Source: Chloroflexus sp. Y-396-1
GTDB taxonomy: Bacteria > Chloroflexota > Chloroflexia > Chloroflexales > Chloroflexaceae
Assembly: GCF_000516515.1 (NCBI RefSeq)
Contig: NZ_KI911784.1
Coordinates: 1,178,001-1,242,000 of the forward strand
DNA length: 64,000 bases
Reading direction: 5' to 3'
The position numbers were made by a program, and so were the translations under genes. The notes below the pieces were generated by a model, which was given only the letters and a program-made list of their open reading frames with translations, was not told where the DNA came from and did not search any database. Below are positions 1 through 64,000 of the stretch, one piece after another (position 1 is the stretch's first letter; each line of letters starts with the position of its first letter).

Positions 1-90
1 CTCAATCCGGCGCGACCGACGCCCATCGGCACCCGGGTCGATCGGGGCGATCAACGGCTGAAGAACCACGCTCTCAATCAACGGGGGCAT
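1..90 (-). CDS. 5' end of an unidentified gene leaving the window
   Basis: An open frame starts with ATG at 90 on the minus strand and runs off the left edge (30 codons, beginning MPPLIESVVLQPLIAPIDPG). A good ribosome binding site (GAGAGG) lies about 5 nt upstream of the ATG. The piece is too short to name; the proline-rich opening followed by a charged stretch gives no family. The call rests only on the ATG, the RBS and the open frame. Confidence 0.45.
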   Translation of the reverse strand, partial: MPPLIESVVLQPLIAPIDPGADGRRSRRIE

Positions 91-1087
91 ACGCACCTCT
101 CTTGTATAATGCTTACGGTTTAGCACAGAGTATTGCGTTCAACGTTGCAAAAAACATAAATAGCCAACCTGCGGCACTACCCATCAGCGGGCCGCAGGTG
201 GACTGCTCCGGCACGTCATCTGTTTTAAACTTGTGTTGCCCCGCACGGGGACGTCCTACCATTTATACTGCTTACGTCGTGCGCACAATGTAGATCGCGA
301 ATAATGATGATACCACAACTATGAAAGAAGAGCAAGTAGTTTTTTGACGGACTTAGAAGTTTTCAAGGCCCAAGGTGTGGATCGCGCTTCGCCGTATTCC
401 CCTCTTCAACTCCTAGTCTGGGATAAGGACTTGAGTAGATTGGTAATTTGCTTTGCTGGCATGCTGATACGTCAAACAACGGTTGCCGACTACATACCGC
501 ATAACTCTGACCAGAGGCTTGCGCACATAGGCGAATCGACGACCACCTCCAGAAGGGTCGTGCTGTGGAGTGTACTATCCCTAGATACTCCCTGCCCCCT
601 TCAGCACCCATCCAGAGAGCAGAAGAGGTGGAACCCGCCCCGATAGCGTGTTGATGCGACAAACGATGGATTCAGCCGTGCACTGTAGGACGCGGGCCAG
701 AGGCCCGCACATCCAGAAACGCGGTGTAGATCGGGTATCCTTGTTAGCAAGTGCGTAATGTACTTCGGCGTTGCTCCACATTTTAAGCGATCATCGAATG
801 CAACGCAAAGCAGAAAGTGTTGCAAAGCCTTGCTGTTAGACTGGAATGTAGTTGCTATAACAGCATAGCATGAATTGCCAGGAGATGAGAAGACAGTCTT
901 CCATTGAGATCATGAACAGAGGTAGAAAACTATGCTCCGGAATATCAGGAGCACTTCGTAAACACACGCTCATACGCCGAGCTGGATGCAGTGAACCCGA
1001 TCAAATGTAACCTTTTTCCCATATTCAACGTACTGATAGCGTGCTACAATGCGATTGTGCTTGCACATCACCAGGGGAAATTACTCT
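91..1087. other. Non-coding interval with a decayed dispersed repeat
   Basis: I see no convincing gene in this 1-kb gap; the open frames are short and unrelated to known families. From about 600 to 745 it carries a degenerate copy of the dispersed family also seen at 10.05-10.25, 13.1-13.3 and 63.85-63.97 kb. The shared pieces are 'gtggaacccgcc', 'tagcgtgttgatgc' and the hairpin GCGGGCCAGAGGCCCGC near 691-708. A TGTATAAT string at 104-111 could be a -10 box, but nothing follows it. Confidence 0.5.
1045..1050 (+). promoter_or_regulatory. Extended -10 promoter (TGCTACAAT) of the FHA-C11 gene
   Basis: TACAAT preceded by TGC lies 37 nt before the chosen ATG at 1088. The same TGnTACAAT box at 36-38 nt recurs before several genes in this window, which supports both the promoter and the start. 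No strong -35 box is visible. Confidence 0.5.
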
Positions 1088-4087
1088 ATGACAGCCCGGA
1101 TCGTTGCGATAAGTGGCCCGCTTACCGGTCGACTCTTCCCACTAGGCGATACGCCAGTCACCTTTGGCCGCTCACCAGAAAACACCATCGTCATTGCCAG
1201 TCAGCGCGCTTCGCGTCGGCATGCCGAGATCAGACGTGAAGGCGGGGTCTACCTCTTAATAGATTTGGGGAGTTCTAACGGTACCGTTCTGAACGGCCAA
1301 CTGATTCAGCGCCAGATATTACGTCCAGGTGATACCTTCGTTATTGGCGACGAGATGTTCCGGTTTGAAGAGGTAGCCGGCGCTACTCTCGATGCGACGT
1401 TACCGGTTGGTTCAGTATCGCCGCCAGCCGCACCCGGCTGGTCGGCGCAACCATTACCCTCGCCGTCAGACGGTGGGTTTCGTCTACCGCCCGGCCTACC
1501 AGCTCCGGCGCAGCCACAACCACAGCCACGTCGCTTGCCAATCTGGCTTTTGATTGGTGGACTGTTTACCTGCATTATACTGGCTGGAGCTGTCACCGGC
1601 GGCGTGATGCTGTTCAATCGGAGCGGCATTATTGCTGGTGGTAGCAACAATAGCAGCAACAGCGGTGAGGGAAATGTCATCTCTCCCTCGCCAACCATAC
1701 CTCCACCGGCCATTCCTACCCGTGAGCTACCTGAAGACGCTATCGATTGGACAATTCTCGTTTACCTTGATGGCGACAACAATCTGGAAGCGGACGCGAT
1801 TGACGACTTTCTTGAAATGGCGCGAGTTGGTTCGAGTGAACGGGTACAGATTGTTGTCCAATTGGATCGAGTCCGATCGTCGGAAACCTGGGATGACGAA
1901 CGTTATAACAATTGGGAGGGAACGCTGCGCTTCCGGGTTGAGGCAGGTATGGAGCCAACCCCAGATAATGCAGTTGCCGATCTGGGCGAGACCAACATGG
2001 GTGATCCAGCAACCTTAACCGACTTCCTTATCTGGGGAATTGAAAGCTATCCAGCCCGTCGCTATGCCATTATTCTCTGGGATCATGGTGCTTCGTGGTT
2101 GGGAATTGCGAGTGATGACACTGACAACGATGTGCTCAATTTACCCGAAATCAGCTCAGCCTTCCAGACTGCTCTGAGTCGTACTCAGATCGGAGGGTTT
2201 GAACTGATCGGCTTTGATGCCTGTCTGATGGCACAGATCGATGTCTTACAAACAGTTGCTCCTTACGGACGAGTCGCAGTGGCGTCAGCCGAATTGGAAC
2301 CGAATAGTGGTTGGGCATGGGATGCGTGGCTCGAACAACTGGTTGCCAACCCCGATCAGGATGGCTTCGCGATTGCACCGGTTATTGTCCAAACATATAT
2401 GGATTCGTTTAGGGGTAGCAGAGCAGACGAAGTCACGCTGTCGGCATTCGACTTGACACAAGTCAACAATATCGTGAATGGCATTGACACTCTGGCACAA
2501 ACATTACAGCGCGAAATACAGCAGAGCTATACGGCGATTGGGCAGGCCCGTTCGTTCACCAACGTGTACGCACCAGCCTACTCAGAAGACTTCAACGCCA
2601 TCGATCTGCCTCATTTTCTCACCCTCCTTCCCCAACAACGCGCCAGTAGCACGATAGTAGATCGGGCCACACAACTACTACAAACCATTGAACAGGCGCG
2701 TATTGCGCATGGAGCAGGCAGGTATCATCGGGCGAGCGGTGGCCTCTCGATTTACTTCCCGCAACTGGCCGAACTCTATGCCGAGATGTACGAACGAGCT
2801 TCACCGTTACCACGAGCGACAGCGTGGGAAGAATTTCTGCAAGCCTACCATCAAGCCGGTAGTACCGCCGTACAACGCCCAACCATTAGCAATCTGGTTA
2901 TCAACCGTGAGGTAGTGAGCGTAAATACCCCGGCTCATTTGACCGGTACCGTTGTCGGTAGTGATATTGCCTACGTCTTTCAATTCATCGGCATTCCCAA
3001 TGATCGGCGCGATTCCGTTGACTTAATCCAGGTCGATTTCATTTACCCACCGGGAACCATTCCCGGTAATCAGGTACCAGACTGGGACGCTGGTGAGTAT
3101 AATTTACGACTGAGCTGGGATGCAACAAGTTGGTACCTGAACAATGGCAAGGACTTGATCGAGGTATTGCTCGGCCCGATCAAGTATGGCTCTGAATTTT
3201 ATGGTGTTGAAGGTATCTACACCTCAACAGCGACTGGCGAGAAGATTAATGCTGGTTTGATCTTCTCGATCCAGGGTAGTGAAGCGCAACTGGTACGAGT
3301 CTGGGGTTTCCCACGCAGTGCCGGTAAGCAGGAACCACAACCGTTTGAACTGATACCGCGTGCTGGAGACACCTTCACTGCTTATTATCGCTCGTACACC
3401 GACACCGGTAGCGGGCTAGAGGTCAACCGATTCGAGGGTCAGACGATCACCTTTGGCGAAGAACCGCTGAAGGCAATACGCGCCCCTACACTCAACGGTA
3501 ATTACGTGATGGGCTTTCTGGTACGAGATATTTCCGGAAACTACCACTACGACTACGTTGATGTTTCGGTGAATAACACTAATATCGCTACGAATCCCAT
3601 TCCCGGCTCAGAGGCTACACCGTCTGGCGCCGCTCAAGCCGGTTTTCAGCGTTATGAAAGTGAGTTGGGGTTTGCACTCGATTATCTGCAAGAATGGCGA
3701 GCAGTAGATACTGGTAATGATCGCATCATCTTCGCGCACCGAGAGATTGATGACGGCGTATACGTTGTGGTTGATGTCTACAGGTTTGTAGACGACGATC
3801 CAGCAACTGCTACCAGCATCCTGATGTGGGAATTGAAGCGCCTGGTCGAGCAAAACGGCGAACTGCGTGTCAATGAAACCGATTTCCGCATCTCTGGAAT
3901 CGACGGACTTAAGATTGAGTACGTCTATCCAAATCAGCAGGGTACCAACAGCTATGTGGTTGCCATCGTGGCTACCAGCCCTACAACTGGATGGACATAC
4001 CTGATCATGTTCGAAGCGCCAGAAAATAGTTTTGACAATCAACTTGATCTCTTTAACACCATGCTCGCAAGCCTCGTTATCGGGTAG
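1088..4087 (+). CDS. FHA domain-transmembrane-clostripain (C11) peptidase fusion
   Basis: This 999-residue protein probably reads phospho-threonine signals inside the cell and carries a cysteine peptidase domain on the other side of the membrane. Residues about 1-95 form an FHA domain (GRS at 27-29, SxRH at 42-45, SSNGT at 62-66). A Pro-rich linker and one TM segment (about 149-177) follow. The C11 domain starts near 220; the catalytic His is H333 in WDHG and the Cys is C379 in FDACLM. The C-terminal third contains beta-rich modules and a final domain beginning near GFQRYESELGFAL. The start MTARIVAIS is chosen for AGGGG upstream rather than an in-frame ATG at 1049, which overlaps the -10 box. 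It is 33 nt from a histidine kinase gene, so the two probably form an operon. Confidence 0.85.
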   Translation: MTARIVAISGPLTGRLFPLGDTPVTFGRSPENTIVIASQRASRRHAEIRREGGVYLLIDLGSSNGTVLNGQLIQRQILRPGDTFVIGDEMFRFEEVAGATLDATLPVGSVSPPAAPGWSAQPLPSPSDGGFRLPPGLPAPAQPQPQPRRLPIWLLIGGLFTCIILAGAVTGGVMLFNRSGIIAGGSNNSSNSGEGNVISPSPTIPPPAIPTRELPEDAIDWTILVYLDGDNNLEADAIDDFLEMARVGSSERVQIVVQLDRVRSSETWDDERYNNWEGTLRFRVEAGMEPTPDNAVADLGETNMGDPATLTDFLIWGIESYPARRYAIILWDHGASWLGIASDDTDNDVLNLPEISSAFQTALSRTQIGGFELIGFDACLMAQIDVLQTVAPYGRVAVASAELEPNSGWAWDAWLEQLVANPDQDGFAIAPVIVQTYMDSFRGSRADEVTLSAFDLTQVNNIVNGIDTLAQTLQREIQQSYTAIGQARSFTNVYAPAYSEDFNAIDLPHFLTLLPQQRASSTIVDRATQLLQTIEQARIAHGAGRYHRASGGLSIYFPQLAELYAEMYERASPLPRATAWEEFLQAYHQAGSTAVQRPTISNLVINREVVSVNTPAHLTGTVVGSDIAYVFQFIGIPNDRRDSVDLIQVDFIYPPGTIPGNQVPDWDAGEYNLRLSWDATSWYLNNGKDLIEVLLGPIKYGSEFYGVEGIYTSTATGEKINAGLIFSIQGSEAQLVRVWGFPRSAGKQEPQPFELIPRAGDTFTAYYRSYTDTGSGLEVNRFEGQTITFGEEPLKAIRAPTLNGNYVMGFLVRDISGNYHYDYVDVSVNNTNIATNPIPGSEATPSGAAQAGFQRYESELGFALDYLQEWRAVDTGNDRIIFAHREIDDGVYVVVDVYRFVDDDPATATSILMWELKRLVEQNGELRVNETDFRISGIDGLKIEYVYPNQQGTNSYVVAIVATSPTTGWTYLIMFEAPENSFDNQLDLFNTMLASLVIG

Positions 4088-4120
4088 TAGAAGAACTACG
4101 CAGCGAGGAAGGAACGAACC

Positions 4121-5383
4121 GTGGGGGGGCAACAGCAACGGGAAATTGGCGCACAATCTAACGTGGTAAAGATGATACCAGAGATTAATGCGCTGAGAGC
4201 CTGTCTCCAAATGGGCGTTGTCGGAGGCTATACACCGGCAACACTCATCCAACTGGCACAAACGTTGAGTTACACAACATTGGCTGAAGGCGGATCAGTG
4301 TTGGTAGCGGGCGCTAGTGGTGGTCATTGGGCCGATCTGGCGCTGCAAGATTTGGCCCTGCCGATACAGCGCAGCAACCTGGTTATCAGCGGGACAGGCG
4401 TGGCACTCATTGGGATCGGCTCAAGCTATGGGTATGCCCTGGTCGCAATCCCGATGGAACCACTCGAACGCGATGCCGACTTGCAATTGTACGATGCCCA
4501 ATGGAGTTGTGCACCTGAAGACCTGCTTGCGATCGGTGAATTGCTCGACGGTGCTATTCCAATCCTGCAGCGAGCTGCCTTACTGCGTTTACAACCACCA
4601 CCACCTAGCTTGCTGTTGCACATTGCTAATCAGGCACTCGACTTTGCCGCTCGTCAGCATGTAACGCTTACGCTGGCAAATCGTTCGCTCAACGAGCGTC
4701 TGCGCAACCATGAAGATCAAACGCATATGATCGTCCACGATATGCGGGCGCCTCTGCATACCTTGCTCATCAGTTTGAAGGCTCTACAACGGCAGGGATT
4801 TGATCCTAATACGCACCAGGAATTGCTAGGGGTTGCTCGGGAAAGTGCAAACTACCTGCTCAGCCTGGTCAATACCGTGCTTGACTCGGCGCGGCTTGAA
4901 ACCAGTAGCTGGTCATTACAGTTGCAACCTACGAATCTGGTCAACCTTATCAAAGCGGTATGTGATCCTCTTCGGCAACTGAACCATATTGATCAACCAC
5001 AGGTACGGGTTGACATACCTACTGAGCTGCCTATTGTGCCAGTAGACACGCATTTGATCGAACGGGTACTGACCAACTTGATCTCAAATGCGATGAAGTT
5101 TACACCAGCAGGTGGCGAGGTGCGAATAACTGCACAGGTGACGAACGGCGGACACAGTGTTGAAATCCGGGTCAGTGATACCGGTTACGGTATTCCCGCT
5201 GAAGCCCAAACCCACATCTTTGAACGCTTCTACCAGGCCCGCGACCATGATCGTCGGTACGGTACTGGTCTGGGTCTCTACTTTTGTCGGCTGGCAGTAG
5301 AAGCCCATGGTGGTAGTATCGCCCTAGAGAGCGAAGTCGGACGTGGCAGTACCTTCATCGTTCAACTGCCCGTGCGTGTATAG
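4121..5383 (+). CDS. Sensor histidine kinase (HisKA/HATPase)
   Basis: A 420-residue kinase that would autophosphorylate on the His in the H-box VHDMRAPLHT (about residue 206) and pass phosphate to an unknown regulator. The first 180 residues form a GAF-like, soluble sensory region with no TM segment. The catalytic half shows the N-box NLISNAMKFTPAGG, G1 DTGYGIP, F-box FERFYQA and G2 GTGLGLYFC. The start is GTG with GAGGAAGG about 8 nt upstream. It lies 33 nt after the FHA-C11 gene, so kinase signalling and a phospho-binding FHA domain share a transcript. No response regulator is adjacent. Confidence 0.88.
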   Translation: MGGQQQREIGAQSNVVKMIPEINALRACLQMGVVGGYTPATLIQLAQTLSYTTLAEGGSVLVAGASGGHWADLALQDLALPIQRSNLVISGTGVALIGIGSSYGYALVAIPMEPLERDADLQLYDAQWSCAPEDLLAIGELLDGAIPILQRAALLRLQPPPPSLLLHIANQALDFAARQHVTLTLANRSLNERLRNHEDQTHMIVHDMRAPLHTLLISLKALQRQGFDPNTHQELLGVARESANYLLSLVNTVLDSARLETSSWSLQLQPTNLVNLIKAVCDPLRQLNHIDQPQVRVDIPTELPIVPVDTHLIERVLTNLISNAMKFTPAGGEVRITAQVTNGGHSVEIRVSDTGYGIPAEAQTHIFERFYQARDHDRRYGTGLGLYFCRLAVEAHGGSIALESEVGRGSTFIVQLPVRV

Positions 5384-5515
5384 CCAAAGCGTCATACTCC
5401 ACAATTTGAGACCAAGTTCGTACACCGATAAGCATCATAGGTCATTCGACAACCGTCAGGACCACCTCGGAGGGCAAGGCGTTACATTATCCTACGGTGT
5501 GATGCTGTTAATAGA

Positions 5516-5534
5516 GGCACGGCGGCGCCGTGCC
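5516..5534. repeat. Perfect short hairpin of the GC-rich dispersed type
   Basis: GGCACGGCG and CGCCGTGCC form a 9-bp stem around a single base, followed by CCCTACTG. The run 'GTGCCCCTAC' resembles the GTAGGGGCGCA hairpin family seen at 25.13, 43.46 and 44.63 kb. Confidence 0.5.
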
Positions 5535-5572
5535 CCTACTGTAAATTACCAATTGTCAATGCAGTGAAAGAT

Positions 5573-5597
5573 CAGGCGAAGGTATCCCCTTCGCCTG
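5573..5597. terminator. Bidirectional terminator hairpin between convergent genes
   Basis: CAGGCGAAGG and CCTTCGCCTG form a perfect 10-bp stem with a 5-nt loop. It sits between the 3' ends of the histidine kinase (plus) and dabA (minus). On the minus strand it is followed by ATCTTTC. The place and symmetry suggest it stops both transcripts. Confidence 0.65.
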
Positions 5598-5639
5598 CAT
5601 AATCAAGTTGCAGGCGACATCGTTTTTGGGAGGAACTTA

Positions 5640-8171
5640 TCACGTACCACACGGTTCCCATTGCAGATGACCGACATATTTGTGAGACACGTTACCCCGG
5701 TCATCAAGAGCAAACAGATAGAGCCAACCGTTATCGAGGAGTTGCCGAACCTGCTCGTGCTTTGCGATGATTGCAGTCATTGCATCGATTGGCGCTTCAA
5801 TCAACACGTGTAAACGGAGTGGTTCGTGCACATACTTCGAGCCATCGTGAACCGATTGCCACGGCAATCCCACCCGTAAATCACCTGAGTTGCCTTCTAA
5901 GACGCCGAGTGTTCCGACAACATTGTGCAGCGTCTTGTTGCCACTGCCGAAGACTCGATTATCAACTGTTGAACCATAATATTGGAGGTTGATCCAACTG
6001 GCAACAATCATAGGTGCTGTCATAATAAGCTCCAGGACGCTGAAATCGGTATCCTGCTGCCAGTTGTACGAATGGAGAAAGGCCCGCCCATCCAGCTTAA
6101 TGCCCGCTGTATGATCGCGTGGCGCAACAATAAACGCGGCACATCCAGCCAATCCCCACTCTGGGCGCACCTGCGACCAATCTTTACTCCGATGGCGGAC
6201 TAAATTATCAAGCTTGTTGTTGCGATCAAGCTTGAGCAGGATCGCTCGTTCAGCGCGGGCCAATCGTCCGGCCGCGGCTAGGTCGGCTTCCAGTTGTTTG
6301 AGGTCAGTAGCATGACTCTCCGGGATGGTATGTTTATCGAAAATGATAATATCATCGGTCGTAGTATCGTGCAGACCGGCAACAAATATCGTGTCATCGG
6401 GAATGATAATCCCTTGTTCACGCAATTTGACACGCACAGTCGGATCGTTCAAGATGCGCACTGCAACTCGCACATTAGCCTCACCAGTGTGCCCACCACA
6501 CGCGCCACAATCGAGAGCGGTAGCATGCGGATTGTTCACTGTCGTTGAACCGTGACCGGTCAGTAACACAATACGGGCAAAATTATCAGTCAATGACATT
6601 GCCTTGAGTGCACCCGCTGCTGCCGCTACGCGCTGCTCGACTGACATACCGGTAGTGCGACCATCAATAATTCGTGGATCAAGATTGGGCGCCACGTGCG
6701 CACGAGTTTTCGCATCCAGACCAAACTGTGCTGGATGCGGGACCGGTCGAGTTATTCCAAGCGTATCTAATAATAACTTCCGCACGTAGGCAAGACCAAC
6801 CGGTCCAACGAAGCCGAAGCAGGAGACTGGCCCAAACTTGAACATGCGCCAGGCCTTGGCAACCCGCTGATTCATTGCTCGTTTCGCTACAATTGCTGCC
6901 ACTTCCTGCTCTGGTTTGCCCTCAACCGTCTCAGCAATCACAAACTGCGGTGTCAGCAGTACCGGGCACTGCGCACCACCATGAACCTCGGCCAGAGGAA
7001 CATACTCGATTGGAAAACCGAAAAATCCGGCAAAACCAATCGTTTCGATCTCACTGCTTACCGTTTCAAGTGCCCGTCGGAAGACCTCAGAACGTACATC
7101 GATACAGAATGCTGCTTGAACGCGCTTGCGTTGCCTTTGTTGGACGACAGTGGCAGTCTGTTTTGAACCGAGTTGAGTGAAGAGCTGACGCTGATACGAT
7201 TTCTCGAAAGCCCGTTGAAGCAGAATGTCACCTGCCAGTGCACGCTGAACGTGTTCCGCCAGACGTACATCACTCAATTCCTGCTTTCGCTTATGCCATG
7301 CCTCTGCAAGGCCTTTCCCTGCCAGGCTTTTCCAAAGAGCAACTTCCCAAACAATTCGGATCGCCAGCAGGTCGGTGAGCGTGCTATCTTCACCACCGTA
7401 GAGTTCGGCATTCCAGCGTAGATAACGGGCATAGCTGGCCCAGCCGTGAATCGTTATCAGAAGACGATGTAGATAGGGCTCCAATCTGTCGTCGGGGATC
7501 TGTAATATCTTCACCGCTGCCACAATCGTCTCGAGGGCAGTCTCCGGCAGTTCTTGCACCGTCTGCCGAAAATGGCGTAATCCTCTCACCTGAGCACTGC
7601 GGTCATGAATAGCCTCGGCTCGCCACGCAGAATAGGCCGGCAGATGTGCCCACGGCGAGCGCCAGTAAGACTGACCAAGGTCGAAGTACGCTCCAGCCCA
7701 GGTGGAAATAGCGTCGGTAACGACATCTGCCCAATTGACACTGGTCAGCGTAGAAGCTATATCAGCGATAGTAGGTAGCACTGGGCATATCGGTTCAGTG
7801 ATATCACTCAATGCAAATGTCTTAAGCTCGGCAACACTTGCCGGCGCATGCGGTAATGAACCACTTTCCGCAATCGCCGCAGCCAGATCGGCATCAGTTA
7901 TCCGTCCATCTCTGATAAGCTGTGCATAGAAGACACGTGGAGCTGTCATTCTTGCTCCCGCCCGGCGGATCAGAAGCTGGGCTGCGGTCATGAACGGCTT
8001 ATCTGCTAGGCCAAGGTATGGGTTAACAGCCACAAAGTTGCGCAACGGCCACAAGGGTGCAATTCGTTGTTCAGCACGCTTAACAGCAGAGACGATTGTG
8101 TTGACGGTAACTCCATGCGTAGGTAGCGTTACAGCGGTCTGAGAACCGATCTGCATTTCAGTCACACTCAT
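5640..8171 (-). CDS. dabA: DabA, inorganic carbon transporter zinc subunit
   Basis: DabA (formerly DUF2309/UPF0753) works with DabB in energy-coupled uptake of CO2 as bicarbonate; it has a carbonic-anhydrase-like zinc site. The 843-residue length is normal. The expected ligands are visible: C356 and D358 in FCIDVRSE, H540 in LLTGHGS and C555 in ALDCGACGGHTGE. The start MSVTEMQ is preferred over an ATG five codons upstream because GGAGG sits 8 nt before it. It is downstream of dabB with a 27-nt gap. In a Chloroflexus-like cell the likely benefit is bicarbonate for the carboxylases of the 3-hydroxypropionate bicycle; that is inference. Confidence 0.9.
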   Translation of the reverse strand: MSVTEMQIGSQTAVTLPTHGVTVNTIVSAVKRAEQRIAPLWPLRNFVAVNPYLGLADKPFMTAAQLLIRRAGARMTAPRVFYAQLIRDGRITDADLAAAIAESGSLPHAPASVAELKTFALSDITEPICPVLPTIADIASTLTSVNWADVVTDAISTWAGAYFDLGQSYWRSPWAHLPAYSAWRAEAIHDRSAQVRGLRHFRQTVQELPETALETIVAAVKILQIPDDRLEPYLHRLLITIHGWASYARYLRWNAELYGGEDSTLTDLLAIRIVWEVALWKSLAGKGLAEAWHKRKQELSDVRLAEHVQRALAGDILLQRAFEKSYQRQLFTQLGSKQTATVVQQRQRKRVQAAFCIDVRSEVFRRALETVSSEIETIGFAGFFGFPIEYVPLAEVHGGAQCPVLLTPQFVIAETVEGKPEQEVAAIVAKRAMNQRVAKAWRMFKFGPVSCFGFVGPVGLAYVRKLLLDTLGITRPVPHPAQFGLDAKTRAHVAPNLDPRIIDGRTTGMSVEQRVAAAAGALKAMSLTDNFARIVLLTGHGSTTVNNPHATALDCGACGGHTGEANVRVAVRILNDPTVRVKLREQGIIIPDDTIFVAGLHDTTTDDIIIFDKHTIPESHATDLKQLEADLAAAGRLARAERAILLKLDRNNKLDNLVRHRSKDWSQVRPEWGLAGCAAFIVAPRDHTAGIKLDGRAFLHSYNWQQDTDFSVLELIMTAPMIVASWINLQYYGSTVDNRVFGSGNKTLHNVVGTLGVLEGNSGDLRVGLPWQSVHDGSKYVHEPLRLHVLIEAPIDAMTAIIAKHEQVRQLLDNGWLYLFALDDRGNVSHKYVGHLQWEPCGT

Positions 8172-8198
8172 TGGTATTGCCTCCATAAGATATACAAA

Positions 8199-9785
8199 CT
8201 AACGAGCCAGTCGCAACGTATCGAGCAGACGGTCAAACAGCGTGTTAGCGTAAAAGCCGTTCTTAAGATGCACGTAGAACGTACGCCAGGCAGGGCGATT
8301 CACCAATGCCGGCAAATAAGCACTCAAGACAACTACGATAGCAAACACTGCCACTGCTACCCATACCATAATGAGGACAGGCGGATTCAGTGTCGGATAA
8401 ACGGCTACTGCTCGACCAAGCAGTGCTTCTGCCAGCACTTCTAGCACGAAGAAAGCAACCGTTACTAAGATGGCCATCGCGGTCGTGCGACTGATAACGT
8501 ACAACGGCGCCCTGCCAGTGTTACCCTTCACTATCAGATAGGCAACGGCGATCATAAAGATCGTAACCATTGCCGTTTCAGCCGGTCGTTTCGTGAGGTC
8601 TATACCCATTGCAGTGGCAACGGCTAGAAAGATTGCCGTTGCTAACGCAATATTAGCCAGCAGTGCTAGAGGGTGAGGAACCTTGTCGAGCCGCTGTACA
8701 CCGGTATTCCGAACATATTCGATAATACTCCCTGACGATAGAAAGGCGTGAGCTTTGTAGCAAGAATGGGCAATGAGATGCATAATGGCAACCGTATGGG
8801 CACCAAATCCGCATAGCATGAGCATGAAGGCCATGTGAGCAGCACTTGAGTAGGCCAACGACACCTTAACGCTGCTCTGCGTAATCATTGACGATGAGGC
8901 AAAAATAGCGGTGAAGCCACCAATGACGATCAGAAAGATCAACGCTGGTGTTGACAGAAACACTACCTCTCCAAAACGCACAACCAAGAAAATACCAGCG
9001 TTGAGTAGACCAGCATGGAGCAGAGCTGACACCGGCGTAGGCGTCTCCATCACTTCTAGCAACCAACCGTGAAATGGGAACATCGCCGATTTCAATGAAG
9101 CAGCAATGGCGATAAGGATAGCCGCTGTTGCAGCACCATTCAGAATATTCCCGCTTGCCAGTGCATTGATGGCTGCGTCGCGGATCGCACCAATATCGGT
9201 GGTGCCAAAATCCTGAGACAGCAGGATAGCAGCGACAATCAGACAGAGATCGCCGACACGGGCCACGATAAATTTTTTGCGTGCTGCACGGATTGCACGT
9301 GGACGTTCAGGATAAAACACGAGCAATTCATGGAGCGCGAGGCTGGTACCGATCCAGGCCAACACCAATTGCCAAAGGTTGCCGGCCAATATCATCAAGA
9401 GAACGGCGCTGATTGTCAGGTAAAGACGGAGAAAAAACACTTTCTGTCGTGGATCGCCATCAAGATAGTTGCGGCTAAACTGGATTAGTAAGGTACCCAG
9501 CAAGATCACCAGCCACGACAGCAAGACACTCAGCGCATCAAAACGTATCTGAAGACCGATCTCACCGCTACCAATGATCGGACTCACCATCGGCCCCGAC
9601 GTAAGAACAACCATCCCAATACCGAGTAACAGCAGAAATGAGCCGATACCGATGAGCCGACCAAGCTGAAACGTCAGATCAACCGATCGCAGCAGGTTGA
9701 CCGCTGCCAGGAGAGCCACTGTTATCAGCAACAGTGACGGGAGATACCCCAGGAGCGCAACATTCTGGACCAACGCCTCATTCAT
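8199..9785 (-). CDS. dabB: DabB, NuoL/MrpA-like membrane subunit of the DabAB carbon pump
   Basis: A 528-residue multi-pass membrane protein of the proton-conducting antiporter family (NuoL, MrpA). The core signature is present: a lysine-bearing helix around KSAMFPFHGWLLEVMETPTPVSALLHAG and a following SSSMITQSSVKVSLAYSSAAHMAFM. It is shorter than true NuoL and stands alone with dabA, so it is DabB rather than a complex I subunit. An upstream in-frame extension of 71 codons exists, but the start MNEALVQN has AAGGAGGAA about 9 nt upstream and fits the promoter at 9824-9829. It would couple ion flow to bicarbonate accumulation by DabA. Confidence 0.87.
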   Translation of the reverse strand: MNEALVQNVALLGYLPSLLLITVALLAAVNLLRSVDLTFQLGRLIGIGSFLLLLGIGMVVLTSGPMVSPIIGSGEIGLQIRFDALSVLLSWLVILLGTLLIQFSRNYLDGDPRQKVFFLRLYLTISAVLLMILAGNLWQLVLAWIGTSLALHELLVFYPERPRAIRAARKKFIVARVGDLCLIVAAILLSQDFGTTDIGAIRDAAINALASGNILNGAATAAILIAIAASLKSAMFPFHGWLLEVMETPTPVSALLHAGLLNAGIFLVVRFGEVVFLSTPALIFLIVIGGFTAIFASSSMITQSSVKVSLAYSSAAHMAFMLMLCGFGAHTVAIMHLIAHSCYKAHAFLSSGSIIEYVRNTGVQRLDKVPHPLALLANIALATAIFLAVATAMGIDLTKRPAETAMVTIFMIAVAYLIVKGNTGRAPLYVISRTTAMAILVTVAFFVLEVLAEALLGRAVAVYPTLNPPVLIMVWVAVAVFAIVVVLSAYLPALVNRPAWRTFYVHLKNGFYANTLFDRLLDTLRLAR

Positions 9786-9823
9786 ACCCTTGTTTCCTCC
9801 TTCACAATGAATTCGACGTTTCG

Positions 9824-9829
9824 ATAGTA
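9824..9829 (-). promoter_or_regulatory. Extended -10 box (TGGTACTAT) of the dabBA operon
   Basis: On the minus strand TGG precedes TACTAT, 38 nt before the dabB ATG. The spacing and TGG extension match the other extended -10 promoters in this window. The start of transcription would be near 9817. Confidence 0.5.
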
Positions 9830-9871
9830 CCATGCAAAAAGCAATCAGAAAAATATATGTATTTTCAATAA

Positions 9872-9892
9872 TTGTTCTATTTGTTAGAACAA
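9872..9892. promoter_or_regulatory. LysR-type operator dyad upstream of dabB
   Basis: TTGTTCTA-N5-TAGAACAA is a perfect 8-bp inverted repeat containing a T-N11-A core, the usual LysR recognition pattern. Its centre (9882) is about 65 bp upstream of the predicted dabB transcription start, the classical position for an activating LysR site. The LysR gene at 10898 is the obvious candidate to bind it. Confidence 0.6.
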
Positions 9893-9986
9893 ATTGGTCA
9901 AGACCGGTCCAATTATTCGGCTCGACGCGAGTTAGAGGATGACTAACACCGAACGAACAGCAGTACATAGCGATCAGAACATGACC

Positions 9987-10751
9987 AGGGCTTTTCAAAG
10001 TTTTCCTTCTCCTCGACAGTGGTGAGGTGAGGAGAGAGGGAAGTGGAAGAGGTGGGTTCCCCCCCCACCCCCTGCCGCTCCCGAACGAGACGAGGCAGGG
10101 GGTGGTTGGGGTGGGTGGACGCTCACACCAAATAGCGTGTTAAAGGGGAGATCACCAGGTTTCCCGCCGTATACCGCACGTGCGGGCCGGAGGCCCGCGC
10201 ACCCAGGTAACAACGCGGGTCGGGTGTCATCGGTGTTACCCGGGTAACAGCGCGGGTCGGGTGTCATCGGTGTTACCCAGGTAACAGCGCGGGTCGGGTG
10301 TCATCGGTGTTACCTGGGTAACAACGCGGGTCGGGTGTCATCGGTGTTACATTGTCTGGTCACTATCGGTGACCCGAAGCTGAAAATCCCGAAAAGCCCT
10401 AATGATAGAGGTTTTTAATGTTTTCGGTTTTCAGTCATGTTCACCGTTGAACGTCGCTCCTACTGTCATCACGATGATCTCCGATGCGATGGCGCATGCT
10501 GGCAGCCTGCATCCAGCAGTGGCTGCGGTAGAGCTGTGCCCTCGCAAGAGTATGCGAGAAGGGCAGATTGGGAACCCGCCCCTACCAAGCGCGCACGCAC
10601 ATCATCGGCGTATGACCAGGGACCAAACCGGAGACCACCTCAACACGGAGCGCAGCGCATCTTTACCCACGCTGTGGACATTCCGCTCACTCCCCACGCC
10701 GTCCCTCTCTCATCACGTCTGCCAGGTTGGGTGAGAACGTTGAAAAGCCCT
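9987..10751. repeat. MITE-like composite element with inverted ends
   Basis: The left end AGGGCTTTTCAAAGTTTTC and the right end GAGAACGTTGAAAAGCCCT are inverted repeats with 17 of 19 matches; an additional right-type end occurs at 10382-10400, so two related units may lie in tandem. No transposase is encoded. Related ends occur at 44996-45014 and 58548-58566. No clear target duplication was found. Confidence 0.5.
10207..10350. repeat. Four-copy 37-bp tandem repeat
   Basis: Four near-identical 33-nt units start at 10207, 10244, 10281 and 10318. Each begins GTAACARCGCGG and ends GGTGTTAC, so each has GTAAC/GTTAC inverted ends. They are separated by 4-nt spacers CCGG, CCAG and CTGG. The copies differ at only one or two bases, so the amplification is recent. 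Related single units occur near 710-745 and 63939-63970. Confidence 0.85.
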
Positions 10752-10897
10752 AAGAATGCCTGTGTAGATTGCACAAAGCTATCTCATCTGGCATACTTAT
10801 GAACAACAGTGTGGAACAGCAAGTATTAGAACGGAAATGCACGAGAACAGGCGCATGTCTAGGAAGCCCTGTAAGCCTTCGTCATACGGGATGAATT

Positions 10898-11809
10898 ATG
10901 TTGAATTATCACCATCTCCGCTACTTCTGGATTGTCGCCCACGAAGGTAACCTGACCCGTGCTGCACAGAAATACAACATTGCTCAATCAGCTCTCTCGA
11001 TGCAGATCAGTGCGCTTGAAGAATTTCTAGGGCAACCACTATTCGAACGGGTCGGTCGGCGGCTCGTTTTAACTGAGGCCGGACACATCGCGCTCGACTT
11101 TGCCGATGCCATCTTTGCCAAAGGAGATGAACTCCTGGGAACGTTTGGCCGCCTGAGCGAATCGCACCAGAAAACGCTGCGCGTTGGTGCACTGGCAACG
11201 CTCTCACGCAACTTTCAAGTGGGCTTTCTGCGTCCGTTGTTTAACGATCCTGAAATCAAGATTATCGTTCGTTCGGGAACCCTGGACGAACTGCTAGGCA
11301 GTCTCAAGCTATACGATCTAGATGTTGTCCTGGCAACAGGGTTTCACATAAATGATCAAGCTACACCTTGGATCGTCCACGTCATTGATACACAACCGGT
11401 CGGCTTGATCGGACAACCGCATCCAGACCGTTACCATCAACCGTTGGAAGCATTGTTACGCAGTGAGCCATTAATAGTGCCCTCAAAGGAATCGACAATT
11501 CGAACGGGATTCGATGCGCTTGTCCATCGTCTGAACATCCAACCAAAGATCGTTGCCGAGATTGATGATATGGCGATGCTCCGTCTGGTAGTGCGCGAAC
11601 ATCACGGACTGGCGGTCATTCCACCGATTGTCGTGAAAGACGAGTTACAGAATGGTAGCCTGGTCGAATATGCCGAACTGCCAGACCTCGTTGAGACCTT
11701 CTGTGCAATCACGCTGGCACGTCGGTTTCCTAACCCTCTATTAGGCCTAGTATTACCGAAGCATGCTTCGTCAGAACCAGAAACCACTGACCGTTCCTTG
11801 CCAACATGA
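10898..11809 (+). CDS. LysR-family regulator, NhaR-like, probable activator of dabBA
   Basis: A 303-residue LysR regulator. The N-terminal HTH ([32 protein letters not shown], about residues 17-48) is followed by a periplasmic-binding-protein-like effector domain. The opening [16 protein letters not shown] resembles NhaR of sodium/proton antiporter systems; NhaR-like regulators are often found next to DUF2309/DabA genes. It is transcribed away from dabBA, and the dyad at 9872-9892 suits it. The RBS is weak (GGGATG). The SMR gene starts 10 nt downstream, suggesting co-transcription. Confidence 0.85.
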
Positions 11810-11819
11810 AGGACTATTT

Positions 11820-12152
11820 ATGAAACACTGGCTTTTCTTACTCGTTGCCATTCTCACCGAAGTTATCGCTACCTCGGCGCTCAAAGCTAGCGCCGGCTTT
11901 AGTCGTGTTTTACCTTCACTAATTGTGGTAATTGGCTATGCTATCTCGTTCTACGCAATGTCACTGGCCCTCGAAGCCATTCCGGTAGGCATTGCCTACG
12001 CGGTTTGGTCGGGGATCGGTATCGTCCTGATCACGGTTACAGCATGGATACTCTACGGCCAACGTCTCGATCTATGGGCAATGATTGGCATTGGTTTTAT
12101 CATTGTCGGGGTCATTATTTTGAATCTTTTGTCAAAAGTCGAAGTCCATTAA
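11820..12152 (+). CDS. SMR-family small multidrug/guanidinium-type transporter
   Basis: A 110-residue protein with four TM helices. The SMR signature includes the conserved Glu in helix 1 ([18 protein letters not shown]14) and the [20 protein letters not shown] motif in helix 3. It is a proton antiporter of small cations, acting as an antiparallel dimer in the inner membrane. An in-frame upstream ATG at 11763 lies inside the LysR gene; MKHWLF has AAGGA at the right spacing and the standard family N-terminus. Substrate is unknown. Confidence 0.88.
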
Positions 12153-12191
12153 TCATCAAAGATTCATTGATCTCGATAATAGTTAGAATGC

Positions 12192-12197
12192 TACAAT
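12192..12197 (+). promoter_or_regulatory. Extended -10 promoter (TGCTACAAT) of the methyltransferase gene
   Basis: TACAAT preceded by TGC is 37 nt before the ATG at 12235. A TTGATC at 12167-12172 may be the -35 box with a long 19-nt spacer. Confidence 0.5.
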
Positions 12198-12234
12198 AGC
12201 TTCACCGAATAACCGCTCAAAGGCCACGGGCATT

Positions 12235-13044
12235 ATGGTAAAAGACACAATTCTCCAACAGGCGATTAAGCTGCTGGCTAAGAGTCGTATGTTTCCCACC
12301 AATCTTACGCCACGAACACAAGTTCAGACTCTGATCGAGCAGCTCCATCCGCTCGCCCCATCAACCCCGTTTACTCGCCTTGGCCCATTGGGTGATGGTG
12401 GGTATCTTGTACCTGACGATCTGGAAGGAATCACCGTCTGCTTCTCACCCGGCGTTGGTCAGATTGCCGATTTCGAGCAAGATTGCGCCCGTCGGGGGAT
12501 GACCGTCTTCATGGCCGACGCCTCTGTCGAGGGGCCGCCCTACCCACATCCGGCCTTTCGGTTTAGCAAGCGCTTTATCGGTGCGTTCACGAATGGTCAA
12601 TACATCACGCTGGCTGATTGGGTTAGTCAGTCGTTACCGGCACAGGAAACCGGTGATCTCTTGCTGCAAATGGACATTGAGGGCGCAGAGTATGAGGTGA
12701 TTCTGGCAACACCAGTCGAGTTACTACACCGTTTTCGGATTATTGTGGCTGAATTTCATCATCTCGATCAATTGTGGAACAAATGGTTCTTTCTCTTTGC
12801 TAGTCATGCCATCGAGAAATTATTACAAACACATGCCTGTGTTCACATTCATCCAAACAACCGACGCGGCGCAGTCACTATTGGCAGTATTACTATTCCG
12901 CGCACAATGGAATTTACCTTTTTGCGACGTGATCGATTGAAAGAACACCGATTTCGGAGCGACTTTCCGCATCCACTCGATGCTGATAATACTGTGGGTC
13001 AAGCATTGCCATTACCAGAGTGTTGGTATCGTAGTTCAACATAA
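12235..13044 (+). CDS. FkbM-like SAM-dependent methyltransferase
   Basis: A 269-residue protein resembling the FkbM/Methyltransf_21 group. The likely SAM site is in GDGGYLVPDD (about 53-62) and FSPGVGQIADFE (about 71-82); LLLQMDIEGAEYEVIL (about 142-157) is the typical FkbM strand with the acidic residue and following helix. Such enzymes methylate glycans or small molecules; the substrate cannot be told. The gene has its own promoter and no operon partner. The RBS is poor, so a short leader starting near 12204 is likely. Confidence 0.68.
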   Translation: MVKDTILQQAIKLLAKSRMFPTNLTPRTQVQTLIEQLHPLAPSTPFTRLGPLGDGGYLVPDDLEGITVCFSPGVGQIADFEQDCARRGMTVFMADASVEGPPYPHPAFRFSKRFIGAFTNGQYITLADWVSQSLPAQETGDLLLQMDIEGAEYEVILATPVELLHRFRIIVAEFHHLDQLWNKWFFLFASHAIEKLLQTHACVHIHPNNRRGAVTIGSITIPRTMEFTFLRRDRLKEHRFRSDFPHPLDADNTVGQALPLPECWYRSST

Positions 13045-13364
13045 TCCAAAAACAATATGAATATAAAAAGAGAGAATACCTGTCTATTCTTACGGCGATA
13101 GCTATCTGTGGTCATTCTCGCCCACCCTGGTTATCACCACACCGTAGAGGCAGGTTTGGAACCTAGCCCGCCTAGCGTGGTGATACCGCAGCGATGGAGT
13201 TTACCCGCGTACTACGGAATACGAGGATTGGCGGAGCGCACGATTGTTGTTCATATTCTTTCGGTGGCTGATTCACTCGTATGAACAAACGTTATCATAT
13301 GAAGTACTAACAGCCAGTGGGTTTTTAGTTCCCGATCCATTCTAGCTCCCGTCTTCCGATCTCA
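13045..13364. other. Intergenic gap with a degenerate dispersed repeat
   Basis: No gene is visible. From about 13110 to 13230 the sequence (gaggcaggttTGGAACCT...GCCTAGCGTGgtgat...acccgcgtactacgg) aligns by eye with 620-700 and 63850-63910, so it is another decayed copy of that family. Confidence 0.5.
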
Positions 13365-15371
13365 CTATTCCGCGCAGATCACTTCGTATTGTGACCGTTC
13401 ACTGCTGTGCGGCGTAGCCGCGATGACGATCAGGACACCTCGCTCGTTAGGGTTGAGCGTTGCGGTAGCGGCGCCAGTGGCGTCTGGAACAAGTGCTTCC
13501 ACCGTGATACGACCGTCGGAAGCTGTGCGAACCAGTCGTAATTCCCACAGTTGGGGCAAGTCGCCGTCTATCCGTACAAATCCAACGGCATCCCAATCTC
13601 CAGTACCAGATTCAACATCGTCACGAAACCCGATTTCAGGAATAGCGATATTATCGATCAGCATACCCGGTGCATGCACACCTTGATCGTTAACCGACCA
13701 GAAACGCAACAAAATTTCCTGACCGACAAAGGGGGTAAGATCCATCTGCTCGGTAACCCAAATACCACGCAGACCATCCTCCAGATCTGCGTCTGGGCGA
13801 CCCGATACGCCGGTTAGCCCATGACCATAATTGACTCCCTGCGGATCGTAATCAGTTGTCCATTTACCAGGTAGTGTCTCCCAGGTCTGACCGTTGTCGG
13901 TTGAGACGGTCACGAAGGCGTAGTCATAATCGTCTTCAATCTCAAACCAAGTATCGAATATGAGAGTTGCCGAGCTTACGTTGCGCAGATCAAAGGCCTG
14001 TGTCAATGTAGCAATACTATCATCGCTGCGGTTGCTCCACCAGGCGTAGCGGCCACGTGGCATCTGACCCGCAATACGTACCGTCTGATCACCACGAAAT
14101 GTGACCGTTCGCGTATTGGAGGGAAGGGCAAGATAATCGATCCCAAATTGAACGATGTCATCGCGATAGCGATTGCCAATCGGTGTTGGTCGGACTTTAC
14201 GCGGAAGTAGATTGGATAGTTCGGCGCCGGTATCGTAGGTATATCGCCCATCACCGACCCGTGGATTATCGATCAGATTTGCAACCGCCCAATCGGCCAC
14301 AATTTGGCGGAAGTGAACAATATCGGGTCGTATTTGAGCCGCTAACTCGACAAATGCTTCCAGATTATTACCGGCGTCGGCCCGGATAAGGGGACGCAAC
14401 TGCTCCTTACCGGCATATTGGGCGTAGATATAGCGCATGAAGAGGTGAGCTGCACCGTAATGCCCACCTGACTGACCGGGTGCAAATCCCCAACCGGTCA
14501 ACTGAATATCGGTGTTGCGCAGGTAGAGCGGAATAAAGCCCTCGCTCTGAAATCCGTTCAAATCTTCGGAGAGCTGTGACATTCCTTCATTGAGCCAAAG
14601 AGCACTGCCTGGTTGTTCATTCTGATGGATCATGTGTTGGAACTCATGGGCAAGCACATCGAGATAGGTATCACTCTCAAATGGCATCAGCTCAATGTTC
14701 ATGAAGAACATCTCACGCTCATTGCTGTAGCGATTGACCTGGCGGGGGAGCGAGTCGCTCGATGAGTAATAGCCGAGAACCTGCCGACTCCGCTCGACCG
14801 CATTGAGAATGGTAATCCGGTTATCAGCATCAACACCAGGCTGAATCTCACTACCAAAAATCTCGCGGGTGCGCGGGTAGATCTCAGTTTCAAACGTGCG
14901 GGCAGCGCGCTCAAGTGCGGCCTGATTGTAAGGCACACCGGTCTCAACATACATCAGAACCACCGGCCCGACGTAGCGTAGTTCGGCGGTAATCTCGTAT
15001 TGAGTGTCGGTACCGAAATCAGTAACAAAAAACGTGCGACGCTCACCAACCTGTACATCGAGTGGTTCAGTCCGGGCCACATTTGGGCACTCAGTGGGTG
15101 CGGGCCGACAGTTGCCAAGTTGCCGCGCCAGCTCTACCTGATCACGCGGCAGGCGCCTAGCAGCATCGAGCAAGGCGATCTCATCGATCTGAGCAGGGGG
15201 TTCGGGAGTGGTCTCTACTACAGCGGTGGCCGGGCGAGGAGGGGCATTCGTTGAGCCGGTGACCGGTTTCGATACGGCAGTGGGTGCTACCGGCGGAGGA
15301 TCAACCGGCGCCATACAACCTACTAGTACCAGGAGAATGAGAAAAAGGGAGCTGAGGATATTGGGTTTCAT
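13365..15371 (-). CDS. Secreted lipoprotein zinc metallopeptidase, immune inhibitor A-like
   Basis: A 668-residue exported peptidase. The start MKPNILSSLFLILLVLVGC gives a lipoprotein signal with lipobox LVGC (Cys19), so the protein is lipid-anchored outside the membrane. The catalytic motif HEFQH (about residue 254) with a downstream NEGMSQLSED supplies zinc ligands and the gluzincin Glu. The C-terminal half is a beta-rich region with an immune-inhibitor-A-like 'VEG' jelly-roll (DYAFVTVSTDNGQTWETLPG...). A longer frame starts at 15455, but it would hide the signal peptide; AAAGG precedes the chosen ATG. It stands alone. Confidence 0.82.
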   Translation of the reverse strand: MKPNILSSLFLILLVLVGCMAPVDPPPVAPTAVSKPVTGSTNAPPRPATAVVETTPEPPAQIDEIALLDAARRLPRDQVELARQLGNCRPAPTECPNVARTEPLDVQVGERRTFFVTDFGTDTQYEITAELRYVGPVVLMYVETGVPYNQAALERAARTFETEIYPRTREIFGSEIQPGVDADNRITILNAVERSRQVLGYYSSSDSLPRQVNRYSNEREMFFMNIELMPFESDTYLDVLAHEFQHMIHQNEQPGSALWLNEGMSQLSEDLNGFQSEGFIPLYLRNTDIQLTGWGFAPGQSGGHYGAAHLFMRYIYAQYAGKEQLRPLIRADAGNNLEAFVELAAQIRPDIVHFRQIVADWAVANLIDNPRVGDGRYTYDTGAELSNLLPRKVRPTPIGNRYRDDIVQFGIDYLALPSNTRTVTFRGDQTVRIAGQMPRGRYAWWSNRSDDSIATLTQAFDLRNVSSATLIFDTWFEIEDDYDYAFVTVSTDNGQTWETLPGKWTTDYDPQGVNYGHGLTGVSGRPDADLEDGLRGIWVTEQMDLTPFVGQEILLRFWSVNDQGVHAPGMLIDNIAIPEIGFRDDVESGTGDWDAVGFVRIDGDLPQLWELRLVRTASDGRITVEALVPDATGAATATLNPNERGVLIVIAATPHSSERSQYEVICAE

Positions 15372-16175
15372 AACAACCTTTAGTTCATTCCTAATCAACA
15401 GGAGAGAGGATGGGGAACCCTTACCATAGTGGTATGCTGCCGTTATCACCATCATTCATTATGGGTGATCTTCGCGCACAATGCAACACGAATACGATGG
15501 TGAAATAAAAGCGCAGCGCTGCTACCTCCTTTCGATGGTAAGCCTGTGGCTGAAAATAATCCTCTCACCTGAGTTTTGATAGGTGCTGCTGAAGCGTGGC
15601 TTTAGCAGTCTACCCGTAACCCCCACATCCTGAAGGAAATATTTAGACAAACTCCTAGAGCATGATCAAAAACCTGGGCTGTTGATGAGTCTTAACCATG
15701 ACAGCGCCATAATGGTCAGAGGAACATTGGCGGACAACGCATGCGTCTCCGCGACGCACTGAAACAGGGTTGCAACGGTTGCAGCGTCGGTGCTGCGGAG
15801 TACGACTGGCGGCCCTCACCTTCTCCCCAGACCCCTTCCTCTCCCCCACGGGGAGAAGAAGGGGGAGGGCGGAGCGGGAGTGAAAGCATATTGGTAACCT
15901 CCCAAATGGTTGCACAGGCACGGTACCTGCCCGATGAGAAAGCCGGTTTGTTGTTCGGTTGCCCAAAGTGGTACCGGATTCGATCACGAAGGTCATCTCT
16001 TCATTCGGTATGAGTATGCCAATACGTCTTCACTGCGGCCTCTGAAACACATGCAACGCTATGAGCGCGATACTCAATGACAGATCGCAAAGACGGGCAT
16101 CACTCGCCATTGAGTCATGCCCGTCGAGGAGAGGAAGGGGGATTTCCCGTGTTAGCGTGCTATCATTATTGACTG
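15372..16175. other. Intergenic gap holding a dispersed repeat copy
   Basis: No gene is supported in about 800 bp. A clear repeat copy lies at 15769-15950. An AGAGCATGATCAAAAACC string at 15656-15673 resembles, in inverted form, the end of the 21.9-22.1 kb copy, so the element may extend from about 15656. The rest shows nothing I recognise. Confidence 0.55.
15769..15950. repeat. Dispersed intergenic repeat, copy 1
   Basis: From GTTGCAACGG to GATGAGAAAGCCGG this aligns almost base for base with 21916-22075, including 'cggtgctgcggag', 'tggcggccctcacctt' and 'ggtacctgcccgatgagaaagcc'. A pyrimidine-rich arm (CCTTCCTCTCCCCC) pairs with a following GGGGAGAAGAAGGGGG arm to give a long hairpin. No coding potential. 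Confidence 0.75.
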
Positions 16176-17066
16176 CTAGATTGCCACAGCAGTATTATTG
16201 CCCCGGTTCGCCATCGCACGCAGACGCGAGATACGCTTATGGGTCTCAGGGTGAGTGCGGAAGAGACTGGCCAGGCCACCAAGGACCGGATTGACAATAT
16301 ACATGTGTGCAGTTGCTGGACGCACATCTTCCATAGGCATACGACCTGCTGCCCACTCTAGCTTCTCGAGAGCACTGGCCAACGGTAGCGGATTACCGAG
16401 AATTTGTGCACCACCTGCATCGGCCATGTACTCTCGCGAGCGTGAGATAGCCATCTGAATAATGAGAGCCATGATTGGCGCCAGCATTGCCGTTAGTATG
16501 CCACCGACCAGGCCAGCAATGCCACCATCTTCTTCGTCACTGCCACCGAGACCGGCGAAGATCAGACCCCACATGACCATATCGGCCAGCATACCAATAG
16601 CACCGGCGATGGTAGCTGCAATTGAAGAAATAAGGGTGTCACGATGCTTAATGTGGGCCAGTTCGTGAGCGATTACACCAGCAAGTTCCTCACGAGTCAG
16701 CAATCGCGCAATTCCGGTTGTCACTGCAACTGCACCATGAGCGGGATCGCGACCGGTAGCAAAGGCGTTTGGTGCATCGGTGTCGATAATGTAGACACGC
16801 GGTTTGGGAATACCTGCACGCCGTGATAGTTCTTCAACCATGGCGTGAAGTTCTGGCGCCTCATCAGGTGAAACTTCCTGGGCACCACTCATCTTGAGTG
16901 CCAGCGTGTCAGAGAACCACCAGGCACCCATATTCATCACGACGGCCAGCACAAGAGCGATAATCATACCGGCCTGGCCGCCAATTGCGCCACCGATTAC
17001 AATGAACAAACCGGTGAGCAGGCCAAGCAAACCAACAGTTTTCAGGCTATTTACTAACATTGTCAC
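16176..17066 (-). CDS. htpX: HtpX-family membrane zinc protease
   Basis: HtpX is an inner-membrane M48 metalloprotease that degrades misfolded membrane proteins. The 296 residues are typical: two N-terminal TM helices (about 8-50), motif HELAH (about residue 134) with catalytic Glu, two further hydrophobic segments (about 145-200) and the downstream zinc Glu in SREYMADAGG. The start is GTG at 17066, with GGAGGA 6-7 nt upstream; an ATG two codons later is possible. It is monocistronic. Confidence 0.92.
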   Translation of the reverse strand: MTMLVNSLKTVGLLGLLTGLFIVIGGAIGGQAGMIIALVLAVVMNMGAWWFSDTLALKMSGAQEVSPDEAPELHAMVEELSRRAGIPKPRVYIIDTDAPNAFATGRDPAHGAVAVTTGIARLLTREELAGVIAHELAHIKHRDTLISSIAATIAGAIGMLADMVMWGLIFAGLGGSDEEDGGIAGLVGGILTAMLAPIMALIIQMAISRSREYMADAGGAQILGNPLPLASALEKLEWAAGRMPMEDVRPATAHMYIVNPVLGGLASLFRTHPETHKRISRLRAMANRGNNTAVAI

Positions 17067-17642
17067 GGTACTTCCTCCACTCTATATACTATCCCTATCA
17101 GGATTTTTCGCACTCGTTATTAGTATAACTTTCTATAAAGCATAAACCAAGGGATGGCATTCCTAACCGAGTGGGGAGAAGTTCCCGATATGAGGGAGAA
17201 AAGAGGGTGAGAGGTGAGTGGAGCTTCCCAATCCGCCACCGCTGCCGACCGCAGGATGCAGGTTCAGATCAGAGGTCTATGATCCTAGGTAAACGTCATA
17301 CCAATCCTGTCCGCGAAAACCGGTGTACGAGCCAGAGGCGCGCATCCTCCGCTACCCAGACGAACAATGGCACGTTCCGCTGGTTACCCCCTGCCCCCAC
17401 GATCGAGGGTATACAGAGGTACTGATGTATCAACCGATAGGTATCAGCCGTCTGCTGCCCGACACAAGCCTGAGCCCGCGTACTCCGGTAACTGCATAGG
17501 GTGAGAGTTATCGGCTGCGGGTAAAGGATATTTGTCGGTGTCACTTTACGTTTGCGTCGCTTGGGCATCGAAGGTGACCCAAAGCTGATCGCGCTGAAAA
17601 CCCCTCCACGCTTCTGCTTGATAGCATTCGTATGAAGTGTGG
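17067..17642. other. Intergenic gap with degenerate repeat
   Basis: No gene is supported. The part from about 17310 to 17605 resembles the 10.2-10.4 kb element in weak form ('gtgtacgagccagaggcgcgcatcc' and 'gaaggtgacccaaagctgatcgcgctgaaaacccctcc' against 'atcggtgacccgaagctgaaaatcccgaaaagccct'). It reads as an old copy of the same family. Confidence 0.45.
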
Positions 17643-18602
17643 TCACTCCTCATCGAGTGGTTTCAACCCTGTTTCGATCTGTGCTCGTCGCGGTTCGAGA
17701 AAAGGTGGCAGTGCCAATCGTTCGCCAAGCGCATTGGTCGGTTCATCGACAGCGAAGCCCGGTTCATCGGTAGCCAGTTCAAAGAGGATGCCGTTGGGTT
17801 CGTGAACATAGATGCTGCGAAAATAGTAGCGATTCACGATCCCGCTATTGGGAATCCGCAACTCACCGAGCCAGCGCGCCCACTCCTGATGTTCGGCAAA
17901 GGTAGAGACCCGAAAGGCAACATGATGGACACCGCCAGCGCCTGCTTGAGCTGGCGGTAAACTGGGTTGAGCAACAACATGAACTTCGGCTGCCGGGCCA
18001 CCTTCCCCCATCGTGTAAACGTGTACAGGCTGTTCAGGGAAGTCGGGGTGCACATATGTGCGATGGTGCTGCATGCCAAATACCACACGGAGCATGGCAT
18101 CAGTCAACTCGAGGCGAGGCACACTCAATAACACCGGTCCCAGGCCACGAATCTGATATTCAATAGGCACCGGACTGTGTTGCCACGGCACAAACTCACC
18201 AATCCCGCCATCATCAATGAGCATTAGCCGTTGCCCTTCAGGATCTTCCAGGTCGAGGGTCAGACGGTTATCGCGTTGCACAACTTCACCGACCCATCCC
18301 ACTGTCGTGCGCAGACGCTCAGCCCACCAGGTCAGGGCTTTAGCTCCGTTGACTCGCAGTCCGGTACGAATAATACTGCGCGTGCCACGTCGTTCAGGCG
18401 GCAATGGCCAATCGAAGAAGGTCAGATCACTACCAGGGGTACCTGCGCCATCGGCGTAGAACAGGTGATAAGCGCTGGTGTCATCCTGATTAACGGTGCG
18501 TTTGACCAGCCGCATCCCAAGGATGCGGGTATAGAAAGCGTAATTTTGTCGAATATTGGCTGAGATGGCTGTAACGTGATGAAGACCGATAAGTTGTCGC
18601 AT
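17643..18602 (-). CDS. VOC-superfamily ring-cleaving dioxygenase
   Basis: A 319-residue protein with two vicinal-oxygen-chelate (glyoxalase-like) modules. The opening [38 protein letters not shown] and the later GVHHVAFRV (about 224) carry His metal ligands; [14 protein letters not shown] supplies the distal Glu. This is the MhqA/MhqO type linked to hydroquinone or catechol breakdown in Firmicutes. It lies 26 nt downstream of a NarL-type regulator on the same strand, so they are probably co-transcribed. The natural substrate is unknown. Confidence 0.82.
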
Positions 18603-18628
18603 GAGTTTTCGCTTTCACGTGGGGTATG

Positions 18629-19288
18629 CTAGCGCAGTTCTGGTGGTGGAACCAGACCACGCTGCACAGCGACAATGGCCGCTTGGGTACGGTTGCTTAC
18701 GCCTAGTTTCTGAAAAATTTCGCTCAGACGATTACCAACCGTCTTTTCGGCCAGACTCAACTTGAGTGCAATTGCCCGGTTATCATCACCCTGCGCAACC
18801 AGGGCCAGAATATCACGTTCACGTGGTGTCAGTACTTCATTGAGTGCCGGCATTGCATCATTGCGACGAAGAAGTTCGAGGACACGTGCCGCAGCGCTAC
18901 CGGCCAATGCTGCTTCACCACGATGTACTACATGAATGGCTTCAATCAGTTCGGTTGCATCAGCATCTTTCAACAAGTAGGCATTCGCACCAGCGCGCAG
19001 TGCTTCGAGCACTGTTTGCTCATCGCGGTGCATCGTCAGGACGACACAGCGTGTCTGAGGACTGACCTGCGCAATCTGGCGGGCAGCCTCGATACCGGTC
19101 ATCACCGGCATTGAAACATCAAGCAGGGCGATGTCAGGAGAGGTGGTTTTAGCTGCCTCAACGGCTGCCGCACCATCGCGTACTTCTGCGACAACTTGAA
19201 ACCCACCCTTGCGCTCAAGAATCTCGCGCAGGCCTTGTCGGAACATGGTATGGTCGTCGGCGAGTAAGATAGTTATCGGCTTACTCAT
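18629..19288 (-). CDS. NarL/FixJ-family response regulator
   Basis: A 219-residue two-domain regulator. The receiver domain has the acidic pair in LLADDHTMFR, the phospho-acceptor Asp in IALLDVSMPVMTG (about 56) and the conserved Lys in LLKDA (about 105). The LuxR-type HTH is LTPRERDILALVAQGDDNRAIALKLSLAEKTVGNRLSEIF (about 147-187). GGAGG precedes the ATG. The likely partner kinase is not adjacent; the only NarX-like protein in the window is 38 kb away and lacks a phosphoacceptor domain. It heads an operon with the VOC dioxygenase. Confidence 0.9.
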   Translation of the reverse strand: MSKPITILLADDHTMFRQGLREILERKGGFQVVAEVRDGAAAVEAAKTTSPDIALLDVSMPVMTGIEAARQIAQVSPQTRCVVLTMHRDEQTVLEALRAGANAYLLKDADATELIEAIHVVHRGEAALAGSAAARVLELLRRNDAMPALNEVLTPRERDILALVAQGDDNRAIALKLSLAEKTVGNRLSEIFQKLGVSNRTQAAIVAVQRGLVPPPELR

Positions 19289-19371
19289 GGTGCCTCCGAT
19301 CTAGCCGTGCATAGGTATCAAACCTTTTGCCCATGCTACCAATACGGGCGAACACATTCCACTTGTGCTCC

Positions 19372-21684
19372 CTACTCACCGTACAACTGGAGCAGCTCAC
19401 GCCATTCGCCGGTCAACTCATCGCGGCGGGCTGCATAGTAGACGTGGGTTGCTCCCTGTTCATCAATATACACCAGATCGACCTGCGAACGCATTGGACG
19501 CAGATAGCCGATGTTTCCCCACCATCGCACTTTATCTTCATCGAGTGGAATATCCTGGTGGTACATCCGTGCTGCATATTCGCGCACCGTACCCGGCTCG
19601 ATGTCTTGTAAACGCCACGGAGCGCCACTCACATCGCCCGTGCGCAGATTGCGGAAGGTGTAAAGCCAGTCGCCATCTTCTGAGCGAACGGCATTCACGA
19701 CTTCAATCCCGGTGCGCGGGCGTGGTACCCGAATCAGCGCCAGCCAAGCATCTGACAGCTTCTCACGTGGGACGCCATTATATTCCTGTACCACACCTGA
19801 ATCCTTGTCTTTCATCACCAGGTCGAACCGGGGTTGACCATCATTGTCAACAGTAATGCGGACAATTCCGCCGCGACCGCGCCAGCGGATGCGCCGTTCA
19901 CCCCAGGATTCAATGTCAGGTGGGGGTACTGGCTCGAGCGGCTCCTCTTGATCGAAATCGGCAGTATCAGTCTCAATGCGGGCGCCTGCCTCCTGTAAGA
20001 GACTCATCCAGGCTTCACCGAGCCCCCAATCACTGACACCGTAGAAAATATGGTCAATCACACCGTTCTGGTCGCGGTGCACGAGATCATATTTCACCCG
20101 TGATCCCTGCCGATAGGCCCGCCAGAGACCGAGTCGCCCACGCCAGCGTACCTGGCTTTGTAGATCAATCCGACCTTCCCGTAGATCTTCGTGGCGGCCA
20201 ATCGCGTAGGCCCACAACCCCTGTGCCCGATCACGAGTGACACCAACAGTAGTACGGAGATCGCGCACTTCGTACACCCATGATCCGCCACGTCGCTGAC
20301 TACTGACAATCTCGACGCCAGAACGGGGCAATTCAAGCGTTTCACCATTGTCGAGCGCTGAAGGTTCTCCGACCGCTATGGCCTGACGGCAGAGCTGAAT
20401 GATCTCGCTCCGATTGGCGACCACGGTCTCATTATCACGACGGATGTAGATGGCGCCGTTACTGCCAACATAGGGTGGCGGGTCTTGCATCTTAACCTCT
20501 ACCCGAATGACATCACGACTTTCGTAGTGCATCAGCTCAAATGACAGATAGGGTTGAGGTGTAAGATGCTCGGCAATACTCTGGCGGAGTGCTTCCGTCA
20601 CCTGATCAGGGCGATCAACACCAATCACCTGGCCGCCCGGTTCGCAGCCGATGATCAGCACACCGCCGCCAATATTGGCCAACGCAGCAATGTCGGGCCA
20701 GAGTGACGCAGTGGCAGCCGCATCGCTAACGGCACGTAGTATCTGACGTTCGCTGTTCCCACTGAAACGGGCGACATCGATTGACCACTGTTTCTGGTCG
20801 CGTTTCGGTACACGCACCCGATCAAAATCCTGGCTGGAAAAGAGCGCCTTCAGCGCCTCGAAGCTCCGTTCAGGTAGGAGCGCCTCGAAATACCGATCAC
20901 CGATCCCGTGACGATGGAGTGCTTGCGCTTCTGATTCGGGTAGCCGACGGAGACGATGGGCATCACTACCCTGGATGCAAAACATCCGACGTTCATAGTG
21001 CTCGGTTTTACCGTTGTAGAAACCGGGCGATGTAAACTTTTCGTGATCGGTATAGAAATTAATAAACTCCAGCGCGTGCAGATACGGACTTTGCGTGACA
21101 GCCACGCGCGCCTGACCACTCGTCCCTAAACGGAGCGTTTCGGTGATGACGCCGTTTGGACCATTGGCATGGGCAGCGATAACAATACCACCAGCGCGAT
21201 GAATAATCTCGTAGGCTTCGGTCACATGACGGGTATTCGCCACACTACATACACCATTCTTAAGAACCTCGGCTGGAATACCGAGTTGTAACAGCGTTGC
21301 TTCGATCAGACTCAAAGGCCGATTAGGTGGAAAAATGCCGAGAATATGTGCACCAAAATGTGACGTGAACTCAAAACCCGGCAGAACAGTTATCTTTTCG
21401 AGCAGACGCCGATATTCTGCTAGTCGCGTGGCTTCCTCACCTGTGAGGCGACCGGCCTTTTCTAGTACGGTCAGAAATTCAAGTTCGCGTTGAAACTGCT
21501 CATAGCCTGCAACTGTATTATGGTCGGTGAAAGCGATAATCTCAAGACCACGACGCTCGGCTTCTTGTAGAATATCAAGGTAAGAAACGTTCGGTTCAGC
21601 GTAATCCTCTGAAGCTGGTGTGTGCAGGTGCAAATCAACCCGAATCCAACGCATTTCGCTGCGTTCTTCTCCTGTTGTGTTCAT
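19372..21684 (-). CDS. PHP phosphoesterase fused to an AlbA_2 (Schlafen-like) domain
   Basis: A 770-residue fusion. Residues 14-290 form a PHP domain with metal-binding motifs DLHLHTPAS (D17, H19, H21), FTDHNT, PGFEFTSHFGAHILGIF, AAHANGP and GSDAHRLRRLPES. Residues about 300-420 match the AlbA_2/Schlafen ATP- or nucleic-acid-binding fold (SERQILRAVSDAAATASLWPDIAALANIGGGVLIIG, then YVGSNGAIYIRRDNETV). The last 330 residues contain repeated beta-rich modules with WRG/WWG-(R/N)IG..R cores (see VRWRG, IRWRG, VRWWG). The start at 21684 has a distant AAGG; a start ten codons later (MRWIRVDLHLHT) is possible. The role is unknown; this pairing appears in predicted conflict or repair proteins, which is inference. 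Confidence 0.78.
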   Translation of the reverse strand: MNTTGEERSEMRWIRVDLHLHTPASEDYAEPNVSYLDILQEAERRGLEIIAFTDHNTVAGYEQFQRELEFLTVLEKAGRLTGEEATRLAEYRRLLEKITVLPGFEFTSHFGAHILGIFPPNRPLSLIEATLLQLGIPAEVLKNGVCSVANTRHVTEAYEIIHRAGGIVIAAHANGPNGVITETLRLGTSGQARVAVTQSPYLHALEFINFYTDHEKFTSPGFYNGKTEHYERRMFCIQGSDAHRLRRLPESEAQALHRHGIGDRYFEALLPERSFEALKALFSSQDFDRVRVPKRDQKQWSIDVARFSGNSERQILRAVSDAAATASLWPDIAALANIGGGVLIIGCEPGGQVIGVDRPDQVTEALRQSIAEHLTPQPYLSFELMHYESRDVIRVEVKMQDPPPYVGSNGAIYIRRDNETVVANRSEIIQLCRQAIAVGEPSALDNGETLELPRSGVEIVSSQRRGGSWVYEVRDLRTTVGVTRDRAQGLWAYAIGRHEDLREGRIDLQSQVRWRGRLGLWRAYRQGSRVKYDLVHRDQNGVIDHIFYGVSDWGLGEAWMSLLQEAGARIETDTADFDQEEPLEPVPPPDIESWGERRIRWRGRGGIVRITVDNDGQPRFDLVMKDKDSGVVQEYNGVPREKLSDAWLALIRVPRPRTGIEVVNAVRSEDGDWLYTFRNLRTGDVSGAPWRLQDIEPGTVREYAARMYHQDIPLDEDKVRWWGNIGYLRPMRSQVDLVYIDEQGATHVYYAARRDELTGEWRELLQLYGE

Positions 21685-21915
21685 ATTGCAAAAACCTTAG
21701 ACTTTCAGAACTTTTTAACATGCTTTTAGCTCGTATCTCGTTTTTGAATGGTCTATTCTGATAGTGAAAATGGAACGATGCGAAAGACCTCCTCAGTAGC
21801 AGTTACCGTCAGCTTGATCGTAGGGTCTGCTGTATCTATTTAACCCTGTATTGATAGTATACCAGATTCAGACAAGCTATATGATGATGCTGATCTGTAG
21901 ACTAGGGGCTTTCAA

Positions 21916-22090
21916 GTTGCAACGGGTTCAGCGCCGGTGCTACGGAGCACGGCCTGGCGGCCCTCACCTTCCCCCCAGCCTCCCTTCCTCTACCTGTAGG
22001 GCGGAAGCGAAAGAATGTTGGCAACCCCTCACGCAATGGTCGCACGGGTACGGTACGTGCCCGATGAGAAAGCCGGGTTTTTGATTAGGC
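21916..22090. repeat. Dispersed intergenic repeat, copy 2
   Basis: It aligns with 15769-15950 through its length and ends in GCCGGGTTTTTGATTAGGCTCTG. The inverted form of that end, AGAGCCTAATCAAAAACC, resembles AGAGCATGATCAAAAACC at 15656 and AGAGCCTGATCAGAAATCC at 50709, suggesting a shared terminus. Confidence 0.72.
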
Positions 22091-22142
22091 TCTGAATCTT
22101 GCAGACCGTGGCAGGGAGTAAACGAAGGGCAATTTCAGGCAT

Positions 22143-22190
22143 TAGGAGGGGTCTGACCCCCTTCCCCCGCAGACGGGGGGAAGGGTGGTA
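22143..22190. terminator. GC-rich hairpin after nrdJ
   Basis: CCCCCTTCCCCC and GGGGGGAAGGG flank a short loop (CGCAGA) downstream of the RNR stop. The long GC stem could end transcription, but no U-run follows; it may simply be part of the local repeats. Confidence 0.35.
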
Positions 22191-22263
22191 CCTCCACTTA
22201 CGGGGGTGGGGAGTAGAGGGGTAGGCAACTAGGAAAACGTTCAGCACCCTTATAACAAGTGCG

Positions 22264-24705
22264 CTAGCATTCACTATAACCGCAGGCATGGCACTTCCGA
22301 CATCCTTCTTCGTTGAACATCGCTGCATTCTGACATTCGGGGCAGATCTCAGCAGCCTCTGACGAAGCGTGATGTAGGTCAGTGTGCAGAGAGGCAACTG
22401 CCTGCGATGGCGCTGGCTCGCTTACCCGAACCTTATCCTCTTGCTCGGCTTCACCGTTACCGGTATCGTAGCCATATCCGTTGCCGTTCCCATTCTTCAC
22501 ATAGTGATCAAGCAATACCTTCCCGATAGCATCGGGAACCGAACGGACCCGATCAGGACCGAATCCTGCCGAACGTGAACCACCGATACCGCGAAGCTGC
22601 TCAGCAATGAGCTTCACCGGTACGCCACAGCGTAACGCCAGGGAGATCAGCCGCCCGATAGCCTCGGTGAACGCAGTAACATCGCTGCCGGCGCGCCCGA
22701 TGATCGCAAACACTTCAAACGGCTTCCCATCTAACTCGGTAACAAACAGACGAAGCTTGCCAAGCGGCGTAACGACCGGATATGAGTGACTAGGAAGACC
22801 CTCTGCCGGTACCGGTCGCGGTGTAATCTCTGCCGGTAGTGGTGCAGGCGCCTGCACCATGCCGGTGCTTTTGGCGGTCGAACCGGTCGAGAGAACCTGG
22901 TTCGCTCGTGACCCATCACGATAGACGGTAATCCCTTTACATCCAAGCCGGAACGCCAGCTCGTAAGCTTCGCGCACCTGATCGGGGGTCGCTTCGTGGG
23001 GGAAATTGATCGTCTTCGAGATCGCGCTATCGGTATACTCCTGGAAGGCAGCCTGCATCCGCACGTGCCACTCCGGTGCAATATCGTGAGCAGTGACCCA
23101 CACCCGTTGAACGTTGGCCGGAACCTCTGGGTGATGGATGTGGCCGGTATCGGCAATTCGCTCCATCAGTTCCGGGCTGTACCAACCTTCGCGTTTGGCC
23201 TGGGCAACGAAGTCTTGATTAATATCAAGCATCCGGGTATCGGCCTGATACCGCCAAAAGGCAATGGCAAAGAGCGGCTCGATCCCTGAAGAACAGCCAG
23301 CGATGATGCTGATCGTTCCGGTCGGGGCAACAGTGGTCACATTACAATTCCGCAGCAGTCGTTGCGGACGGATCCGCGAGCCATCAGGACGGCGGGCGCA
23401 CGTCGCATCAGGTCCCCAGATACTGTATTCCCATTCCGGGAATGGGCCACGCTCACGGGCCAACTGCTCGGAAGCGACCTTGCTCTCTTCGTCGATGAAG
23501 TGCATCACCTTCCGCGCCAGATCAATCGCTTCGTGCGAATTGTACGGAATCCCCAACCGCACCAGCATATCGGCCCATCCCATCACCCCAAGGCCGATGC
23601 GCCGGATGCGCTGGCTTAGGTGGGTAATCTGTTCGAGCGGATAGTGGTTGGCATCGATCACATTATCGAGAAAGCGCGTGCTTTCGTGGACCACCTCGCG
23701 CAGATGATTCCAATCAATTGTTCGTTCGGCAGTGACAAATTTGCCCAGATTGATCGAGCCGAGATTACAGACATCATACGCCAGCAGTGGCTGTTCCCCG
23801 CAGGGGTTGGTGGCCTCGTACGATCCGAGGTGCGGAACTGGGTTATACTCGTTGGCCCGGTCGATGAAGAACAGACCGGGTTCACCGGTAGCGTGCGCAC
23901 ACTGAACAATGAGATCGAACACCATTCGAGCGCGCAGGCGTGTTGGCTGACCGGGCGGTACCAACACCTCACCGGTCAGGGGATGTTTCAGGCCATCGCG
24001 TGACGCAATGTGCACGGCGCCAGTGCGAGGATTGATCAGATCGTACAGCTCATCGCGCTCAACAGCGCGCATAAAGGCATCGGTAATGGCAACTGAAATG
24101 TTGAAATTCGTAATTTTCGTAGTGTCGAGTTTACACGTGATAAACTCAAGAATATCGGGATGGTCGCAGCGCAAAATCCCCATATTCGCGCCACGGCGGG
24201 TTCCACCCTGTTTGATCGCCTCGGTCGAGTGGTTGTAGACATCCATAAAGCTGACCGGGCCACTTGCAACACCCATCGTACTGCGTACCACATCATTCCG
24301 CGGACGCAAGCGCGAGAAGCTAAAGCCAGTGCCACCGCCGCTCTGATGGATCAGGGCCTGATGCTTCAGAGTCTCGTAAATGCTGGTCAGGTTGTCGTCA
24401 ATTGGCAAAACGAAGCATGCACTGAGCTGACCCAGGGGTCGACCGGCATTCATGAGGGTTGGGCTGTTGGGTTCAAAATAGCCCTGTGTCATCAGATGGT
24501 AAAATCGCTCGGCTCGCTCTTCGACCTGTTCCGACGATGCACCGTAGCGAGCATCGACGGCAGCGATCGTCTCGGCTACCCGCCAGAACATCGCTTCCGG
24601 CGTTTCAATCACGTCGCCGTGCTCATTCTTGAGCAGATAGCGCTTCTGAAGGACGGTACGGGCAATCTCGGTCAGATTGGCGGGGGCAAGCTCGTGCTTC
24701 ATCAT
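22264..24705 (-). CDS. nrdJ: Class II (adenosylcobalamin-dependent) ribonucleotide reductase
   Basis: An 813-residue enzyme that reduces ribonucleotides to deoxyribonucleotides with a B12-generated thiyl radical, so it works with or without oxygen. Visible landmarks are [28 protein letters not shown] (active-site Cys), the radical-bearing [20 protein letters not shown] and [18 protein letters not shown]. The C-terminal tail ends in a zinc-binding cluster ICPECQ...[12 protein letters not shown], usual in long NrdJ proteins. GAGGAG lies upstream of a double ATG. It is monocistronic. Confidence 0.93.
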
Positions 24706-25078
24706 GGATTAAAAGCTCCTCATGCTCAATAGACGATTGATGCACCAAGAATGTTGTAAATAATTTCTAACCGGTAAGGATTGTGACAGGAAAGTACGGT
24801 GCTGACAAAACTACTATATTTAGTGCCTACGACGATTGATAGAGCGCATATTTTGGACTTTCCCGCGCCCCGCTAGTGTAGCATAGTAACTAACCTCGTG
24901 TCAAGTGGAAAGGAAAAGGTTTACAATAACAAAACCGCCAAGCCGAGATATGTCCGTTGTAGGTGGCACACCAGTGCGTCAGACTATGCGTTCGGCGCGA
25001 CGAAGACAAGCCACCCGCCTTTCCAAGCGCGTTCAACACGAGTCGGTACTCACCGCAATCACTGTTTATGGTCTAAGA

Positions 25079-25191
25079 GCCTATCCGGATCATCGTCTCA
25101 CGGTACGGCAGATGAAACCTGATAGATGTACGGGCGCAGCGGCGCTGCGCCCCAACCGTTCTTCTTCCGCGACAGGGTATTCCGGATAGGC
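25079..25191. repeat. Short MITE-like element with 11-bp perfect inverted ends
   Basis: GCCTATCCGGA at 25079-25089 and TCCGGATAGGC at 25181-25191 are exact inverted repeats 113 bp apart. Inside is a perfect hairpin GGGCGCAGCG-G-CGCTGCGCCC (25132-25152). A related end, AGAGCCTATCCGAAAAACC, occurs at about 43620. No coding capacity. Confidence 0.65.
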
Positions 25192-25204
25192 ACTACGTCG
25201 CAAT

Positions 25205-25234
25205 TTGATCAAAGCCATCACATTTTGCTATGAT
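25205..25234 (+). promoter_or_regulatory. Promoter of the M42 aminopeptidase gene
   Basis: TTGATC (25205-25210) and TGC-TATGAT (25229-25234) are separated by 18 nt, ending 46 nt before the ATG at 25281. Confidence 0.5.
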
Positions 25235-25280
25235 GTTTTGGCTGGTCAAACTGTGATATGCGCACTGAACAAAGGATGTT

Positions 25281-26345
25281 ATGGAAACCACACAACTCTC
25301 ATTTCTGAAACGACTACTCGCTACCCCCGGCCCATCGGGCGATGAAGACCGGGCTGCACGAGTCTGGCGCAGCGAAGCACGGACATTTGCCGATCAGGTG
25401 TACAGTGATGCACTGGGAAACAGCTTTGCCGTGCTGGAAGGTAGTGGCCCGCGGATTCTGCTGGCCGGTCATATTGATGAGATCGGGTTCATGATCAGCC
25501 ATATCGACGATCAGGGCTTTCTCTTCTTCAGCCCGATTGGCGGATGGGATCCCCAGGTACTGGTTGGTCAACGAGTACGCTTATTAGGTCGGCACGGTGA
25601 AATCATTGGTGTCATTGGCAAGAAGCCGATCCACCTGATAAAGGCTGATGAACGTCAGCAGGCTACAAAGATTGAACAGATGTGGATCGATATCGGTGTA
25701 TCGAGCAAGAGTGAGGCGAACGAACTGGTACAGATTGGCGACGTGGGAGTCATCGATGCGCCGGTGTACGAATTACCGGGCGGACGGATTGTGAGTCGCT
25801 CGATAGATAACCGGATCGGCGCCTTTACGGTACTTGAGGCACTGCGCTCGTTAAGTCAAAATCGACCCAATGCCTGTGTGGCTGCTGTTGCTACCACTCA
25901 AGAGGAGATCACCTTTGGGGGTGCAACGACAGCAGCCTTCAGCTTTGATCCACAGGTAGCAATTGTGGTTGATGTGACGTTCGCGACCGATCATCCTGAT
26001 GCCGATCAACGACAGTGGAATACGGTAAAACTAGGCGGCGGTCCGGTATTGTCACGCGGTTCGGCAAATAGCGGTCGGGTGTTTCGCCGGTTGGTTGATC
26101 TAGCTGAACGTGAGTCGATTCCGTACAATGTGCAGATTTCACCGCGCCATACCGGTACCGATGCCGATGCTATCCATTATGTTCGTAGTGGGATTGCGAG
26201 TGCAGTTATCTCGATTCCGAACCGCTATATGCACTCGCCGAACGAAATGATCGCCTTGAGCGATGTTGAACATGCAATTCGTCTGATTACGGCTTTTGTG
26301 CATTCGGTGTCCAGTGTGAACGAATTTATTCCAACCGATGAATAA
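25281..26345 (+). CDS. M42-family metallo-aminopeptidase (FrvX/PepA-like)
   Basis: A 354-residue cytosolic aminopeptidase that trims peptides as a large tetrahedral oligomer. Metal and catalytic motifs are LLAGHIDEIGFM (His and Asp), SIDNRIGAF (Asp), TTQEEITFGGA (paired Glu), VVDVTFATDHP (Asp) and SPRHTGTDADAIHYVRSG with the final His in RYMHSPNE. AAAGGATG precedes the ATG. The 3' end abuts the glutamate dehydrogenase promoter; amino-acid release and glutamate metabolism may be linked, but each gene has its own signals. Confidence 0.9.
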   Translation: METTQLSFLKRLLATPGPSGDEDRAARVWRSEARTFADQVYSDALGNSFAVLEGSGPRILLAGHIDEIGFMISHIDDQGFLFFSPIGGWDPQVLVGQRVRLLGRHGEIIGVIGKKPIHLIKADERQQATKIEQMWIDIGVSSKSEANELVQIGDVGVIDAPVYELPGGRIVSRSIDNRIGAFTVLEALRSLSQNRPNACVAAVATTQEEITFGGATTAAFSFDPQVAIVVDVTFATDHPDADQRQWNTVKLGGGPVLSRGSANSGRVFRRLVDLAERESIPYNVQISPRHTGTDADAIHYVRSGIASAVISIPNRYMHSPNEMIALSDVEHAIRLITAFVHSVSSVNEFIPTDE

Positions 26346-26385
26346 AAATTATAACGAGCATCTTTATTCGACCATCACCCTGTGG

Positions 26386-26391
26386 TACAAT
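26386..26391 (+). promoter_or_regulatory. Extended -10 promoter (TGGTACAAT) of glutamate dehydrogenase
   Basis: TGG-TACAAT lies 78 nt before the chosen start, a longer leader than for other genes with this box. The leader contains a GC-rich stretch (GCGCCACCGTTGTCGCGGCC) but no recognisable riboswitch. Confidence 0.45.
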
Positions 26392-26469
26392 ACGGGCTGC
26401 CGCGCCACCGTTGTCGCGGCCGGCCAGCGTGGGCCGATTTTTTTACTCATCGTTGAGGAGAAGAATGTC

Positions 26470-27756
26470 ATGGTCATGACAGACGTAGAACGATCTGCTG
26501 CTGCACCTTTTGAGAGCGTCGATTTGTTGAGCATCGTGCAACAGCACTTTGATCAGGCGGCCGATCTGCTCAATCTCCCGGCAAGTCTGCGTGGTCTCCT
26601 ACGCATTCCACAACGTGAGCTAACGGTAAACTTTCCGGTTAAGCGTGATGACGGACGGATTGAAGTCTTTCAGGGCTTTCGTGTTCAGCATAATCTGGCT
26701 CGCGGCCCGACGAAAGGTGGTATCCGCTACCATCCGTCAGTCACCCTCGATGAAACCCGTGCCCTTGCTATGCTGATGACCTGGAAGTGTGCGTTAGCTG
26801 GCCTGCCTTACGGCGGCGCAAAGGGTGCGGTTATCGTTGACCCTAAACAGCTTTCGCCAGGCGAAATTGAGCGTCTGACCCGTCGTTTTGCAACCGAGAT
26901 CAGTGTCGTTATCGGTCCCGAACGTGATATTCCTGCCCCTGACGTAGGCACCAATCCACAGGTGATGGCCTGGATTATGGATACCATTTCGATGCATCAG
27001 GGTCATACCGTTCCGGCAGTGGTAACCGGTAAGCCGATCAATATCGGTGGTTCCGAAGGTCGGCGCGAAGCCACCGGTCGGGGGTTGACGTATGTGTTGA
27101 CGGCGGCAGCCCATCATCTAGGGCTTAATATTTCGGATATGCGGCTAGCAATTCAGGGTTGTGGCAATGTTGGCTCGACCGTTGCCCGCGAAGCAGTAGC
27201 ACTGGGAATGAAGGTCGTAGCACTGAGCGATAGTCATGGCGGAGTCTATAATCCTCACGGCCTTGATATTGAAGCGGTGTTGGCGCATAAAGCGTACACT
27301 GGAAGTGTTGTTGGCGCCGTGAATGCCGACACTCTGACCAATGAAGAATTGCTGGAAGTGGAGTGTGAGGTGCTGGTTCCGGCAGCATTGAGTGGTGTCA
27401 TTACTGCACACAATGCCGGCCGAATTAAGGCCCACATTATCGCCGAGGCCGCTAATGGGCCTACAACAAGGGCTGCCGATGCGATTCTGTATGATCGCGG
27501 GTGCGTAGTGATTCCAGATATTCTCGCCAATGCCGGTGGCGTCACGGTCAGTTATTTTGAGTGGGTACAGGGTCTCCAGGAATTCTTCTGGAGCGAACGT
27601 GAAGTGAACGCGCAATTGCGTCGGGTCATGACAAATGCGTTGCAACAGGTTCTGCGCGTATCGGCTGAACGCCAGGTCGATCTACGCACGGCATCGTATA
27701 TGCTGGCAGTGCAGCGGGTTGCCGATGCTGTAACGACGCGCGGTATCTATCCGTAA
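26470..27756 (+). CDS. Glu/Leu/Phe/Val dehydrogenase family, glutamate dehydrogenase
   Basis: A 428-residue enzyme that interconverts glutamate and 2-oxoglutarate with ammonia and NAD(P)H. The substrate region shows GPTKGGIRYHP, the catalytic Lys in MTWKCALAGLPYGGAKGAV and the Asp in PAPDVGT; the nucleotide fold begins at LAIQGCGNVGSTVAREA. The length fits the hexameric type. The start MVMTDVE has GAGGAG 9 nt upstream; an upstream in-frame ATG at 26338 would precede the promoter. An out-of-frame ATG lies between the RBS and the start. A small YtxH-like gene follows after 13 nt. Confidence 0.92.
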   Translation: MVMTDVERSAAAPFESVDLLSIVQQHFDQAADLLNLPASLRGLLRIPQRELTVNFPVKRDDGRIEVFQGFRVQHNLARGPTKGGIRYHPSVTLDETRALAMLMTWKCALAGLPYGGAKGAVIVDPKQLSPGEIERLTRRFATEISVVIGPERDIPAPDVGTNPQVMAWIMDTISMHQGHTVPAVVTGKPINIGGSEGRREATGRGLTYVLTAAAHHLGLNISDMRLAIQGCGNVGSTVAREAVALGMKVVALSDSHGGVYNPHGLDIEAVLAHKAYTGSVVGAVNADTLTNEELLEVECEVLVPAALSGVITAHNAGRIKAHIIAEAANGPTTRAADAILYDRGCVVIPDILANAGGVTVSYFEWVQGLQEFFWSEREVNAQLRRVMTNALQQVLRVSAERQVDLRTASYMLAVQRVADAVTTRGIYP

Positions 27757-27769
27757 TAAGTGATGGACT

Positions 27770-27988
27770 ATGGACGATCTTGATACGATCATTAACGATC
27801 TCATTCCCCGCCGCACAAATGGCCGACGTTTCTTGTCAGGTTTGTTGCTAGGATTGGTCGGCGGTGCTGGTGCTGCTGCGCTCTTTCTCCCTCGAAGTGG
27901 TCCGGAGTTGCGGAGGTTGCTACGTGAGCGGGGAATGGTGCTCCGTGGTCTCATTCGGCAGGCACTGACCAGTGAGCATCATCTGTAG
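27770..27988 (+). CDS. Small membrane protein, YtxH-like
   Basis: 72 residues with a charged N-terminus, one glycine-rich TM segment (FLSGLLLGLVGGAGAAALFLP, about 21-41) and a basic amphipathic tail. This resembles YtxH/gas-vesicle-associated small proteins. It follows glutamate dehydrogenase by 13 nt and is likely on the same transcript. The start has little RBS support. Confidence 0.6.
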   Translation: MDDLDTIINDLIPRRTNGRRFLSGLLLGLVGGAGAAALFLPRSGPELRRLLRERGMVLRGLIRQALTSEHHL

Positions 27989-28417
27989 CGAGGTTCGATC
28001 TTGCTGATGTTCGGTCGTGTTTGATTCCGCCGGTGAATACTGTGCGCACGTTCACCGCGATCTGTGGCCTGCGCCGCTTGCCTGCAAGCGCAGGCCATCG
28101 GCTCGCTTTCGGTGGGTATTCGATGACGGCTAGCGCACGCCGTGCGGAAGACGCCTCTTACCTTCGCCGCAGCTCCCTTCCTCTTGCCCACAGGAAGCAG
28201 AAAACAACGGTTAAAACGGTAGCGCGAATCTTTGCCTCTCCGACTTATCCCCATTTCCGCCCTGGCTGATGGATGGGAAATGTTACCGACTTCATGCTGA
28301 TTGGGTAAGCGATGAGTTTTTGCAAAAATCCAACACTCCATCAACGTTCTGTAATCATCTGTGAGTGGTATACTGTGCACAGAATAGAGTTTCATTCTTG
28401 CGTACAAGGAGGCGTCT
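27989..28417. other. Intergenic gap with decayed repeat
   Basis: No gene is seen. GCCTGCGCCGCTTGCCTGCAAGCGCAGGC at about 28060-28090 gives a strong hairpin (GCCTGCGC/GCGCAGGC) that may end the dehydrogenase transcript. From 28140 the sequence (cctcttaccttcgccgcagctcccttcctcttgcccacaggaag) is a weak copy of the 15.77-kb repeat family. Confidence 0.45.
28369..28374 (+). promoter_or_regulatory. Extended -10 promoter (TGGTATACT) of the YugP-like gene
   Basis: TGG-TATACT lies 43 nt upstream of the ATG at 28418, with AAGGAGG between them as the RBS. Confidence 0.5.
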
Positions 28418-29125
28418 ATGCCATTCTTCTTCGATCCAACCTATTTGCTGTTTGCGGTGCCGGCGATGCTTTTCGCCCTCTGGGCCCAATTTCAGGTTCA
28501 GTCGGCATTTAATAAATGGTCACAGGTCGCCAACATGCGGCGGCTGAACGGGTTCGATGTTGCCCGGATACTGATGCGCAACGAGGGCCTTGATCACGTC
28601 GGTGTGGAGACAATACCCGGCATGTTGACCGACCACTACGATCCTGCTAGCAAGGTAATCCGGCTCTCGGAAGGTTCGTTACAGCCATCGGTCGCCGCGA
28701 TGGCCATTGTCGCGCACGAGCTGGGTCATGCCGCACAAGACAAAGAGGGCTACGCATGGTTGCGTGTGCGTTCAGGAATCGTTGGTTTTGCCAACATTGG
28801 TTCGCAACTCGGTACCTGGCTCTTCTTCATCGGGATGCTGCTAGGCGCAGCCGGTGGCCGTGGTTTCGGCTTTCAACTGGCCGTGGTCGGTGTGATACTA
28901 TTTAGCGCGGCAGTTGCCTTTACCCTGGTCACGCTGCCGGTTGAGTTTAACGCTAGCGCCCGTGCACGCGAGATGCTGCAACGAGCCGGTCTTGTAACGG
29001 TGCAAGAGGCTGAAGGCGTTAATGCGGTGCTTAATGCCGCAGCGTTGACGTATGTGGCCGCAGCAGCGCAGGCAATTGCGCAATTGCTCTACTTTGTGAC
29101 CATTTTGATGCGACGGAGGGAGTAA
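28418..29125 (+). CDS. YugP-type membrane zinc metallopeptidase
   Basis: A 235-residue protein of the Zn-dependent protease_2 (PF04298, YugP) family. The HELGH motif is at about residue 105 (MAIVAHELGHAAQDKEGYAWLRVRSG). An N-terminal TM helix (PTYLLFAVPAMLFALWAQF) and two or three later ones (about 125-190) place it in the membrane, with conserved NASARAREML in the final part. The physiological substrate is unknown in the family. AAGGAGG precedes the ATG. A 46-codon gene follows 4 nt downstream. Confidence 0.88.
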   Translation: MPFFFDPTYLLFAVPAMLFALWAQFQVQSAFNKWSQVANMRRLNGFDVARILMRNEGLDHVGVETIPGMLTDHYDPASKVIRLSEGSLQPSVAAMAIVAHELGHAAQDKEGYAWLRVRSGIVGFANIGSQLGTWLFFIGMLLGAAGGRGFGFQLAVVGVILFSAAVAFTLVTLPVEFNASARAREMLQRAGLVTVQEAEGVNAVLNAAALTYVAAAAQAIAQLLYFVTILMRRRE

Positions 29126-29129
29126 GTCC

Positions 29130-29270
29130 ATGACCGAAGAAGAGTTGCGGCGAAAGTTGGTCCACGGCTTACTGAGCCTGGTGCTTAGCCTGGCAGCAGC
29201 CTGGCTGGCAACGTATCTGACGAACAAGCTTCTTGGTGAGCCACCGAAGTCAGAGTCGCAAACCGTGTAA
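29130..29270 (+). CDS. Small single-pass membrane protein (46 aa)
   Basis: This short gene begins 4 nt after the YugP-like stop with a strong RBS (GGAGGG, 10 nt before the ATG). The protein has a charged start (MTEEELRRKLVHG), one TM helix (LLSLVLSLAAAWLATYLTNKLLG) and a polar tail. The RBS, tight spacing and amphipathic-plus-TM pattern argue it is real. It may be a partner of the peptidase; no known family comes to mind. Confidence 0.6.
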   Translation: MTEEELRRKLVHGLLSLVLSLAAAWLATYLTNKLLGEPPKSESQTV

Positions 29271-29307
29271 TTCTACGACGGTGCACGGTGGAGTATCTGG
29301 CAGATTC

Positions 29308-29339
29308 ACCGGCAACGGAACAAATGTCTCCTTGCCGGT
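29308..29339 (+). terminator. Terminator hairpin after the YugP operon
   Basis: ACCGGCAA and TTGCCGGT form an 8-bp stem over a 16-nt loop and are followed by TCTCTTCGTTTT. A second perfect hairpin, CAGCAAAGG-TTTG-CCTTTGCTG, follows at 29385-29406. Confidence 0.6.
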
Positions 29340-29567
29340 TCTCTTCGTTTTGTGATATAGCGAAAAGGAAGATTGTGAGACACGCAGCAAAGGTTTGCCT
29401 TTGCTGATATTTAGTGTGGTCATTTCTTCATCTAGTTATTTCGCGGATCTCTGAAACATGCCCCCTACACGGAGTACGGCTGACAACTCTCACTTCCTGT
29501 TGATCCCCTTTCCGCTTATGATGGGGAAGAACCTACAGAATATCTCAGGCTTATTCAGGATGATGCT

Positions 29568-30197
29568 ATGAACACAAATTCTATCATCATTGGCATTGCT
29601 GGCGGGAGCGCCAGTGGCAAGACGAGTGTGGCCCAAGCGATCTTGCAACGGGTCGGCGCTGACCGCATTGCCCATATTGACCACGACCGGTACTACAAGG
29701 ACCTGAGCCATTTGCCGCTCGAAGAGCGAGCCAAATTTAACTTCGATCATCCCGATGCGCTCGATAACGATCTGTTGGTCGCACATCTCGATGCGCTCTG
29801 TGCCGGGCAGCCGGTTGATCTACCAACCTACGACTATACAACCTATGTTCGCTTGCCGCAGACCGAACGGCTCGAACCACGACCGGTTATCCTGGTAGAA
29901 GGGATTTTGATCTTCTACGAACCGGTATTGCGACGACGCATGCAGATTAAGTTGTTTGTTGATACCGATGCCGATCTACGTTTTATCAGACGGTTACGTC
30001 GTGATATTGCTGAACGTGGGCGTTCGGTCGATTCGGTGATCGAACAGTATCTGAATACCGTGCGTCCGATGCACCTCGAATTCGTTGAACCGACAAAGCG
30101 ATACGCCGATGTCATTTTCCCTGGGGGTGGACGTAATCCGATTGCGATTGATATGGTCGTTGCGCGGATTGAAGCAGCACTCCAGGCAATGGCTTGA
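29568..30197 (+). CDS. udk: Uridine kinase
   Basis: A 209-residue enzyme of pyrimidine salvage that phosphorylates uridine and cytidine. The P-loop GIAGGSASGKTSV is at about residues 9-21; HIDHDRYYKDL and NFDHPDALDNDLL are uridine-site motifs; LVEGILIFYEPVL carries the Walker B region; the lid includes RRLRRDIAERGRSVDSVIEQYLNTVRPMH, and PGGGRNPIAIDMV closes the family signature. AGGA precedes the ATG. It appears monocistronic. Confidence 0.95.
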   Translation: MNTNSIIIGIAGGSASGKTSVAQAILQRVGADRIAHIDHDRYYKDLSHLPLEERAKFNFDHPDALDNDLLVAHLDALCAGQPVDLPTYDYTTYVRLPQTERLEPRPVILVEGILIFYEPVLRRRMQIKLFVDTDADLRFIRRLRRDIAERGRSVDSVIEQYLNTVRPMHLEFVEPTKRYADVIFPGGGRNPIAIDMVVARIEAALQAMA

Positions 30198-30213
30198 CGT
30201 GATACACAACTGA

Positions 30214-30294
30214 GAGCAAACTACTAATAGAGAGGTAGTTGTGCTCAACTAACACATAACGCCCCGCCTGCTGTTAGCCGGTACGGTAGGCGGG
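30214..30294 (+). terminator. Two consecutive hairpins after udk
   Basis: The first pairs GAGCAAACTAC (30214-30224) with GTAGTTGTGCTC (30235-30246) with one bulge. The second pairs CCCGCCT (30263-30269) with AGGCGGG (30288-30294). Neither has a long U-run, but the place right after udk fits termination. Confidence 0.5.
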
Positions 30295-30381
30295 TTCGAC
30301 GCCCGGCCAACGTTGAATTGAAAGGGAAGAATGGCTATTTTCGCCGTCGTCCTGGTAACAGTCGCCCGGATCATATAGACT

Positions 30382-31299
30382 ATGGAGGTCACTGCCCTGG
30401 CGAATATCGATGAATTACCGCTCAGTTGGACACGTACCCATCTGACCAGACCGCGCTGGCAGGCGATCAAATTGCCACTTTCAGGGCTGACCTGGTTGGC
30501 ATACGCCACGCTCCCCTCTACGTTCACGCTAACTCACCTGCAACGTGAGTATTTTGCCGATTCAGGTCTCCTCTTGCGCGGCTGCTCTCTTAGTGTAGCT
30601 AGCAAGTTAGCTGCGGCGGGCTGGGAAACGATTCGGGTTGGGATAGAAGGGATTATTGATCTAAGCAGTGACAGTCTCTCGCGTCGGTCGATCCGCAAGA
30701 TGACACGGGCTGCGCTCCGTTTCGGTAACGTGATCGAAGTACCCTGGAACCCCGCCGCAGTTGCTCGTTTACGCTGGCTGGCTCGGGAAGCTCGCTACGG
30801 TGAGCGACCACAACTGCGTTACCTTTTCCGCACTGTTTTTGAACCAGAGACACGGCTGTTTGTATTTGTTGACACAGCCGATGAATGGCAGGGGGCATTA
30901 TTGCTGACGCAACCGACCCCAACAACTGCCGTTACCGAATTGATGTTACGTCGAGTCACTGCACCCGCTGGCGTAATGGAAGCACTCTTCACTACTGTTG
31001 GGCAGCACCTTAATGCAGAGGGATGTCAGACACTCAGTCTCAATGAAGTTCCCTTTTATCATCTTGAACACGATTTACGTCCACTCGAACGGCTGATCAC
31101 CCTGGTAGGACGCCAGATGACAGCGGTGTACAACGCAAGTGGCCTCTACCGCTTCAAAGCAAAACTCGCCGACTTCTGGCGCCCTGTCTATCTCTGTGCG
31201 CGACCACGGCTCTCGATCCTCGCCCTCGTCGATCTCTTCACGGTATCGGGGTGTCTGGAACTGGCGGCCAGTGGCCTGTATCGCCGGAGAGCAGCGTAG
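30382..31299 (+). CDS. Stand-alone DUF2156 (MprF C-domain-like) acyltransferase-fold protein
   Basis: 305 residues resembling the soluble C-terminal domain of phosphatidylglycerol lysyltransferase (DUF2156, double GNAT fold). The closing block ASGLYRFKAKLADFWRPVYLCARPRLSILALVDLF matches the family's LYRFKAKF..W.PRYL signature; earlier SRRSIRKMTRAALRFGNVIEVPW is also typical. MprF-like proteins transfer aminoacyl groups to lipids; here there is no flippase domain, so the acceptor is unknown. The RBS is unclear. Its last 62 bp overlap the 3' end of the convergent phosphatase gene. Confidence 0.65.
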   Translation: MEVTALANIDELPLSWTRTHLTRPRWQAIKLPLSGLTWLAYATLPSTFTLTHLQREYFADSGLLLRGCSLSVASKLAAAGWETIRVGIEGIIDLSSDSLSRRSIRKMTRAALRFGNVIEVPWNPAAVARLRWLAREARYGERPQLRYLFRTVFEPETRLFVFVDTADEWQGALLLTQPTPTTAVTELMLRRVTAPAGVMEALFTTVGQHLNAEGCQTLSLNEVPFYHLEHDLRPLERLITLVGRQMTAVYNASGLYRFKAKLADFWRPVYLCARPRLSILALVDLFTVSGCLELAASGLYRRRAA

Positions 31300-31804
31300 G
31301 CTGACCAGATTGTCGACGCCGGGCAAGAAGCTGCTCGTATTCGTACAACCGCTGTAACTGTCGTCGGTTGGGACGGATAATGGGTCGTGCGAGGTGCAGT
31401 TTGGTCAGAGCAGCACGATAGCTAATACCATGACGGGCCATAAGGTATGCAGCCGTCATCAGTGGTGCTCGCCCAACTCCGGCGTGGCAATGGACGAAGA
31501 CCGGTAACCCATCACTAATTGCCTGCGCGATAAAGTGCACGCCTTCATCGAGTTGGTTCAGCGTTGGGGGATGGAAATCGGGCACTAGCAGCCGTAAACT
31601 GCGTATTGGGAATGGTTCGATAAACGGATCGGCACGCTCGGCCTGGAGCGAGAGCACCGCACGAACACCCAACTGATGGATCGCCGGCCATTGCCGGGCG
31701 CTGAACTGACCGCCAACAAAGAGCATTGGGGTGACAGGCGAGATGTTAAGCCCGAAGAATCGTTGCCATTGCGTAGAAACGTAGTGCCGTAGTCGTCTCA
31801 TCAT
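31238..31804 (-). CDS. Dual-specificity/tyrosine protein phosphatase
   Basis: A 188-residue cysteine phosphatase. The P-loop HCHAGVGRAP (about residue 122) matches HCx2GxxR of dual-specificity phosphatases, and an Asp in VPDFHPPTLNQ (about 93) is the likely general acid. The start is the ATGATG at 31804; the much longer upstream frame would cross the divergent promoter. It convergently overlaps the DUF2156 gene by 62 bp. The target is unknown. Confidence 0.82.
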   Translation of the reverse strand: MMRRLRHYVSTQWQRFFGLNISPVTPMLFVGGQFSARQWPAIHQLGVRAVLSLQAERADPFIEPFPIRSLRLLVPDFHPPTLNQLDEGVHFIAQAISDGLPVFVHCHAGVGRAPLMTAAYLMARHGISYRAALTKLHLARPIIRPNRRQLQRLYEYEQLLARRRQSGQPTLLSGDTGHWPPVPDTPIP

Positions 31805-31814
31805 AATATTTCTC

Positions 31815-31827
31815 TGGTACAATACCA
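31815..31827. promoter_or_regulatory. Palindromic divergent promoter
   Basis: TGGTA-CAA-TACCA gives an extended -10 on both strands: TGGTACAAT for the GNAT gene and TGGTATTGT for the phosphatase gene. The plus-strand TACAAT (31818-31823) is 35 nt before the ATG at 31859. Confidence 0.5.
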
Positions 31828-31858
31828 CACGAAACCCTACAAGTATGGTAACACAGCT

Positions 31859-32743
31859 ATGTGGCCATTTCGCAAACCGGTCGATCTTAAAGCGACCACT
31901 ACCCGTCCTAGCCAACCTACCGATGTCACGGCAGTGAGTCACTTGTTTCGTGCTGCCGGTCGTCGCTTTCTGGCTACGACCGGCAGCGAATTGTATACCG
32001 CTGTCGAGGAAGGGCGGGCAGCTATATTGGAATTTGGATCTGACATACTGGCCGTTGCCGCATTGAGTAAACCAATTGCTCACGTTGTGTGGCTACGTGC
32101 TCTGGCAATCAGTGAACGCTTGTACCCCAGAGATGCCATCAAACTGTTGACTCCGGCTCTCGATCAGGTAGCTCGTAGTCATGCAATTACTCAGATCTAT
32201 TATGCGGGTGATGAACAGACTGATCAGTGGCTCCGCGCCCCTCTTGAGGCGGCTGGTTACCATCATCAGACTGATGTTGTCGTTTATGAGAAGCGCGGTT
32301 GGGAAATTCCAGCAAGTGGTAATCCTGATGTGCAAGTTCGCCCTGCCTGTGCCGTTGATTTAGCTGAAGTGTTGCGACTCGATACGCGCTGTTTTGAGCC
32401 ACAATGGGTCAAAGACGAAGGAATTCTTGCGCCAGCAATTGCCGATGGTTCATTCTTTGTGATGGCTGAACTTGACGGACAGGTCGTAGGGTACAGTTAC
32501 GCAACCAGCCATTTTGGCGGCAGGCTTGTGCATCTGGTTCGAATCGCTGTTGATCCAGAACAACGAGGACGTGGTATCGGTGTGCGGTTACTGGCCGAGT
32601 TCGTAACCTATGCGGCAGAAACCGGCGCCGGGTTGCTCACTCTGAATACACAGGCGTACAACCATCATGCCCAGCGACTCTATCGTTGGTTCGGCTTCGC
32701 GCCGACCGGCGAGCGTCAGCCGGTGCTGTGTCGTTGGTTGTAG
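31859..32743 (+). CDS. Tandem GNAT-fold acetyltransferase
   Basis: 294 residues with two GNAT-like halves. The C-terminal half is intact, with the acetyl-CoA loop VDPEQRGRGIGVRLLAEF (about 229-246) and NHHAQRLYRWFGF at the end; the N-terminal half (to about 140) is degenerate and lacks the loop. Some such pairs acetylate protein N-termini or small amines, but the substrate is not evident. No RBS is visible; the promoter leaves a short leader. An SH3 membrane protein follows after 12 nt. Confidence 0.8.
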   Translation: MWPFRKPVDLKATTTRPSQPTDVTAVSHLFRAAGRRFLATTGSELYTAVEEGRAAILEFGSDILAVAALSKPIAHVVWLRALAISERLYPRDAIKLLTPALDQVARSHAITQIYYAGDEQTDQWLRAPLEAAGYHHQTDVVVYEKRGWEIPASGNPDVQVRPACAVDLAEVLRLDTRCFEPQWVKDEGILAPAIADGSFFVMAELDGQVVGYSYATSHFGGRLVHLVRIAVDPEQRGRGIGVRLLAEFVTYAAETGAGLLTLNTQAYNHHAQRLYRWFGFAPTGERQPVLCRWL

Positions 32744-32755
32744 AGAGGGTGAACC

Positions 32756-33307
32756 GTGCCACCAAAAGTTGATCCGCGTGATTGGGAACGGCTGTTTAGC
32801 GGTCGCCGACGTCGTCGTGGACCACTTCATACCCTCGTTACCGCTCTTGTTGGCGGCCTTCTGATCCTTGGCCTGATAAACGCCGCTCCGTTTGTGCTGC
32901 GCCAGATTGAAATCAGTCGCGAGACAGCACGACCGACACAAATCGCCTTGCAGACGCGCGAAGCACGAGCGACAGCTCAGCAAGCAGCCGCCCAACAGCC
33001 TACACCGACATTCACCCCATCGCCTATACCTTCTCCGCCGGTAACGCCGCCACCAATTATTGGTCGCGCACGGGTGATCAATGGTGGCAACATTCGCAGT
33101 GAACCGCGCATCGCAGCAGAGACGGTTATCGGACAAATCTGCGTTGGAGATCAAGTAGAGCTGTTAGCGGAAGAAACATTCGCAGGCAACAATCGCTGGT
33201 ACCTGCTGCGTGTCGTTGCTACCGCAGACGATTGCGTGCCGCAACGGGTGAGGGCAGGTACAGAGGGATGGGTGAGTGCCACGCTGCTAAGCCGGCCAGA
33301 GCCTTGA
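32756..33307 (+). CDS. Single-pass membrane protein with extracytoplasmic SH3 domain
   Basis: 183 residues. A basic N-terminal tail (FSGRRRRRGP) precedes one TM helix (TLVTALVGGLLILGLINAAPFVL, about 26-48), a helical/Thr-Pro-rich spacer (TPTFTPSPIPSPP), and an SH3b-type domain (RARVINGGNIRSEPRIAAETVIGQICVGDQVELLAEE...GWVSATLL, about 103-180). The GTG start has GAGAGGG 7 nt upstream. SH3b domains usually bind peptidoglycan or peptides outside the membrane. It is co-transcribed with the GNAT gene. Confidence 0.72.
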   Translation: MPPKVDPRDWERLFSGRRRRRGPLHTLVTALVGGLLILGLINAAPFVLRQIEISRETARPTQIALQTREARATAQQAAAQQPTPTFTPSPIPSPPVTPPPIIGRARVINGGNIRSEPRIAAETVIGQICVGDQVELLAEETFAGNNRWYLLRVVATADDCVPQRVRAGTEGWVSATLLSRPEP

Positions 33308-33455
33308 CTCTGCCCCAAGATGATGTCCAGAGACAGATATATCGCTGTCAGCATAACCGACCGTGGACGAGGCACAAGGTCCGTTCAGGGGGCGTAACAT
33401 CTGTTTCCGATCCAACCAGACACGTGCGTCCACACTTGGTATAAGCAACGACCGC

Positions 33456-34586
33456 CTACCGCATTGCCACAACCTGGTTGTACACAGCCAGGGTTGCCTG
33501 GGCCGTTGCGCGCCACGAAAAGAGGGTCGCTCGCTGTTGACCACGCTGACGGAGAAACCGGTGTAGGGCAGGTGAACGCAGGACGCGCAAGATACCATCG
33601 GCAATTTCATGCATACTGTGCGGATCCACCGTGAGCGCCGCCTCACCAACCACTTCTGGCAGACTGCCCGCATAGGCACAAACAACCGGTACACCACAGG
33701 CCATTGCTTCAAGCGGTGGTAAGCCAAAACCCTCGTATGATGAAGGAAAGACAAAGAGCAGAGCGCCGCTGTAAAGTGCCGGTAGATCGTCATCACTCAC
33801 ATGAGAGAGCACTTTGACCCGCTCCTGCAAGCCGTACTTGGCAGCCATCACAGTCGGCAACGGGTAACGCGGATCGAACTTGCCGGCAACCACCAAGGTA
33901 GTATCAGACAGTGAGGGCGGCAATTCAGGCAACACGCGCTGCCAGGCCCGTAATAGACGGTCGATATTTTTGTGCGGCTTGTTTGAGCCGACGAATAACA
34001 CATAATGCTGCGGTAAGCCGCATCGCAGGCGCATATCGGTGATTACATCCGTCGGCTGCGGGGTAAAGGTAGGGGCGGCAGCCAGCGGTGTTACAGCGAT
34101 CCGTTCACGGGGTATTCGCAAATAAAATGCCAGATCATCTCGTGAAACTGACGAGATCGTGATTAGTTGATGAGCACTCCGAGCAGCAAGACGCAACGCC
34201 AACCGGTAAAAACGTCGTCCGTTCGGACTAAGTGTCTGCGGATAACGTAACGGTAACACATCGTAAATCGTCACCACTGAGAGGCAGGGAAGCAGGTACG
34301 GTTTGACAATGTAGGGCGAATGGAGGAGATCAAGGCGTAACCGGCTGGCAAGGAGCGGTAGTTCGAGTTGTTGCGTCAACGCGAAAGGTGAACTGCGCAC
34401 CGGAATAAACTCAACATGCGTATCGGTTAACGCTGGCAGCGTTTGTCCGATATTAGTAAATACAAACAGCCGATGCTGACTAGTAAGATGGCTCAGCTCG
34501 GGTAAGAGTGATGTGATGTAGCGACCAATACCGGGAAAATGGTCGCCAGCATAACGAGCATCGAAGCCGATACGAAGCGATTGCAT
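33456..34586 (-). CDS. GT4-family glycosyltransferase
   Basis: A 376-residue GT-B enzyme transferring a sugar from a nucleotide donor. The start MQSLRIGFDARYAGDHFPGIGRY is chosen for GGAAA upstream and the usual DAR...GIGRY opening; in-frame ATGs further up are in the MarR regulatory region. FVGSNKPHKNIDRLLRAW marks the second Rossmann domain and PSSYEGFGLPPLEAMACGVPVV is the E-x7-E donor site (about 273-295). It is divergent from the MarR gene. Product unknown; cell-surface glycan synthesis is likely. Confidence 0.88.
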   Translation of the reverse strand: MQSLRIGFDARYAGDHFPGIGRYITSLLPELSHLTSQHRLFVFTNIGQTLPALTDTHVEFIPVRSSPFALTQQLELPLLASRLRLDLLHSPYIVKPYLLPCLSVVTIYDVLPLRYPQTLSPNGRRFYRLALRLAARSAHQLITISSVSRDDLAFYLRIPRERIAVTPLAAAPTFTPQPTDVITDMRLRCGLPQHYVLFVGSNKPHKNIDRLLRAWQRVLPELPPSLSDTTLVVAGKFDPRYPLPTVMAAKYGLQERVKVLSHVSDDDLPALYSGALLFVFPSSYEGFGLPPLEAMACGVPVVCAYAGSLPEVVGEAALTVDPHSMHEIADGILRVLRSPALHRFLRQRGQQRATLFSWRATAQATLAVYNQVVAMR

Positions 34587-34645
34587 TGCGTTTCCATTAT
34601 ACCCGGATTGGCGCATTACGTATACCTGCCTAACCCAATTCTCAT

Positions 34646-34675
34646 TTGACAAGTCCATCATTTAGGGAGTATCAT
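34646..34675 (+). promoter_or_regulatory. Canonical promoter of the MarR gene
   Basis: TTGACA (34646-34651) and TATCAT (34670-34675) are separated by 18 nt, the best -35 box in this part of the window. It is immediately followed by an operator dyad. Confidence 0.65.
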
Positions 34676-34687
34676 TAGTTTATCTAA
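34675..34687. promoter_or_regulatory. MarR-type operator, TTAG-N5-CTAA
   Basis: The inverted repeat TTAG-TTTAT-CTAA overlaps the end of the -10 box and the start of transcription. Binding here by the MarR protein would repress its own gene and probably the ABC genes downstream. Confidence 0.5.
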
Positions 34688-34703
34688 CTAACTGTCTACG
34701 CCG

Positions 34704-35135
34704 ATGGATGATCAAACGATCAGCAATGCCCAACGCTTAATCAAGCTGCTCGATTGCATGCGAGCGAAACAGCCGCGTAGCCCACTCTTTGAGCAGCTCA
34801 GCGAGTGGGGCTTATCAATATCGCACTTACGACTGCTCAGTCTGCTCGCTCCTGATCGAGAAGTATCGATGCGCGAACTGGCGGAGGCGCTTAACGTCAA
34901 ACCACCATCGCTAACGGCATTAACCCGTCGACTGGTACAAAACGGTCTAGTCGAGCGGCGGCCACATCCTGCTGATAGCCGGATCATCCTTCTCTCACTG
35001 AGCGACCGTGGACGGCAACTGCACCGAGATCTCGAAGCCGAACGGTTGGCACGCATGACGAACCTGCTAGCCGGCTTGAGCCATGCTGAGCAGCAGGTGT
35101 TTCTCGATCTACTTGAGCGGGCAATGCGAACGTAA
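34704..35135 (+). CDS. MarR-family regulator of the adjacent ABC exporter
   Basis: A 143-residue winged-helix repressor. The recognition region SMRELAEALNVKPPSLTALTRRLVQNGLVERRPHPADSRIILLSLSDRGRQL (about 57-106) is typical, with the DSR wing. No clear RBS precedes the ATG. It lies ahead of two ABC exporter half-genes on the same strand (262-nt gap), the usual arrangement where MarR senses the exported compound. Confidence 0.85.
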   Translation: MDDQTISNAQRLIKLLDCMRAKQPRSPLFEQLSEWGLSISHLRLLSLLAPDREVSMRELAEALNVKPPSLTALTRRLVQNGLVERRPHPADSRIILLSLSDRGRQLHRDLEAERLARMTNLLAGLSHAEQQVFLDLLERAMRT

Positions 35136-35397
35136 AGCGAGCGATGGGCGTTGGAACAGTTAGTGCGTGTCTGAACATTTCCTGCTCAAAGGGTACCTGA
35201 TCCAAAGGCAGTAGGAACGGTGAGCGCCGTTGGCTACGGGCTGCGGATCATTCTCAAACAATAGCCTAGACCGGGTTGTCCACTCACGTTGGTGCAGCGA
35301 GCTAGCAGCCTGTGCTTCTAGCTACGAGAAGTTTGTGTTAGACATGATTGTAGATCAACGTGCTGAATGAAGAACGCACAGCAACAAAGAGTCACGT

Positions 35398-37326
35398 ATG
35401 CAGGTTCAACAGGGATTATCTCGCTCGGCAGGGCGTCGACCGACTTCTGGCGCCTTACTCCGCGCCATCCGCTACCTCGGTAACCAGCGGCGCACAGTGC
35501 TGGTTGCTTACGGTTCGCTGGTTGTAGCCACGCTGGCGCAACTGGCCGTACCACAGTTGGTTCAGAACATGATCGATGCCGTGACACGCAGTGTTGTTGC
35601 TACGCGCATCTTAACCGAGATGCCAGCAGCGTTTCAAGCGGCGGCAGCAGCACGGCTCGGTCTAACGATTGAGGAGTTGCAGCGTGATGCGGCTCAGGCA
35701 GAAGGAATTGTGATCAATGCCGCCTTGCTCATACTCGCATTTGCAATCATGCGCGGAATCTTTTCGTTCTTGCAGTCGTTTATGGCTGAGCGGACCTCGC
35801 ATGGTCTGGCCTTTGATCTGCGGAATGCAATTTTCAGCAAGATTCAGCGCATGTCGTTCAGTTTCTACGACCGCAATCAGACCGGGCAATTGATGGTTCG
35901 CGCAACCGATGATGTCGAGCGCGTGCGGACATTCGTGGCGCAGGGATTAGTACTGGCAGCGCAGTCGTTTCTCCTCTTGATCGGTGCGTTGATTGTGCTG
36001 ACCTTTACAAACTGGCAGTTAACGCTGGTCATTATGCCATTATTACCGCTTGCTCTGGCAATCTTTTTTATTTTCGGTCGGATCAGCCAGCCTTTATTTT
36101 TGGAAGTACAGAATCGTCTTTCGCGCCTGAATACTATTTTGCAAGAAAATATTGCGGGTATTAAGGTGGTTAAGGCATTTGCCCGCGAACCTTACGAAGA
36201 GGAACGGTTTGATCGGGCAGCCACTGCTCTGATGGAGCAGCAGATTCGGGTAAACCGCATTTTCGCCTTTCTATTTCCAGTGATCTTCCTGATTGCCCAG
36301 TTAGGGCAGGTAGCGATCCTCTATTTCGGTGGTCAGCAAATCTTGAATGGTACGCTTGCGCTGGGTGAGTATCAAAAGTTCAGCCTCTACCTGGTATACG
36401 TCTTTTTCCCACTCGGTCAGCTTGGTTTCATTATTGCGCTCCTAGCTCAGGCTGGGGCCTCTGCCGAACGGATCTTTGAGGTGCTCGATGCCCGAAGTGA
36501 GATTGTCGAGCGACCAGACGCAATCACATTGCCGCCCATCCAGGGCCGCGTCGAATTTCGTAATGTCACCTTCCGCTATTTCAATAGCAGTGCCCCCGTC
36601 TTGCAGAATGTAAGTTTTGTTGTTGAACCGGGGCAAACAGTCGCACTGCTGGGAGCAACCGGTAGTGGCAAGACCTCGATTATCAATCTTATCCCCCGCT
36701 TCTACGATGTAAGTGAGGGGGCGGTGTTGATCGATGGGTACGATGTCCGTGAGGTAACAATTGATAGTCTGCGGCGTCAGATCGGTATTGTATTGCAAGA
36801 GACCAATCTCTTCAGTGGTACGATCCGCGAGAATATTGCGTTTGGCCGCCCTGATGCCCATGACGAAGAGATCATTGCTGCTGCTAAGGCTGCGGCAGCT
36901 CACGACTTCATCATGAGCTTTCCCGACGGCTATAACACACGGGTGGGTGAACGCGGAATGACCCTCTCTAGCGGGCAAAAACAGCGGATTGCGATTGCCC
37001 GTGCGCTGTTGCTGAATCCACGGCTGCTTATTCTCGATGATAGCACCAGTAACGTTGATGTTGCAACTGAAGCGTTGATCCAACGTGCTCTTGACCGTTT
37101 GATGCGGGGACGCACCAGTTTCGTCATTGCGCAGCGGATCAGTACGGTGCGGAATGCCGATTTAATCCTCGTGCTCGATAAAGGACGGCTGGTTGCCAGC
37201 GGCACGCATGCCGAATTGATGGAACAAAGCCCGATCTACGCCGAAATCTATGCATCGCAGCTCATTGAAGATGCACCATTACCATCCCCGAATGGTCAGA
37301 TTGGAGAAGGAGCAACAACGCTATGA
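35398..37326 (+). CDS. ABC exporter half-transporter with degenerate ATP site (TM287-like)
   Basis: A 642-residue half-exporter: six TM helices (about 25-345) then a nucleotide-binding domain. Walker A is GATGSGKTS (about 417-425) and the signature is LSSGQ. Two catalytic positions are altered: Walker B ends LLILDDS, with Asp in place of the catalytic Glu (about 548), and the switch region reads FVIAQRIST, with Gln for the H-loop His (about 579). This pattern is that of TM287-type subunits in heterodimers. The stop overlaps the start of the next gene by ATGA, so the two are translationally coupled. Confidence 0.9.
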   Translation: MQVQQGLSRSAGRRPTSGALLRAIRYLGNQRRTVLVAYGSLVVATLAQLAVPQLVQNMIDAVTRSVVATRILTEMPAAFQAAAAARLGLTIEELQRDAAQAEGIVINAALLILAFAIMRGIFSFLQSFMAERTSHGLAFDLRNAIFSKIQRMSFSFYDRNQTGQLMVRATDDVERVRTFVAQGLVLAAQSFLLLIGALIVLTFTNWQLTLVIMPLLPLALAIFFIFGRISQPLFLEVQNRLSRLNTILQENIAGIKVVKAFAREPYEEERFDRAATALMEQQIRVNRIFAFLFPVIFLIAQLGQVAILYFGGQQILNGTLALGEYQKFSLYLVYVFFPLGQLGFIIALLAQAGASAERIFEVLDARSEIVERPDAITLPPIQGRVEFRNVTFRYFNSSAPVLQNVSFVVEPGQTVALLGATGSGKTSIINLIPRFYDVSEGAVLIDGYDVREVTIDSLRRQIGIVLQETNLFSGTIRENIAFGRPDAHDEEIIAAAKAAAAHDFIMSFPDGYNTRVGERGMTLSSGQKQRIAIARALLLNPRLLILDDSTSNVDVATEALIQRALDRLMRGRTSFVIAQRISTVRNADLILVLDKGRLVASGTHAELMEQSPIYAEIYASQLIEDAPLPSPNGQIGEGATTL

Positions 37327-39200
37327 TGGGAGGACTTGGTGGCCCTGGCCGAATGCTCAATACCGAGGTACAGAAGCCGAAGAATGTGCTGGCAACTATT
37401 GCACGCTTCTGGCCCTACTTTTATCCGTACTGGCCTGCCATCGTACTGACATTGATCACCATTACAGCCAGTGCCCAGTTGCAGGTCACCGCACCGGAAT
37501 TGATCGGACAGGCGGTTGATTGTTATCTCTTTCCACGGCCCGATGCCTGTTGGTATGCCACTATTGACCCGGCAGCCACAAACGCTGACCGCCTAGGTGG
37601 GTTGACCGGCCTGATCGGGTTGTTGCTGGTTGTATTTATCGGTGGTGCGCTGTTGCAGGGTGTAGCCTTCTTCAGTATGAACTGGGTTGGTCAACGCGCT
37701 TTGCGCCAGATCCGTGAAGATGTATTTGCCCATATTCATCGTCTTTCGCTCGGATATTTTGCCCGTAACGAAGCGGGTAATGTCATGAGCCGAATCACCA
37801 GCGATACCGATACGATTCAGCAAGCTCTCAGTTTCGCACTGTTGAGTGTAGTCAATGGCATACTGCAAATTGGTCTCACCATCAATGCCATGGTGCAGAG
37901 CAATCTGCCGTACGCGCTCATCAGCCTTAGTGTGCTGCCATTGATGATCCTGGCGACATTCTACTTTTCGACTCAGGCCCGCCGTGCGTTTCGGGCCAGT
38001 CGCCGGCAGATGGGCAACGTCAATGCTGGCTTACAAGAGAGCATAGCCGGCGCTCGCGAAGTACAGGCTTTTAACCGTGAAGCCGAGAGTATTGCTCAGT
38101 TTGAACGGGCCAACGCCGCGAATCGTGACGCGAATATTCGAGCGGCGAGTTTTACCAGCGCTCTGAACCCAGTTCTTGAAGCGTTAGGTTATGTTGCCAT
38201 TGCGATAGTGGTCGTCGTCGGTTCTATAAGCGTTCTGCGGAATGCCCCACTCTTCGGGACAGCGGTGATCTCGTTGGGCACAATTTTTGCCTTCATCCAG
38301 TATGTCCAGCGCTTCAATCAGCCGATTCAACAAATCGCCTCATTGTGGACAAACGTACAGAATGCGATTGCCGGTGGCGAGCGGATCTTTGGTTTGCTTG
38401 ATGTCAAGCCTGACCTGGTTGATGCACCACAGGCTTATCCACTACCGCCGATTAAAGGGCGAGTAGTCTTTGATCAAGTGTGGGCGGAATACAAACCGGG
38501 TGAGCCGGTGCTGCGCAATGTGAGCTTCGTTGCTGAACCGGGTCAGACCGTTGCCATCGTTGGCCCTACCGGCGCCGGTAAAACGACGCTGGTCAATTTG
38601 ATCCCGCGTTTCTACGACGTAAGCGCCGGTAGAGTGACGATTGATGGTCACGACGTGCGTGATGTTACGACCACCAGCTTGCGTTCACAGATCGGAATTG
38701 TGCTGCAAGACACCTTCTTGTTCGCCGATACGGTGATGAACAATATCCGCTATGGCCGACTCACCGCGACCGATGACGAGGTCATTGCAGCAGCTCAACT
38801 GGTTGGCGCCCACGAGTTTATCGAGCGTCTACCCGAGGGGTACCAAACGGTGCTTGGCGAACGGGGCACCGGTCTCAGTCAAGGACAGCGCCAGTTGATA
38901 GCAATTGCCCGTGCTGCGCTGGCCAACCCTCGTATTCTGATCCTCGATGAGGCTACCAGCAGTGTTGACACCCGAACGGAACGGATCATTCAGCGGGCCT
39001 TTGACCAGTTACTGGCAGGACGAACGAGTTTTGTGATCGCCCACCGGCTGAGTACCATTCGTAATGCCGATCTGGTGCTGATGGTAAAAAATGGCCAAAT
39101 TGTCGAACGCGGTACTCATCACGAACTGCTGGCCCAGCGTGGCGCATACTACGAGCTGTATCAACAGCAATTCGCCAGCGGTGTAGAGACGGTCTCATGA
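37323..39200 (+). CDS. ABC exporter half-transporter with intact ATP site (TM288-like)
   Basis: The 625-residue partner. The NBD has Walker A GPTGAGKTT (about 413-421), a complete Walker B ILILDEATSSVD and H-loop FVIAHRLST; its signature is LSQGQ, off the LSGGQ consensus as expected for the subunit facing a degenerate site. Together the two halves form an asymmetric exporter in which one site hydrolyses ATP. The start overlaps the upstream stop (ATGA), with GGAGAAGGAG before it. Substrates are probably lipophilic compounds; the MarR regulator suggests drug-like inducers. Confidence 0.92.
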   Translation: MMGGLGGPGRMLNTEVQKPKNVLATIARFWPYFYPYWPAIVLTLITITASAQLQVTAPELIGQAVDCYLFPRPDACWYATIDPAATNADRLGGLTGLIGLLLVVFIGGALLQGVAFFSMNWVGQRALRQIREDVFAHIHRLSLGYFARNEAGNVMSRITSDTDTIQQALSFALLSVVNGILQIGLTINAMVQSNLPYALISLSVLPLMILATFYFSTQARRAFRASRRQMGNVNAGLQESIAGAREVQAFNREAESIAQFERANAANRDANIRAASFTSALNPVLEALGYVAIAIVVVVGSISVLRNAPLFGTAVISLGTIFAFIQYVQRFNQPIQQIASLWTNVQNAIAGGERIFGLLDVKPDLVDAPQAYPLPPIKGRVVFDQVWAEYKPGEPVLRNVSFVAEPGQTVAIVGPTGAGKTTLVNLIPRFYDVSAGRVTIDGHDVRDVTTTSLRSQIGIVLQDTFLFADTVMNNIRYGRLTATDDEVIAAAQLVGAHEFIERLPEGYQTVLGERGTGLSQGQRQLIAIARAALANPRILILDEATSSVDTRTERIIQRAFDQLLAGRTSFVIAHRLSTIRNADLVLMVKNGQIVERGTHHELLAQRGAYYELYQQQFASGVETVS

Positions 39201-39243
39201 CATGAAGCCTATCTTGAGGCATATGTGACCGTCGCACCGCGAA

Positions 39244-41970
39244 TCAGCGGGAAATGATTGGCAGATAGCGATCATACGCAATCGGGAGACCGGTTATCAG
39301 TGGAAAGGTAATACCACCGGATGGTGCCGTAGTAACGCCACCGATACCAACCGGAATATCGGTTGCCAGCCAGGTACGGATAAATGCGCTCCATGGATCG
39401 GTTTGCCCACGGTACAACAGCGACTCAACCAGCACCGGCTGCGCACCGAAAAGTGAGCGATGAGGGAAGAACTCGGCGAGACCCGCGCCGGGCGGGAGCG
39501 AGGGGATACCAACCTCTCCGGCGGCGTTGCGTCGGGTTGCCAACACGAGCGGCGTACTCCCTCCCAGCGCATTGGAAAGATTGATGGTCGCGGTACGTAC
39601 TGCGGCTAGATTACTATTCTGGAGTGCCGGTGCATTGGCCAGCGCCGCTGCGAAATCACCCAGATCGACAAAGGCATCTTCCGGCACCGACCAGCGTTGA
39701 CCGGTAGGATCGGGGATAGCATCGGCCAGGCCATTCCCAGAACTATCGTACACAGTACTCCTGGATCGCACTTCTGTTAACGATGGCTGAATGACGGCTG
39801 CGCGCTCATTCCAAATCTGCTGCAATGCAGTGGCGAGAGTATCACGCGCTGAACGCACCTCATCGGCGCGATCCAGATCAAGCGCCGTCAAAGCGTATTC
39901 GCGCAACACACCATTTGAGCGAACCGCATTACCGTAGAGCGTAGGAAGATCCACGGCAACTGCACGAGGATTATCGCCACCACTTGCTGTTAATCGGCCA
40001 AGCACGCGGTGAATCCAGGCTGTGCGCCAGATATTGCCGGGCGGAGCAACCAGATAATCCGCTGCCGGCGCCAGCGCCAGCGCCGTGTTTAGGTTCGCCA
40101 TCAACGGTGCCTGGAAGAGCACCAGATCGATCCGCTTTTCGGCGGCTATTGTTGCCTCACGCAGCGCAACACCGAGATCGGTAATAGCCATTGCTGGCGT
40201 GGCGGCGACCGACTCATCACTGCCAAAACCAAAAGCCGGATGAGCTGGACCAACCAGGATCAGCATAGTACGCGCAGCCGGAAATTCGCTCAGACCAAAC
40301 CGCACAAATTCGCGGAGAGTATCTGGATCAGCACTGTTCGGTTCAAACTGGCGCCGACAATCGACTGAGCTACCCCGGAATGCACAGATGTGACCTCCGG
40401 TGATCCCATAAGCATCGTAGAAGGTCACAATTGAAAAATCGGGATAGGCAGCCGCCAGTGAACGCAGACGTTCTAACTCAAAATCAGGCCGGGCCACGAC
40501 ACTGGTGCGTAACGGATCACCAAGCGCGTTATCAGCAGCAACGTAGATCAGGATTGTCCAGCGCGCTGGATCAGCACCAGCAGGCAACCCTTCATTTTTA
40601 ATCACCTGCACCGGTAGTGAAGCCGGTGCCGAAAGAAACGTGATTGTGCGCTCAGCGAAGCTGTAGCCATACGCAGGCAAAGTATCTGTGCCACGACCAT
40701 CGTGAATCTTGACATACCAGCGGTAAGTGTGACCATAGCGTAGGGTCATAGTATTCACACTTGCCGGAACCAGATCGATATACGGTGCTGCGGCTGTCAG
40801 GCGTGGGCTACACCACTGGGGCGATAGACCGGTTTCAGGGATGAACAGGGTTGGGTCGTAGAGACATATCTGATACTCTTCACCATCAATTGATCGCGGC
40901 TCAAACAGGAAGCGCACTGGCGAATCATCATTCAGGACGAGCCGGGCATTGGGTTGCGGATCAAGCAGGCGCGGTGAACTGAGTTCCAAATCGAGATCGG
41001 TTCTCTCATCACCAGCCGCTAACTCAGTAACGACCGGCCCTGCCAACACGCTCAACCGTTGTCCATCACGACGGTTGGTCAGTGGTTGATTGACAAACCA
41101 GACCTGGTACGCTGCACCAGCAGACAAAGGTGGCACGCTAAACTGATAGCGAAACCCGTCATCGGCAGCTACTGCCTGAGCTGTTGCAACGACACTCCGA
41201 CTAGTTGTATCGGAGCGCACGAGCAAAATCTGAACATCGCGCAAATCGGGCGACTCACGATTGCTTTGGGTAACGCGACCACTAAGGGTAGCAAGGTTTC
41301 GCGAACAAAGCTGCACTTCAATGTCATCGAACGAGATCGCCAGCCCTGTACCATCATTAACACCCCGCATTGTTATGATTAACTGTGCAGCCCTTTGCTC
41401 GACGAGGGGCGTAATATCGGTCGCCGCCCAGGAGAAACTCCGCCAATTGCCATCGGCTTTTCCGGCCAGCGGAATATCTACTGCAAAGACCCGCCCTGTC
41501 GGTGTCGGATCATCAGGCACATTGAGGGCAATCGTCACTGTATCGTTCGGGCCAAGAGCACCTGGTACGATCCGGTAGCGGATCGTACCAATGATCTGTT
41601 CAGCCGCCGAGGGAACAGTAAACCGTTGCCTAAACGCATCAACATCTGTACTGACATCGCCATCACCATCGTCATCTTCGACCAGATAGATCGCCTGCGG
41701 CGCAGAAAACACACGGGCACTGGCGGTTGTGAAGAGTACTTCGTTTCGTACCGCTTGCCATGGCGATGACGACCGTGGCCGACTGATCGTTGAATCCTCG
41801 ATCACATCAGTACAAATCAAATTACTAGGGGTAGGTGGTGGCTCGGTGCTCACGGCTGCAAGCCGCGATGGCCAACCGACCATCGCCAGGATAGTACAGG
41901 TAAACAGGCCGATCCAACGCAACCAGAACGCAGCAGATCGGCTTGAAGTCTGGTACAATAGAGCGACCAT
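39244..41970 (-). CDS. Secreted pseudo-clostripain (C11 fold without catalytic residues)
   Basis: A 908-residue exported protein with an N-terminal signal ([29 protein letters not shown]). Residues about 60-230 and 235-330 are beta-rich carbohydrate-binding-like and carboxypeptidase-like domains. Residues about 470-750 align with the C11 domain of the FHA protein at 1088 ([15 protein letters not shown], then [23 protein letters not shown]). The His position is Pro575 (LVGPAHP for LWDHGAS) and the Cys position is Pro622 (FQAPLMA for FDACLMA), so it should be inactive. The ATG at 41970 has GGAG 9 nt upstream; a GTG five codons earlier is possible. It is divergent from gatA with 25 bp between starts. 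Confidence 0.72.
41954..41959 (+). promoter_or_regulatory. Extended -10 promoter (TGGTACAAT) of gatA
   Basis: TGG-TACAAT lies 36 nt before the gatA ATG but inside the coding 5' end of the divergent gene (codons 4-6 of the pseudo-clostripain). Confidence 0.55.
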
Positions 41971-41995
41971 GCGCCACAACTCCACTGGAGGCGAT

Positions 41996-43459
41996 ATGAC
42001 CGAATTACATTATCTCACCGTTACCGCTGCACAAGCAGCGCTCGCTGCTGGCGACATCACAGCGGTAGAACTTACTGAAGCCTGTCTTGCGCGGATCAAC
42101 GCCACCGAACCACTGATTCGCGCATTTCTGCACCTCACACCAGAGATTGCTCTGGATGCGGCACGAGCTGCGGATGAACGACGTCGGCAAGGCCGATCAC
42201 TCGGCCCGCTTGACGGTATCCCGATTGCGATCAAGGATGTTATCTGTACTGATGGCATCCCAACCACTGCCGGTTCACGCATTCTCGCGGGGTTTCGCCC
42301 GCCTTATAACGCCACTGTTGTCGAACGGCTCTTGGCTGCCGGTGCCGTGCTGATCGGGAAACTCAACTGCGACGAGTTTGCGATGGGTTCGAGCACCGAA
42401 AATAGCGCCTACCAGATCACGACCAACCCGTGGGATCGGACGCGGGTTCCTGGCGGTAGTAGCGGCGGTAGTGCAGCAGCCGTCGCTGCCGGACAGGTAC
42501 CGGCTACCCTGGGAACCGACACTGGCGGCTCGATCCGCCAACCATCTGCACTCTGCGGCATCAGTGGTCTCAAGCCAACGTATGGTCGGGTCAGCCGCTA
42601 CGGTCTGATCGCTTACGGATCATCACTCGACCAGATCGGGCCGATGGCCTGGACGGTCGCCGATCTAGCATTGCTGATGAATGTGATTGCCGGGCACGAT
42701 CCGCGTGATGGTACCAGTGCGCCCATCGCCCCCCCCGATTACACGACGGCCCTTACCGGTGATATACGCGGGTTGCGTATCGGTATTCCCCGTGAGTACT
42801 TCGTTGAAGGAATGGAACCGGGTGTCGAAGCTGCGACCCGCACGGCCATTGAGGTGCTGCGCGAGCTTGGTGCCACGCTGGTAGAGGTTTCGCTCCCGCA
42901 CACCAGATATGCCTTACCTACATACTACATCATCGCACCCGCTGAAGCTAGTGCGAATCTGGCCCGATTTGACGGAGTGCGCTACGGCTTCCGCGCCGAG
43001 GGTGAAACGATGTGGGAACAGATCGAGCAGACGCGAGGAAAGGGTTTCGGGCCGGAAGTACGACGACGTATTATGCTCGGTACGTATGCCCTTTCAGCCG
43101 GGTACTATGACGCTTATTACCGTCGTGCCCAGCAGGTACGCACGCTCATCAAACGTGACTTTGAGAATGTATTCATGGAAGTGGATGTGTTGGCAACACC
43201 GACATCACCAACAGTTGCTTTCCCTATCGGTCAAAAGATCAACGATCCGCTCGCAATGTATCTGAGCGATGTCTGTACGCTGCCAATTAATCTAGCCGGT
43301 GTCCCTGCTCTAGTTGTACCTTGCGGCTTCAGTGAAGGGCTGCCGGTAGGCCTCCAGTTGATCGGACGTCCCTTCGACGAAGCAACCCTGTTGCGCGTCG
43401 GTGATGCCTATCAGCGCGTGACTGAGTGGCACACTTATCGCCCTAATCTGCCCGGATAG
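41996..43459 (+). CDS. gatA: Glutamyl-tRNA(Gln) amidotransferase subunit A
   Basis: GatA (487 residues, normal length) is the amidase subunit that frees ammonia from glutamine for GatB to amidate Glu-tRNA(Gln) or Asp-tRNA(Asn). The Ser-cisSer-Lys triad is visible: Lys in [13 protein letters not shown] (about 79), and the two Ser in [14 protein letters not shown] and [16 protein letters not shown] (about 154 and 178). GGAGG lies 6 nt upstream of the ATG. gatB and gatC are not in the window, so the operon is split. Confidence 0.96.
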
Positions 43460-43463
43460 TATC

Positions 43464-43492
43464 GTAGGGGTGCAACACCGCTGCGCCCCTAC
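43464..43492. terminator. GTAGGGGTGCA hairpin just after gatA
   Basis: GTAGGGGTGCA pairs with TGCGCCCCTAC (one G-T wobble) over a 7-nt loop, 5 nt after the gatA stop. It lacks a U-run and is also a member of a dispersed hairpin family. Confidence 0.5.
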
Positions 43493-43887
43493 AAATGGCA
43501 CCTTCCTCTTTCATCGTGATGGGAAGCACCAGCCGGATTTCATGACCACCCCGATTGATATGATGACGAGCATGATGCGTGAAAGACATCCCTCTTAGGT
43601 GCTGCAATGCTGAAAACTTAGAGCCTATCCGAAAAACCCCGCCGCATGAGACCGAGATTATCGATCCGCTTCTCGGTAAGATTGTTACGCTTCTGAACGA
43701 GACCAATGCTGTATATCGTAGGGGTAAGGCGGTGTACTGTACAGGCAGCGACAGGGTGCAGACGATTCGGGGATACCGACGTTCCCGATAGCGCCGGGGG
43801 TGATGGCGATGTGCCCCACGATGCCGACGGGTGTTAGCAATGGAATGTACACATTCTGCTGCGATACATCAAACGCTCGCTGCGTGG

Positions 43888-43893
43888 TACAAT
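43888..43893 (+). promoter_or_regulatory. Extended -10 promoter (TGGTACAAT)
   Basis: TGG-TACAAT lies 35 nt before the ATG at 43929, the same geometry as upstream of gatA and the genes at 1088, 12235 and 31859. Confidence 0.5.
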
Positions 43894-43928
43894 AAGGTAC
43901 CTTCGTGCGGATACTGATGAGATGCACA

Positions 43929-44621
43929 ATGAGTCAACCTGAACCGAATCAAGTACCACCACCTGTTACTCAATCACTTACACCACCTGTCTCGCAACCG
44001 CGCAGTTGTCTTCGCCGGATTGCAGGATTCATCGGCTGGTTATTCACTCTGGTCATTGCGGTCGCATTGACCCTGGTTGTCGCAGGTGGTTTTCTCTACT
44101 GGTTGGGTGTTGATCTGACAACACCGCAGCAGATTCGCCAGGTCAGCGTCGATGTGCAGACGTTGCAAGCGTTAGCCACCGATCAGGCTACCGGTATTCA
44201 TCAATTGCAGACAACTCAGGCCCAACTCATCGGAGAGCTAGGGAACGCACGAGAGCGAATCGACGAGCTAGAAGCACAGGCCAACGAACTGGCAGTTGTT
44301 GCCACAACCCAGGCTGGAAATGCAGCAACCGCAGTCGCATTGGGACATATACTCCAGACGGCCGTCGCTGAAACTGGTGCGCTGCAAGATCAATTTCGTG
44401 AGGGGCAAGTGCTGGTAGCGGTAATGTCAACTGTACAGGCTGCGCAGAACGAGCAGATTCGAGAAATTGAGCGGCGGAGTGAGCGGCTGATTCGCTTTCT
44501 TAATCGCCTGAGCGACATTGCTGGCGATACCGCCGATGACATAGCTGTACCGACACCGACCAGTATCATACCGATAACGCCAACACCGACTATTCCTGCG
44601 CAGGTAACACCCACACCGTAA
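43929..44621 (+). CDS. Membrane-anchored coiled-coil protein
   Basis: 230 residues of unknown function. A Pro-rich cytoplasmic N-terminus (about 1-30) is followed by one TM helix (IAGFIGWLFTLVIAVALTLVVAGGFLYWLG, about 32-61), a long extracytoplasmic coiled coil (about 75-190, Gln/Ala/Leu heptads such as TLQALATDQATGIHQLQTTQAQL), and a Thr-Pro tail (TPTPTIPAQVTPTP) typical of surface linkers in this group. The start at 43929 is preferred for its distance from the -10 box; ATG at 43920 is in frame too. No operon partner. Confidence 0.6.
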   Translation: MSQPEPNQVPPPVTQSLTPPVSQPRSCLRRIAGFIGWLFTLVIAVALTLVVAGGFLYWLGVDLTTPQQIRQVSVDVQTLQALATDQATGIHQLQTTQAQLIGELGNARERIDELEAQANELAVVATTQAGNAATAVALGHILQTAVAETGALQDQFREGQVLVAVMSTVQAAQNEQIREIERRSERLIRFLNRLSDIAGDTADDIAVPTPTSIIPITPTPTIPAQVTPTP

Positions 44622-45067
44622 CATAGACGTAGGGACGCAGCGATATTGCGTTCACCTACAGATCGTTGTTCCGCTCCACACGATCCACGGTGTTAAATTA
44701 CACTATCAACGTGGATCGCACCACCGATGAGGCAAGCGCGTGCCTAGAGGTTTTCGGTATTTTCATCTTTTGGAATGCGGGAGCACACGCTGCTGGCTCG
44801 CAGGTGCGGTATATGGAAACCCATCGGTTGGCACATCGGCATCCCAGGCCCCCGCGTGCAGGGGCCTAGGGGTGAACTCGTCCCTATCGTATGCCAGCAG
44901 GCAGGTGTTTCAAGAGGCGACATGACTGTGGACAGGTTGCGAACCCGCTCCTACCGCACATGACCGTGATTTCCTCTATCAACACTGCGGAGTAGAAAAA
45001 ACGTTGAACAGCCCTGTGCTACCCATCCACACCTGATGGGTACAGCAATGTGGCGACTTGGACCATC
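44622..45067. other. Intergenic gap with repeats
   Basis: No gene is supported. GTAGGGACGCA...TGCGTTCACCTAC at 44629-44659 is a degenerate member of the GTAGGGGCGCA hairpin family and may terminate the upstream gene. From 44746 (TAGAGGTTTTCGGTATTTTCATC) to 45014 (AAAACGTTGAACAGCCCT) the region resembles 10401-10751 at both ends, so it is a second copy of that element. Confidence 0.5.
44746..45014. repeat. Second copy of the GAACGTTGAAAAGCCCT-ended element
   Basis: The right end AAAACGTTGAACAGCCCT matches GAGAACGTTGAAAAGCCCT at 10733, and the left part TAGAGGTTTTCGGTATTTTC matches TAGAGGTTTTTAATGTTTTCG at 10396. A 'gcgaacccgctcctaccg' inside matches 'ggaacccgcccctacca' at 10570. Confidence 0.45.
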
Positions 45068-45562
45068 CTAATCACGCCCGATGGCGGCTTCGGTCAAAAG
45101 ACGCACCATCTGCTCAATCGAACGTCGAGTGCGGGCGAGCGCCAGGGTCATATCGGCCAGCACAGCCTCGGCCAATATAAAATTGGATTGGTAATTCTGG
45201 CGCAAGGTTGGAAACAGACCCTGCGCCTCTTCAAGACTGTGAATCGCGTCCGCAAGAGCGTGTTCGCTATCGTCACGCTGACGAGCGGCAACCATTGGCC
45301 AGCGACCATGAATTTCGGCGCCGCGCACAATGACCAGGTAGCGACGCATGCGTTCAGTGCAGGTTAAGGCATCGCACACGGCACGTTCGGCAGTAACGAT
45401 CAGTACCCGACAGAGGTGAGTGTTACGGCCCAGTTCGCTGCGCACCTCATCCAGCGTACTCCGGGCCTGCAGGATGTGCTGAACCACCTCTTCCGCTATG
45501 CGGATCAGCTCGACTCTCTCGGCCTCCAGTTCGGTTGGCCAGCGGCGTGGTATCGTCGGCAT
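45068..45562 (-). CDS. Helical protein of unknown function, next to the gasdermin locus
   Basis: 164 residues, almost wholly helical and charged, with three Cys (THLCRVLI, AVCDAL, LTCTERM) and repeated Ala/Glu/Arg heptads (IRIAEEVVQHILQARSTLDEV; ALADAIHSLEEAQGLF). No family is recognised. The start MPTIPRRW has AGGAG about 12 nt upstream; a longer frame reaching 45760 would overlap more of the neighbouring gene. Its first 116 bp overlap the end of the upstream gene in another frame. The pair is divergent from the mraZ-like gene. Confidence 0.5.
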   Translation of the reverse strand: MPTIPRRWPTELEAERVELIRIAEEVVQHILQARSTLDEVRSELGRNTHLCRVLIVTAERAVCDALTCTERMRRYLVIVRGAEIHGRWPMVAARQRDDSEHALADAIHSLEEAQGLFPTLRQNYQSNFILAEAVLADMTLALARTRRSIEQMVRLLTEAAIGRD

Positions 45563-45941
45563 AATCAATCGTGCTCCTTCGTGGTCGACGCAAGTACTCT
45601 TCCGTCGCATGCTGGCGGAGAATATTTTCACCCAGTTGCCAGAGGATGATTGGAATACCTGCGGCGACAAAACTACGCCAGACCAGCTCTTCATAGCGGC
45701 GCCAGTCAAGATGTCCCAGGCGACGGGCAGCCAGCGCAACTGGCGCCAGCGAGAGAACAACCCCGCCGGCGACCTCGGCCCAGAGGTGATCGGGCAGTAC
45801 GGTTGGAAAACGACGCTGAAGCAGACTTAGCGTTGCAGCATAGACAGACGATAGCCCTATAACCTGCAGAGGAAGTTGTACTGTCAGATGATCGGCTTCG
45901 GTCACGGTGTTGATCGTGGCGTTGTCATTCACTGCTCGCAT
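45447..45941 (-). CDS. Small membrane protein of unknown function
   Basis: 164 residues with three hydrophobic segments (about 24-43, 55-77 and 88-106) and then a polar tail. The start has AAAGGAA about 8 nt before ATG. The last 38 residues (rich in Gly, Arg, Pro) are encoded in the 116-bp overlap with the downstream gene and look like read-through in a second frame, so the functional protein may end near residue 126; a frameshift in one of the two genes is also possible. No family is recognised. It faces away from the gasdermin locus. Confidence 0.5.
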   Translation of the reverse strand: MRAVNDNATINTVTEADHLTVQLPLQVIGLSSVYAATLSLLQRRFPTVLPDHLWAEVAGGVVLSLAPVALAARRLGHLDWRRYEELVWRSFVAAGIPIILWQLGENILRQHATEEYLRRPRRSTIDYADDTTPLANRTGGRESRADPHSGRGGSAHPAGPEYAG

Positions 45942-46297
45942 TGCGGGGTTCCTTTCAGGTTCTTTTCAGGTATCATTCTAGCACGATAGGGTAAAATTGT
46001 CCAGTACTTGGGTTCTATTCAGGCTGTTATTATACGGTTATTGACCCTCCTCTGGTAGTGCTCTCACCTATTCCTGAAGAACATCTGCCCTCATCATACC
46101 CTCCTTGTTCTGGTTGATCAACTCAGTCCGCAACTATCATACTACAAATTGTAGTAAAATCAAGTCCCCATCAGAAACCCGTGAGATAGGACTAGACGAC
46201 TTGAATATTATATGCTATAGTAACATTCGCTAAACCAAAAAGCACCCAACAAGCACCCTGAAATGACTGAAGTCGCTGTTGACAAATGAGGAGGACT
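45942..46297. other. Divergent regulatory region upstream of the mraZ-like gene
   Basis: This AT-rich gap separates the two minus-strand genes from the gasdermin locus. It holds the first operator dyad (46140-46156) and a probable extended -10, TGC-TATAGT (46216-46221), 76 nt before the mraZ-like ATG. No gene or repeat copy is visible. Confidence 0.55.
46140..46156. promoter_or_regulatory. Operator dyad 1, TACTACA-AAT-TGTAGTA
   Basis: A perfect 7-bp inverted repeat with a 3-nt spacer, about 60 bp upstream of the -10 of the mraZ-like gene and 200 bp upstream of the divergent membrane gene. The sequence resembles BlaI/MecI/CopY-type operators (TACA...TGTA). Confidence 0.7.
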
Positions 46298-46753
46298 ATG
46301 CTGCTCGGTACGTGGTATGCGGCGCTCGATAACAGTGGCCGCTTTACAATCCCAGTTCCGCTGCGGCCGTTGCTTCAGGCCGGTATGATCATCACCCGTG
46401 GGTTTGATCGCTGTTTACAACTCTGCCCAGAACCGTTCTGGCGTGGGCTAGCGCAACGGGTGAATAGCCTTACCCTCAGTGGCGCCGATGAACGTTGGGT
46501 TCGTCGGTTGTTGTTTGCCGAAGCCAGTGTCTTACGGATGGATGACCAGGCAACAATTACGCTAAACGAGGCTCTGCGGATCTATGCCGGTATCGACCAT
46601 CAGGCAGTATTAGTTGGAATGGATCAGTATCTGGAGGTGTGGAGTCCTGAACGATGGCAAGAATGTCAGGCTACGCTGGTAGCAGCAGCCGGGCGTTGGA
46701 CACGGCGTGACTGGGATATGGCCGTATCGTTACGCGATGGCTTTTCTTTATAA
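46298..46753 (+). CDS. MraZ-like (AbrB-fold) DNA-binding protein
   Basis: 151 residues with two AbrB-like halves as in MraZ. The first opens MLLGTWYAALDNSGRFTIPVPLRPLL (compare MFxGEYxHxLDxKGRxxIPxxFR) and contains RGFDRCLQLCPEPFW; the second has LLFAEASVLRMDDQATITLNEALRIYAGIDHQAVLVGMDQYLEVWSPERW. MraZ usually opens the dcw cell-division cluster as a DNA-binding regulator; here no mraW or ftsL follows, and the downstream genes are a CHAT peptidase, an amidase, an FtsZ paralogue and a gasdermin-like protein. AGGAGG is only 3 nt from the chosen ATG; ATG at 46286 is in frame. Confidence 0.75.
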   Translation: MLLGTWYAALDNSGRFTIPVPLRPLLQAGMIITRGFDRCLQLCPEPFWRGLAQRVNSLTLSGADERWVRRLLFAEASVLRMDDQATITLNEALRIYAGIDHQAVLVGMDQYLEVWSPERWQECQATLVAAAGRWTRRDWDMAVSLRDGFSL

Positions 46754-46777
46754 TCATGTTTACTACAATATGTAGTA
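46749..46777 (+). promoter_or_regulatory. TATAAT promoter with operator dyad 2 at its start site
   Basis: TATAAT (46749-46754, overlapping the mraZ-like stop) is followed by TACTACA-ATA-TGTAGTA (46761-46777), so the dyad covers the predicted start of transcription. A repressor bound here would block the promoter of the downstream genes. Confidence 0.65.
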
Positions 46778-46792
46778 GAAAGGCAATTTGTG

Positions 46793-46915
46793 ATGAACGA
46801 TACAACGGTTGGTCGGTGTCGTATGCCACTCCTATCACACCTAGCTGACCGCACGATGTCCAGAAATAGTAAGGGGCCGGGACCGTGGGCACTTAAGCGT
46901 GAGAAGTCCGGCTGA
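46793..46915 (+). CDS. Possible 40-residue leader peptide
   Basis: A short frame (MNDTTVGRCRMPLLSHLADR...) begins 15 nt after dyad 2 with AAAGG 9 nt upstream of ATG. The layout dyad-GAAAGG-AAT-ATG is the same as for the next ORF (46974), which is the main support. The peptide is basic and resembles nothing known; it may be a leader or not translated. Confidence 0.3.
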   Translation: MNDTTVGRCRMPLLSHLADRTMSRNSKGPGPWALKREKSG

Positions 46916-46941
46916 CCATGATTATTTTTTGTCGTTATTTT

Positions 46942-46958
46942 TACTATACACTGTAGTA
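46942..46958. promoter_or_regulatory. Operator dyad 3, TACTATA-CAC-TGTAGTA
   Basis: The third copy, with 6 of 7 base pairs kept, followed as in copy 2 by GAAAGG and an ATG. It overlaps a possible -10 (TACTAT/TATACA) just upstream of the small ORF and the CHAT gene. Confidence 0.65.
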
Positions 46959-46973
46959 GAAAGGAAATCGTTC

Positions 46974-47165
46974 ATGACCCTCTCAAGCCGATCCGTTCTC
47001 TATTCGCCGGTGAGCCGACCAACTGCCAGCGCCGCGATTGCCCGTCAGCGCTTACACCGAACGTTGCAACTTGATCGGCGCGCTACCCATGACCACCGTA
47101 TGGATCAGCAGTTGCTGAGTGCGCTGCTGGGCACGGAAGTAGCTCATTCATCGCGTCAGGAATGA
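46974..47165 (+). CDS. 63-residue protein coupled to the CHAT peptidase
   Basis: A short basic protein (MTLSSRSVLYSPVSRPTASAAIARQRLHRTLQLD...) rich in Arg, Ser and His with no TM segment. AAAGGAA precedes its ATG, and its TGA overlaps the ATG of the CHAT gene (ATGA), so translation is coupled. An in-frame ATG at 46899 lies upstream of dyad 3. The role is unknown; it may be a small partner or inhibitor of the peptidase, which is speculation. Confidence 0.5.
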   Translation: MTLSSRSVLYSPVSRPTASAAIARQRLHRTLQLDRRATHDHRMDQQLLSALLGTEVAHSSRQE

Positions 47166-48673
47166 AACGCGCACCGCTTATCATCGGTTACGCTGTGGCG
47201 AACACAATGGCTGAATGGTGGTTCGCGACCAGGATGTACACCGATCTGTTCAGGTTGTTGTTGCTCTGGTTGTGTTTCGGGTGGCAGGTAGCGGTAATCA
47301 CCTTCAGCCCGCTCTCCCTTTTGCTCATGACCTTGATTCGGCGATTGCTACGTATGAGATCAACATACCAGCCCGTCATACTTTCAATCGATTTCAGTTC
47401 GTATCAGCGCGGGTTCTTTGTGCGCTGGGAGGCCAGCGAGGTGATCGATATTACCCAGAGCCAAATGCCAATGCCGATTGCTGAAGCCGATCTTCCCCTA
47501 GTGCTACGAGCGCTTGATGTGCTGCAAGACCCAGCATACCCTCATCCGTGGACAGCAGCACAGGAAGCGGTGTTTACGTTTACCCAGAGCGAACAGGATC
47601 GCCTACGCGAACTCGATTTCTGGGCCGATGATCAGCGCGTTCCACCCGACTTACCACGCCGGGTAGGACGACGTCTCTTTCGGGCACTGACGCATGATAA
47701 ACGTGGTGCCGAAGCACTGAAGATTGTCCGAGCATATGCGCTGGCAGTTGACCGTCCGTTGCTTATTTCTTGCCACTTTAATGCCCATGCACCGGCTGAT
47801 GTAGCGCTGGCTTCGCTGCCGTGGGAGCTGCTTTGGGCTGATGAGCCAACACCGCTTCTGGCCGAAAGACGGCTGGCTGCCACGATCGAGCGACGGCTGA
47901 AGCATACCGGTCCACCACCGGTACCGGCGCCGGGTCGTGGTGCGTTGCGCATTTTGGCGCTTTCGCCACAGGCCGGTATTCCCCCCGAACTGCGCCAGAT
48001 CGAGCGGAGCGCTCGGATGCATGCCCTGCAACCGCTCCTCGAACGACAATTGGCCGAACTCCGTGAGTTGAGACCTGTTTCACGCCGCGAGCTAGAACGG
48101 GTCGTTCGGGAATGGTCGCCAGACGTGATTCATTACTACGGTCACGGAAGATACGAACAGGGAAGTGGGGCACTGTTGCTCGATAGTGAGTATGGCGGGG
48201 AAGAGTGGATACCGTCTGGAGCATTAGCTGCTGCCTTTGGTGGGGTGCAGATGGTTATGTTGCATGCCTGTCAGGGAGCAATGACGACTCCAGGCACACC
48301 TCTGCTCGGCAGTGTAGCCCCTGCACTCAGTCTGGCCGGGGTACCGGTCGTGATCGGTATGCAGTTTACCATTCGTGCCGATGCGGCAACCCGCATTGCC
48401 AGCATTGTGTACGCTGGGCTAGCCCAGGGGCGTAGCGTGCAGGAAGCGCTGACGGCGGCCCGCATCGCATTGTACGTCAGTGAGACGGATCAGGTGTCGT
48501 GGTTTGTACCAGCACTATACGTGCGTAGTCGAAGTCAAGGGCCAATCTATCTACGAGCACCGAGTGACCAACCTCCAGCATTAACGCTGGGCACCCACCA
48601 AATACCACGCATTCGCCGCCTGCGTATTCAGGAAGAGTGGGTGCGCCAACGCCGTCATCATCGTAGTGAATGA
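47162..48673 (+). CDS. Membrane-anchored CHAT-domain cysteine peptidase
   Basis: 503 residues. Two hydrophobic helices (about 28-60) anchor the protein; a 90-residue linker leads to a CHAT (caspase-like) domain from about 185 to 475. The dyad is clear: H328 in DVIHYYGHG and C370 in VMLHACQGA. LASLPWELLWADEPTPLLAERRL and PVVIGMQFTI are typical CHAT strands. CHAT peptidases cleave selected proteins in programmed death and defence, and bacterial gasdermins are often activated by such neighbours. It precedes the amidase, FtsZ-like and gasdermin-like genes on the same strand (next gap 19 nt). I infer that the gasdermin-like protein is its target. Confidence 0.85.
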   Translation: MKRAPLIIGYAVANTMAEWWFATRMYTDLFRLLLLWLCFGWQVAVITFSPLSLLLMTLIRRLLRMRSTYQPVILSIDFSSYQRGFFVRWEASEVIDITQSQMPMPIAEADLPLVLRALDVLQDPAYPHPWTAAQEAVFTFTQSEQDRLRELDFWADDQRVPPDLPRRVGRRLFRALTHDKRGAEALKIVRAYALAVDRPLLISCHFNAHAPADVALASLPWELLWADEPTPLLAERRLAATIERRLKHTGPPPVPAPGRGALRILALSPQAGIPPELRQIERSARMHALQPLLERQLAELRELRPVSRRELERVVREWSPDVIHYYGHGRYEQGSGALLLDSEYGGEEWIPSGALAAAFGGVQMVMLHACQGAMTTPGTPLLGSVAPALSLAGVPVVIGMQFTIRADAATRIASIVYAGLAQGRSVQEALTAARIALYVSETDQVSWFVPALYVRSRSQGPIYLRAPSDQPPALTLGTHQIPRIRRLRIQEEWVRQRRHHRSE

Positions 48674-48692
48674 TAGATAGTTCAGGTGAATC

Positions 48693-50600
48693 ATGTATCA
48701 GATTGAGTGGATTGGGATGATTCGCAATCATTTCAAACCGGGTACCCCGGATCGCATCCGCATGATCGTGTTACACGCAACCGCCGGTACCTATCCTGGC
48801 GATCTGAAGTGGTTGCGTCAGGGTGGCGCACCGGGGCGCGAAGTTTCGGTTCATTACTATATCAATAAAAGCGGTCAAATCTTCCAACTGGTTGCCGATC
48901 AAGATATTGCCTGGCATGCCGGTAGGAGCCGTTGGGAGGTTGATGGACGCATGGTTACCAATTGTAACGAGGTGTCACTAGGGATCGAGTTAGAAAACCG
49001 CAATGACGGACGCGATCCCTACCCACCTGAACAGTACGCAGCAGCATGCTGGCTGACTCGCGAGCTAGCGCAGAAGTATCAGATTCCGCCGCATCAGGTA
49101 GTACGCCACCTTGACATCTCGCCTGGTCGGAAGACCGATCCGGCTGGGTTTCCCTGGCAACGCTTTCTTGCCGAGGTCTTCGCCGATCTCCCTGTTCAGC
49201 CAGCGTTACCGCCAGCCGAACAGTTGCGACAACACATGCTCGATGTTGCATACCGAGCCGCCGGCAGTGGCCTTCCTGCCAACTGGCCCTTCTTTACCGT
49301 AGCTCGCACGACCAATCTGGGAATGCCGGTAACTTCATTGGTGACCCGTCCACCAGCGCCACGGCCAGCATCGGCGCCTGATGATCGCGAACGGGTTCTG
49401 TCACTCCCTGATGGAACGCGCTATGTGGTTGAAGTGTACGCACGTGATGCACTGTTTGCTGCCGTCGGCTCGGATGATACGCTCCACGCCAATGAGCCGA
49501 TTCGACGGTTAAGCGATATTCCGGCCAGTCCACAACGTCTGACCTTGCTTGAAGCTATCTTCCGGGCGGCTGATCCGATCAATGGCTTCCAGCCAGGTTG
49601 GGCATTCCACCAATATTTTCTCGCTCATGTCAATGAGCTTGGGATGCCAATCAGTCACAATCATCGGCTGACACTGGCTCCAGGCTGGAACGTCGCCTGC
49701 CAGCATTTTGCGCTTGATAGTCTTTGCTCACCGGTTGGTCAATGGCAAGTTATCTACCGCCTCAGTGAGATCCGGCGCGCCGCAGCGGGTGAAACATGGC
49801 TCGCCGGTATGAGCCGTGATCGGGCAGCACAATTAGCGCAACTCTTACTCAATGACCTCTTTGCCATTCGTACTGGTCGCCGGTATCAGGCAGACGCGGC
49901 ACTGGTACGCTATGCACTCGATGAGGAATTAGGCGCACCACTTGGTCAAGCCGAAACGACCCTCATCGATGGTGTACCAATTGCACTGATGCCCTTTGCG
50001 CTCGATGTGGTTGCCTGTCGGTTGCCAACCCCTGATTGGCCGCTCGACCGACCACTACCGCCTGGCCATCCTTTTGGCCGGTTGACAACCCTGCTTAGCC
50101 CGCGTCGTTGGCACAATACTGGTATTGTACGCCTGTCGCGGCTGAACGATCAATTTCGTTCACTGCCAGCCATCAGGAACCAGCCTATCCTGGGGCCGAT
50201 TCTTCAGCATCGACCACTGATTGATGTCAGTTTGTTTGCCGGTGATGGCGAGTTGCGACGACGTGCAATCGATACCATTCTGGTTGTATCTGCACCAGGG
50301 CCTGCGAGCATGTCACTGTTCGATGCTCACAACGAGGCGCGCTGGCATTACTACATCGATCATACCGGAACCATCTTCCGATTACGGAATGAACGCTATG
50401 TCGCACGTGCTGCGCGTGGCATTGGATTACCTGCTGAACAGCTCGACCAGCGAGCACTAGTGATTGCCGTCGAAGGATCACTTGAACACGCTCCACCTGG
50501 CTTGCGTCAGGTAGTACGTACATTTGTACGATGGCTCCGACGCCATTTTCAGATCGGTCATGATCGCGTGCGAGCAGGTGAACTGATGTATGAACTTTAG
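48693..50600 (+). CDS. Tandem Amidase_2/PGRP-fold protein
   Basis: 635 residues. The N-terminal domain (about 20-170) is an N-acetylmuramoyl-L-alanine amidase/PGRP fold with likely zinc ligands H28 (VLHATAG), H139 (VVRHLDISPG) and D149 (KTDPAGFPW). The middle has two or three repeats of a 'LGMP(V/I)S...W' module. The C-terminal 110 residues repeat the amidase fold (HYYIDHTGTIFRLRNERYVARAARGIGL against HYYINKSGQIFQLVADQDIAWHAG) but the first His is Ser. There is no signal peptide, so it should be cytoplasmic unless released by lysis. CAGGTG precedes ATG. The position 19 nt after the CHAT stop argues for one operon. Confidence 0.83.
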   Translation: MYQIEWIGMIRNHFKPGTPDRIRMIVLHATAGTYPGDLKWLRQGGAPGREVSVHYYINKSGQIFQLVADQDIAWHAGRSRWEVDGRMVTNCNEVSLGIELENRNDGRDPYPPEQYAAACWLTRELAQKYQIPPHQVVRHLDISPGRKTDPAGFPWQRFLAEVFADLPVQPALPPAEQLRQHMLDVAYRAAGSGLPANWPFFTVARTTNLGMPVTSLVTRPPAPRPASAPDDRERVLSLPDGTRYVVEVYARDALFAAVGSDDTLHANEPIRRLSDIPASPQRLTLLEAIFRAADPINGFQPGWAFHQYFLAHVNELGMPISHNHRLTLAPGWNVACQHFALDSLCSPVGQWQVIYRLSEIRRAAAGETWLAGMSRDRAAQLAQLLLNDLFAIRTGRRYQADAALVRYALDEELGAPLGQAETTLIDGVPIALMPFALDVVACRLPTPDWPLDRPLPPGHPFGRLTTLLSPRRWHNTGIVRLSRLNDQFRSLPAIRNQPILGPILQHRPLIDVSLFAGDGELRRRAIDTILVVSAPGPASMSLFDAHNEARWHYYIDHTGTIFRLRNERYVARAARGIGLPAEQLDQRALVIAVEGSLEHAPPGLRQVVRTFVRWLRRHFQIGHDRVRAGELMYEL

Positions 50601-50708
50601 TATGAGTTTGAGAACTCCATTCCTAGCAACAGTACCCTTCTATTCCTACACTGGGAGCATAGAGAGCTGGGTGAAAACGAGGATGTCTGCCGTGCTGTCT
50701 GCAAATTA

Positions 50709-50746
50709 AGAGCCTGATCAGAAATCCAGATTTGTGATCTGGCTCT
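50709..50746. repeat. Strong hairpin between the amidase and FtsZ-like genes
   Basis: AGAGCCTGATCA pairs with TGATCTGGCTCT (one mismatch) and the loop adds AAATC/GATTT pairing. It may dampen transcription between the two halves of the operon or be a solo repeat; the AGAGCCTGATC end resembles dispersed ends at 15656 and 22088. Confidence 0.55.
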
Positions 50747-50795
50747 AAGAGATCGGCTCTTGCTAGCGCTGGTCGCCAAAAATACAGGGGTGTCT

Positions 50796-51872
50796 ATGCA
50801 GCCAACAACACTTCCGTTTCACTCCCGCGTCCCGATCACTATCAAGCTGATCGGGTTGGGCGGATGTGGCGGAAATCTGGTCAGTACGTTGAAGCTCCAA
50901 ACCGAGCGGGTCGATCTGATCGTTGCAAATACCGATCACCAAGACCTGGCCGGTCGCACAAATGTGCCCACGCGCATCTTGTTGGGGCCACAATACACTG
51001 CCGGTAAAGGTGCGGGCGGACGACCTGAAGTCGGCGCAGCCGCGACGGCAGAAAGCGAGTCGACGCTGGCGAAGGTGTTAAGCGGCGCCGATCTGGTTGT
51101 GATCGTTGCCGGTATGGGTGGAGGTACCGGTACTGGCGCTGCACCGGTTGTTGCCCGACTTGCCCGCCAGCTCGGTGCGCTCACCCTGGCTTTTGTCACG
51201 ATGCCATTTTCCGTTGAAAAGGGTCAGCGCAGTCGAACCGCTGAACAGGGATTGACGACGCTGACCAGAGAAGCTGATGCAGTCGTGGTTGTCTCCAACC
51301 AAAAAATTCTCAATGTTGTTGATCCACGCACAACGCTATCCGTTGCACTAACCTATAGCAACACCATTCTAGGAGCAGCGATCAGTGGTGTTGTTGATCA
51401 ACTTTCCTTACCGTCACTCATGCAACTCGATTTTTCGCATGTACGGCAAACGCTCAGTAATGCCGGACAAACCATGCTTGGTATCGGCAGCGCCTCGGGG
51501 AGCGATGCCGCACAACGTGCAATGCAGCACGCACTCAAATGCGACCTCCTGGAAGGGAATCTATTGAAGGCCCGTCGGGTCTTTGTGTCAATTATTGGTG
51601 GGAGTCAGCTTGGTTTGATCGATGTCCAGCAAGCGATCGAGCAGATACATCGCACGATCAGCAACGAGATTGATCCAGTTATCGGGGTTGCAACCTCACC
51701 TCACCCTGCCCACCGTGATCGTGTGCGGGTGACTCTGATTGCCAGCGAAGTCGAATCGTTTCGCCAACCATTACGCTCAGCACGCTCTGCAAACATCGTA
51801 TCTGCATCGAACCATCTGTACCCTGACGATCTGCCACCTTTCTTGAAATTACACCATCGAGGTAGTCTATGA
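50796..51872 (+). CDS. FtsZ paralogue with altered catalytic T7 loop
   Basis: A 358-residue tubulin/FtsZ-family GTPase. The nucleotide loop is intact (GLGGCGGN at 20-27; GGGTGTGA at 108-115) and the C-terminal domain is FtsZ-like (QTMLGIGSASGSDAAQRAMQHAL; GARR/GG...IRV-type strands). The T7 loop reads Q210-L-D212-F-S-H215 in place of NxDFAD: the second Asp is His, so hydrolysis in a polymer may be slowed. The tail YPDDLPPFLKLHH resembles the conserved FtsZ C-terminal peptide that binds FtsA/SepF. AGGGG precedes ATG 50796. Its stop overlaps the gasdermin-like ATG (ATGA). It is probably not the housekeeping FtsZ. Confidence 0.85.
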   Translation: MQPTTLPFHSRVPITIKLIGLGGCGGNLVSTLKLQTERVDLIVANTDHQDLAGRTNVPTRILLGPQYTAGKGAGGRPEVGAAATAESESTLAKVLSGADLVVIVAGMGGGTGTGAAPVVARLARQLGALTLAFVTMPFSVEKGQRSRTAEQGLTTLTREADAVVVVSNQKILNVVDPRTTLSVALTYSNTILGAAISGVVDQLSLPSLMQLDFSHVRQTLSNAGQTMLGIGSASGSDAAQRAMQHALKCDLLEGNLLKARRVFVSIIGGSQLGLIDVQQAIEQIHRTISNEIDPVIGVATSPHPAHRDRVRVTLIASEVESFRQPLRSARSANIVSASNHLYPDDLPPFLKLHHRGSL

Positions 51873-52759
51873 TGCTTCACCTCTGCACCAATGATCCACT
51901 CGTTACGCTAGTGTACGATCTGTTTGGCGCGAATGCCGTGCGGGTTCCTGATGCTCGCATCCGTCCGTTGTCAGTTGTTGTGCATCGAAATGGACGAAGC
52001 ATCTTCCGTGGTTCATTGTTGCCACTGCTGACCGACTCCAGCCCTCTGAGTGTGCAACCTGCTGTGTCACAGCTCATTGATGTCAGTGGTCGGCGCTCGC
52101 GTCGGGTCAGTCTTGATCTCGGTATCCACATTCTGCGCGGTTTCTTGTACGGCTTTGGGCTGCCGACCGCTAACCTGTCTACCTCGCTCCAGGGTGTGTC
52201 TACCGTCGCGTTTTCGTTCCCAACGGCAATGCGGGTTGCCTACGATGTCAATGCGTTAGGTTGGGCATTAGCCGGTCGGGCAATTGACCGCACCAATCCG
52301 GCAGCAGCAATTCTCTTCGAGCAAACGCCGTATGAATTGTTGTTGATCGATTCAGTCCTGACCAGTCGTCATATCACAATTACCCTCAGCGGTACGAAGG
52401 GGCAGCGCCTGAACGTCGATATCGATGCGTTACGCCAGATGATCAGCGATCTCGGTGGTCAGATTGGTATCACCGGTGATTCTGAGCTTGAAATGACCCT
52501 TGCCAGCCCACACGATCTGACCTTCGCCTTTTCGTGTGTCCGTCTCTTCTTCAACGATGAGGGGTTTATCACGACGATGCCACCCGACCTGAACCGTCGA
52601 GTGTTAGGGAGCACCCATGGAACGACGGTGCGTTACAGCCCCGACCGGGTACTCCTCAGCGAGCGACCAGGATTGTTGATGTGGGATCGGTTGGAAGAAC
52701 ATCAGCGAAGGCCAGCCATTGCTACACCCCAGCGAACGCCCATGAATGAAGCAGTATGA
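51869..52759 (+). CDS. Bacterial gasdermin-like pore-forming protein
   Basis: 296 residues that resemble bacterial gasdermins (bGSDM) in order and pattern: VRVPDARIRPLSVV (24-37); a segment ending SLLPLL; DVSGRRSRRVSLDLGIHILRGFLYGFG (71-97); VAFSFPTAMRVAYDVNALGWAL; NPAAAILF (143-150); and the central YELLLIDSVLTSRHITITLSGTKGQRLNVDIDALR (155-189). A Cys near the N-terminus (C6) fits the lipid-modified Cys of the family. The last 65 residues form a candidate autoinhibitory tail for cleavage by the CHAT peptidase. Known bGSDMs open large membrane pores after protease cleavage and kill infected cells. The start overlaps the FtsZ-like stop, so the two are made together. Identification is by eye. 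Confidence 0.68.
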   Translation: MMLHLCTNDPLVTLVYDLFGANAVRVPDARIRPLSVVVHRNGRSIFRGSLLPLLTDSSPLSVQPAVSQLIDVSGRRSRRVSLDLGIHILRGFLYGFGLPTANLSTSLQGVSTVAFSFPTAMRVAYDVNALGWALAGRAIDRTNPAAAILFEQTPYELLLIDSVLTSRHITITLSGTKGQRLNVDIDALRQMISDLGGQIGITGDSELEMTLASPHDLTFAFSCVRLFFNDEGFITTMPPDLNRRVLGSTHGTTVRYSPDRVLLSERPGLLMWDRLEEHQRRPAIATPQRTPMNEAV

Positions 52760-52760
52760 A

Positions 52761-52783
52761 GGGGCGGGCGGCAAACCTGCCCC
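52761..52783 (+). terminator. Terminator hairpin of the gasdermin operon
   Basis: GGGGCGGG pairs with CCTGCCCC (one wobble) over CGGCAAA-type loop, starting 2 nt after the stop. It has only a weak T-rich tail (GTTCC) but the position is ideal. Confidence 0.5.
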
Positions 52784-52834
52784 GTTCCACTATCCGGTAC
52801 ACTTCACCAACACCAGCATATCGTCTTTCAGACA

Positions 52835-54070
52835 TTACCCGTTAGCAAGCTCACGCAATACGGCGAGGAAACGATCTACTTCTTCGGCAGTGTTATAGTG
52901 AACCAGCCCTACTCGCACCATACCGCCGATTGGCTCTACCCCCAAACGTTCGCTTAAACTCAGGGCGTAGTAATTTCCATCCCACACAAATATTCCCCGC
53001 TCGGCCAGGGCAGTGGCAACCGCTCGTGGTGATAGATGAGCTAGTCGGAACGAGACAGTGGGGGTGCGCCAGGCAAAACGTTCCGGCTCACGAATGCCGT
53101 AAAAGGTCAGACCGGGAATCGCAAGCATCCCCTCAATTAACTGCACAGCTAGCGTTCGCTCGTAGGCTGCAATCTGCTGCATTGCTGTGGTCAAGGCAGC
53201 ACGGCGATCAGGTGCTGGCTGCCCTAGGCTGGCCAGATAGTCGATGGCTGCAATCACACCGGCCAGCCCCTCGTGATTTTGCGTGCCGGTCATCCAACGC
53301 TCAGGAACTGTATCGGCAGCCGGACGAACCTTGTATGGCTGGAAGCGTTGCAGGTGCTCTCGTTTGCCGTAGATCACCCCTACATGCGGGCCAAAGAATT
53401 TGTACACGCTACAGGCTAGAAAGTCGCAATCGAGTGCCTTAACATCGATCAAGCCATGGGGCGCATAGTGAACGGCATCAACAAACACCAGCGCCCCAAC
53501 CTGATGCGCCCACTCAACGATCCGGGGAATGTCATTGATTGTTCCCACAGCATTCGAGGCATAGCCAACCGCAACCAGGCGGGTCCGCGGACCAATCAAG
53601 GCTGCCAGATTGTCCATGTCGAGGGTACAATCTTCGGTGTCGATGTCTACCTCGCGAATCACTACACCGCGTTCACTCAGTGCTCGCCATGGAGCGACGT
53701 TAGCATCGTGATCAAGGCGGGTGACAATAATTTCATCACCAGCCTGCAATTCACGACCAATCGCCCGACTCAGGGCAAAGGTGAGCGAGGTCATGTTTTG
53801 TCCGAAGAAGACTTCATCGGGAGCGCAGCCCAGCAGATCTGCTATCGCGGCATGGGCATCGGCGATCACTGCATCAGTTCGTTGACTAGTGATAAACGCA
53901 CCGTGCGTATTGGCATTGCTGTGTGTCAGGTAATCGGCAATCGCCGTGATAACCGATTGGGGTACTTGCGTTCCACCAGGACCATCGAAGAACACGGCTG
54001 GCCGACCGGCAACTTTCTGCGCTAACGCCGGAAAGAGGGGGCGGATCGTCATTGGGTTGAATGGCTGCAT
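52835..54070 (-). CDS. Class V aminotransferase, cysteine desulfurase-like (TIGR01976 type)
   Basis: A 411-residue PLP enzyme of the SufS/Csd group. The PLP Lys is in ACSVYKFFGPHVG (about 226), with DAVHYAPHG as the cofactor Asp-x-x-His region and GPGGTQVP at the N-terminus. The family cleaves cysteine-like substrates or their relatives; the desulfurase-like proteins differ from true IscS/SufS in the active Cys loop, which I could not locate with confidence. GGGAG is 7 nt before ATG. Convergent with the gasdermin operon; no suf genes are near. Confidence 0.85.
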   Translation of the reverse strand: MQPFNPMTIRPLFPALAQKVAGRPAVFFDGPGGTQVPQSVITAIADYLTHSNANTHGAFITSQRTDAVIADAHAAIADLLGCAPDEVFFGQNMTSLTFALSRAIGRELQAGDEIIVTRLDHDANVAPWRALSERGVVIREVDIDTEDCTLDMDNLAALIGPRTRLVAVGYASNAVGTINDIPRIVEWAHQVGALVFVDAVHYAPHGLIDVKALDCDFLACSVYKFFGPHVGVIYGKREHLQRFQPYKVRPAADTVPERWMTGTQNHEGLAGVIAAIDYLASLGQPAPDRRAALTTAMQQIAAYERTLAVQLIEGMLAIPGLTFYGIREPERFAWRTPTVSFRLAHLSPRAVATALAERGIFVWDGNYYALSLSERLGVEPIGGMVRVGLVHYNTAEEVDRFLAVLRELANG

Positions 54071-54120
54071 AATAGTCTCCCTTATACGAAACGAGTCTAC
54101 TCATTTAGAAACGATGAAGA

Positions 54121-55407
54121 TCATCTTTGCTGATGCGCTCTTGCATCTTGTATCTGATCATGCGCGAGGACTATCCAGGGATCGGCCTCGAAACGAAAGC
54201 GCGTCCAATCGCTGGTAAGTTGGATATCGGGTTGTACCCCTCGGCCCTCAAGATCACGGCCATCGTTGAGCCGAAACACCTCTTGGGCAACCCACAAGCG
54301 GGCGCCACCGGTAATCTCGTAAGCGTAGATCGTTTCGGTATTACCGGCAGAAGGCTGTCCGATTACTATGGCCCCACCCTCTTGTTGTAGCACTGCCGCA
54401 AGCAGCTCGGCATATGAGGCAGTGTTCCGATCTATCAACACCACTACTGGCAATCCGCGCAAATCGGGATCGGATAAGGAGACAACCAGCGGCGTAGCCC
54501 CCTTACGACTGATAAAGGCTCCTACTTCACCGGTCACAAAATGGCCGAGTAATCCACTGAGCACATCACGCCACCCTCCTGGATTACTGCGCAGATCAAG
54601 TATCACCCCTTGCAGCGGTCGTTCGGCGACAAGCTGTCGTAGTGCTTCGGCGACCTGTTCATGCATCGTATTGACCCATAGCGTGCTGATACCGATGTAC
54701 GCCACATCGTTGGTCAACCGCAGCACGAATGGCTCAATCCGTCCTTCCACCCGCTCGCGTACTAGTTCCAATTCACGGGAACCGCCTTCGGGCTGTACGA
54801 CCAGCAAACGCACACGACTACCCACCGGCCCTTCGATAGACCCTAGTGTAAAGGTTCGACCATCAATGGCAACAACGCGGTCACGCGGTTGCAGGCCAGC
54901 CCGTTCTGCCGGACTGTTCGGAAAGACATGTTGGATCAGGAGACCATCGCTCAGACGTAACGTACTTACGCCGATCCCAACCTGCTCCTCTCTCCCACTG
55001 GTCAAGCGATCTTCGGCAACGACAGCCTGCGGCGGTACGAAACGAGAGTGATCATCACGTAATAGGGCAACCATCGCGCCGATCACGGCAAAAAACGAGG
55101 CGTCGTCCTTGGCAACCAATGCGCGTGCTCCATACTCAACTCGTACCTGCGCCCAATCCACACCGTTGAAGGTTGGATCAAGATAATGCTCATTGATCGT
55201 CGTCCAAACCTCGGTAAAAATCTGCTGACGCAGCGTTGCGTCGAGCGGCAGTTGCACCGTCGGCGTGAGTGCTATCTCAGGCACAGGCGATGCCGTCACA
55301 AGAGATGTTGCTTCTGGCGTATTATCTGCCGGAACCGACGAACAGCCAACCAGCACGACCACTAACAGCCACAGGAAGGTATAGCGCAGGCAAGTCTGTA
55401 TGCGCAT
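54121..55407 (-). CDS. Lipoprotein S41 (tail-specific type) peptidase
   Basis: 428 residues. The start MRIQTCLRYTFLWLLVVVLVGC gives a lipobox (LVGC), so it is anchored outside the membrane. A PDZ domain (about 160-240, RAGLQPRDRVVAIDG) precedes the S41 core: the catalytic Ser is in DRNTASYAELLAAVLQQ (about 335). The Lys of CtpA-type enzymes is not seen; the loop reads GQPSAGNTE, as in tricorn/IRBP-like S41 members. A longer frame to 55467 would bury the signal peptide. RBS weak. It follows the aminotransferase divergently downstream of its own 150-bp promoter region. Confidence 0.83.
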   Translation of the reverse strand: MRIQTCLRYTFLWLLVVVLVGCSSVPADNTPEATSLVTASPVPEIALTPTVQLPLDATLRQQIFTEVWTTINEHYLDPTFNGVDWAQVRVEYGARALVAKDDASFFAVIGAMVALLRDDHSRFVPPQAVVAEDRLTSGREEQVGIGVSTLRLSDGLLIQHVFPNSPAERAGLQPRDRVVAIDGRTFTLGSIEGPVGSRVRLLVVQPEGGSRELELVRERVEGRIEPFVLRLTNDVAYIGISTLWVNTMHEQVAEALRQLVAERPLQGVILDLRSNPGGWRDVLSGLLGHFVTGEVGAFISRKGATPLVVSLSDPDLRGLPVVVLIDRNTASYAELLAAVLQQEGGAIVIGQPSAGNTETIYAYEITGGARLWVAQEVFRLNDGRDLEGRGVQPDIQLTSDWTRFRFEADPWIVLAHDQIQDARAHQQR

Positions 55408-55558
55408 GTTCAACACTTGACTCTGCTGCGAAAGCGAGTGGACAGATCTGCGCTGTGCATCCTGCACAACATGGAATAACCATCGGGTGAAAAGAGCAGG
55501 CTACCGCAGAGCGTACAGATTATACCGCATTCACAGCACATAGCTCTTGAAAGAGCAT

Positions 55559-57283
55559 CTATTCTTCTAATGCAAAAGCCGCAGCCAAAACCTCACCGGC
55601 CAGGCGTGCGGCGACGCCACTCCCTTCGCCCCCCTGCTCGATCACGACCGCCACTGCGTAACGCGGTGCATCAATCGGGCCAAGGGCGATAAACCAGGCG
55701 TGCGGCGGCGCACCAGGCAGGTGTTCAGCAGTTCCTGACTTACCGCCAACCGGTTGATCCACAAATTGCGAAATACTACGACCAAAACCATACCGGGCAA
55801 CAGCCGCCATGTATGTGCGCATTAAACGAGCAGTCTGACCCGACATCACGCGCCGAATACTGGTCGGGTCAGCCTGCCAGATAGTACTACCATCGGGTCG
55901 CGTTACCCGCCGCACAAGGTAGGGTTGCATCATCACCCCATCGTTACCGATGGCAGCGGCGACTAACGCCATCTGGAGTGGGGACACCAGCAACTGTCCT
56001 TGACCATAACCGGTATCGGCTAACGCACGCGGCTGCTGCAAAAAATCAGCCTGTACACTGAGAAGACTTGGTTCTGAAGGCAGATCGCGCAGCGGACGAA
56101 ACCCGGCTGGCAGGCGATTGGGCAAGAAAATATTAAAGCGCTGCGCCACCTCAGCCAACCGATCAGCGCCAAGCCGGACCGCATATTGGGCAAAGGCCGT
56201 GTTACAAGAGAAAGCGTACACTCGTTCTAACGTGGCCGGTTCACCGATCTGGGCGCCCAAATTATCAACTGCATTCACAATTGGCGGTGCGTCAGGTTGG
56301 GGATAATATTCATTGGGACAGGAAATTTGGTCAGGCTGACTCTGGAGCCAGTATTCGAGTACGGCTACTGCCGTCACTGTCTTGAACGTTGAACCGGGTG
56401 GATAACGCCCTTGCGTCGCCCGATTAAGGAGTGGCTGACCGGCATCATCACGATTCAACGCAGCCCAATAATCACTGACCCGTTGACGTTCAGCCGTCAG
56501 ATCGGAAGCAGCAGGGTTTACCACAAGTTGACTTGGATCAAACCCAGGCCGACTTACCAAGGCCAAAATAGCACCGCTCCGAGGATCAAGGACGACAACC
56601 GCACCCCGCCGATCACCGAGTAATGCTGCCACTCGTGCCTGAAGTTCGGCGTCGAGTGTCAATGTCAACGTATTACCGCGTTGCGTTTCACCCGTCCACT
56701 CACTAAGGAGCAACTGCCATTCATTGCCCCGCTCACCCGACAGATATTCGTTATAGACAGCTTCGAGGCCACTCTGGCCGTAACGCGGACTAAAAAAACC
56801 GAGAATATGCCCAAATGCCGTCATGTCGTACTGATCGGCAAGTGGGTAAACTCGACGGGCGATACCGTTAATCAACACACTCTCGGTTAAGATACGCCCT
56901 CGGCGATCAAGTATCGCTCCCCGCAATACACGTTGTGTTGCCAACACCGGCCGCACATTGCTGGTTGTACTGCCATCGACACTCACAACGACATAGTTAC
57001 TGATTGCACTGGCCTGCACAAATTGCTGGCGAAGCAACTGTAAGCTCAACATTAAAAAGCCAATCATAATCACTGTGCCTACCCGCGAAACCGTGCGGGC
57101 GAGATCATTCGTCGGAGTTGACGTATCCAGCCAACTCAACAGTGCTACACCGGCCAGTGGGCCACCGATCCAGAGCAACAACAACCAGCGCGGCTCTTGC
57201 TCAACCGGCAGCAAGATACCGTAGCCCAACAAACCCAGCGCAACCGCGAGCAGCGGTATTGCTAGGAAACGGCGCCATTTCAT
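55559..57283 (-). CDS. PbpA/FtsI-type penicillin-binding transpeptidase
   Basis: A 574-residue class B PBP for peptidoglycan cross-linking. Three N-terminal TM segments (about 9-28, 34-53, 68-92) precede a PBP dimer region (RGAILDRRGRILTES) and the transpeptidase domain with STFK (about 313), SCN (about 371) and KSGTAEH (about 507). It is like mycobacterial PbpA, although with extra TM helices. The ATG at 57283 is preferred (AGGAG at 9 nt) over a GTG two codons upstream. The next gene upstream (HATPase protein) is 62 nt away and co-directional. No ftsW-like partner is adjacent. Confidence 0.9.
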   Translation of the reverse strand: MKWRRFLAIPLLAVALGLLGYGILLPVEQEPRWLLLLWIGGPLAGVALLSWLDTSTPTNDLARTVSRVGTVIMIGFLMLSLQLLRQQFVQASAISNYVVVSVDGSTTSNVRPVLATQRVLRGAILDRRGRILTESVLINGIARRVYPLADQYDMTAFGHILGFFSPRYGQSGLEAVYNEYLSGERGNEWQLLLSEWTGETQRGNTLTLTLDAELQARVAALLGDRRGAVVVLDPRSGAILALVSRPGFDPSQLVVNPAASDLTAERQRVSDYWAALNRDDAGQPLLNRATQGRYPPGSTFKTVTAVAVLEYWLQSQPDQISCPNEYYPQPDAPPIVNAVDNLGAQIGEPATLERVYAFSCNTAFAQYAVRLGADRLAEVAQRFNIFLPNRLPAGFRPLRDLPSEPSLLSVQADFLQQPRALADTGYGQGQLLVSPLQMALVAAAIGNDGVMMQPYLVRRVTRPDGSTIWQADPTSIRRVMSGQTARLMRTYMAAVARYGFGRSISQFVDQPVGGKSGTAEHLPGAPPHAWFIALGPIDAPRYAVAVVIEQGGEGSGVAARLAGEVLAAAFALEE

Positions 57284-57345
57284 GCGCACAAACTCCTCTG
57301 CTCAACTGCCACCACAACGAGGCTCGGCGATATGATAACGCACAT

Positions 57346-58422
57346 TCAAGAATCAAGGGGAATGGTCACACGCACGATCAGTCCACCCCGTTCGCCTTCA
57401 AAGACGGCCAGTTGCCCATCAAGTTCAGCAACCCGGTAACGGAGAGCACGGAGAGCGTGCAGGTGTGGTCGTTCGTAAGTACCATCGAGCAAACCAACGC
57501 CATCATCCTGTATCTGGAGTGTCGCAGCTTGATCGTCGACTCGTAACCAGACCTCACACGACGAGGCATGGGCGTGGCGGCGCACATTCGACAACGCTTC
57601 CTGCGCAGCACGGATCAGCACCATCTGCTGCGCAACGGTTAGTCGCTGTGTTGTGCCTTCAATTCGACATTCCACCTGCAACCCCCCACGCTGGCGTTCA
57701 ACATCGACCAACTGACTGATCGCTAATTGCAGATCAGGCCGAAGCGACACTGTTGATGCCAGACCTGTCGTCGTGCGATTACCGGTGCTGGTGAAGGTCG
57801 GTGGGTACCACTCCGTTGACCGACCGACCGTCTCACCTGAGGTCAGAGATGAGCGTGAGGTATTGGCGGGTGGTGAAGCAGAATGCGGGAAAAGTTCACC
57901 GGGATGTTGGCTCTGGTCGGGTTGTGATTGGCGCCAAGCCGCCAACGCTGCCCAAACTAGCGCAAAGATCACCGGTAAGATGATCCGCATAGTAGAGGTC
58001 CATCCATCGGTTGCCCCATTGTAACCGATGACATAGAGGAGGCCACTGCCAAGACCACCGATCAGCGCTCCACGCCAACCGAAGAGCAAGGCTGGTGCGA
58101 TCAGACTGCCCAGGGCATGGGGGCCAAAAGGAAAAAAGGTGTGGCCGCTCAATATCAGAACCAGCCACCCCAATAGAATATCACCTGACAACAAAACAGG
58201 CCGCCGCTGCATCAATTGCAGGTAGTGCTGTGCCTGCCGGGTAATGAATAACACGACTAGCAGCGTTATCAGTAATAGACTGGCGTTCAATGGCCAGTTA
58301 TCGGCAGCACGACCAGGCAAGGTAAGCGCGATACCGGCGATCAACCACGCCAGCCAGCGATACCCGATAAACAGATAGACGGGATGTAAGCGCTGCCGCC
58401 ATGTATTAATAAGGTGTCGCAC
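57346..58422 (-). CDS. NarX-like HATPase membrane protein lacking a phosphoacceptor domain
   Basis: 358 residues. Five or six TM helices (about 12-165) form an MASE-like sensor; an unusual Ser/Thr/Pro linker (about 170-230) leads to a HATPase_c domain with N-box AAQEALSNVRRHAHAS and G1 QDDGVGLLDG. The expected DHp region (E-R-x-RIARELHD) is missing, and the G2 motif (GLxGMRERV) is degraded to LHALRALRYRV. It is likely a degenerate kinase or partner rather than an autokinase. GTG at 58422 has GGGAG 7 nt upstream; the ATG two codons earlier abuts the RBS. The PBP gene follows. Confidence 0.72.
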   Translation of the reverse strand: MRHLINTWRQRLHPVYLFIGYRWLAWLIAGIALTLPGRAADNWPLNASLLLITLLVVLFITRQAQHYLQLMQRRPVLLSGDILLGWLVLILSGHTFFPFGPHALGSLIAPALLFGWRGALIGGLGSGLLYVIGYNGATDGWTSTMRIILPVIFALVWAALAAWRQSQPDQSQHPGELFPHSASPPANTSRSSLTSGETVGRSTEWYPPTFTSTGNRTTTGLASTVSLRPDLQLAISQLVDVERQRGGLQVECRIEGTTQRLTVAQQMVLIRAAQEALSNVRRHAHASSCEVWLRVDDQAATLQIQDDGVGLLDGTYERPHLHALRALRYRVAELDGQLAVFEGERGGLIVRVTIPLDS

Positions 58423-58768
58423 CCGCATTCTCCCGGCGGCGGCCGGAAAGAGAGGGTCGCCGCGATAAACCCTGGGTGTTTTTAGTTAGAGCATGAGTAA
58501 GTGTAGCAGAAAGCAGGCGGTGCGGCAAGACTGATCCTGACAATTCTGGGGCTTTTCAACGTTTTCAATGGCTGTACTGCGCAGTATGTCCGGTGCCCCT
58601 CACCTTCCTCCCCCTCTTCCTCTCAGCTTGTGGGAGAGAAAGGGGGAGATGACAGTGGTGAGCATTGGTTCCTCCCGCCACCCCGCTCAGCACACGGTAA
58701 GCCCGACCAAAGCCTGAAAACCCTGAAACGCTCTGCCCTCCCGCTATCTTCCACGCTCCTCTTTTCTG
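58423..58768. other. Intergenic gap with a MITE-like copy
   Basis: No gene. The core 58548-58735 is a repeat described separately; the flanks show nothing recognisable beyond short GC-rich stretches. Confidence 0.5.
58548..58735. repeat. Third copy of the GGGCTTTTCAACGTTTTC-ended element
   Basis: The left end GGGGCTTTTCAACGTTTTC matches 9987-10005, and the right end CTGAAAACCCTGAAACGCTCT matches CTGAAAATCCCGAAAAGCCCT at 10381. Between them 'ccggtgcccctcaccttcctccccc' and a paired GGGAGAGAAAGGGGGAG resemble the core of the 15.77-kb repeat. Confidence 0.55.
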
Positions 58769-59611
58769 CTACTGGAGCGAAAGATAGGCAACGCCACCGA
58801 TGATAAGCGCCCCCAAGACACCATATTCAATCAGCAATCGTCGATTCAATTGACCAATACAGGCGTAACCGAGTAACCCGATCACAACGTACAGTACCGT
58901 CACCAGTACTACCCCAGCCAGCAAGAACGTCGTTTGCCAATAATTAAGTGCCCACATCAGTTCAGCAATACCGAGACCGGCAACAAAAGCCACGCCTACC
59001 GAAATTGGACGCTGCTGAATATTGAGCAACGCATAGACCAGCACCGCCGCGACAATCGCAACCATCGTCGCCGAGTAAAGTGTCCGGTAGCGCGTGTAGT
59101 AAATAGCACTAAAGATGCTGAATGCGATGACATAGCCAATAATGTGAAGAAGAATCTGAGCCGGTACATGTATTTCCGGCTGCCGGTGCAGACTAAAATA
59201 TTGCACAGTCAGAATCACAAAGAGCGTACCGGCAGTTAAGACAAGAGCTGCCAGAAACGCCGTTCCGCCCAACACCGGATTGAAGAGACGCCAGAAGGCG
59301 TAGGCCGCTGCAACGCTCAAACCTGGCAAGACCCAGAGGGCAGGCGTTATATTGCGTAACGGGCCAAATGAGCGCACAATCCAGTCATGCGGGTGCGGAT
59401 GGCTACGACGTATCCAATCGGCACTGATCGCCGCCGATGCAATTAAAGTGCCGATCAGTACCCACGATAAACTGATTTCTGGTAAGTCACCACCAAGGTC
59501 AAACCGGGCATTCACCGGACTGCTATCAATCAAAAATACTGTTGCCAAACCGATGGCCCCGATCAAAGCCATCGTCACAATCTGTTCGTAACGCGGTTGT
59601 GGGATATACAC
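58769..59611 (-). CDS. Integral membrane protein of unknown function
   Basis: 280 residues with about eight TM helices, one His-rich loop (RRSHPHPHDW, about 67-76) and a short cytoplasmic start (VYIPQPRYEQIV). No family is recognised; it resembles small Chloroflexota membrane proteins without known function. The GTG start at 59611 follows AAAGGGGG at 4 nt; a longer frame to 59710 crosses the operator region. Divergent from the MarR gene with shared palindromic operators, so it may be the target of that regulator. Confidence 0.6.
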   Translation of the reverse strand: MYIPQPRYEQIVTMALIGAIGLATVFLIDSSPVNARFDLGGDLPEISLSWVLIGTLIASAAISADWIRRSHPHPHDWIVRSFGPLRNITPALWVLPGLSVAAAYAFWRLFNPVLGGTAFLAALVLTAGTLFVILTVQYFSLHRQPEIHVPAQILLHIIGYVIAFSIFSAIYYTRYRTLYSATMVAIVAAVLVYALLNIQQRPISVGVAFVAGLGIAELMWALNYWQTTFLLAGVVLVTVLYVVIGLLGYACIGQLNRRLLIEYGVLGALIIGGVAYLSLQ

Positions 59612-59629
59612 GATGCCCCCTTTGCAAAT

Positions 59630-59650
59630 TGAAACTGTTTCATTTGAAAC
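59630..59650. promoter_or_regulatory. Overlapping MarR-type operator dyads
   Basis: TGAAAC-T-GTTTCA (59630-59642) overlaps GTTTCA-TT-TGAAAC (59637-59650), giving three alternating half-sites between two divergent genes. This is typical for a dimeric or tetrameric regulator such as the adjacent MarR protein. Confidence 0.55.
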
Positions 59651-59654
59651 AAGA

Positions 59655-59684
59655 TTGACATACAACCAACACCCATGATATAGT
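59655..59684 (+). promoter_or_regulatory. Canonical promoter of the second MarR gene
   Basis: TTGACA (59655-59660), 18-nt spacer, TATAGT (59679-59684). The geometry matches the promoter of the other MarR gene (34646-34675). The operator dyads lie immediately upstream of the -35. Confidence 0.7.
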
Positions 59685-59778
59685 TGAAAGTAGAAGGAAT
59701 TATACGGCACATCACCGTGATCCCTGTTACATAATACCCCAAACCTTGCGCTTCTGGCGCACTAGTGAGGAGAAAGCG

Positions 59779-60279
59779 ATGAGCATCTCCACGGAGCCTA
59801 CCGGATGGCAGCAGAGTGGCGAGATGACGCCTGAAGTAGAGACATACACGTTATTACGCCAGGTTCACTCGATCCTCGAAACCTATAACCGCTACGATCT
59901 GCGTGGTGAAGATTTGACCGTTCCGCAGTTTATGATTTTGAATTACGCATCACGCAGCGGCGTGCCACTGAGCGAGATTAGTGCGCGTATGATGTGCGAC
60001 AATTCTAATCTGACCGGAATTGTCGACCGATTAATCGCGAAAGGCTACGTCGAACGTCGGCCTGATCCCAATGATCGCCGCGTCAGTCTGATCTGTCTCA
60101 CTGAAGCCGGCGCCGAGAAGCTCCGCAATTTACGTCCACGTCATCACGAGAAGTTGCGCAAACGGATGAGGTCGCTCTCGGAACACGAAGTGCACCAACT
60201 GCGTGAACTGTTAAAGTCGTTGTACAGCAGTCTGGTCAATTCGAGTAATGATGAGCGCAGTGAAAAAGCAACGGATTGA
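59779..60279 (+). CDS. MarR-family regulator
   Basis: A 166-residue winged-helix regulator. The recognition helix and wing are in PLSEISARMMCDNSNLTGIVDRLIAKGYVERRPDPNDRRVSLICLTEAGAEKL (about 60-115), with the DRR wing. GAGGAG lies 6 nt before the ATG at 59779; the in-frame ATG at 59746 has no RBS. Its 3' end is 3 bp from the convergent glycosyltransferase gene. It likely controls itself and the divergent membrane protein. Confidence 0.86.
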   Translation: MSISTEPTGWQQSGEMTPEVETYTLLRQVHSILETYNRYDLRGEDLTVPQFMILNYASRSGVPLSEISARMMCDNSNLTGIVDRLIAKGYVERRPDPNDRRVSLICLTEAGAEKLRNLRPRHHEKLRKRMRSLSEHEVHQLRELLKSLYSSLVNSSNDERSEKATD

Positions 60280-60282
60280 CGG

Positions 60283-61296
60283 TCATCCTACCCCTAGATA
60301 GTCGCATCCGGGCTGGTACCCCATACTCTGAAGCCAGCCGTCAATCAGGTCACGCGCACCGTGATTAGTGACGTAGACCAGCACAAATGGACGCGGCTGT
60401 CGATTCAGCCACGCTGGTGCGTGTACCGGTGCTCCCCAAATGGTCTGGCCGATCTTCGCCGGATCGATATCGATCCAGGCGAAGGGAGCAAAGCCTCGTT
60501 CGATCATACGTCGTACCCGTTGACGAGTCATTCTCCCTGCGCCCCAGTATACCAACGGTCTTCCGCTATGCAAACGTGGATCGCGGGCTAGAAAGTCAGC
60601 CCGTAATTCATCGAATGCCTCCCGTGCATAACGCGGATCACGATGTGTCGCCCGCTCGGGATGCTCACGCCAGGCCAACAGATTCTGCGGGAGTTTTTGC
60701 ATACGCATACCGGCTTCGTGCATTCGCAACCACAATTCGTAGTCTTCTGGATAAGGCTTTGTCGTATAGCCTCCCAGTTCCTGCACCGGTACCCGGCGAA
60801 ACATTACTGAAGGATGCGTAAACGGTGCTTCAACGTAGATCTCGGCATTTACCTGCTCGGGAGTGATAATCCGATTTTGCCAGCGGAGATATTCCCGCAA
60901 CCCGGCCTTTACCACTCGCGCCGGAAAGGCCACAACCCGACTGGCGATTAACACCAGTTCGGGTTGGGACTGGAGTGCGTGATATTGGAGTTCCAGACGG
61001 GCTGGGTGCATGACATCGTCCGCATCCATCCGAGCGACTAGCGGAGCACGGGCTAATTCCAGCCCCAGATTCAGTGCCGCCGCCAAACCAATACGTCCGG
61101 CCTCGATCAGCACAATTCGCGCATCGCGTGCTGCGGCTGCGGCCACGATAGCGGGTGATTCATCACTTGAGCCATCGTCAATAGCCAACACCTCGTAATC
61201 GCTGAAGGTCTGCCGTGCCAGCGAGCGCAGGCAGGCCGGTAAGGTTGCTGCGGCGTTGCGGATGGGAAGAATGATTGAAATACGTGGTCTGTTCAT
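60283..61296 (-). CDS. Family 2 glycosyltransferase
   Basis: 337 residues. A GT-A domain fills the first 230: ISIILPIRNAAATLPACLRSLARQ (donor strand), IDDGSSDES, and the metal motif MDADD (about 92-96), with YPEDYELWLRMHEAG as the acceptor-side acidic helix. The C-terminal 100 residues form a small Rossmann-like domain (VYWGAGRMTRQRVRRMIERGFAPFAWIDID), often seen in modular sugar transferases. It probably adds sugars to a surface polysaccharide. RBS weak; gene is single. Confidence 0.87.
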   Translation of the reverse strand: MNRPRISIILPIRNAAATLPACLRSLARQTFSDYEVLAIDDGSSDESPAIVAAAAARDARIVLIEAGRIGLAAALNLGLELARAPLVARMDADDVMHPARLELQYHALQSQPELVLIASRVVAFPARVVKAGLREYLRWQNRIITPEQVNAEIYVEAPFTHPSVMFRRVPVQELGGYTTKPYPEDYELWLRMHEAGMRMQKLPQNLLAWREHPERATHRDPRYAREAFDELRADFLARDPRLHSGRPLVYWGAGRMTRQRVRRMIERGFAPFAWIDIDPAKIGQTIWGAPVHAPAWLNRQPRPFVLVYVTNHGARDLIDGWLQSMGYQPGCDYLGVG

Positions 61297-61464
61297 GGAA
61301 TCAGAGCAATGACTACCAGGCGCACGTATCGATTTACAGCAGGTATCCAGGGATCAGATACGTGCTTGGCTATGGTTCTGCTCGCGACACCGGTATGGGC
61401 GGGTTCTCTACCCGCCCGCTTAAACGTAATGTTCGTACTTCCCCAATGCTAGTCCTTACAATGT

Positions 61465-63606
61465 CTATGAACTCCCCCTGACACTCTCTAGCAACAGCTC
61501 GGCCACATCGCGCCGCTGGAGTGTCTCGGCCCGACCGGTATTCTTGGCGGCGTCCTCAAACATCACCATACAGAATGGACAAGCGACGGCTATCGTCTGC
61601 GGTTGAGGGGCTGTAAGCTGTTCAAGCCGAATGACATTTACATTACGCTCACCCCAACGTTCGAGCCAAACATTGCCCCCACCACCACCACAACACATTG
61701 CCCGTTCGCGATTACGCTCTGGTGCTTCAACCAGCTCAAGACCCGGAATGCTAGTGAGTAGCGTTCGCGGATCGTCATAAATATCGTTGTAGCGCCCAAT
61801 GTAGCATGGATCGTGGTACACTACCCGCTCTTGCACCGGAGTTTGCGGCTTGAGCCGCCCTTCACGAACCAGACGGGCCAGAAACTCGGTATGGTGCACG
61901 ACTTCGTAATCAATACCAGCCCGCCCACCAAATTGGGGATATTCATTTTTGATGCTGTTAAAACAGTGCGCACAGGTAGTGACGATGGTACGAAACTTAT
62001 ACTGGTGCATCGTCTCAATTGCCTGCTGGGCCTGTGACTGGAAGAGCAGCTCTTCTCCCATGCGACGGGCCGGATCACCGGTACAACATTCCTCTTCACC
62101 GAGAATTGCAAAATCTACCCCAGCCTGGCGGAGGAGTTGCACCATTGCCCGTGCGACCTTGCGCGAACGTTCATCGTAGCTCGGTGCACAACCAACCCAA
62201 TACAGGACCTCAACCTGCTCCTTCTCGGCTAATACCGGTACATCAAGTCCTTCCGTCCAGGCAGTACGCTCACGGGCCGGTAATCGCCATGGATTGCTCT
62301 GGCGTTCAATCCCCTCTAATACCCGCTTCACACCCTGTGGTACTTCACTAGCGATCATCGTGAGGTGACGACGCATGTCAACAATATCGTCCACATGTTC
62401 GATCATTGCCGGACACTCATGCACGCAGGCATTACAGGTCGTACAGGCCCACAGCTCTTCGGCCTGAATCACGGTACCAACCAGCGGGAGTGTCTCAGCA
62501 GTAGCTCCGTTACCGTTCAACTCAGCCAGCGTGCGAACGGTTCCGTCTTTGAAGTGGATCGGATCACCCCGCTGCAAATCAGCCATTTTGGTTATCAGAT
62601 ACTTGGGTGAAAGCAGCGCACCACTGGTATGCGCCGGGCAGACACTCTGACAGCGGCCACAGCGCATACAGGCGTCGAGATCCATCCGCCGCTTCCAGGT
62701 CAGATCGGCCAGTGTCGTAACCCCAAGCCGTGGTTCATCCTTTTCAATTTCGGCTTCGAGATTGGGGATAGGATCGAGTGCGCCCTTTGGCTGAAGATCG
62801 CGGAAGAACGTATTGAGCGGCGTATACAGAATATGGCGAAACTTGCTGAACGGCAGCGAGGCCATAAACAGACCAGTAGCTGCTGCATGCGTATACCAGA
62901 GCACCGGATGAATGGCTAATGCAACTGGGCTCCCATCGCCTAACCCAATCGCCCGAAAGATCGTAGCCAAAGCAAAACCAACATACGCCAGCCTGGCCCA
63001 ATCTTGCTCGTACACCGCTACGCCACCGATCGTCTGATTGGCAATGCGCAGTCCTTCGATTAAGAAACCGCCGATACCGAGGAAGAGCATAATGCCGAGC
63101 ACCCAGGCATCGGTGCGCCGATTATCGAGCCGATCAGGACGTGTGCGGTAGCGTCGCCACGTTGCCCAGAGCAAACCGGCCACAAAGGCCAACCCGAGCG
63201 TATCGAGAATGAATTCGTAGCTCTTGTAGAAATCGCCGACCAGAATTTTTCCGGCCTGTTCACCCATTAATGGCACGGTAAAATCTTCTTCGACAGCAAT
63301 GATGTCGGTACCAATAAACAAAGCCAGGAAGCCGAAGAAGATAAGGGCGTGCATCACTCCGGCTCGGCGGTCGCGTAGCACCTTTTTCTGTCCCAAACTT
63401 TGACGGGTGAACTCAAGGAGACGGTTTAGCGGGTTTCCGATCCGATTTGCCGGTTTCCCCCTTCGCCAGCGTGCAATATCACGTAAGATACCCCATGCCA
63501 TCACCGCAGTGGTAATCAGGGCCGTCAGGTAGAGAAACGTTGAGCCGATGGTATGGTCGATGTTCCAGTAGATCTCGCGGATTGCAATAATTTGCTCTTG
63601 CTCCAT
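61465..63606 (-). CDS. Membrane Fe-S oxidoreductase with NarI-like, ferredoxin and CCG domains
   Basis: A 713-residue electron-transfer protein related to HdrD/GlpC and the DsrMK or EtfQO-like membrane family. Six TM helices (about 15-270) form a NarI-like cytochrome-b domain; two 4Fe-4S centres follow (CMRCGRCQSVCP at about 316, CTTCNACVHECP at about 391); two CCG domains end the protein (EEECCTGDPARR and AMCCGGGGGN). It may pass electrons between quinone and an ETF or other soluble donor. GGAG is 8 nt before ATG. No ETF or acyl-CoA dehydrogenase is within the window, and it stands alone. Confidence 0.85.
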   Translation of the reverse strand: MEQEQIIAIREIYWNIDHTIGSTFLYLTALITTAVMAWGILRDIARWRRGKPANRIGNPLNRLLEFTRQSLGQKKVLRDRRAGVMHALIFFGFLALFIGTDIIAVEEDFTVPLMGEQAGKILVGDFYKSYEFILDTLGLAFVAGLLWATWRRYRTRPDRLDNRRTDAWVLGIMLFLGIGGFLIEGLRIANQTIGGVAVYEQDWARLAYVGFALATIFRAIGLGDGSPVALAIHPVLWYTHAAATGLFMASLPFSKFRHILYTPLNTFFRDLQPKGALDPIPNLEAEIEKDEPRLGVTTLADLTWKRRMDLDACMRCGRCQSVCPAHTSGALLSPKYLITKMADLQRGDPIHFKDGTVRTLAELNGNGATAETLPLVGTVIQAEELWACTTCNACVHECPAMIEHVDDIVDMRRHLTMIASEVPQGVKRVLEGIERQSNPWRLPARERTAWTEGLDVPVLAEKEQVEVLYWVGCAPSYDERSRKVARAMVQLLRQAGVDFAILGEEECCTGDPARRMGEELLFQSQAQQAIETMHQYKFRTIVTTCAHCFNSIKNEYPQFGGRAGIDYEVVHHTEFLARLVREGRLKPQTPVQERVVYHDPCYIGRYNDIYDDPRTLLTSIPGLELVEAPERNRERAMCCGGGGGNVWLERWGERNVNVIRLEQLTAPQPQTIAVACPFCMVMFEDAAKNTGRAETLQRRDVAELLLESVRGSS

Positions 63607-64000
63607 TCCTTTTTCTCCGCTCCAATACCAGCACCCGGAACTTTGCTGATCTTATCATTCGTACTGCATTGCGTCAATGCGACAGGAATAGCAGAGAATG
63701 GGTTTGCGATGTGTCTACCCTACCTGTCAGTAGAGTGGAGGTAAGAGGAATCGAGGACACAGCTAGCCCTCGCACCTTCCCCCGGCCTTCTGCCTCGCTC
63801 ATCAGCGGAGCCGAGGGGGAGGGCGTTGCTCTTTGCCGGCATATTTGTCAGGGTACAGGAGGGACGGGTTGGGAACCTGTACGTCCCGGTGGCCTTCTGC
63901 AAGATGACCGCACAGCGCGGGCCAGCGGCCTACGCACCCAGGTGACCGTGTGGGTCAGGAGGCATCGGCAGCGGGTGTATAATGTTCGTTGGTGTCACCG
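63607..64000. other. Intergenic region with repeat and a promoter at the edge
   Basis: No gene. From about 63850 to 63970 a repeat copy contains 'gggttgggaacctgtacg', the hairpin remnant GCGGGCCAGCGGCCTACGC and 'gcacccaggtgaccgtgtgggtcaggaggcatcgg', matching the unit of the 10.2-kb array. A pyrimidine-rich hairpin precedes it (63775-63830). Confidence 0.5.
63978..63983 (+). promoter_or_regulatory. TGTATAAT -10 box at the right edge
   Basis: A consensus TATAAT preceded by TG lies 17 bp from the window end and probably serves a gene beyond it. Confidence 0.35.

Follow-up and report, generated by a model that had tools for sequence, protein, structure and literature searches.

Bacterial gasdermins are pores activated by a protease, and the known proteins of the BlaI family are repressors. 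In the accessible part of PMC7253601, operators of the BlaI/MecI/CopY group (TACANNTGTA; cop operator, RNYKACANNTGTMRNY) carry their cores in a TACA-N2-TGTA spacing, and the motif of C. thermocellum BlaI_0696 is given in the available text of PMC8457756 as two inverted GTCTAT half-sites, five nucleotides apart. MraZ sites are described, in the accessible portion of PMC8475190, as series of direct repeats. A literature search covering listings and the opening lines of abstracts, in a collection short of many subscription papers, returned no transcriptional operator of a bacterial gasdermin and no BlaI control of one; the available parts of PMC12565901, PMC8265638, and PMC4757040 yielded no operator sequence.

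The window analyzed here is a 64,000-nucleotide stretch of the single-contig 4.89-Mb genome of Chloroflexus sp. Y-396-1, and feature coordinates are window positions. Its gasdermin locus is arranged in the order divergent ORF, dyad 1, mraZ paralogue, dyad 2, dyad 3, 63-amino-acid ORF, CHAT protease, amidase, FtsZ paralogue, and gasdermin, all genes but the first lying on the plus strand. The MraZ paralogue (46298..46753; PF02381, 2e-20) and the FtsZ paralogue (50796..51872; PF00091, 2.7e-41) are so termed because they stay below the NCBIfam equivalog cut-offs (TIGR00242, 91.9 bits against 98.35; TIGR00065, 286.7 against 295.2) and a canonical mraZ is encoded elsewhere in the genome. The small ORF (46974..47165) gave no match in a Pfam search; with tblastn, relatives of it were found at each of the 7 remaining loci of the genus. 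It is followed by the CHAT protease, listed as an ORF at 47162..48673 (PF12770, 1.5e-22; PADLOC chat, 3.2e-97), with which the genus relatives align starting at about residue 52-65, and by an N-acetylmuramoyl-L-alanine amidase of the Amidase_2 type (48693..50600; PF01510, 3.1e-39, in two stretches). The gasdermin itself (51869..52759) is recognized by PADLOC bGSDM (4.7e-75), by NCBIfam prok_gasdermin (179.7 bits, above the cut-off of 100), and by PDB 7n51 (1.3e-14).

As in described pairs of a bGSDM gene with a nearby protease gene, the CHAT gene lies in the same gene run and both proteins are strong PADLOC matches. By analogy with this type of system, protease cleavage would be predicted to activate the gasdermin pore. 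Unlike those pairs, the two genes are joined here with mraZ and ftsZ paralogues, an amidase gene, and dedicated putative operators. The gasdermin-CHAT operon with these companions (46298-52759) occurs in 8/8 genus genomes, and parts of it are also seen in further genera of the family. The divergent ORF (45447..45941, minus strand, 164 amino acids) had no match in a Pfam search; with tblastn relatives at 16 of 17 compared loci (7 in the genus, 9/10 in other genera), it is, judged by this conservation, a conserved part of the gasdermin locus. By eye, it seems to have its own promoter in 45900-46140 (CTAGACA-17 bp-TATAGT, on the minus strand in relatives), which adjoins GGGT repeats of period 11 resembling those of the mraZ paralogue. 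Elsewhere in the window, a 913-amino-acid clostripain-family protein (Peptidase_C11, 1.7e-15) is encoded on the minus strand at 39244-41985, a few kilobases upstream of the locus, and a 37-bp unit with TGTTACC-N2-GGTAACA palindromes is repeated in tandem (4.1 copies) at 10201-10350.

Inverted repeats of the gasdermin locus

The initial annotation had described three TACTACA-N3-TGTAGTA copies with common arms and spacer. Scanning the window for TACTACANNNTGTAGTA bore this out for dyad 1 (46140..46156, TACTACAAATTGTAGTA) and dyad 2 (46761..46777, TACTACAATATGTAGTA), which are exact, but not for dyad 3 (46942..46958, TACTATACACTGTAGTA), an extra copy whose left arm departs from the others at one position and which is present in this genome only. 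A fourth, degenerate dyad (TATTATATGCTATAGTA, 46206..46222), overlying the mraZ -10 box, had been missed. Five matches at ≤3 mismatches, this one among them, were found in the window against 1.07 expected, a number reached in 0/100 shuffles. The first base of dyad 1, the putative upstream operator, is 158 bp ahead of the mraZ ATG; dyad 2 is situated in the leader that separates mraZ from the genes after it, 7 bp past the mraZ stop codon. Dyads 2 and 3 are each followed by GAAAGG, a likely ribosome-binding site on the plus strand (46778..46783 and 46959..46964), with ATG codons downstream of both, as had been annotated. A TATAAT promoter whose start was said to be covered by copy 2 did not survive inspection: the hexamer (46749-46754) ends 6 bases before that copy, where mraZ itself ends, and because it is missing there in the other 7 genus genomes, we discarded it as a conserved promoter.

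Outside the window, the dyad is not common in its own 4.89-Mb genome, as the repeat considered in the initial annotation would be; the exact form occurs twice, and allowing ≤1 mismatch gives 4 sites, 3 of them at the gasdermin locus. Among 41 genomes of the family, exact dyads occur in 8, all of the window's genus, and all 15 copies are at the gasdermin locus; the 33 other family genomes scanned contain none. The mraZ-upstream dyad is exact in 8/8 genus genomes and starts 149-177 bp before mraZ. The site 7 bp past the mraZ stop codon keeps its position in 8/8 and is exact in 7/8, being replaced in genome G003 by three TACTACAGTACATAGTA copies. There, three leader units stand in tandem about 119 bp apart (L040:3013-3268), each with a dyad, a GAAAGG-like site, an ATG, and then a short ORF. 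When the region upstream of mraZ was aligned, 14/14 arm columns and 0/3 spacer columns were invariant, as were 46/358 other columns outside the -10 site; invariant arms around a free spacer are the pattern of a protein site. On this conservation, the dyads are operator-like DNA sites specific to the gasdermin locus.

More degenerate sites are found further afield. At ≤1 mismatch, the list for the genus comprises 27 sites, of which 16 lie at the locus; of the 11 others, 4 belong to a cvpA-like promoter and 7 to various places, the UbiA site described below being one of these. Beyond the genus, ten mraZ-paralogue loci were compared, and the upstream sites include TACTACTATATGTAGTA (g11), AACTATACACCGTAGTA (3/3 g6), TACTACTACATGTCGTA (1/4 g5), and TACTACAAATAGTAGCA (g12). 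Six of these ten are within one mismatch of TACKAYN5RTMGTA, a composite chosen after both kinds of site (at the gasdermin locus and upstream of blaI) had been seen, and no good upstream dyad is present at the other four, namely G008 and three loci of g5. In G008, whose genome gave no gasdermin match, the paralogue has neither this dyad nor the site over the -10 box. Taking the best site per locus, either the upstream dyad or the -10 site, 16 of all 18 mraZ-paralogue loci have a match at ≤1 mismatch against 0.19 expected from shuffles.

The mraZ-paralogue promoter and its direct repeats

The promoter of the mraZ paralogue is marked by an extended -10 box (TGCTATAGT, 46213..46221, plus strand), whose pattern TG[CT]TATAGT is present in 17/18 mraZ-paralogue upstream regions, and by a putative -35 element, TAGACG (46193..46198, plus strand), assigned from a conserved CTAGAC block and placed 17 bp before TATAGT. 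Dyad 1 is 36 bp upstream of this putative -35 element. The degenerate dyad over the -10 box has 16/17 invariant columns, and the corresponding site (TACTAT-N5-ATAGTA or a near variant) is within one mismatch of the composite at 15/17 loci with an extended -10 box. We read it as a putative second, weaker operator, the right half of which would double as the promoter; such an overlap with the -10 box fits repression of initiation. The distance from dyad 1 to the -10 site is 64-68 bp in the genus and 88-147 bp elsewhere, and the helical phasing sought in these distances as a sign of looping was absent.

Just past the -10 box lie ACCC direct repeats (46244..46258, plus strand), judged from their ACC-ACC distances to be probable boxes of the MraZ paralogue. 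Over 17 loci, these distances are 11 bp in 19 cases and 22 bp in 11 cases. A period of 10 was rejected for the paralogue in favor of 11, the period-10 pattern having matched 16/17 loci (5.0 expected) because it is loose. The canonical mraZ in 7 genus genomes does have repeats of period 10 (GTGGGGAAAA). The locus resembles the MraZ boxes of the dcw cluster in that mraZ is associated with direct repeats just past the -10 box (period 10 for the canonical gene, 11 for the paralogue) and differs in that the dyads are inverted repeats outside that series. The paralogue probably uses these separate 11-bp-period repeats, and since MraZ sites are direct repeats, the dyads are probably not its own.

A BlaI-family candidate and dyads upstream of blaI

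The initial annotation had likened the dyads to BlaI/MecI/CopY operators and placed their regulator outside the window. A search for the family, which it had suggested, found one full-length BlaI (PF03965) in each of 8/8 genus genomes (E values 1.7e-30 to 2.1e-29), encoded in the genome of the window at C1:1587027-1587452, on the same chromosome about 362 kb from the gasdermin locus. The distant gene agrees with a regulator acting from elsewhere; a local DNA-binding gene, the MraZ paralogue that heads the operon, had been missed. A second, weak PF03965 match occurs in 7/8 genus genomes and is a 260-amino-acid ORF in this one. The nearest solved chain to BlaI is 2g9w (4.1e-15), which we take to be M. 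tuberculosis BlaI, and the segment IAYTTVMTTM is invariant in 11 aligned BlaI proteins of the family. Some PF03965 match is present in 40/41 family genomes, with and without a gasdermin match, so co-occurrence does not discriminate. In G039, a draft genome 94% complete, the mraZ-upstream dyad is kept and the BlaI match is weak (4.2e-6), with a stop codon inside. The BlaR1/M56 protease (PF05569, Peptidase_M56) was found in 0/8 genus genomes, which makes beta-lactam induction through BlaR1 unlikely; we therefore rejected beta-lactam sensing by this route, and with it the annotated beta-lactam signal through repressor proteolysis lost its footing.

Related 17-bp dyads lie upstream of blaI itself. 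They read TACGAC-N5-RTCGTA in 7/8 genus genomes. Outside the genus, the form TACGA[CGA]-N5-RTAGTA is frequent, with TACTATATCGGGTAGTA and TACGACTACACGTAGTA at two loci; a distant BlaI of 38% identity (L281, in a record titled Gaiellales) is preceded by TACTACACATAATAGTA. The composite occurs at ≤1 mismatch upstream of blaI at 26/30 loci (0.31 expected) and, in a GTDB scan, at 37/70 (0.73 expected), the two sets overlapping in species; the controls at this threshold gave 0/70 for the reversed pattern, 0/70 inside blaI, and 0/69 downstream. At ≤2 mismatches, the counts were 59/70 and, for the reversed control, 16/70.

Because the composite had been chosen post hoc, the test was repeated with the gasdermin arms alone at 65 non-Chloroflexus blaI loci. 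Over 255 bp and at ≤2 mismatches, TACTAC-N5-GTAGTA was found at 11/65 and was the best of 90 palindromes of equal composition and spacer (next best, 7; mean, 0.96). Within 400 bp, it was found at 14/65, with the next best at 12. The spacer scan of the same loci (255 bp, ≤2 mismatches) was not clean: a spacer of 5 gave 11, and spacers of 2, 7, and 8 gave more (15, 12, and 29) because blaI promoters hold other TAGTAC/CACTAC elements; when the scan was widened to 400 bp, conserved sequence further upstream, taken to be divergent polyprenyl synthase coding sequence, contributed as well. Among 512 pentamers, TACTA/TAGTA comes 5th by enrichment in 70 blaI promoters (68 observed, 32.3 expected); TACTAC ranks 17 of 2044 hexamers, behind others such as AGTGTA and GTACTA. 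Across the whole of the window's own genome, the composite shows no enrichment (8 sites versus 8 for the control), three of its 8 sites being gasdermin dyads and one the blaI-region site. The blaI promoters L259, L262-L266, L268, L270, and L271, many labelled Roseiflexaceae, have GGTAGTACACTAC-like palindromes near the start codon, that is, the dyad half-sites in another arrangement.

Like BlaI/MecI/CopY operators, the dyads have TACA/TGTA cores in inverted orientation, flanked by outer bases that are conserved; there is more than one of them per target, and the genome encodes a BlaI-family protein. They differ in core spacing, which is 3 (TACA-N3-TGTA) rather than 2 in 15/15 exact genus copies (compare the rule drawn from TACANNTGTA and RNYKACANNTGTMRNY in the accessible part of PMC7253601). 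They also differ in that BlaR1, which pertains to BlaI/MecI but not to CopY, was not found, that one copy lies inside a transcribed leader, and that the target is a gasdermin operon. The annotated kinship with BlaI is partly supported, by the gene and by 17-bp dyads upstream of blaI that repeat the outer half-sites; the classical spacing is not supported. As to an operator at the repressor's own promoter, related dyads do lie upstream of blaI, but with TACGAC in the genus and a spacing that is not unique. As far as the available text of PMC8457756 goes, BlaI_0696 of C. thermocellum is alike in its 6-5-6 geometry, paired sites, and small regulon that includes the regulator's own operon; here, unlike there, the half-site is TACTAC rather than GTCTAT, no BlaR1 is found in the genus, and about 362 kb separate regulator and target.

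A further possible target is a CvpA-family gene (Colicin V production, PF02674), the promoter of which carries TGCTACAATNNGTAGTA in 7/7 genus orthologues; no orthologue was found in G002, a genome 82% complete. In the family, 13/29 cvpA-like loci have a composite site at ≤1 mismatch, 7 of the 13 in the genus. The left half of this site doubles as an extended -10 box, which may be the reason for its conservation. The promoter of a UbiA prenyltransferase gene (L003:1480-1545) holds TACTATAATGTGTAGTA between GTACTAGTA repeats, possibly a further site.

Readings of the dyads and proposed regulation

The dyads are very probably operators of some DNA-binding protein, and the readings that dispense with one fare poorly. 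A dispersed or duplicated repeat without a regulatory role is scarcely credible: the dyad-2 leader unit does look multiplied in this genome and in G003, but the same two positions are occupied in 8 species, with invariant arms, free spacers, and no exact copy elsewhere, and this conservation and confinement contradict a genome-wide repeat. Dyads 2 and 3 could instead be hairpins in the mRNA leader that serve processing, stability, or translation control, the likeness of dyad 1 being secondary. Both stand directly before ribosome-binding sites, and folding energies of the 23-nt stretch range from -3.2 to -8.1 kcal/mol across the 8 genomes; yet dyad 1, upstream of the promoter motif, would be outside that transcript, and the TACTACAGTACATAGTA copies of G003 break two inner pairs (-3.2 kcal/mol) with the outer arms kept. 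For these two reasons, we rejected a hairpin as the common function and give this explanation a very slim chance. That the MraZ paralogue binds the dyads and autoregulates is also quite unlikely. It is the sole recognizable DNA-binding gene at the locus, and dyads 1 and 2 flank it in 8/8 genus genomes, but direct repeats fit MraZ instead, and the period-11 ACCC repeats past the -10 box are a separate candidate site for it.

A choice then lies between BlaI and another distant dimeric regulator, for instance, a response regulator of the LuxR/NarL type or a GntR-type repressor, with the likeness to the blaI dyads being partly coincidence. Such a regulator is a possibility to be taken seriously, if not the favored one. 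It could be a dedicated one, as the genus has no exact copy outside this locus; position 4 is G in the blaI site of the genus (TACGAC) and T in 15/15 exact gasdermin dyads, and the spacer scan of blaI promoters is not clean. Against it, no search here implicates another regulator, and the dyad is the best of the 90 same-composition palindromes in blaI promoters. Counting against the BlaI reading are the core spacing, the post hoc choice of the composite, the reversed-control matches at ≤2 mismatches, the four paralogues outside the genus that lack a good upstream dyad, and the absence of helical phasing. The unclean scan, the stronger hexamers, the lack of genome-wide enrichment, the G039 genome, and the nondiscriminating co-occurrence hold it back further, so that the full proposal, in which the dyads are BlaI-bound operators repressing the gasdermin operon at two gates with MraZ as a second layer, is evenly poised between right and wrong.

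In this proposal, the 17-bp TACTAC-N5-GTAGTA dyads would be operators of a homodimeric repressor that keeps the gasdermin operon off, and the most likely repressor would be the winged-helix protein of the BlaI family, the only full-length one in the genome, whose gene is some 362 kb distant. Bound to dyad 1, upstream of the mraZ promoter, and to the degenerate site on the -10 box, it would block initiation. Bound to dyad 2, and to dyad 3 where present, in the transcribed leader before the ribosome-binding site, it would act as a roadblock, keeping the lethal CHAT-amidase-FtsZ-gasdermin genes off even during mraZ transcription. The unit of dyad and ribosome-binding site, which occurs twice in this genome and three times in G003, would fit such a second gate. 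A second layer of control may come from the MraZ paralogue, acting at the direct repeats near its own promoter.

A wider and more doubtful extension, which we put forward tentatively, is that a stand-alone BlaI without BlaR1 couples envelope state to a gasdermin lysis module. It would control its own region (with the polyprenyl synthase), the cvpA-like membrane gene, and, through promoter and in-leader roadblock, the gasdermin-CHAT-amidase-FtsZ operon, where alone the operators are exact. The MraZ paralogue would couple the module to division control, and the amidase would gain access to the wall through gasdermin pores, much as an endolysin does with the help of a holin.

How bacterial gasdermin genes are silenced was not found in the part of the literature covered by our search, and a locus-specific operator together with a named candidate repressor offers a testable answer. 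The mraZ and ftsZ paralogues and the amidase suggest a death switch tied to wall and division state, beyond activation by a protease. If true, the proposed regulation suggests how a bacterial gasdermin is held off in the Chloroflexus bacteria of hot springs.
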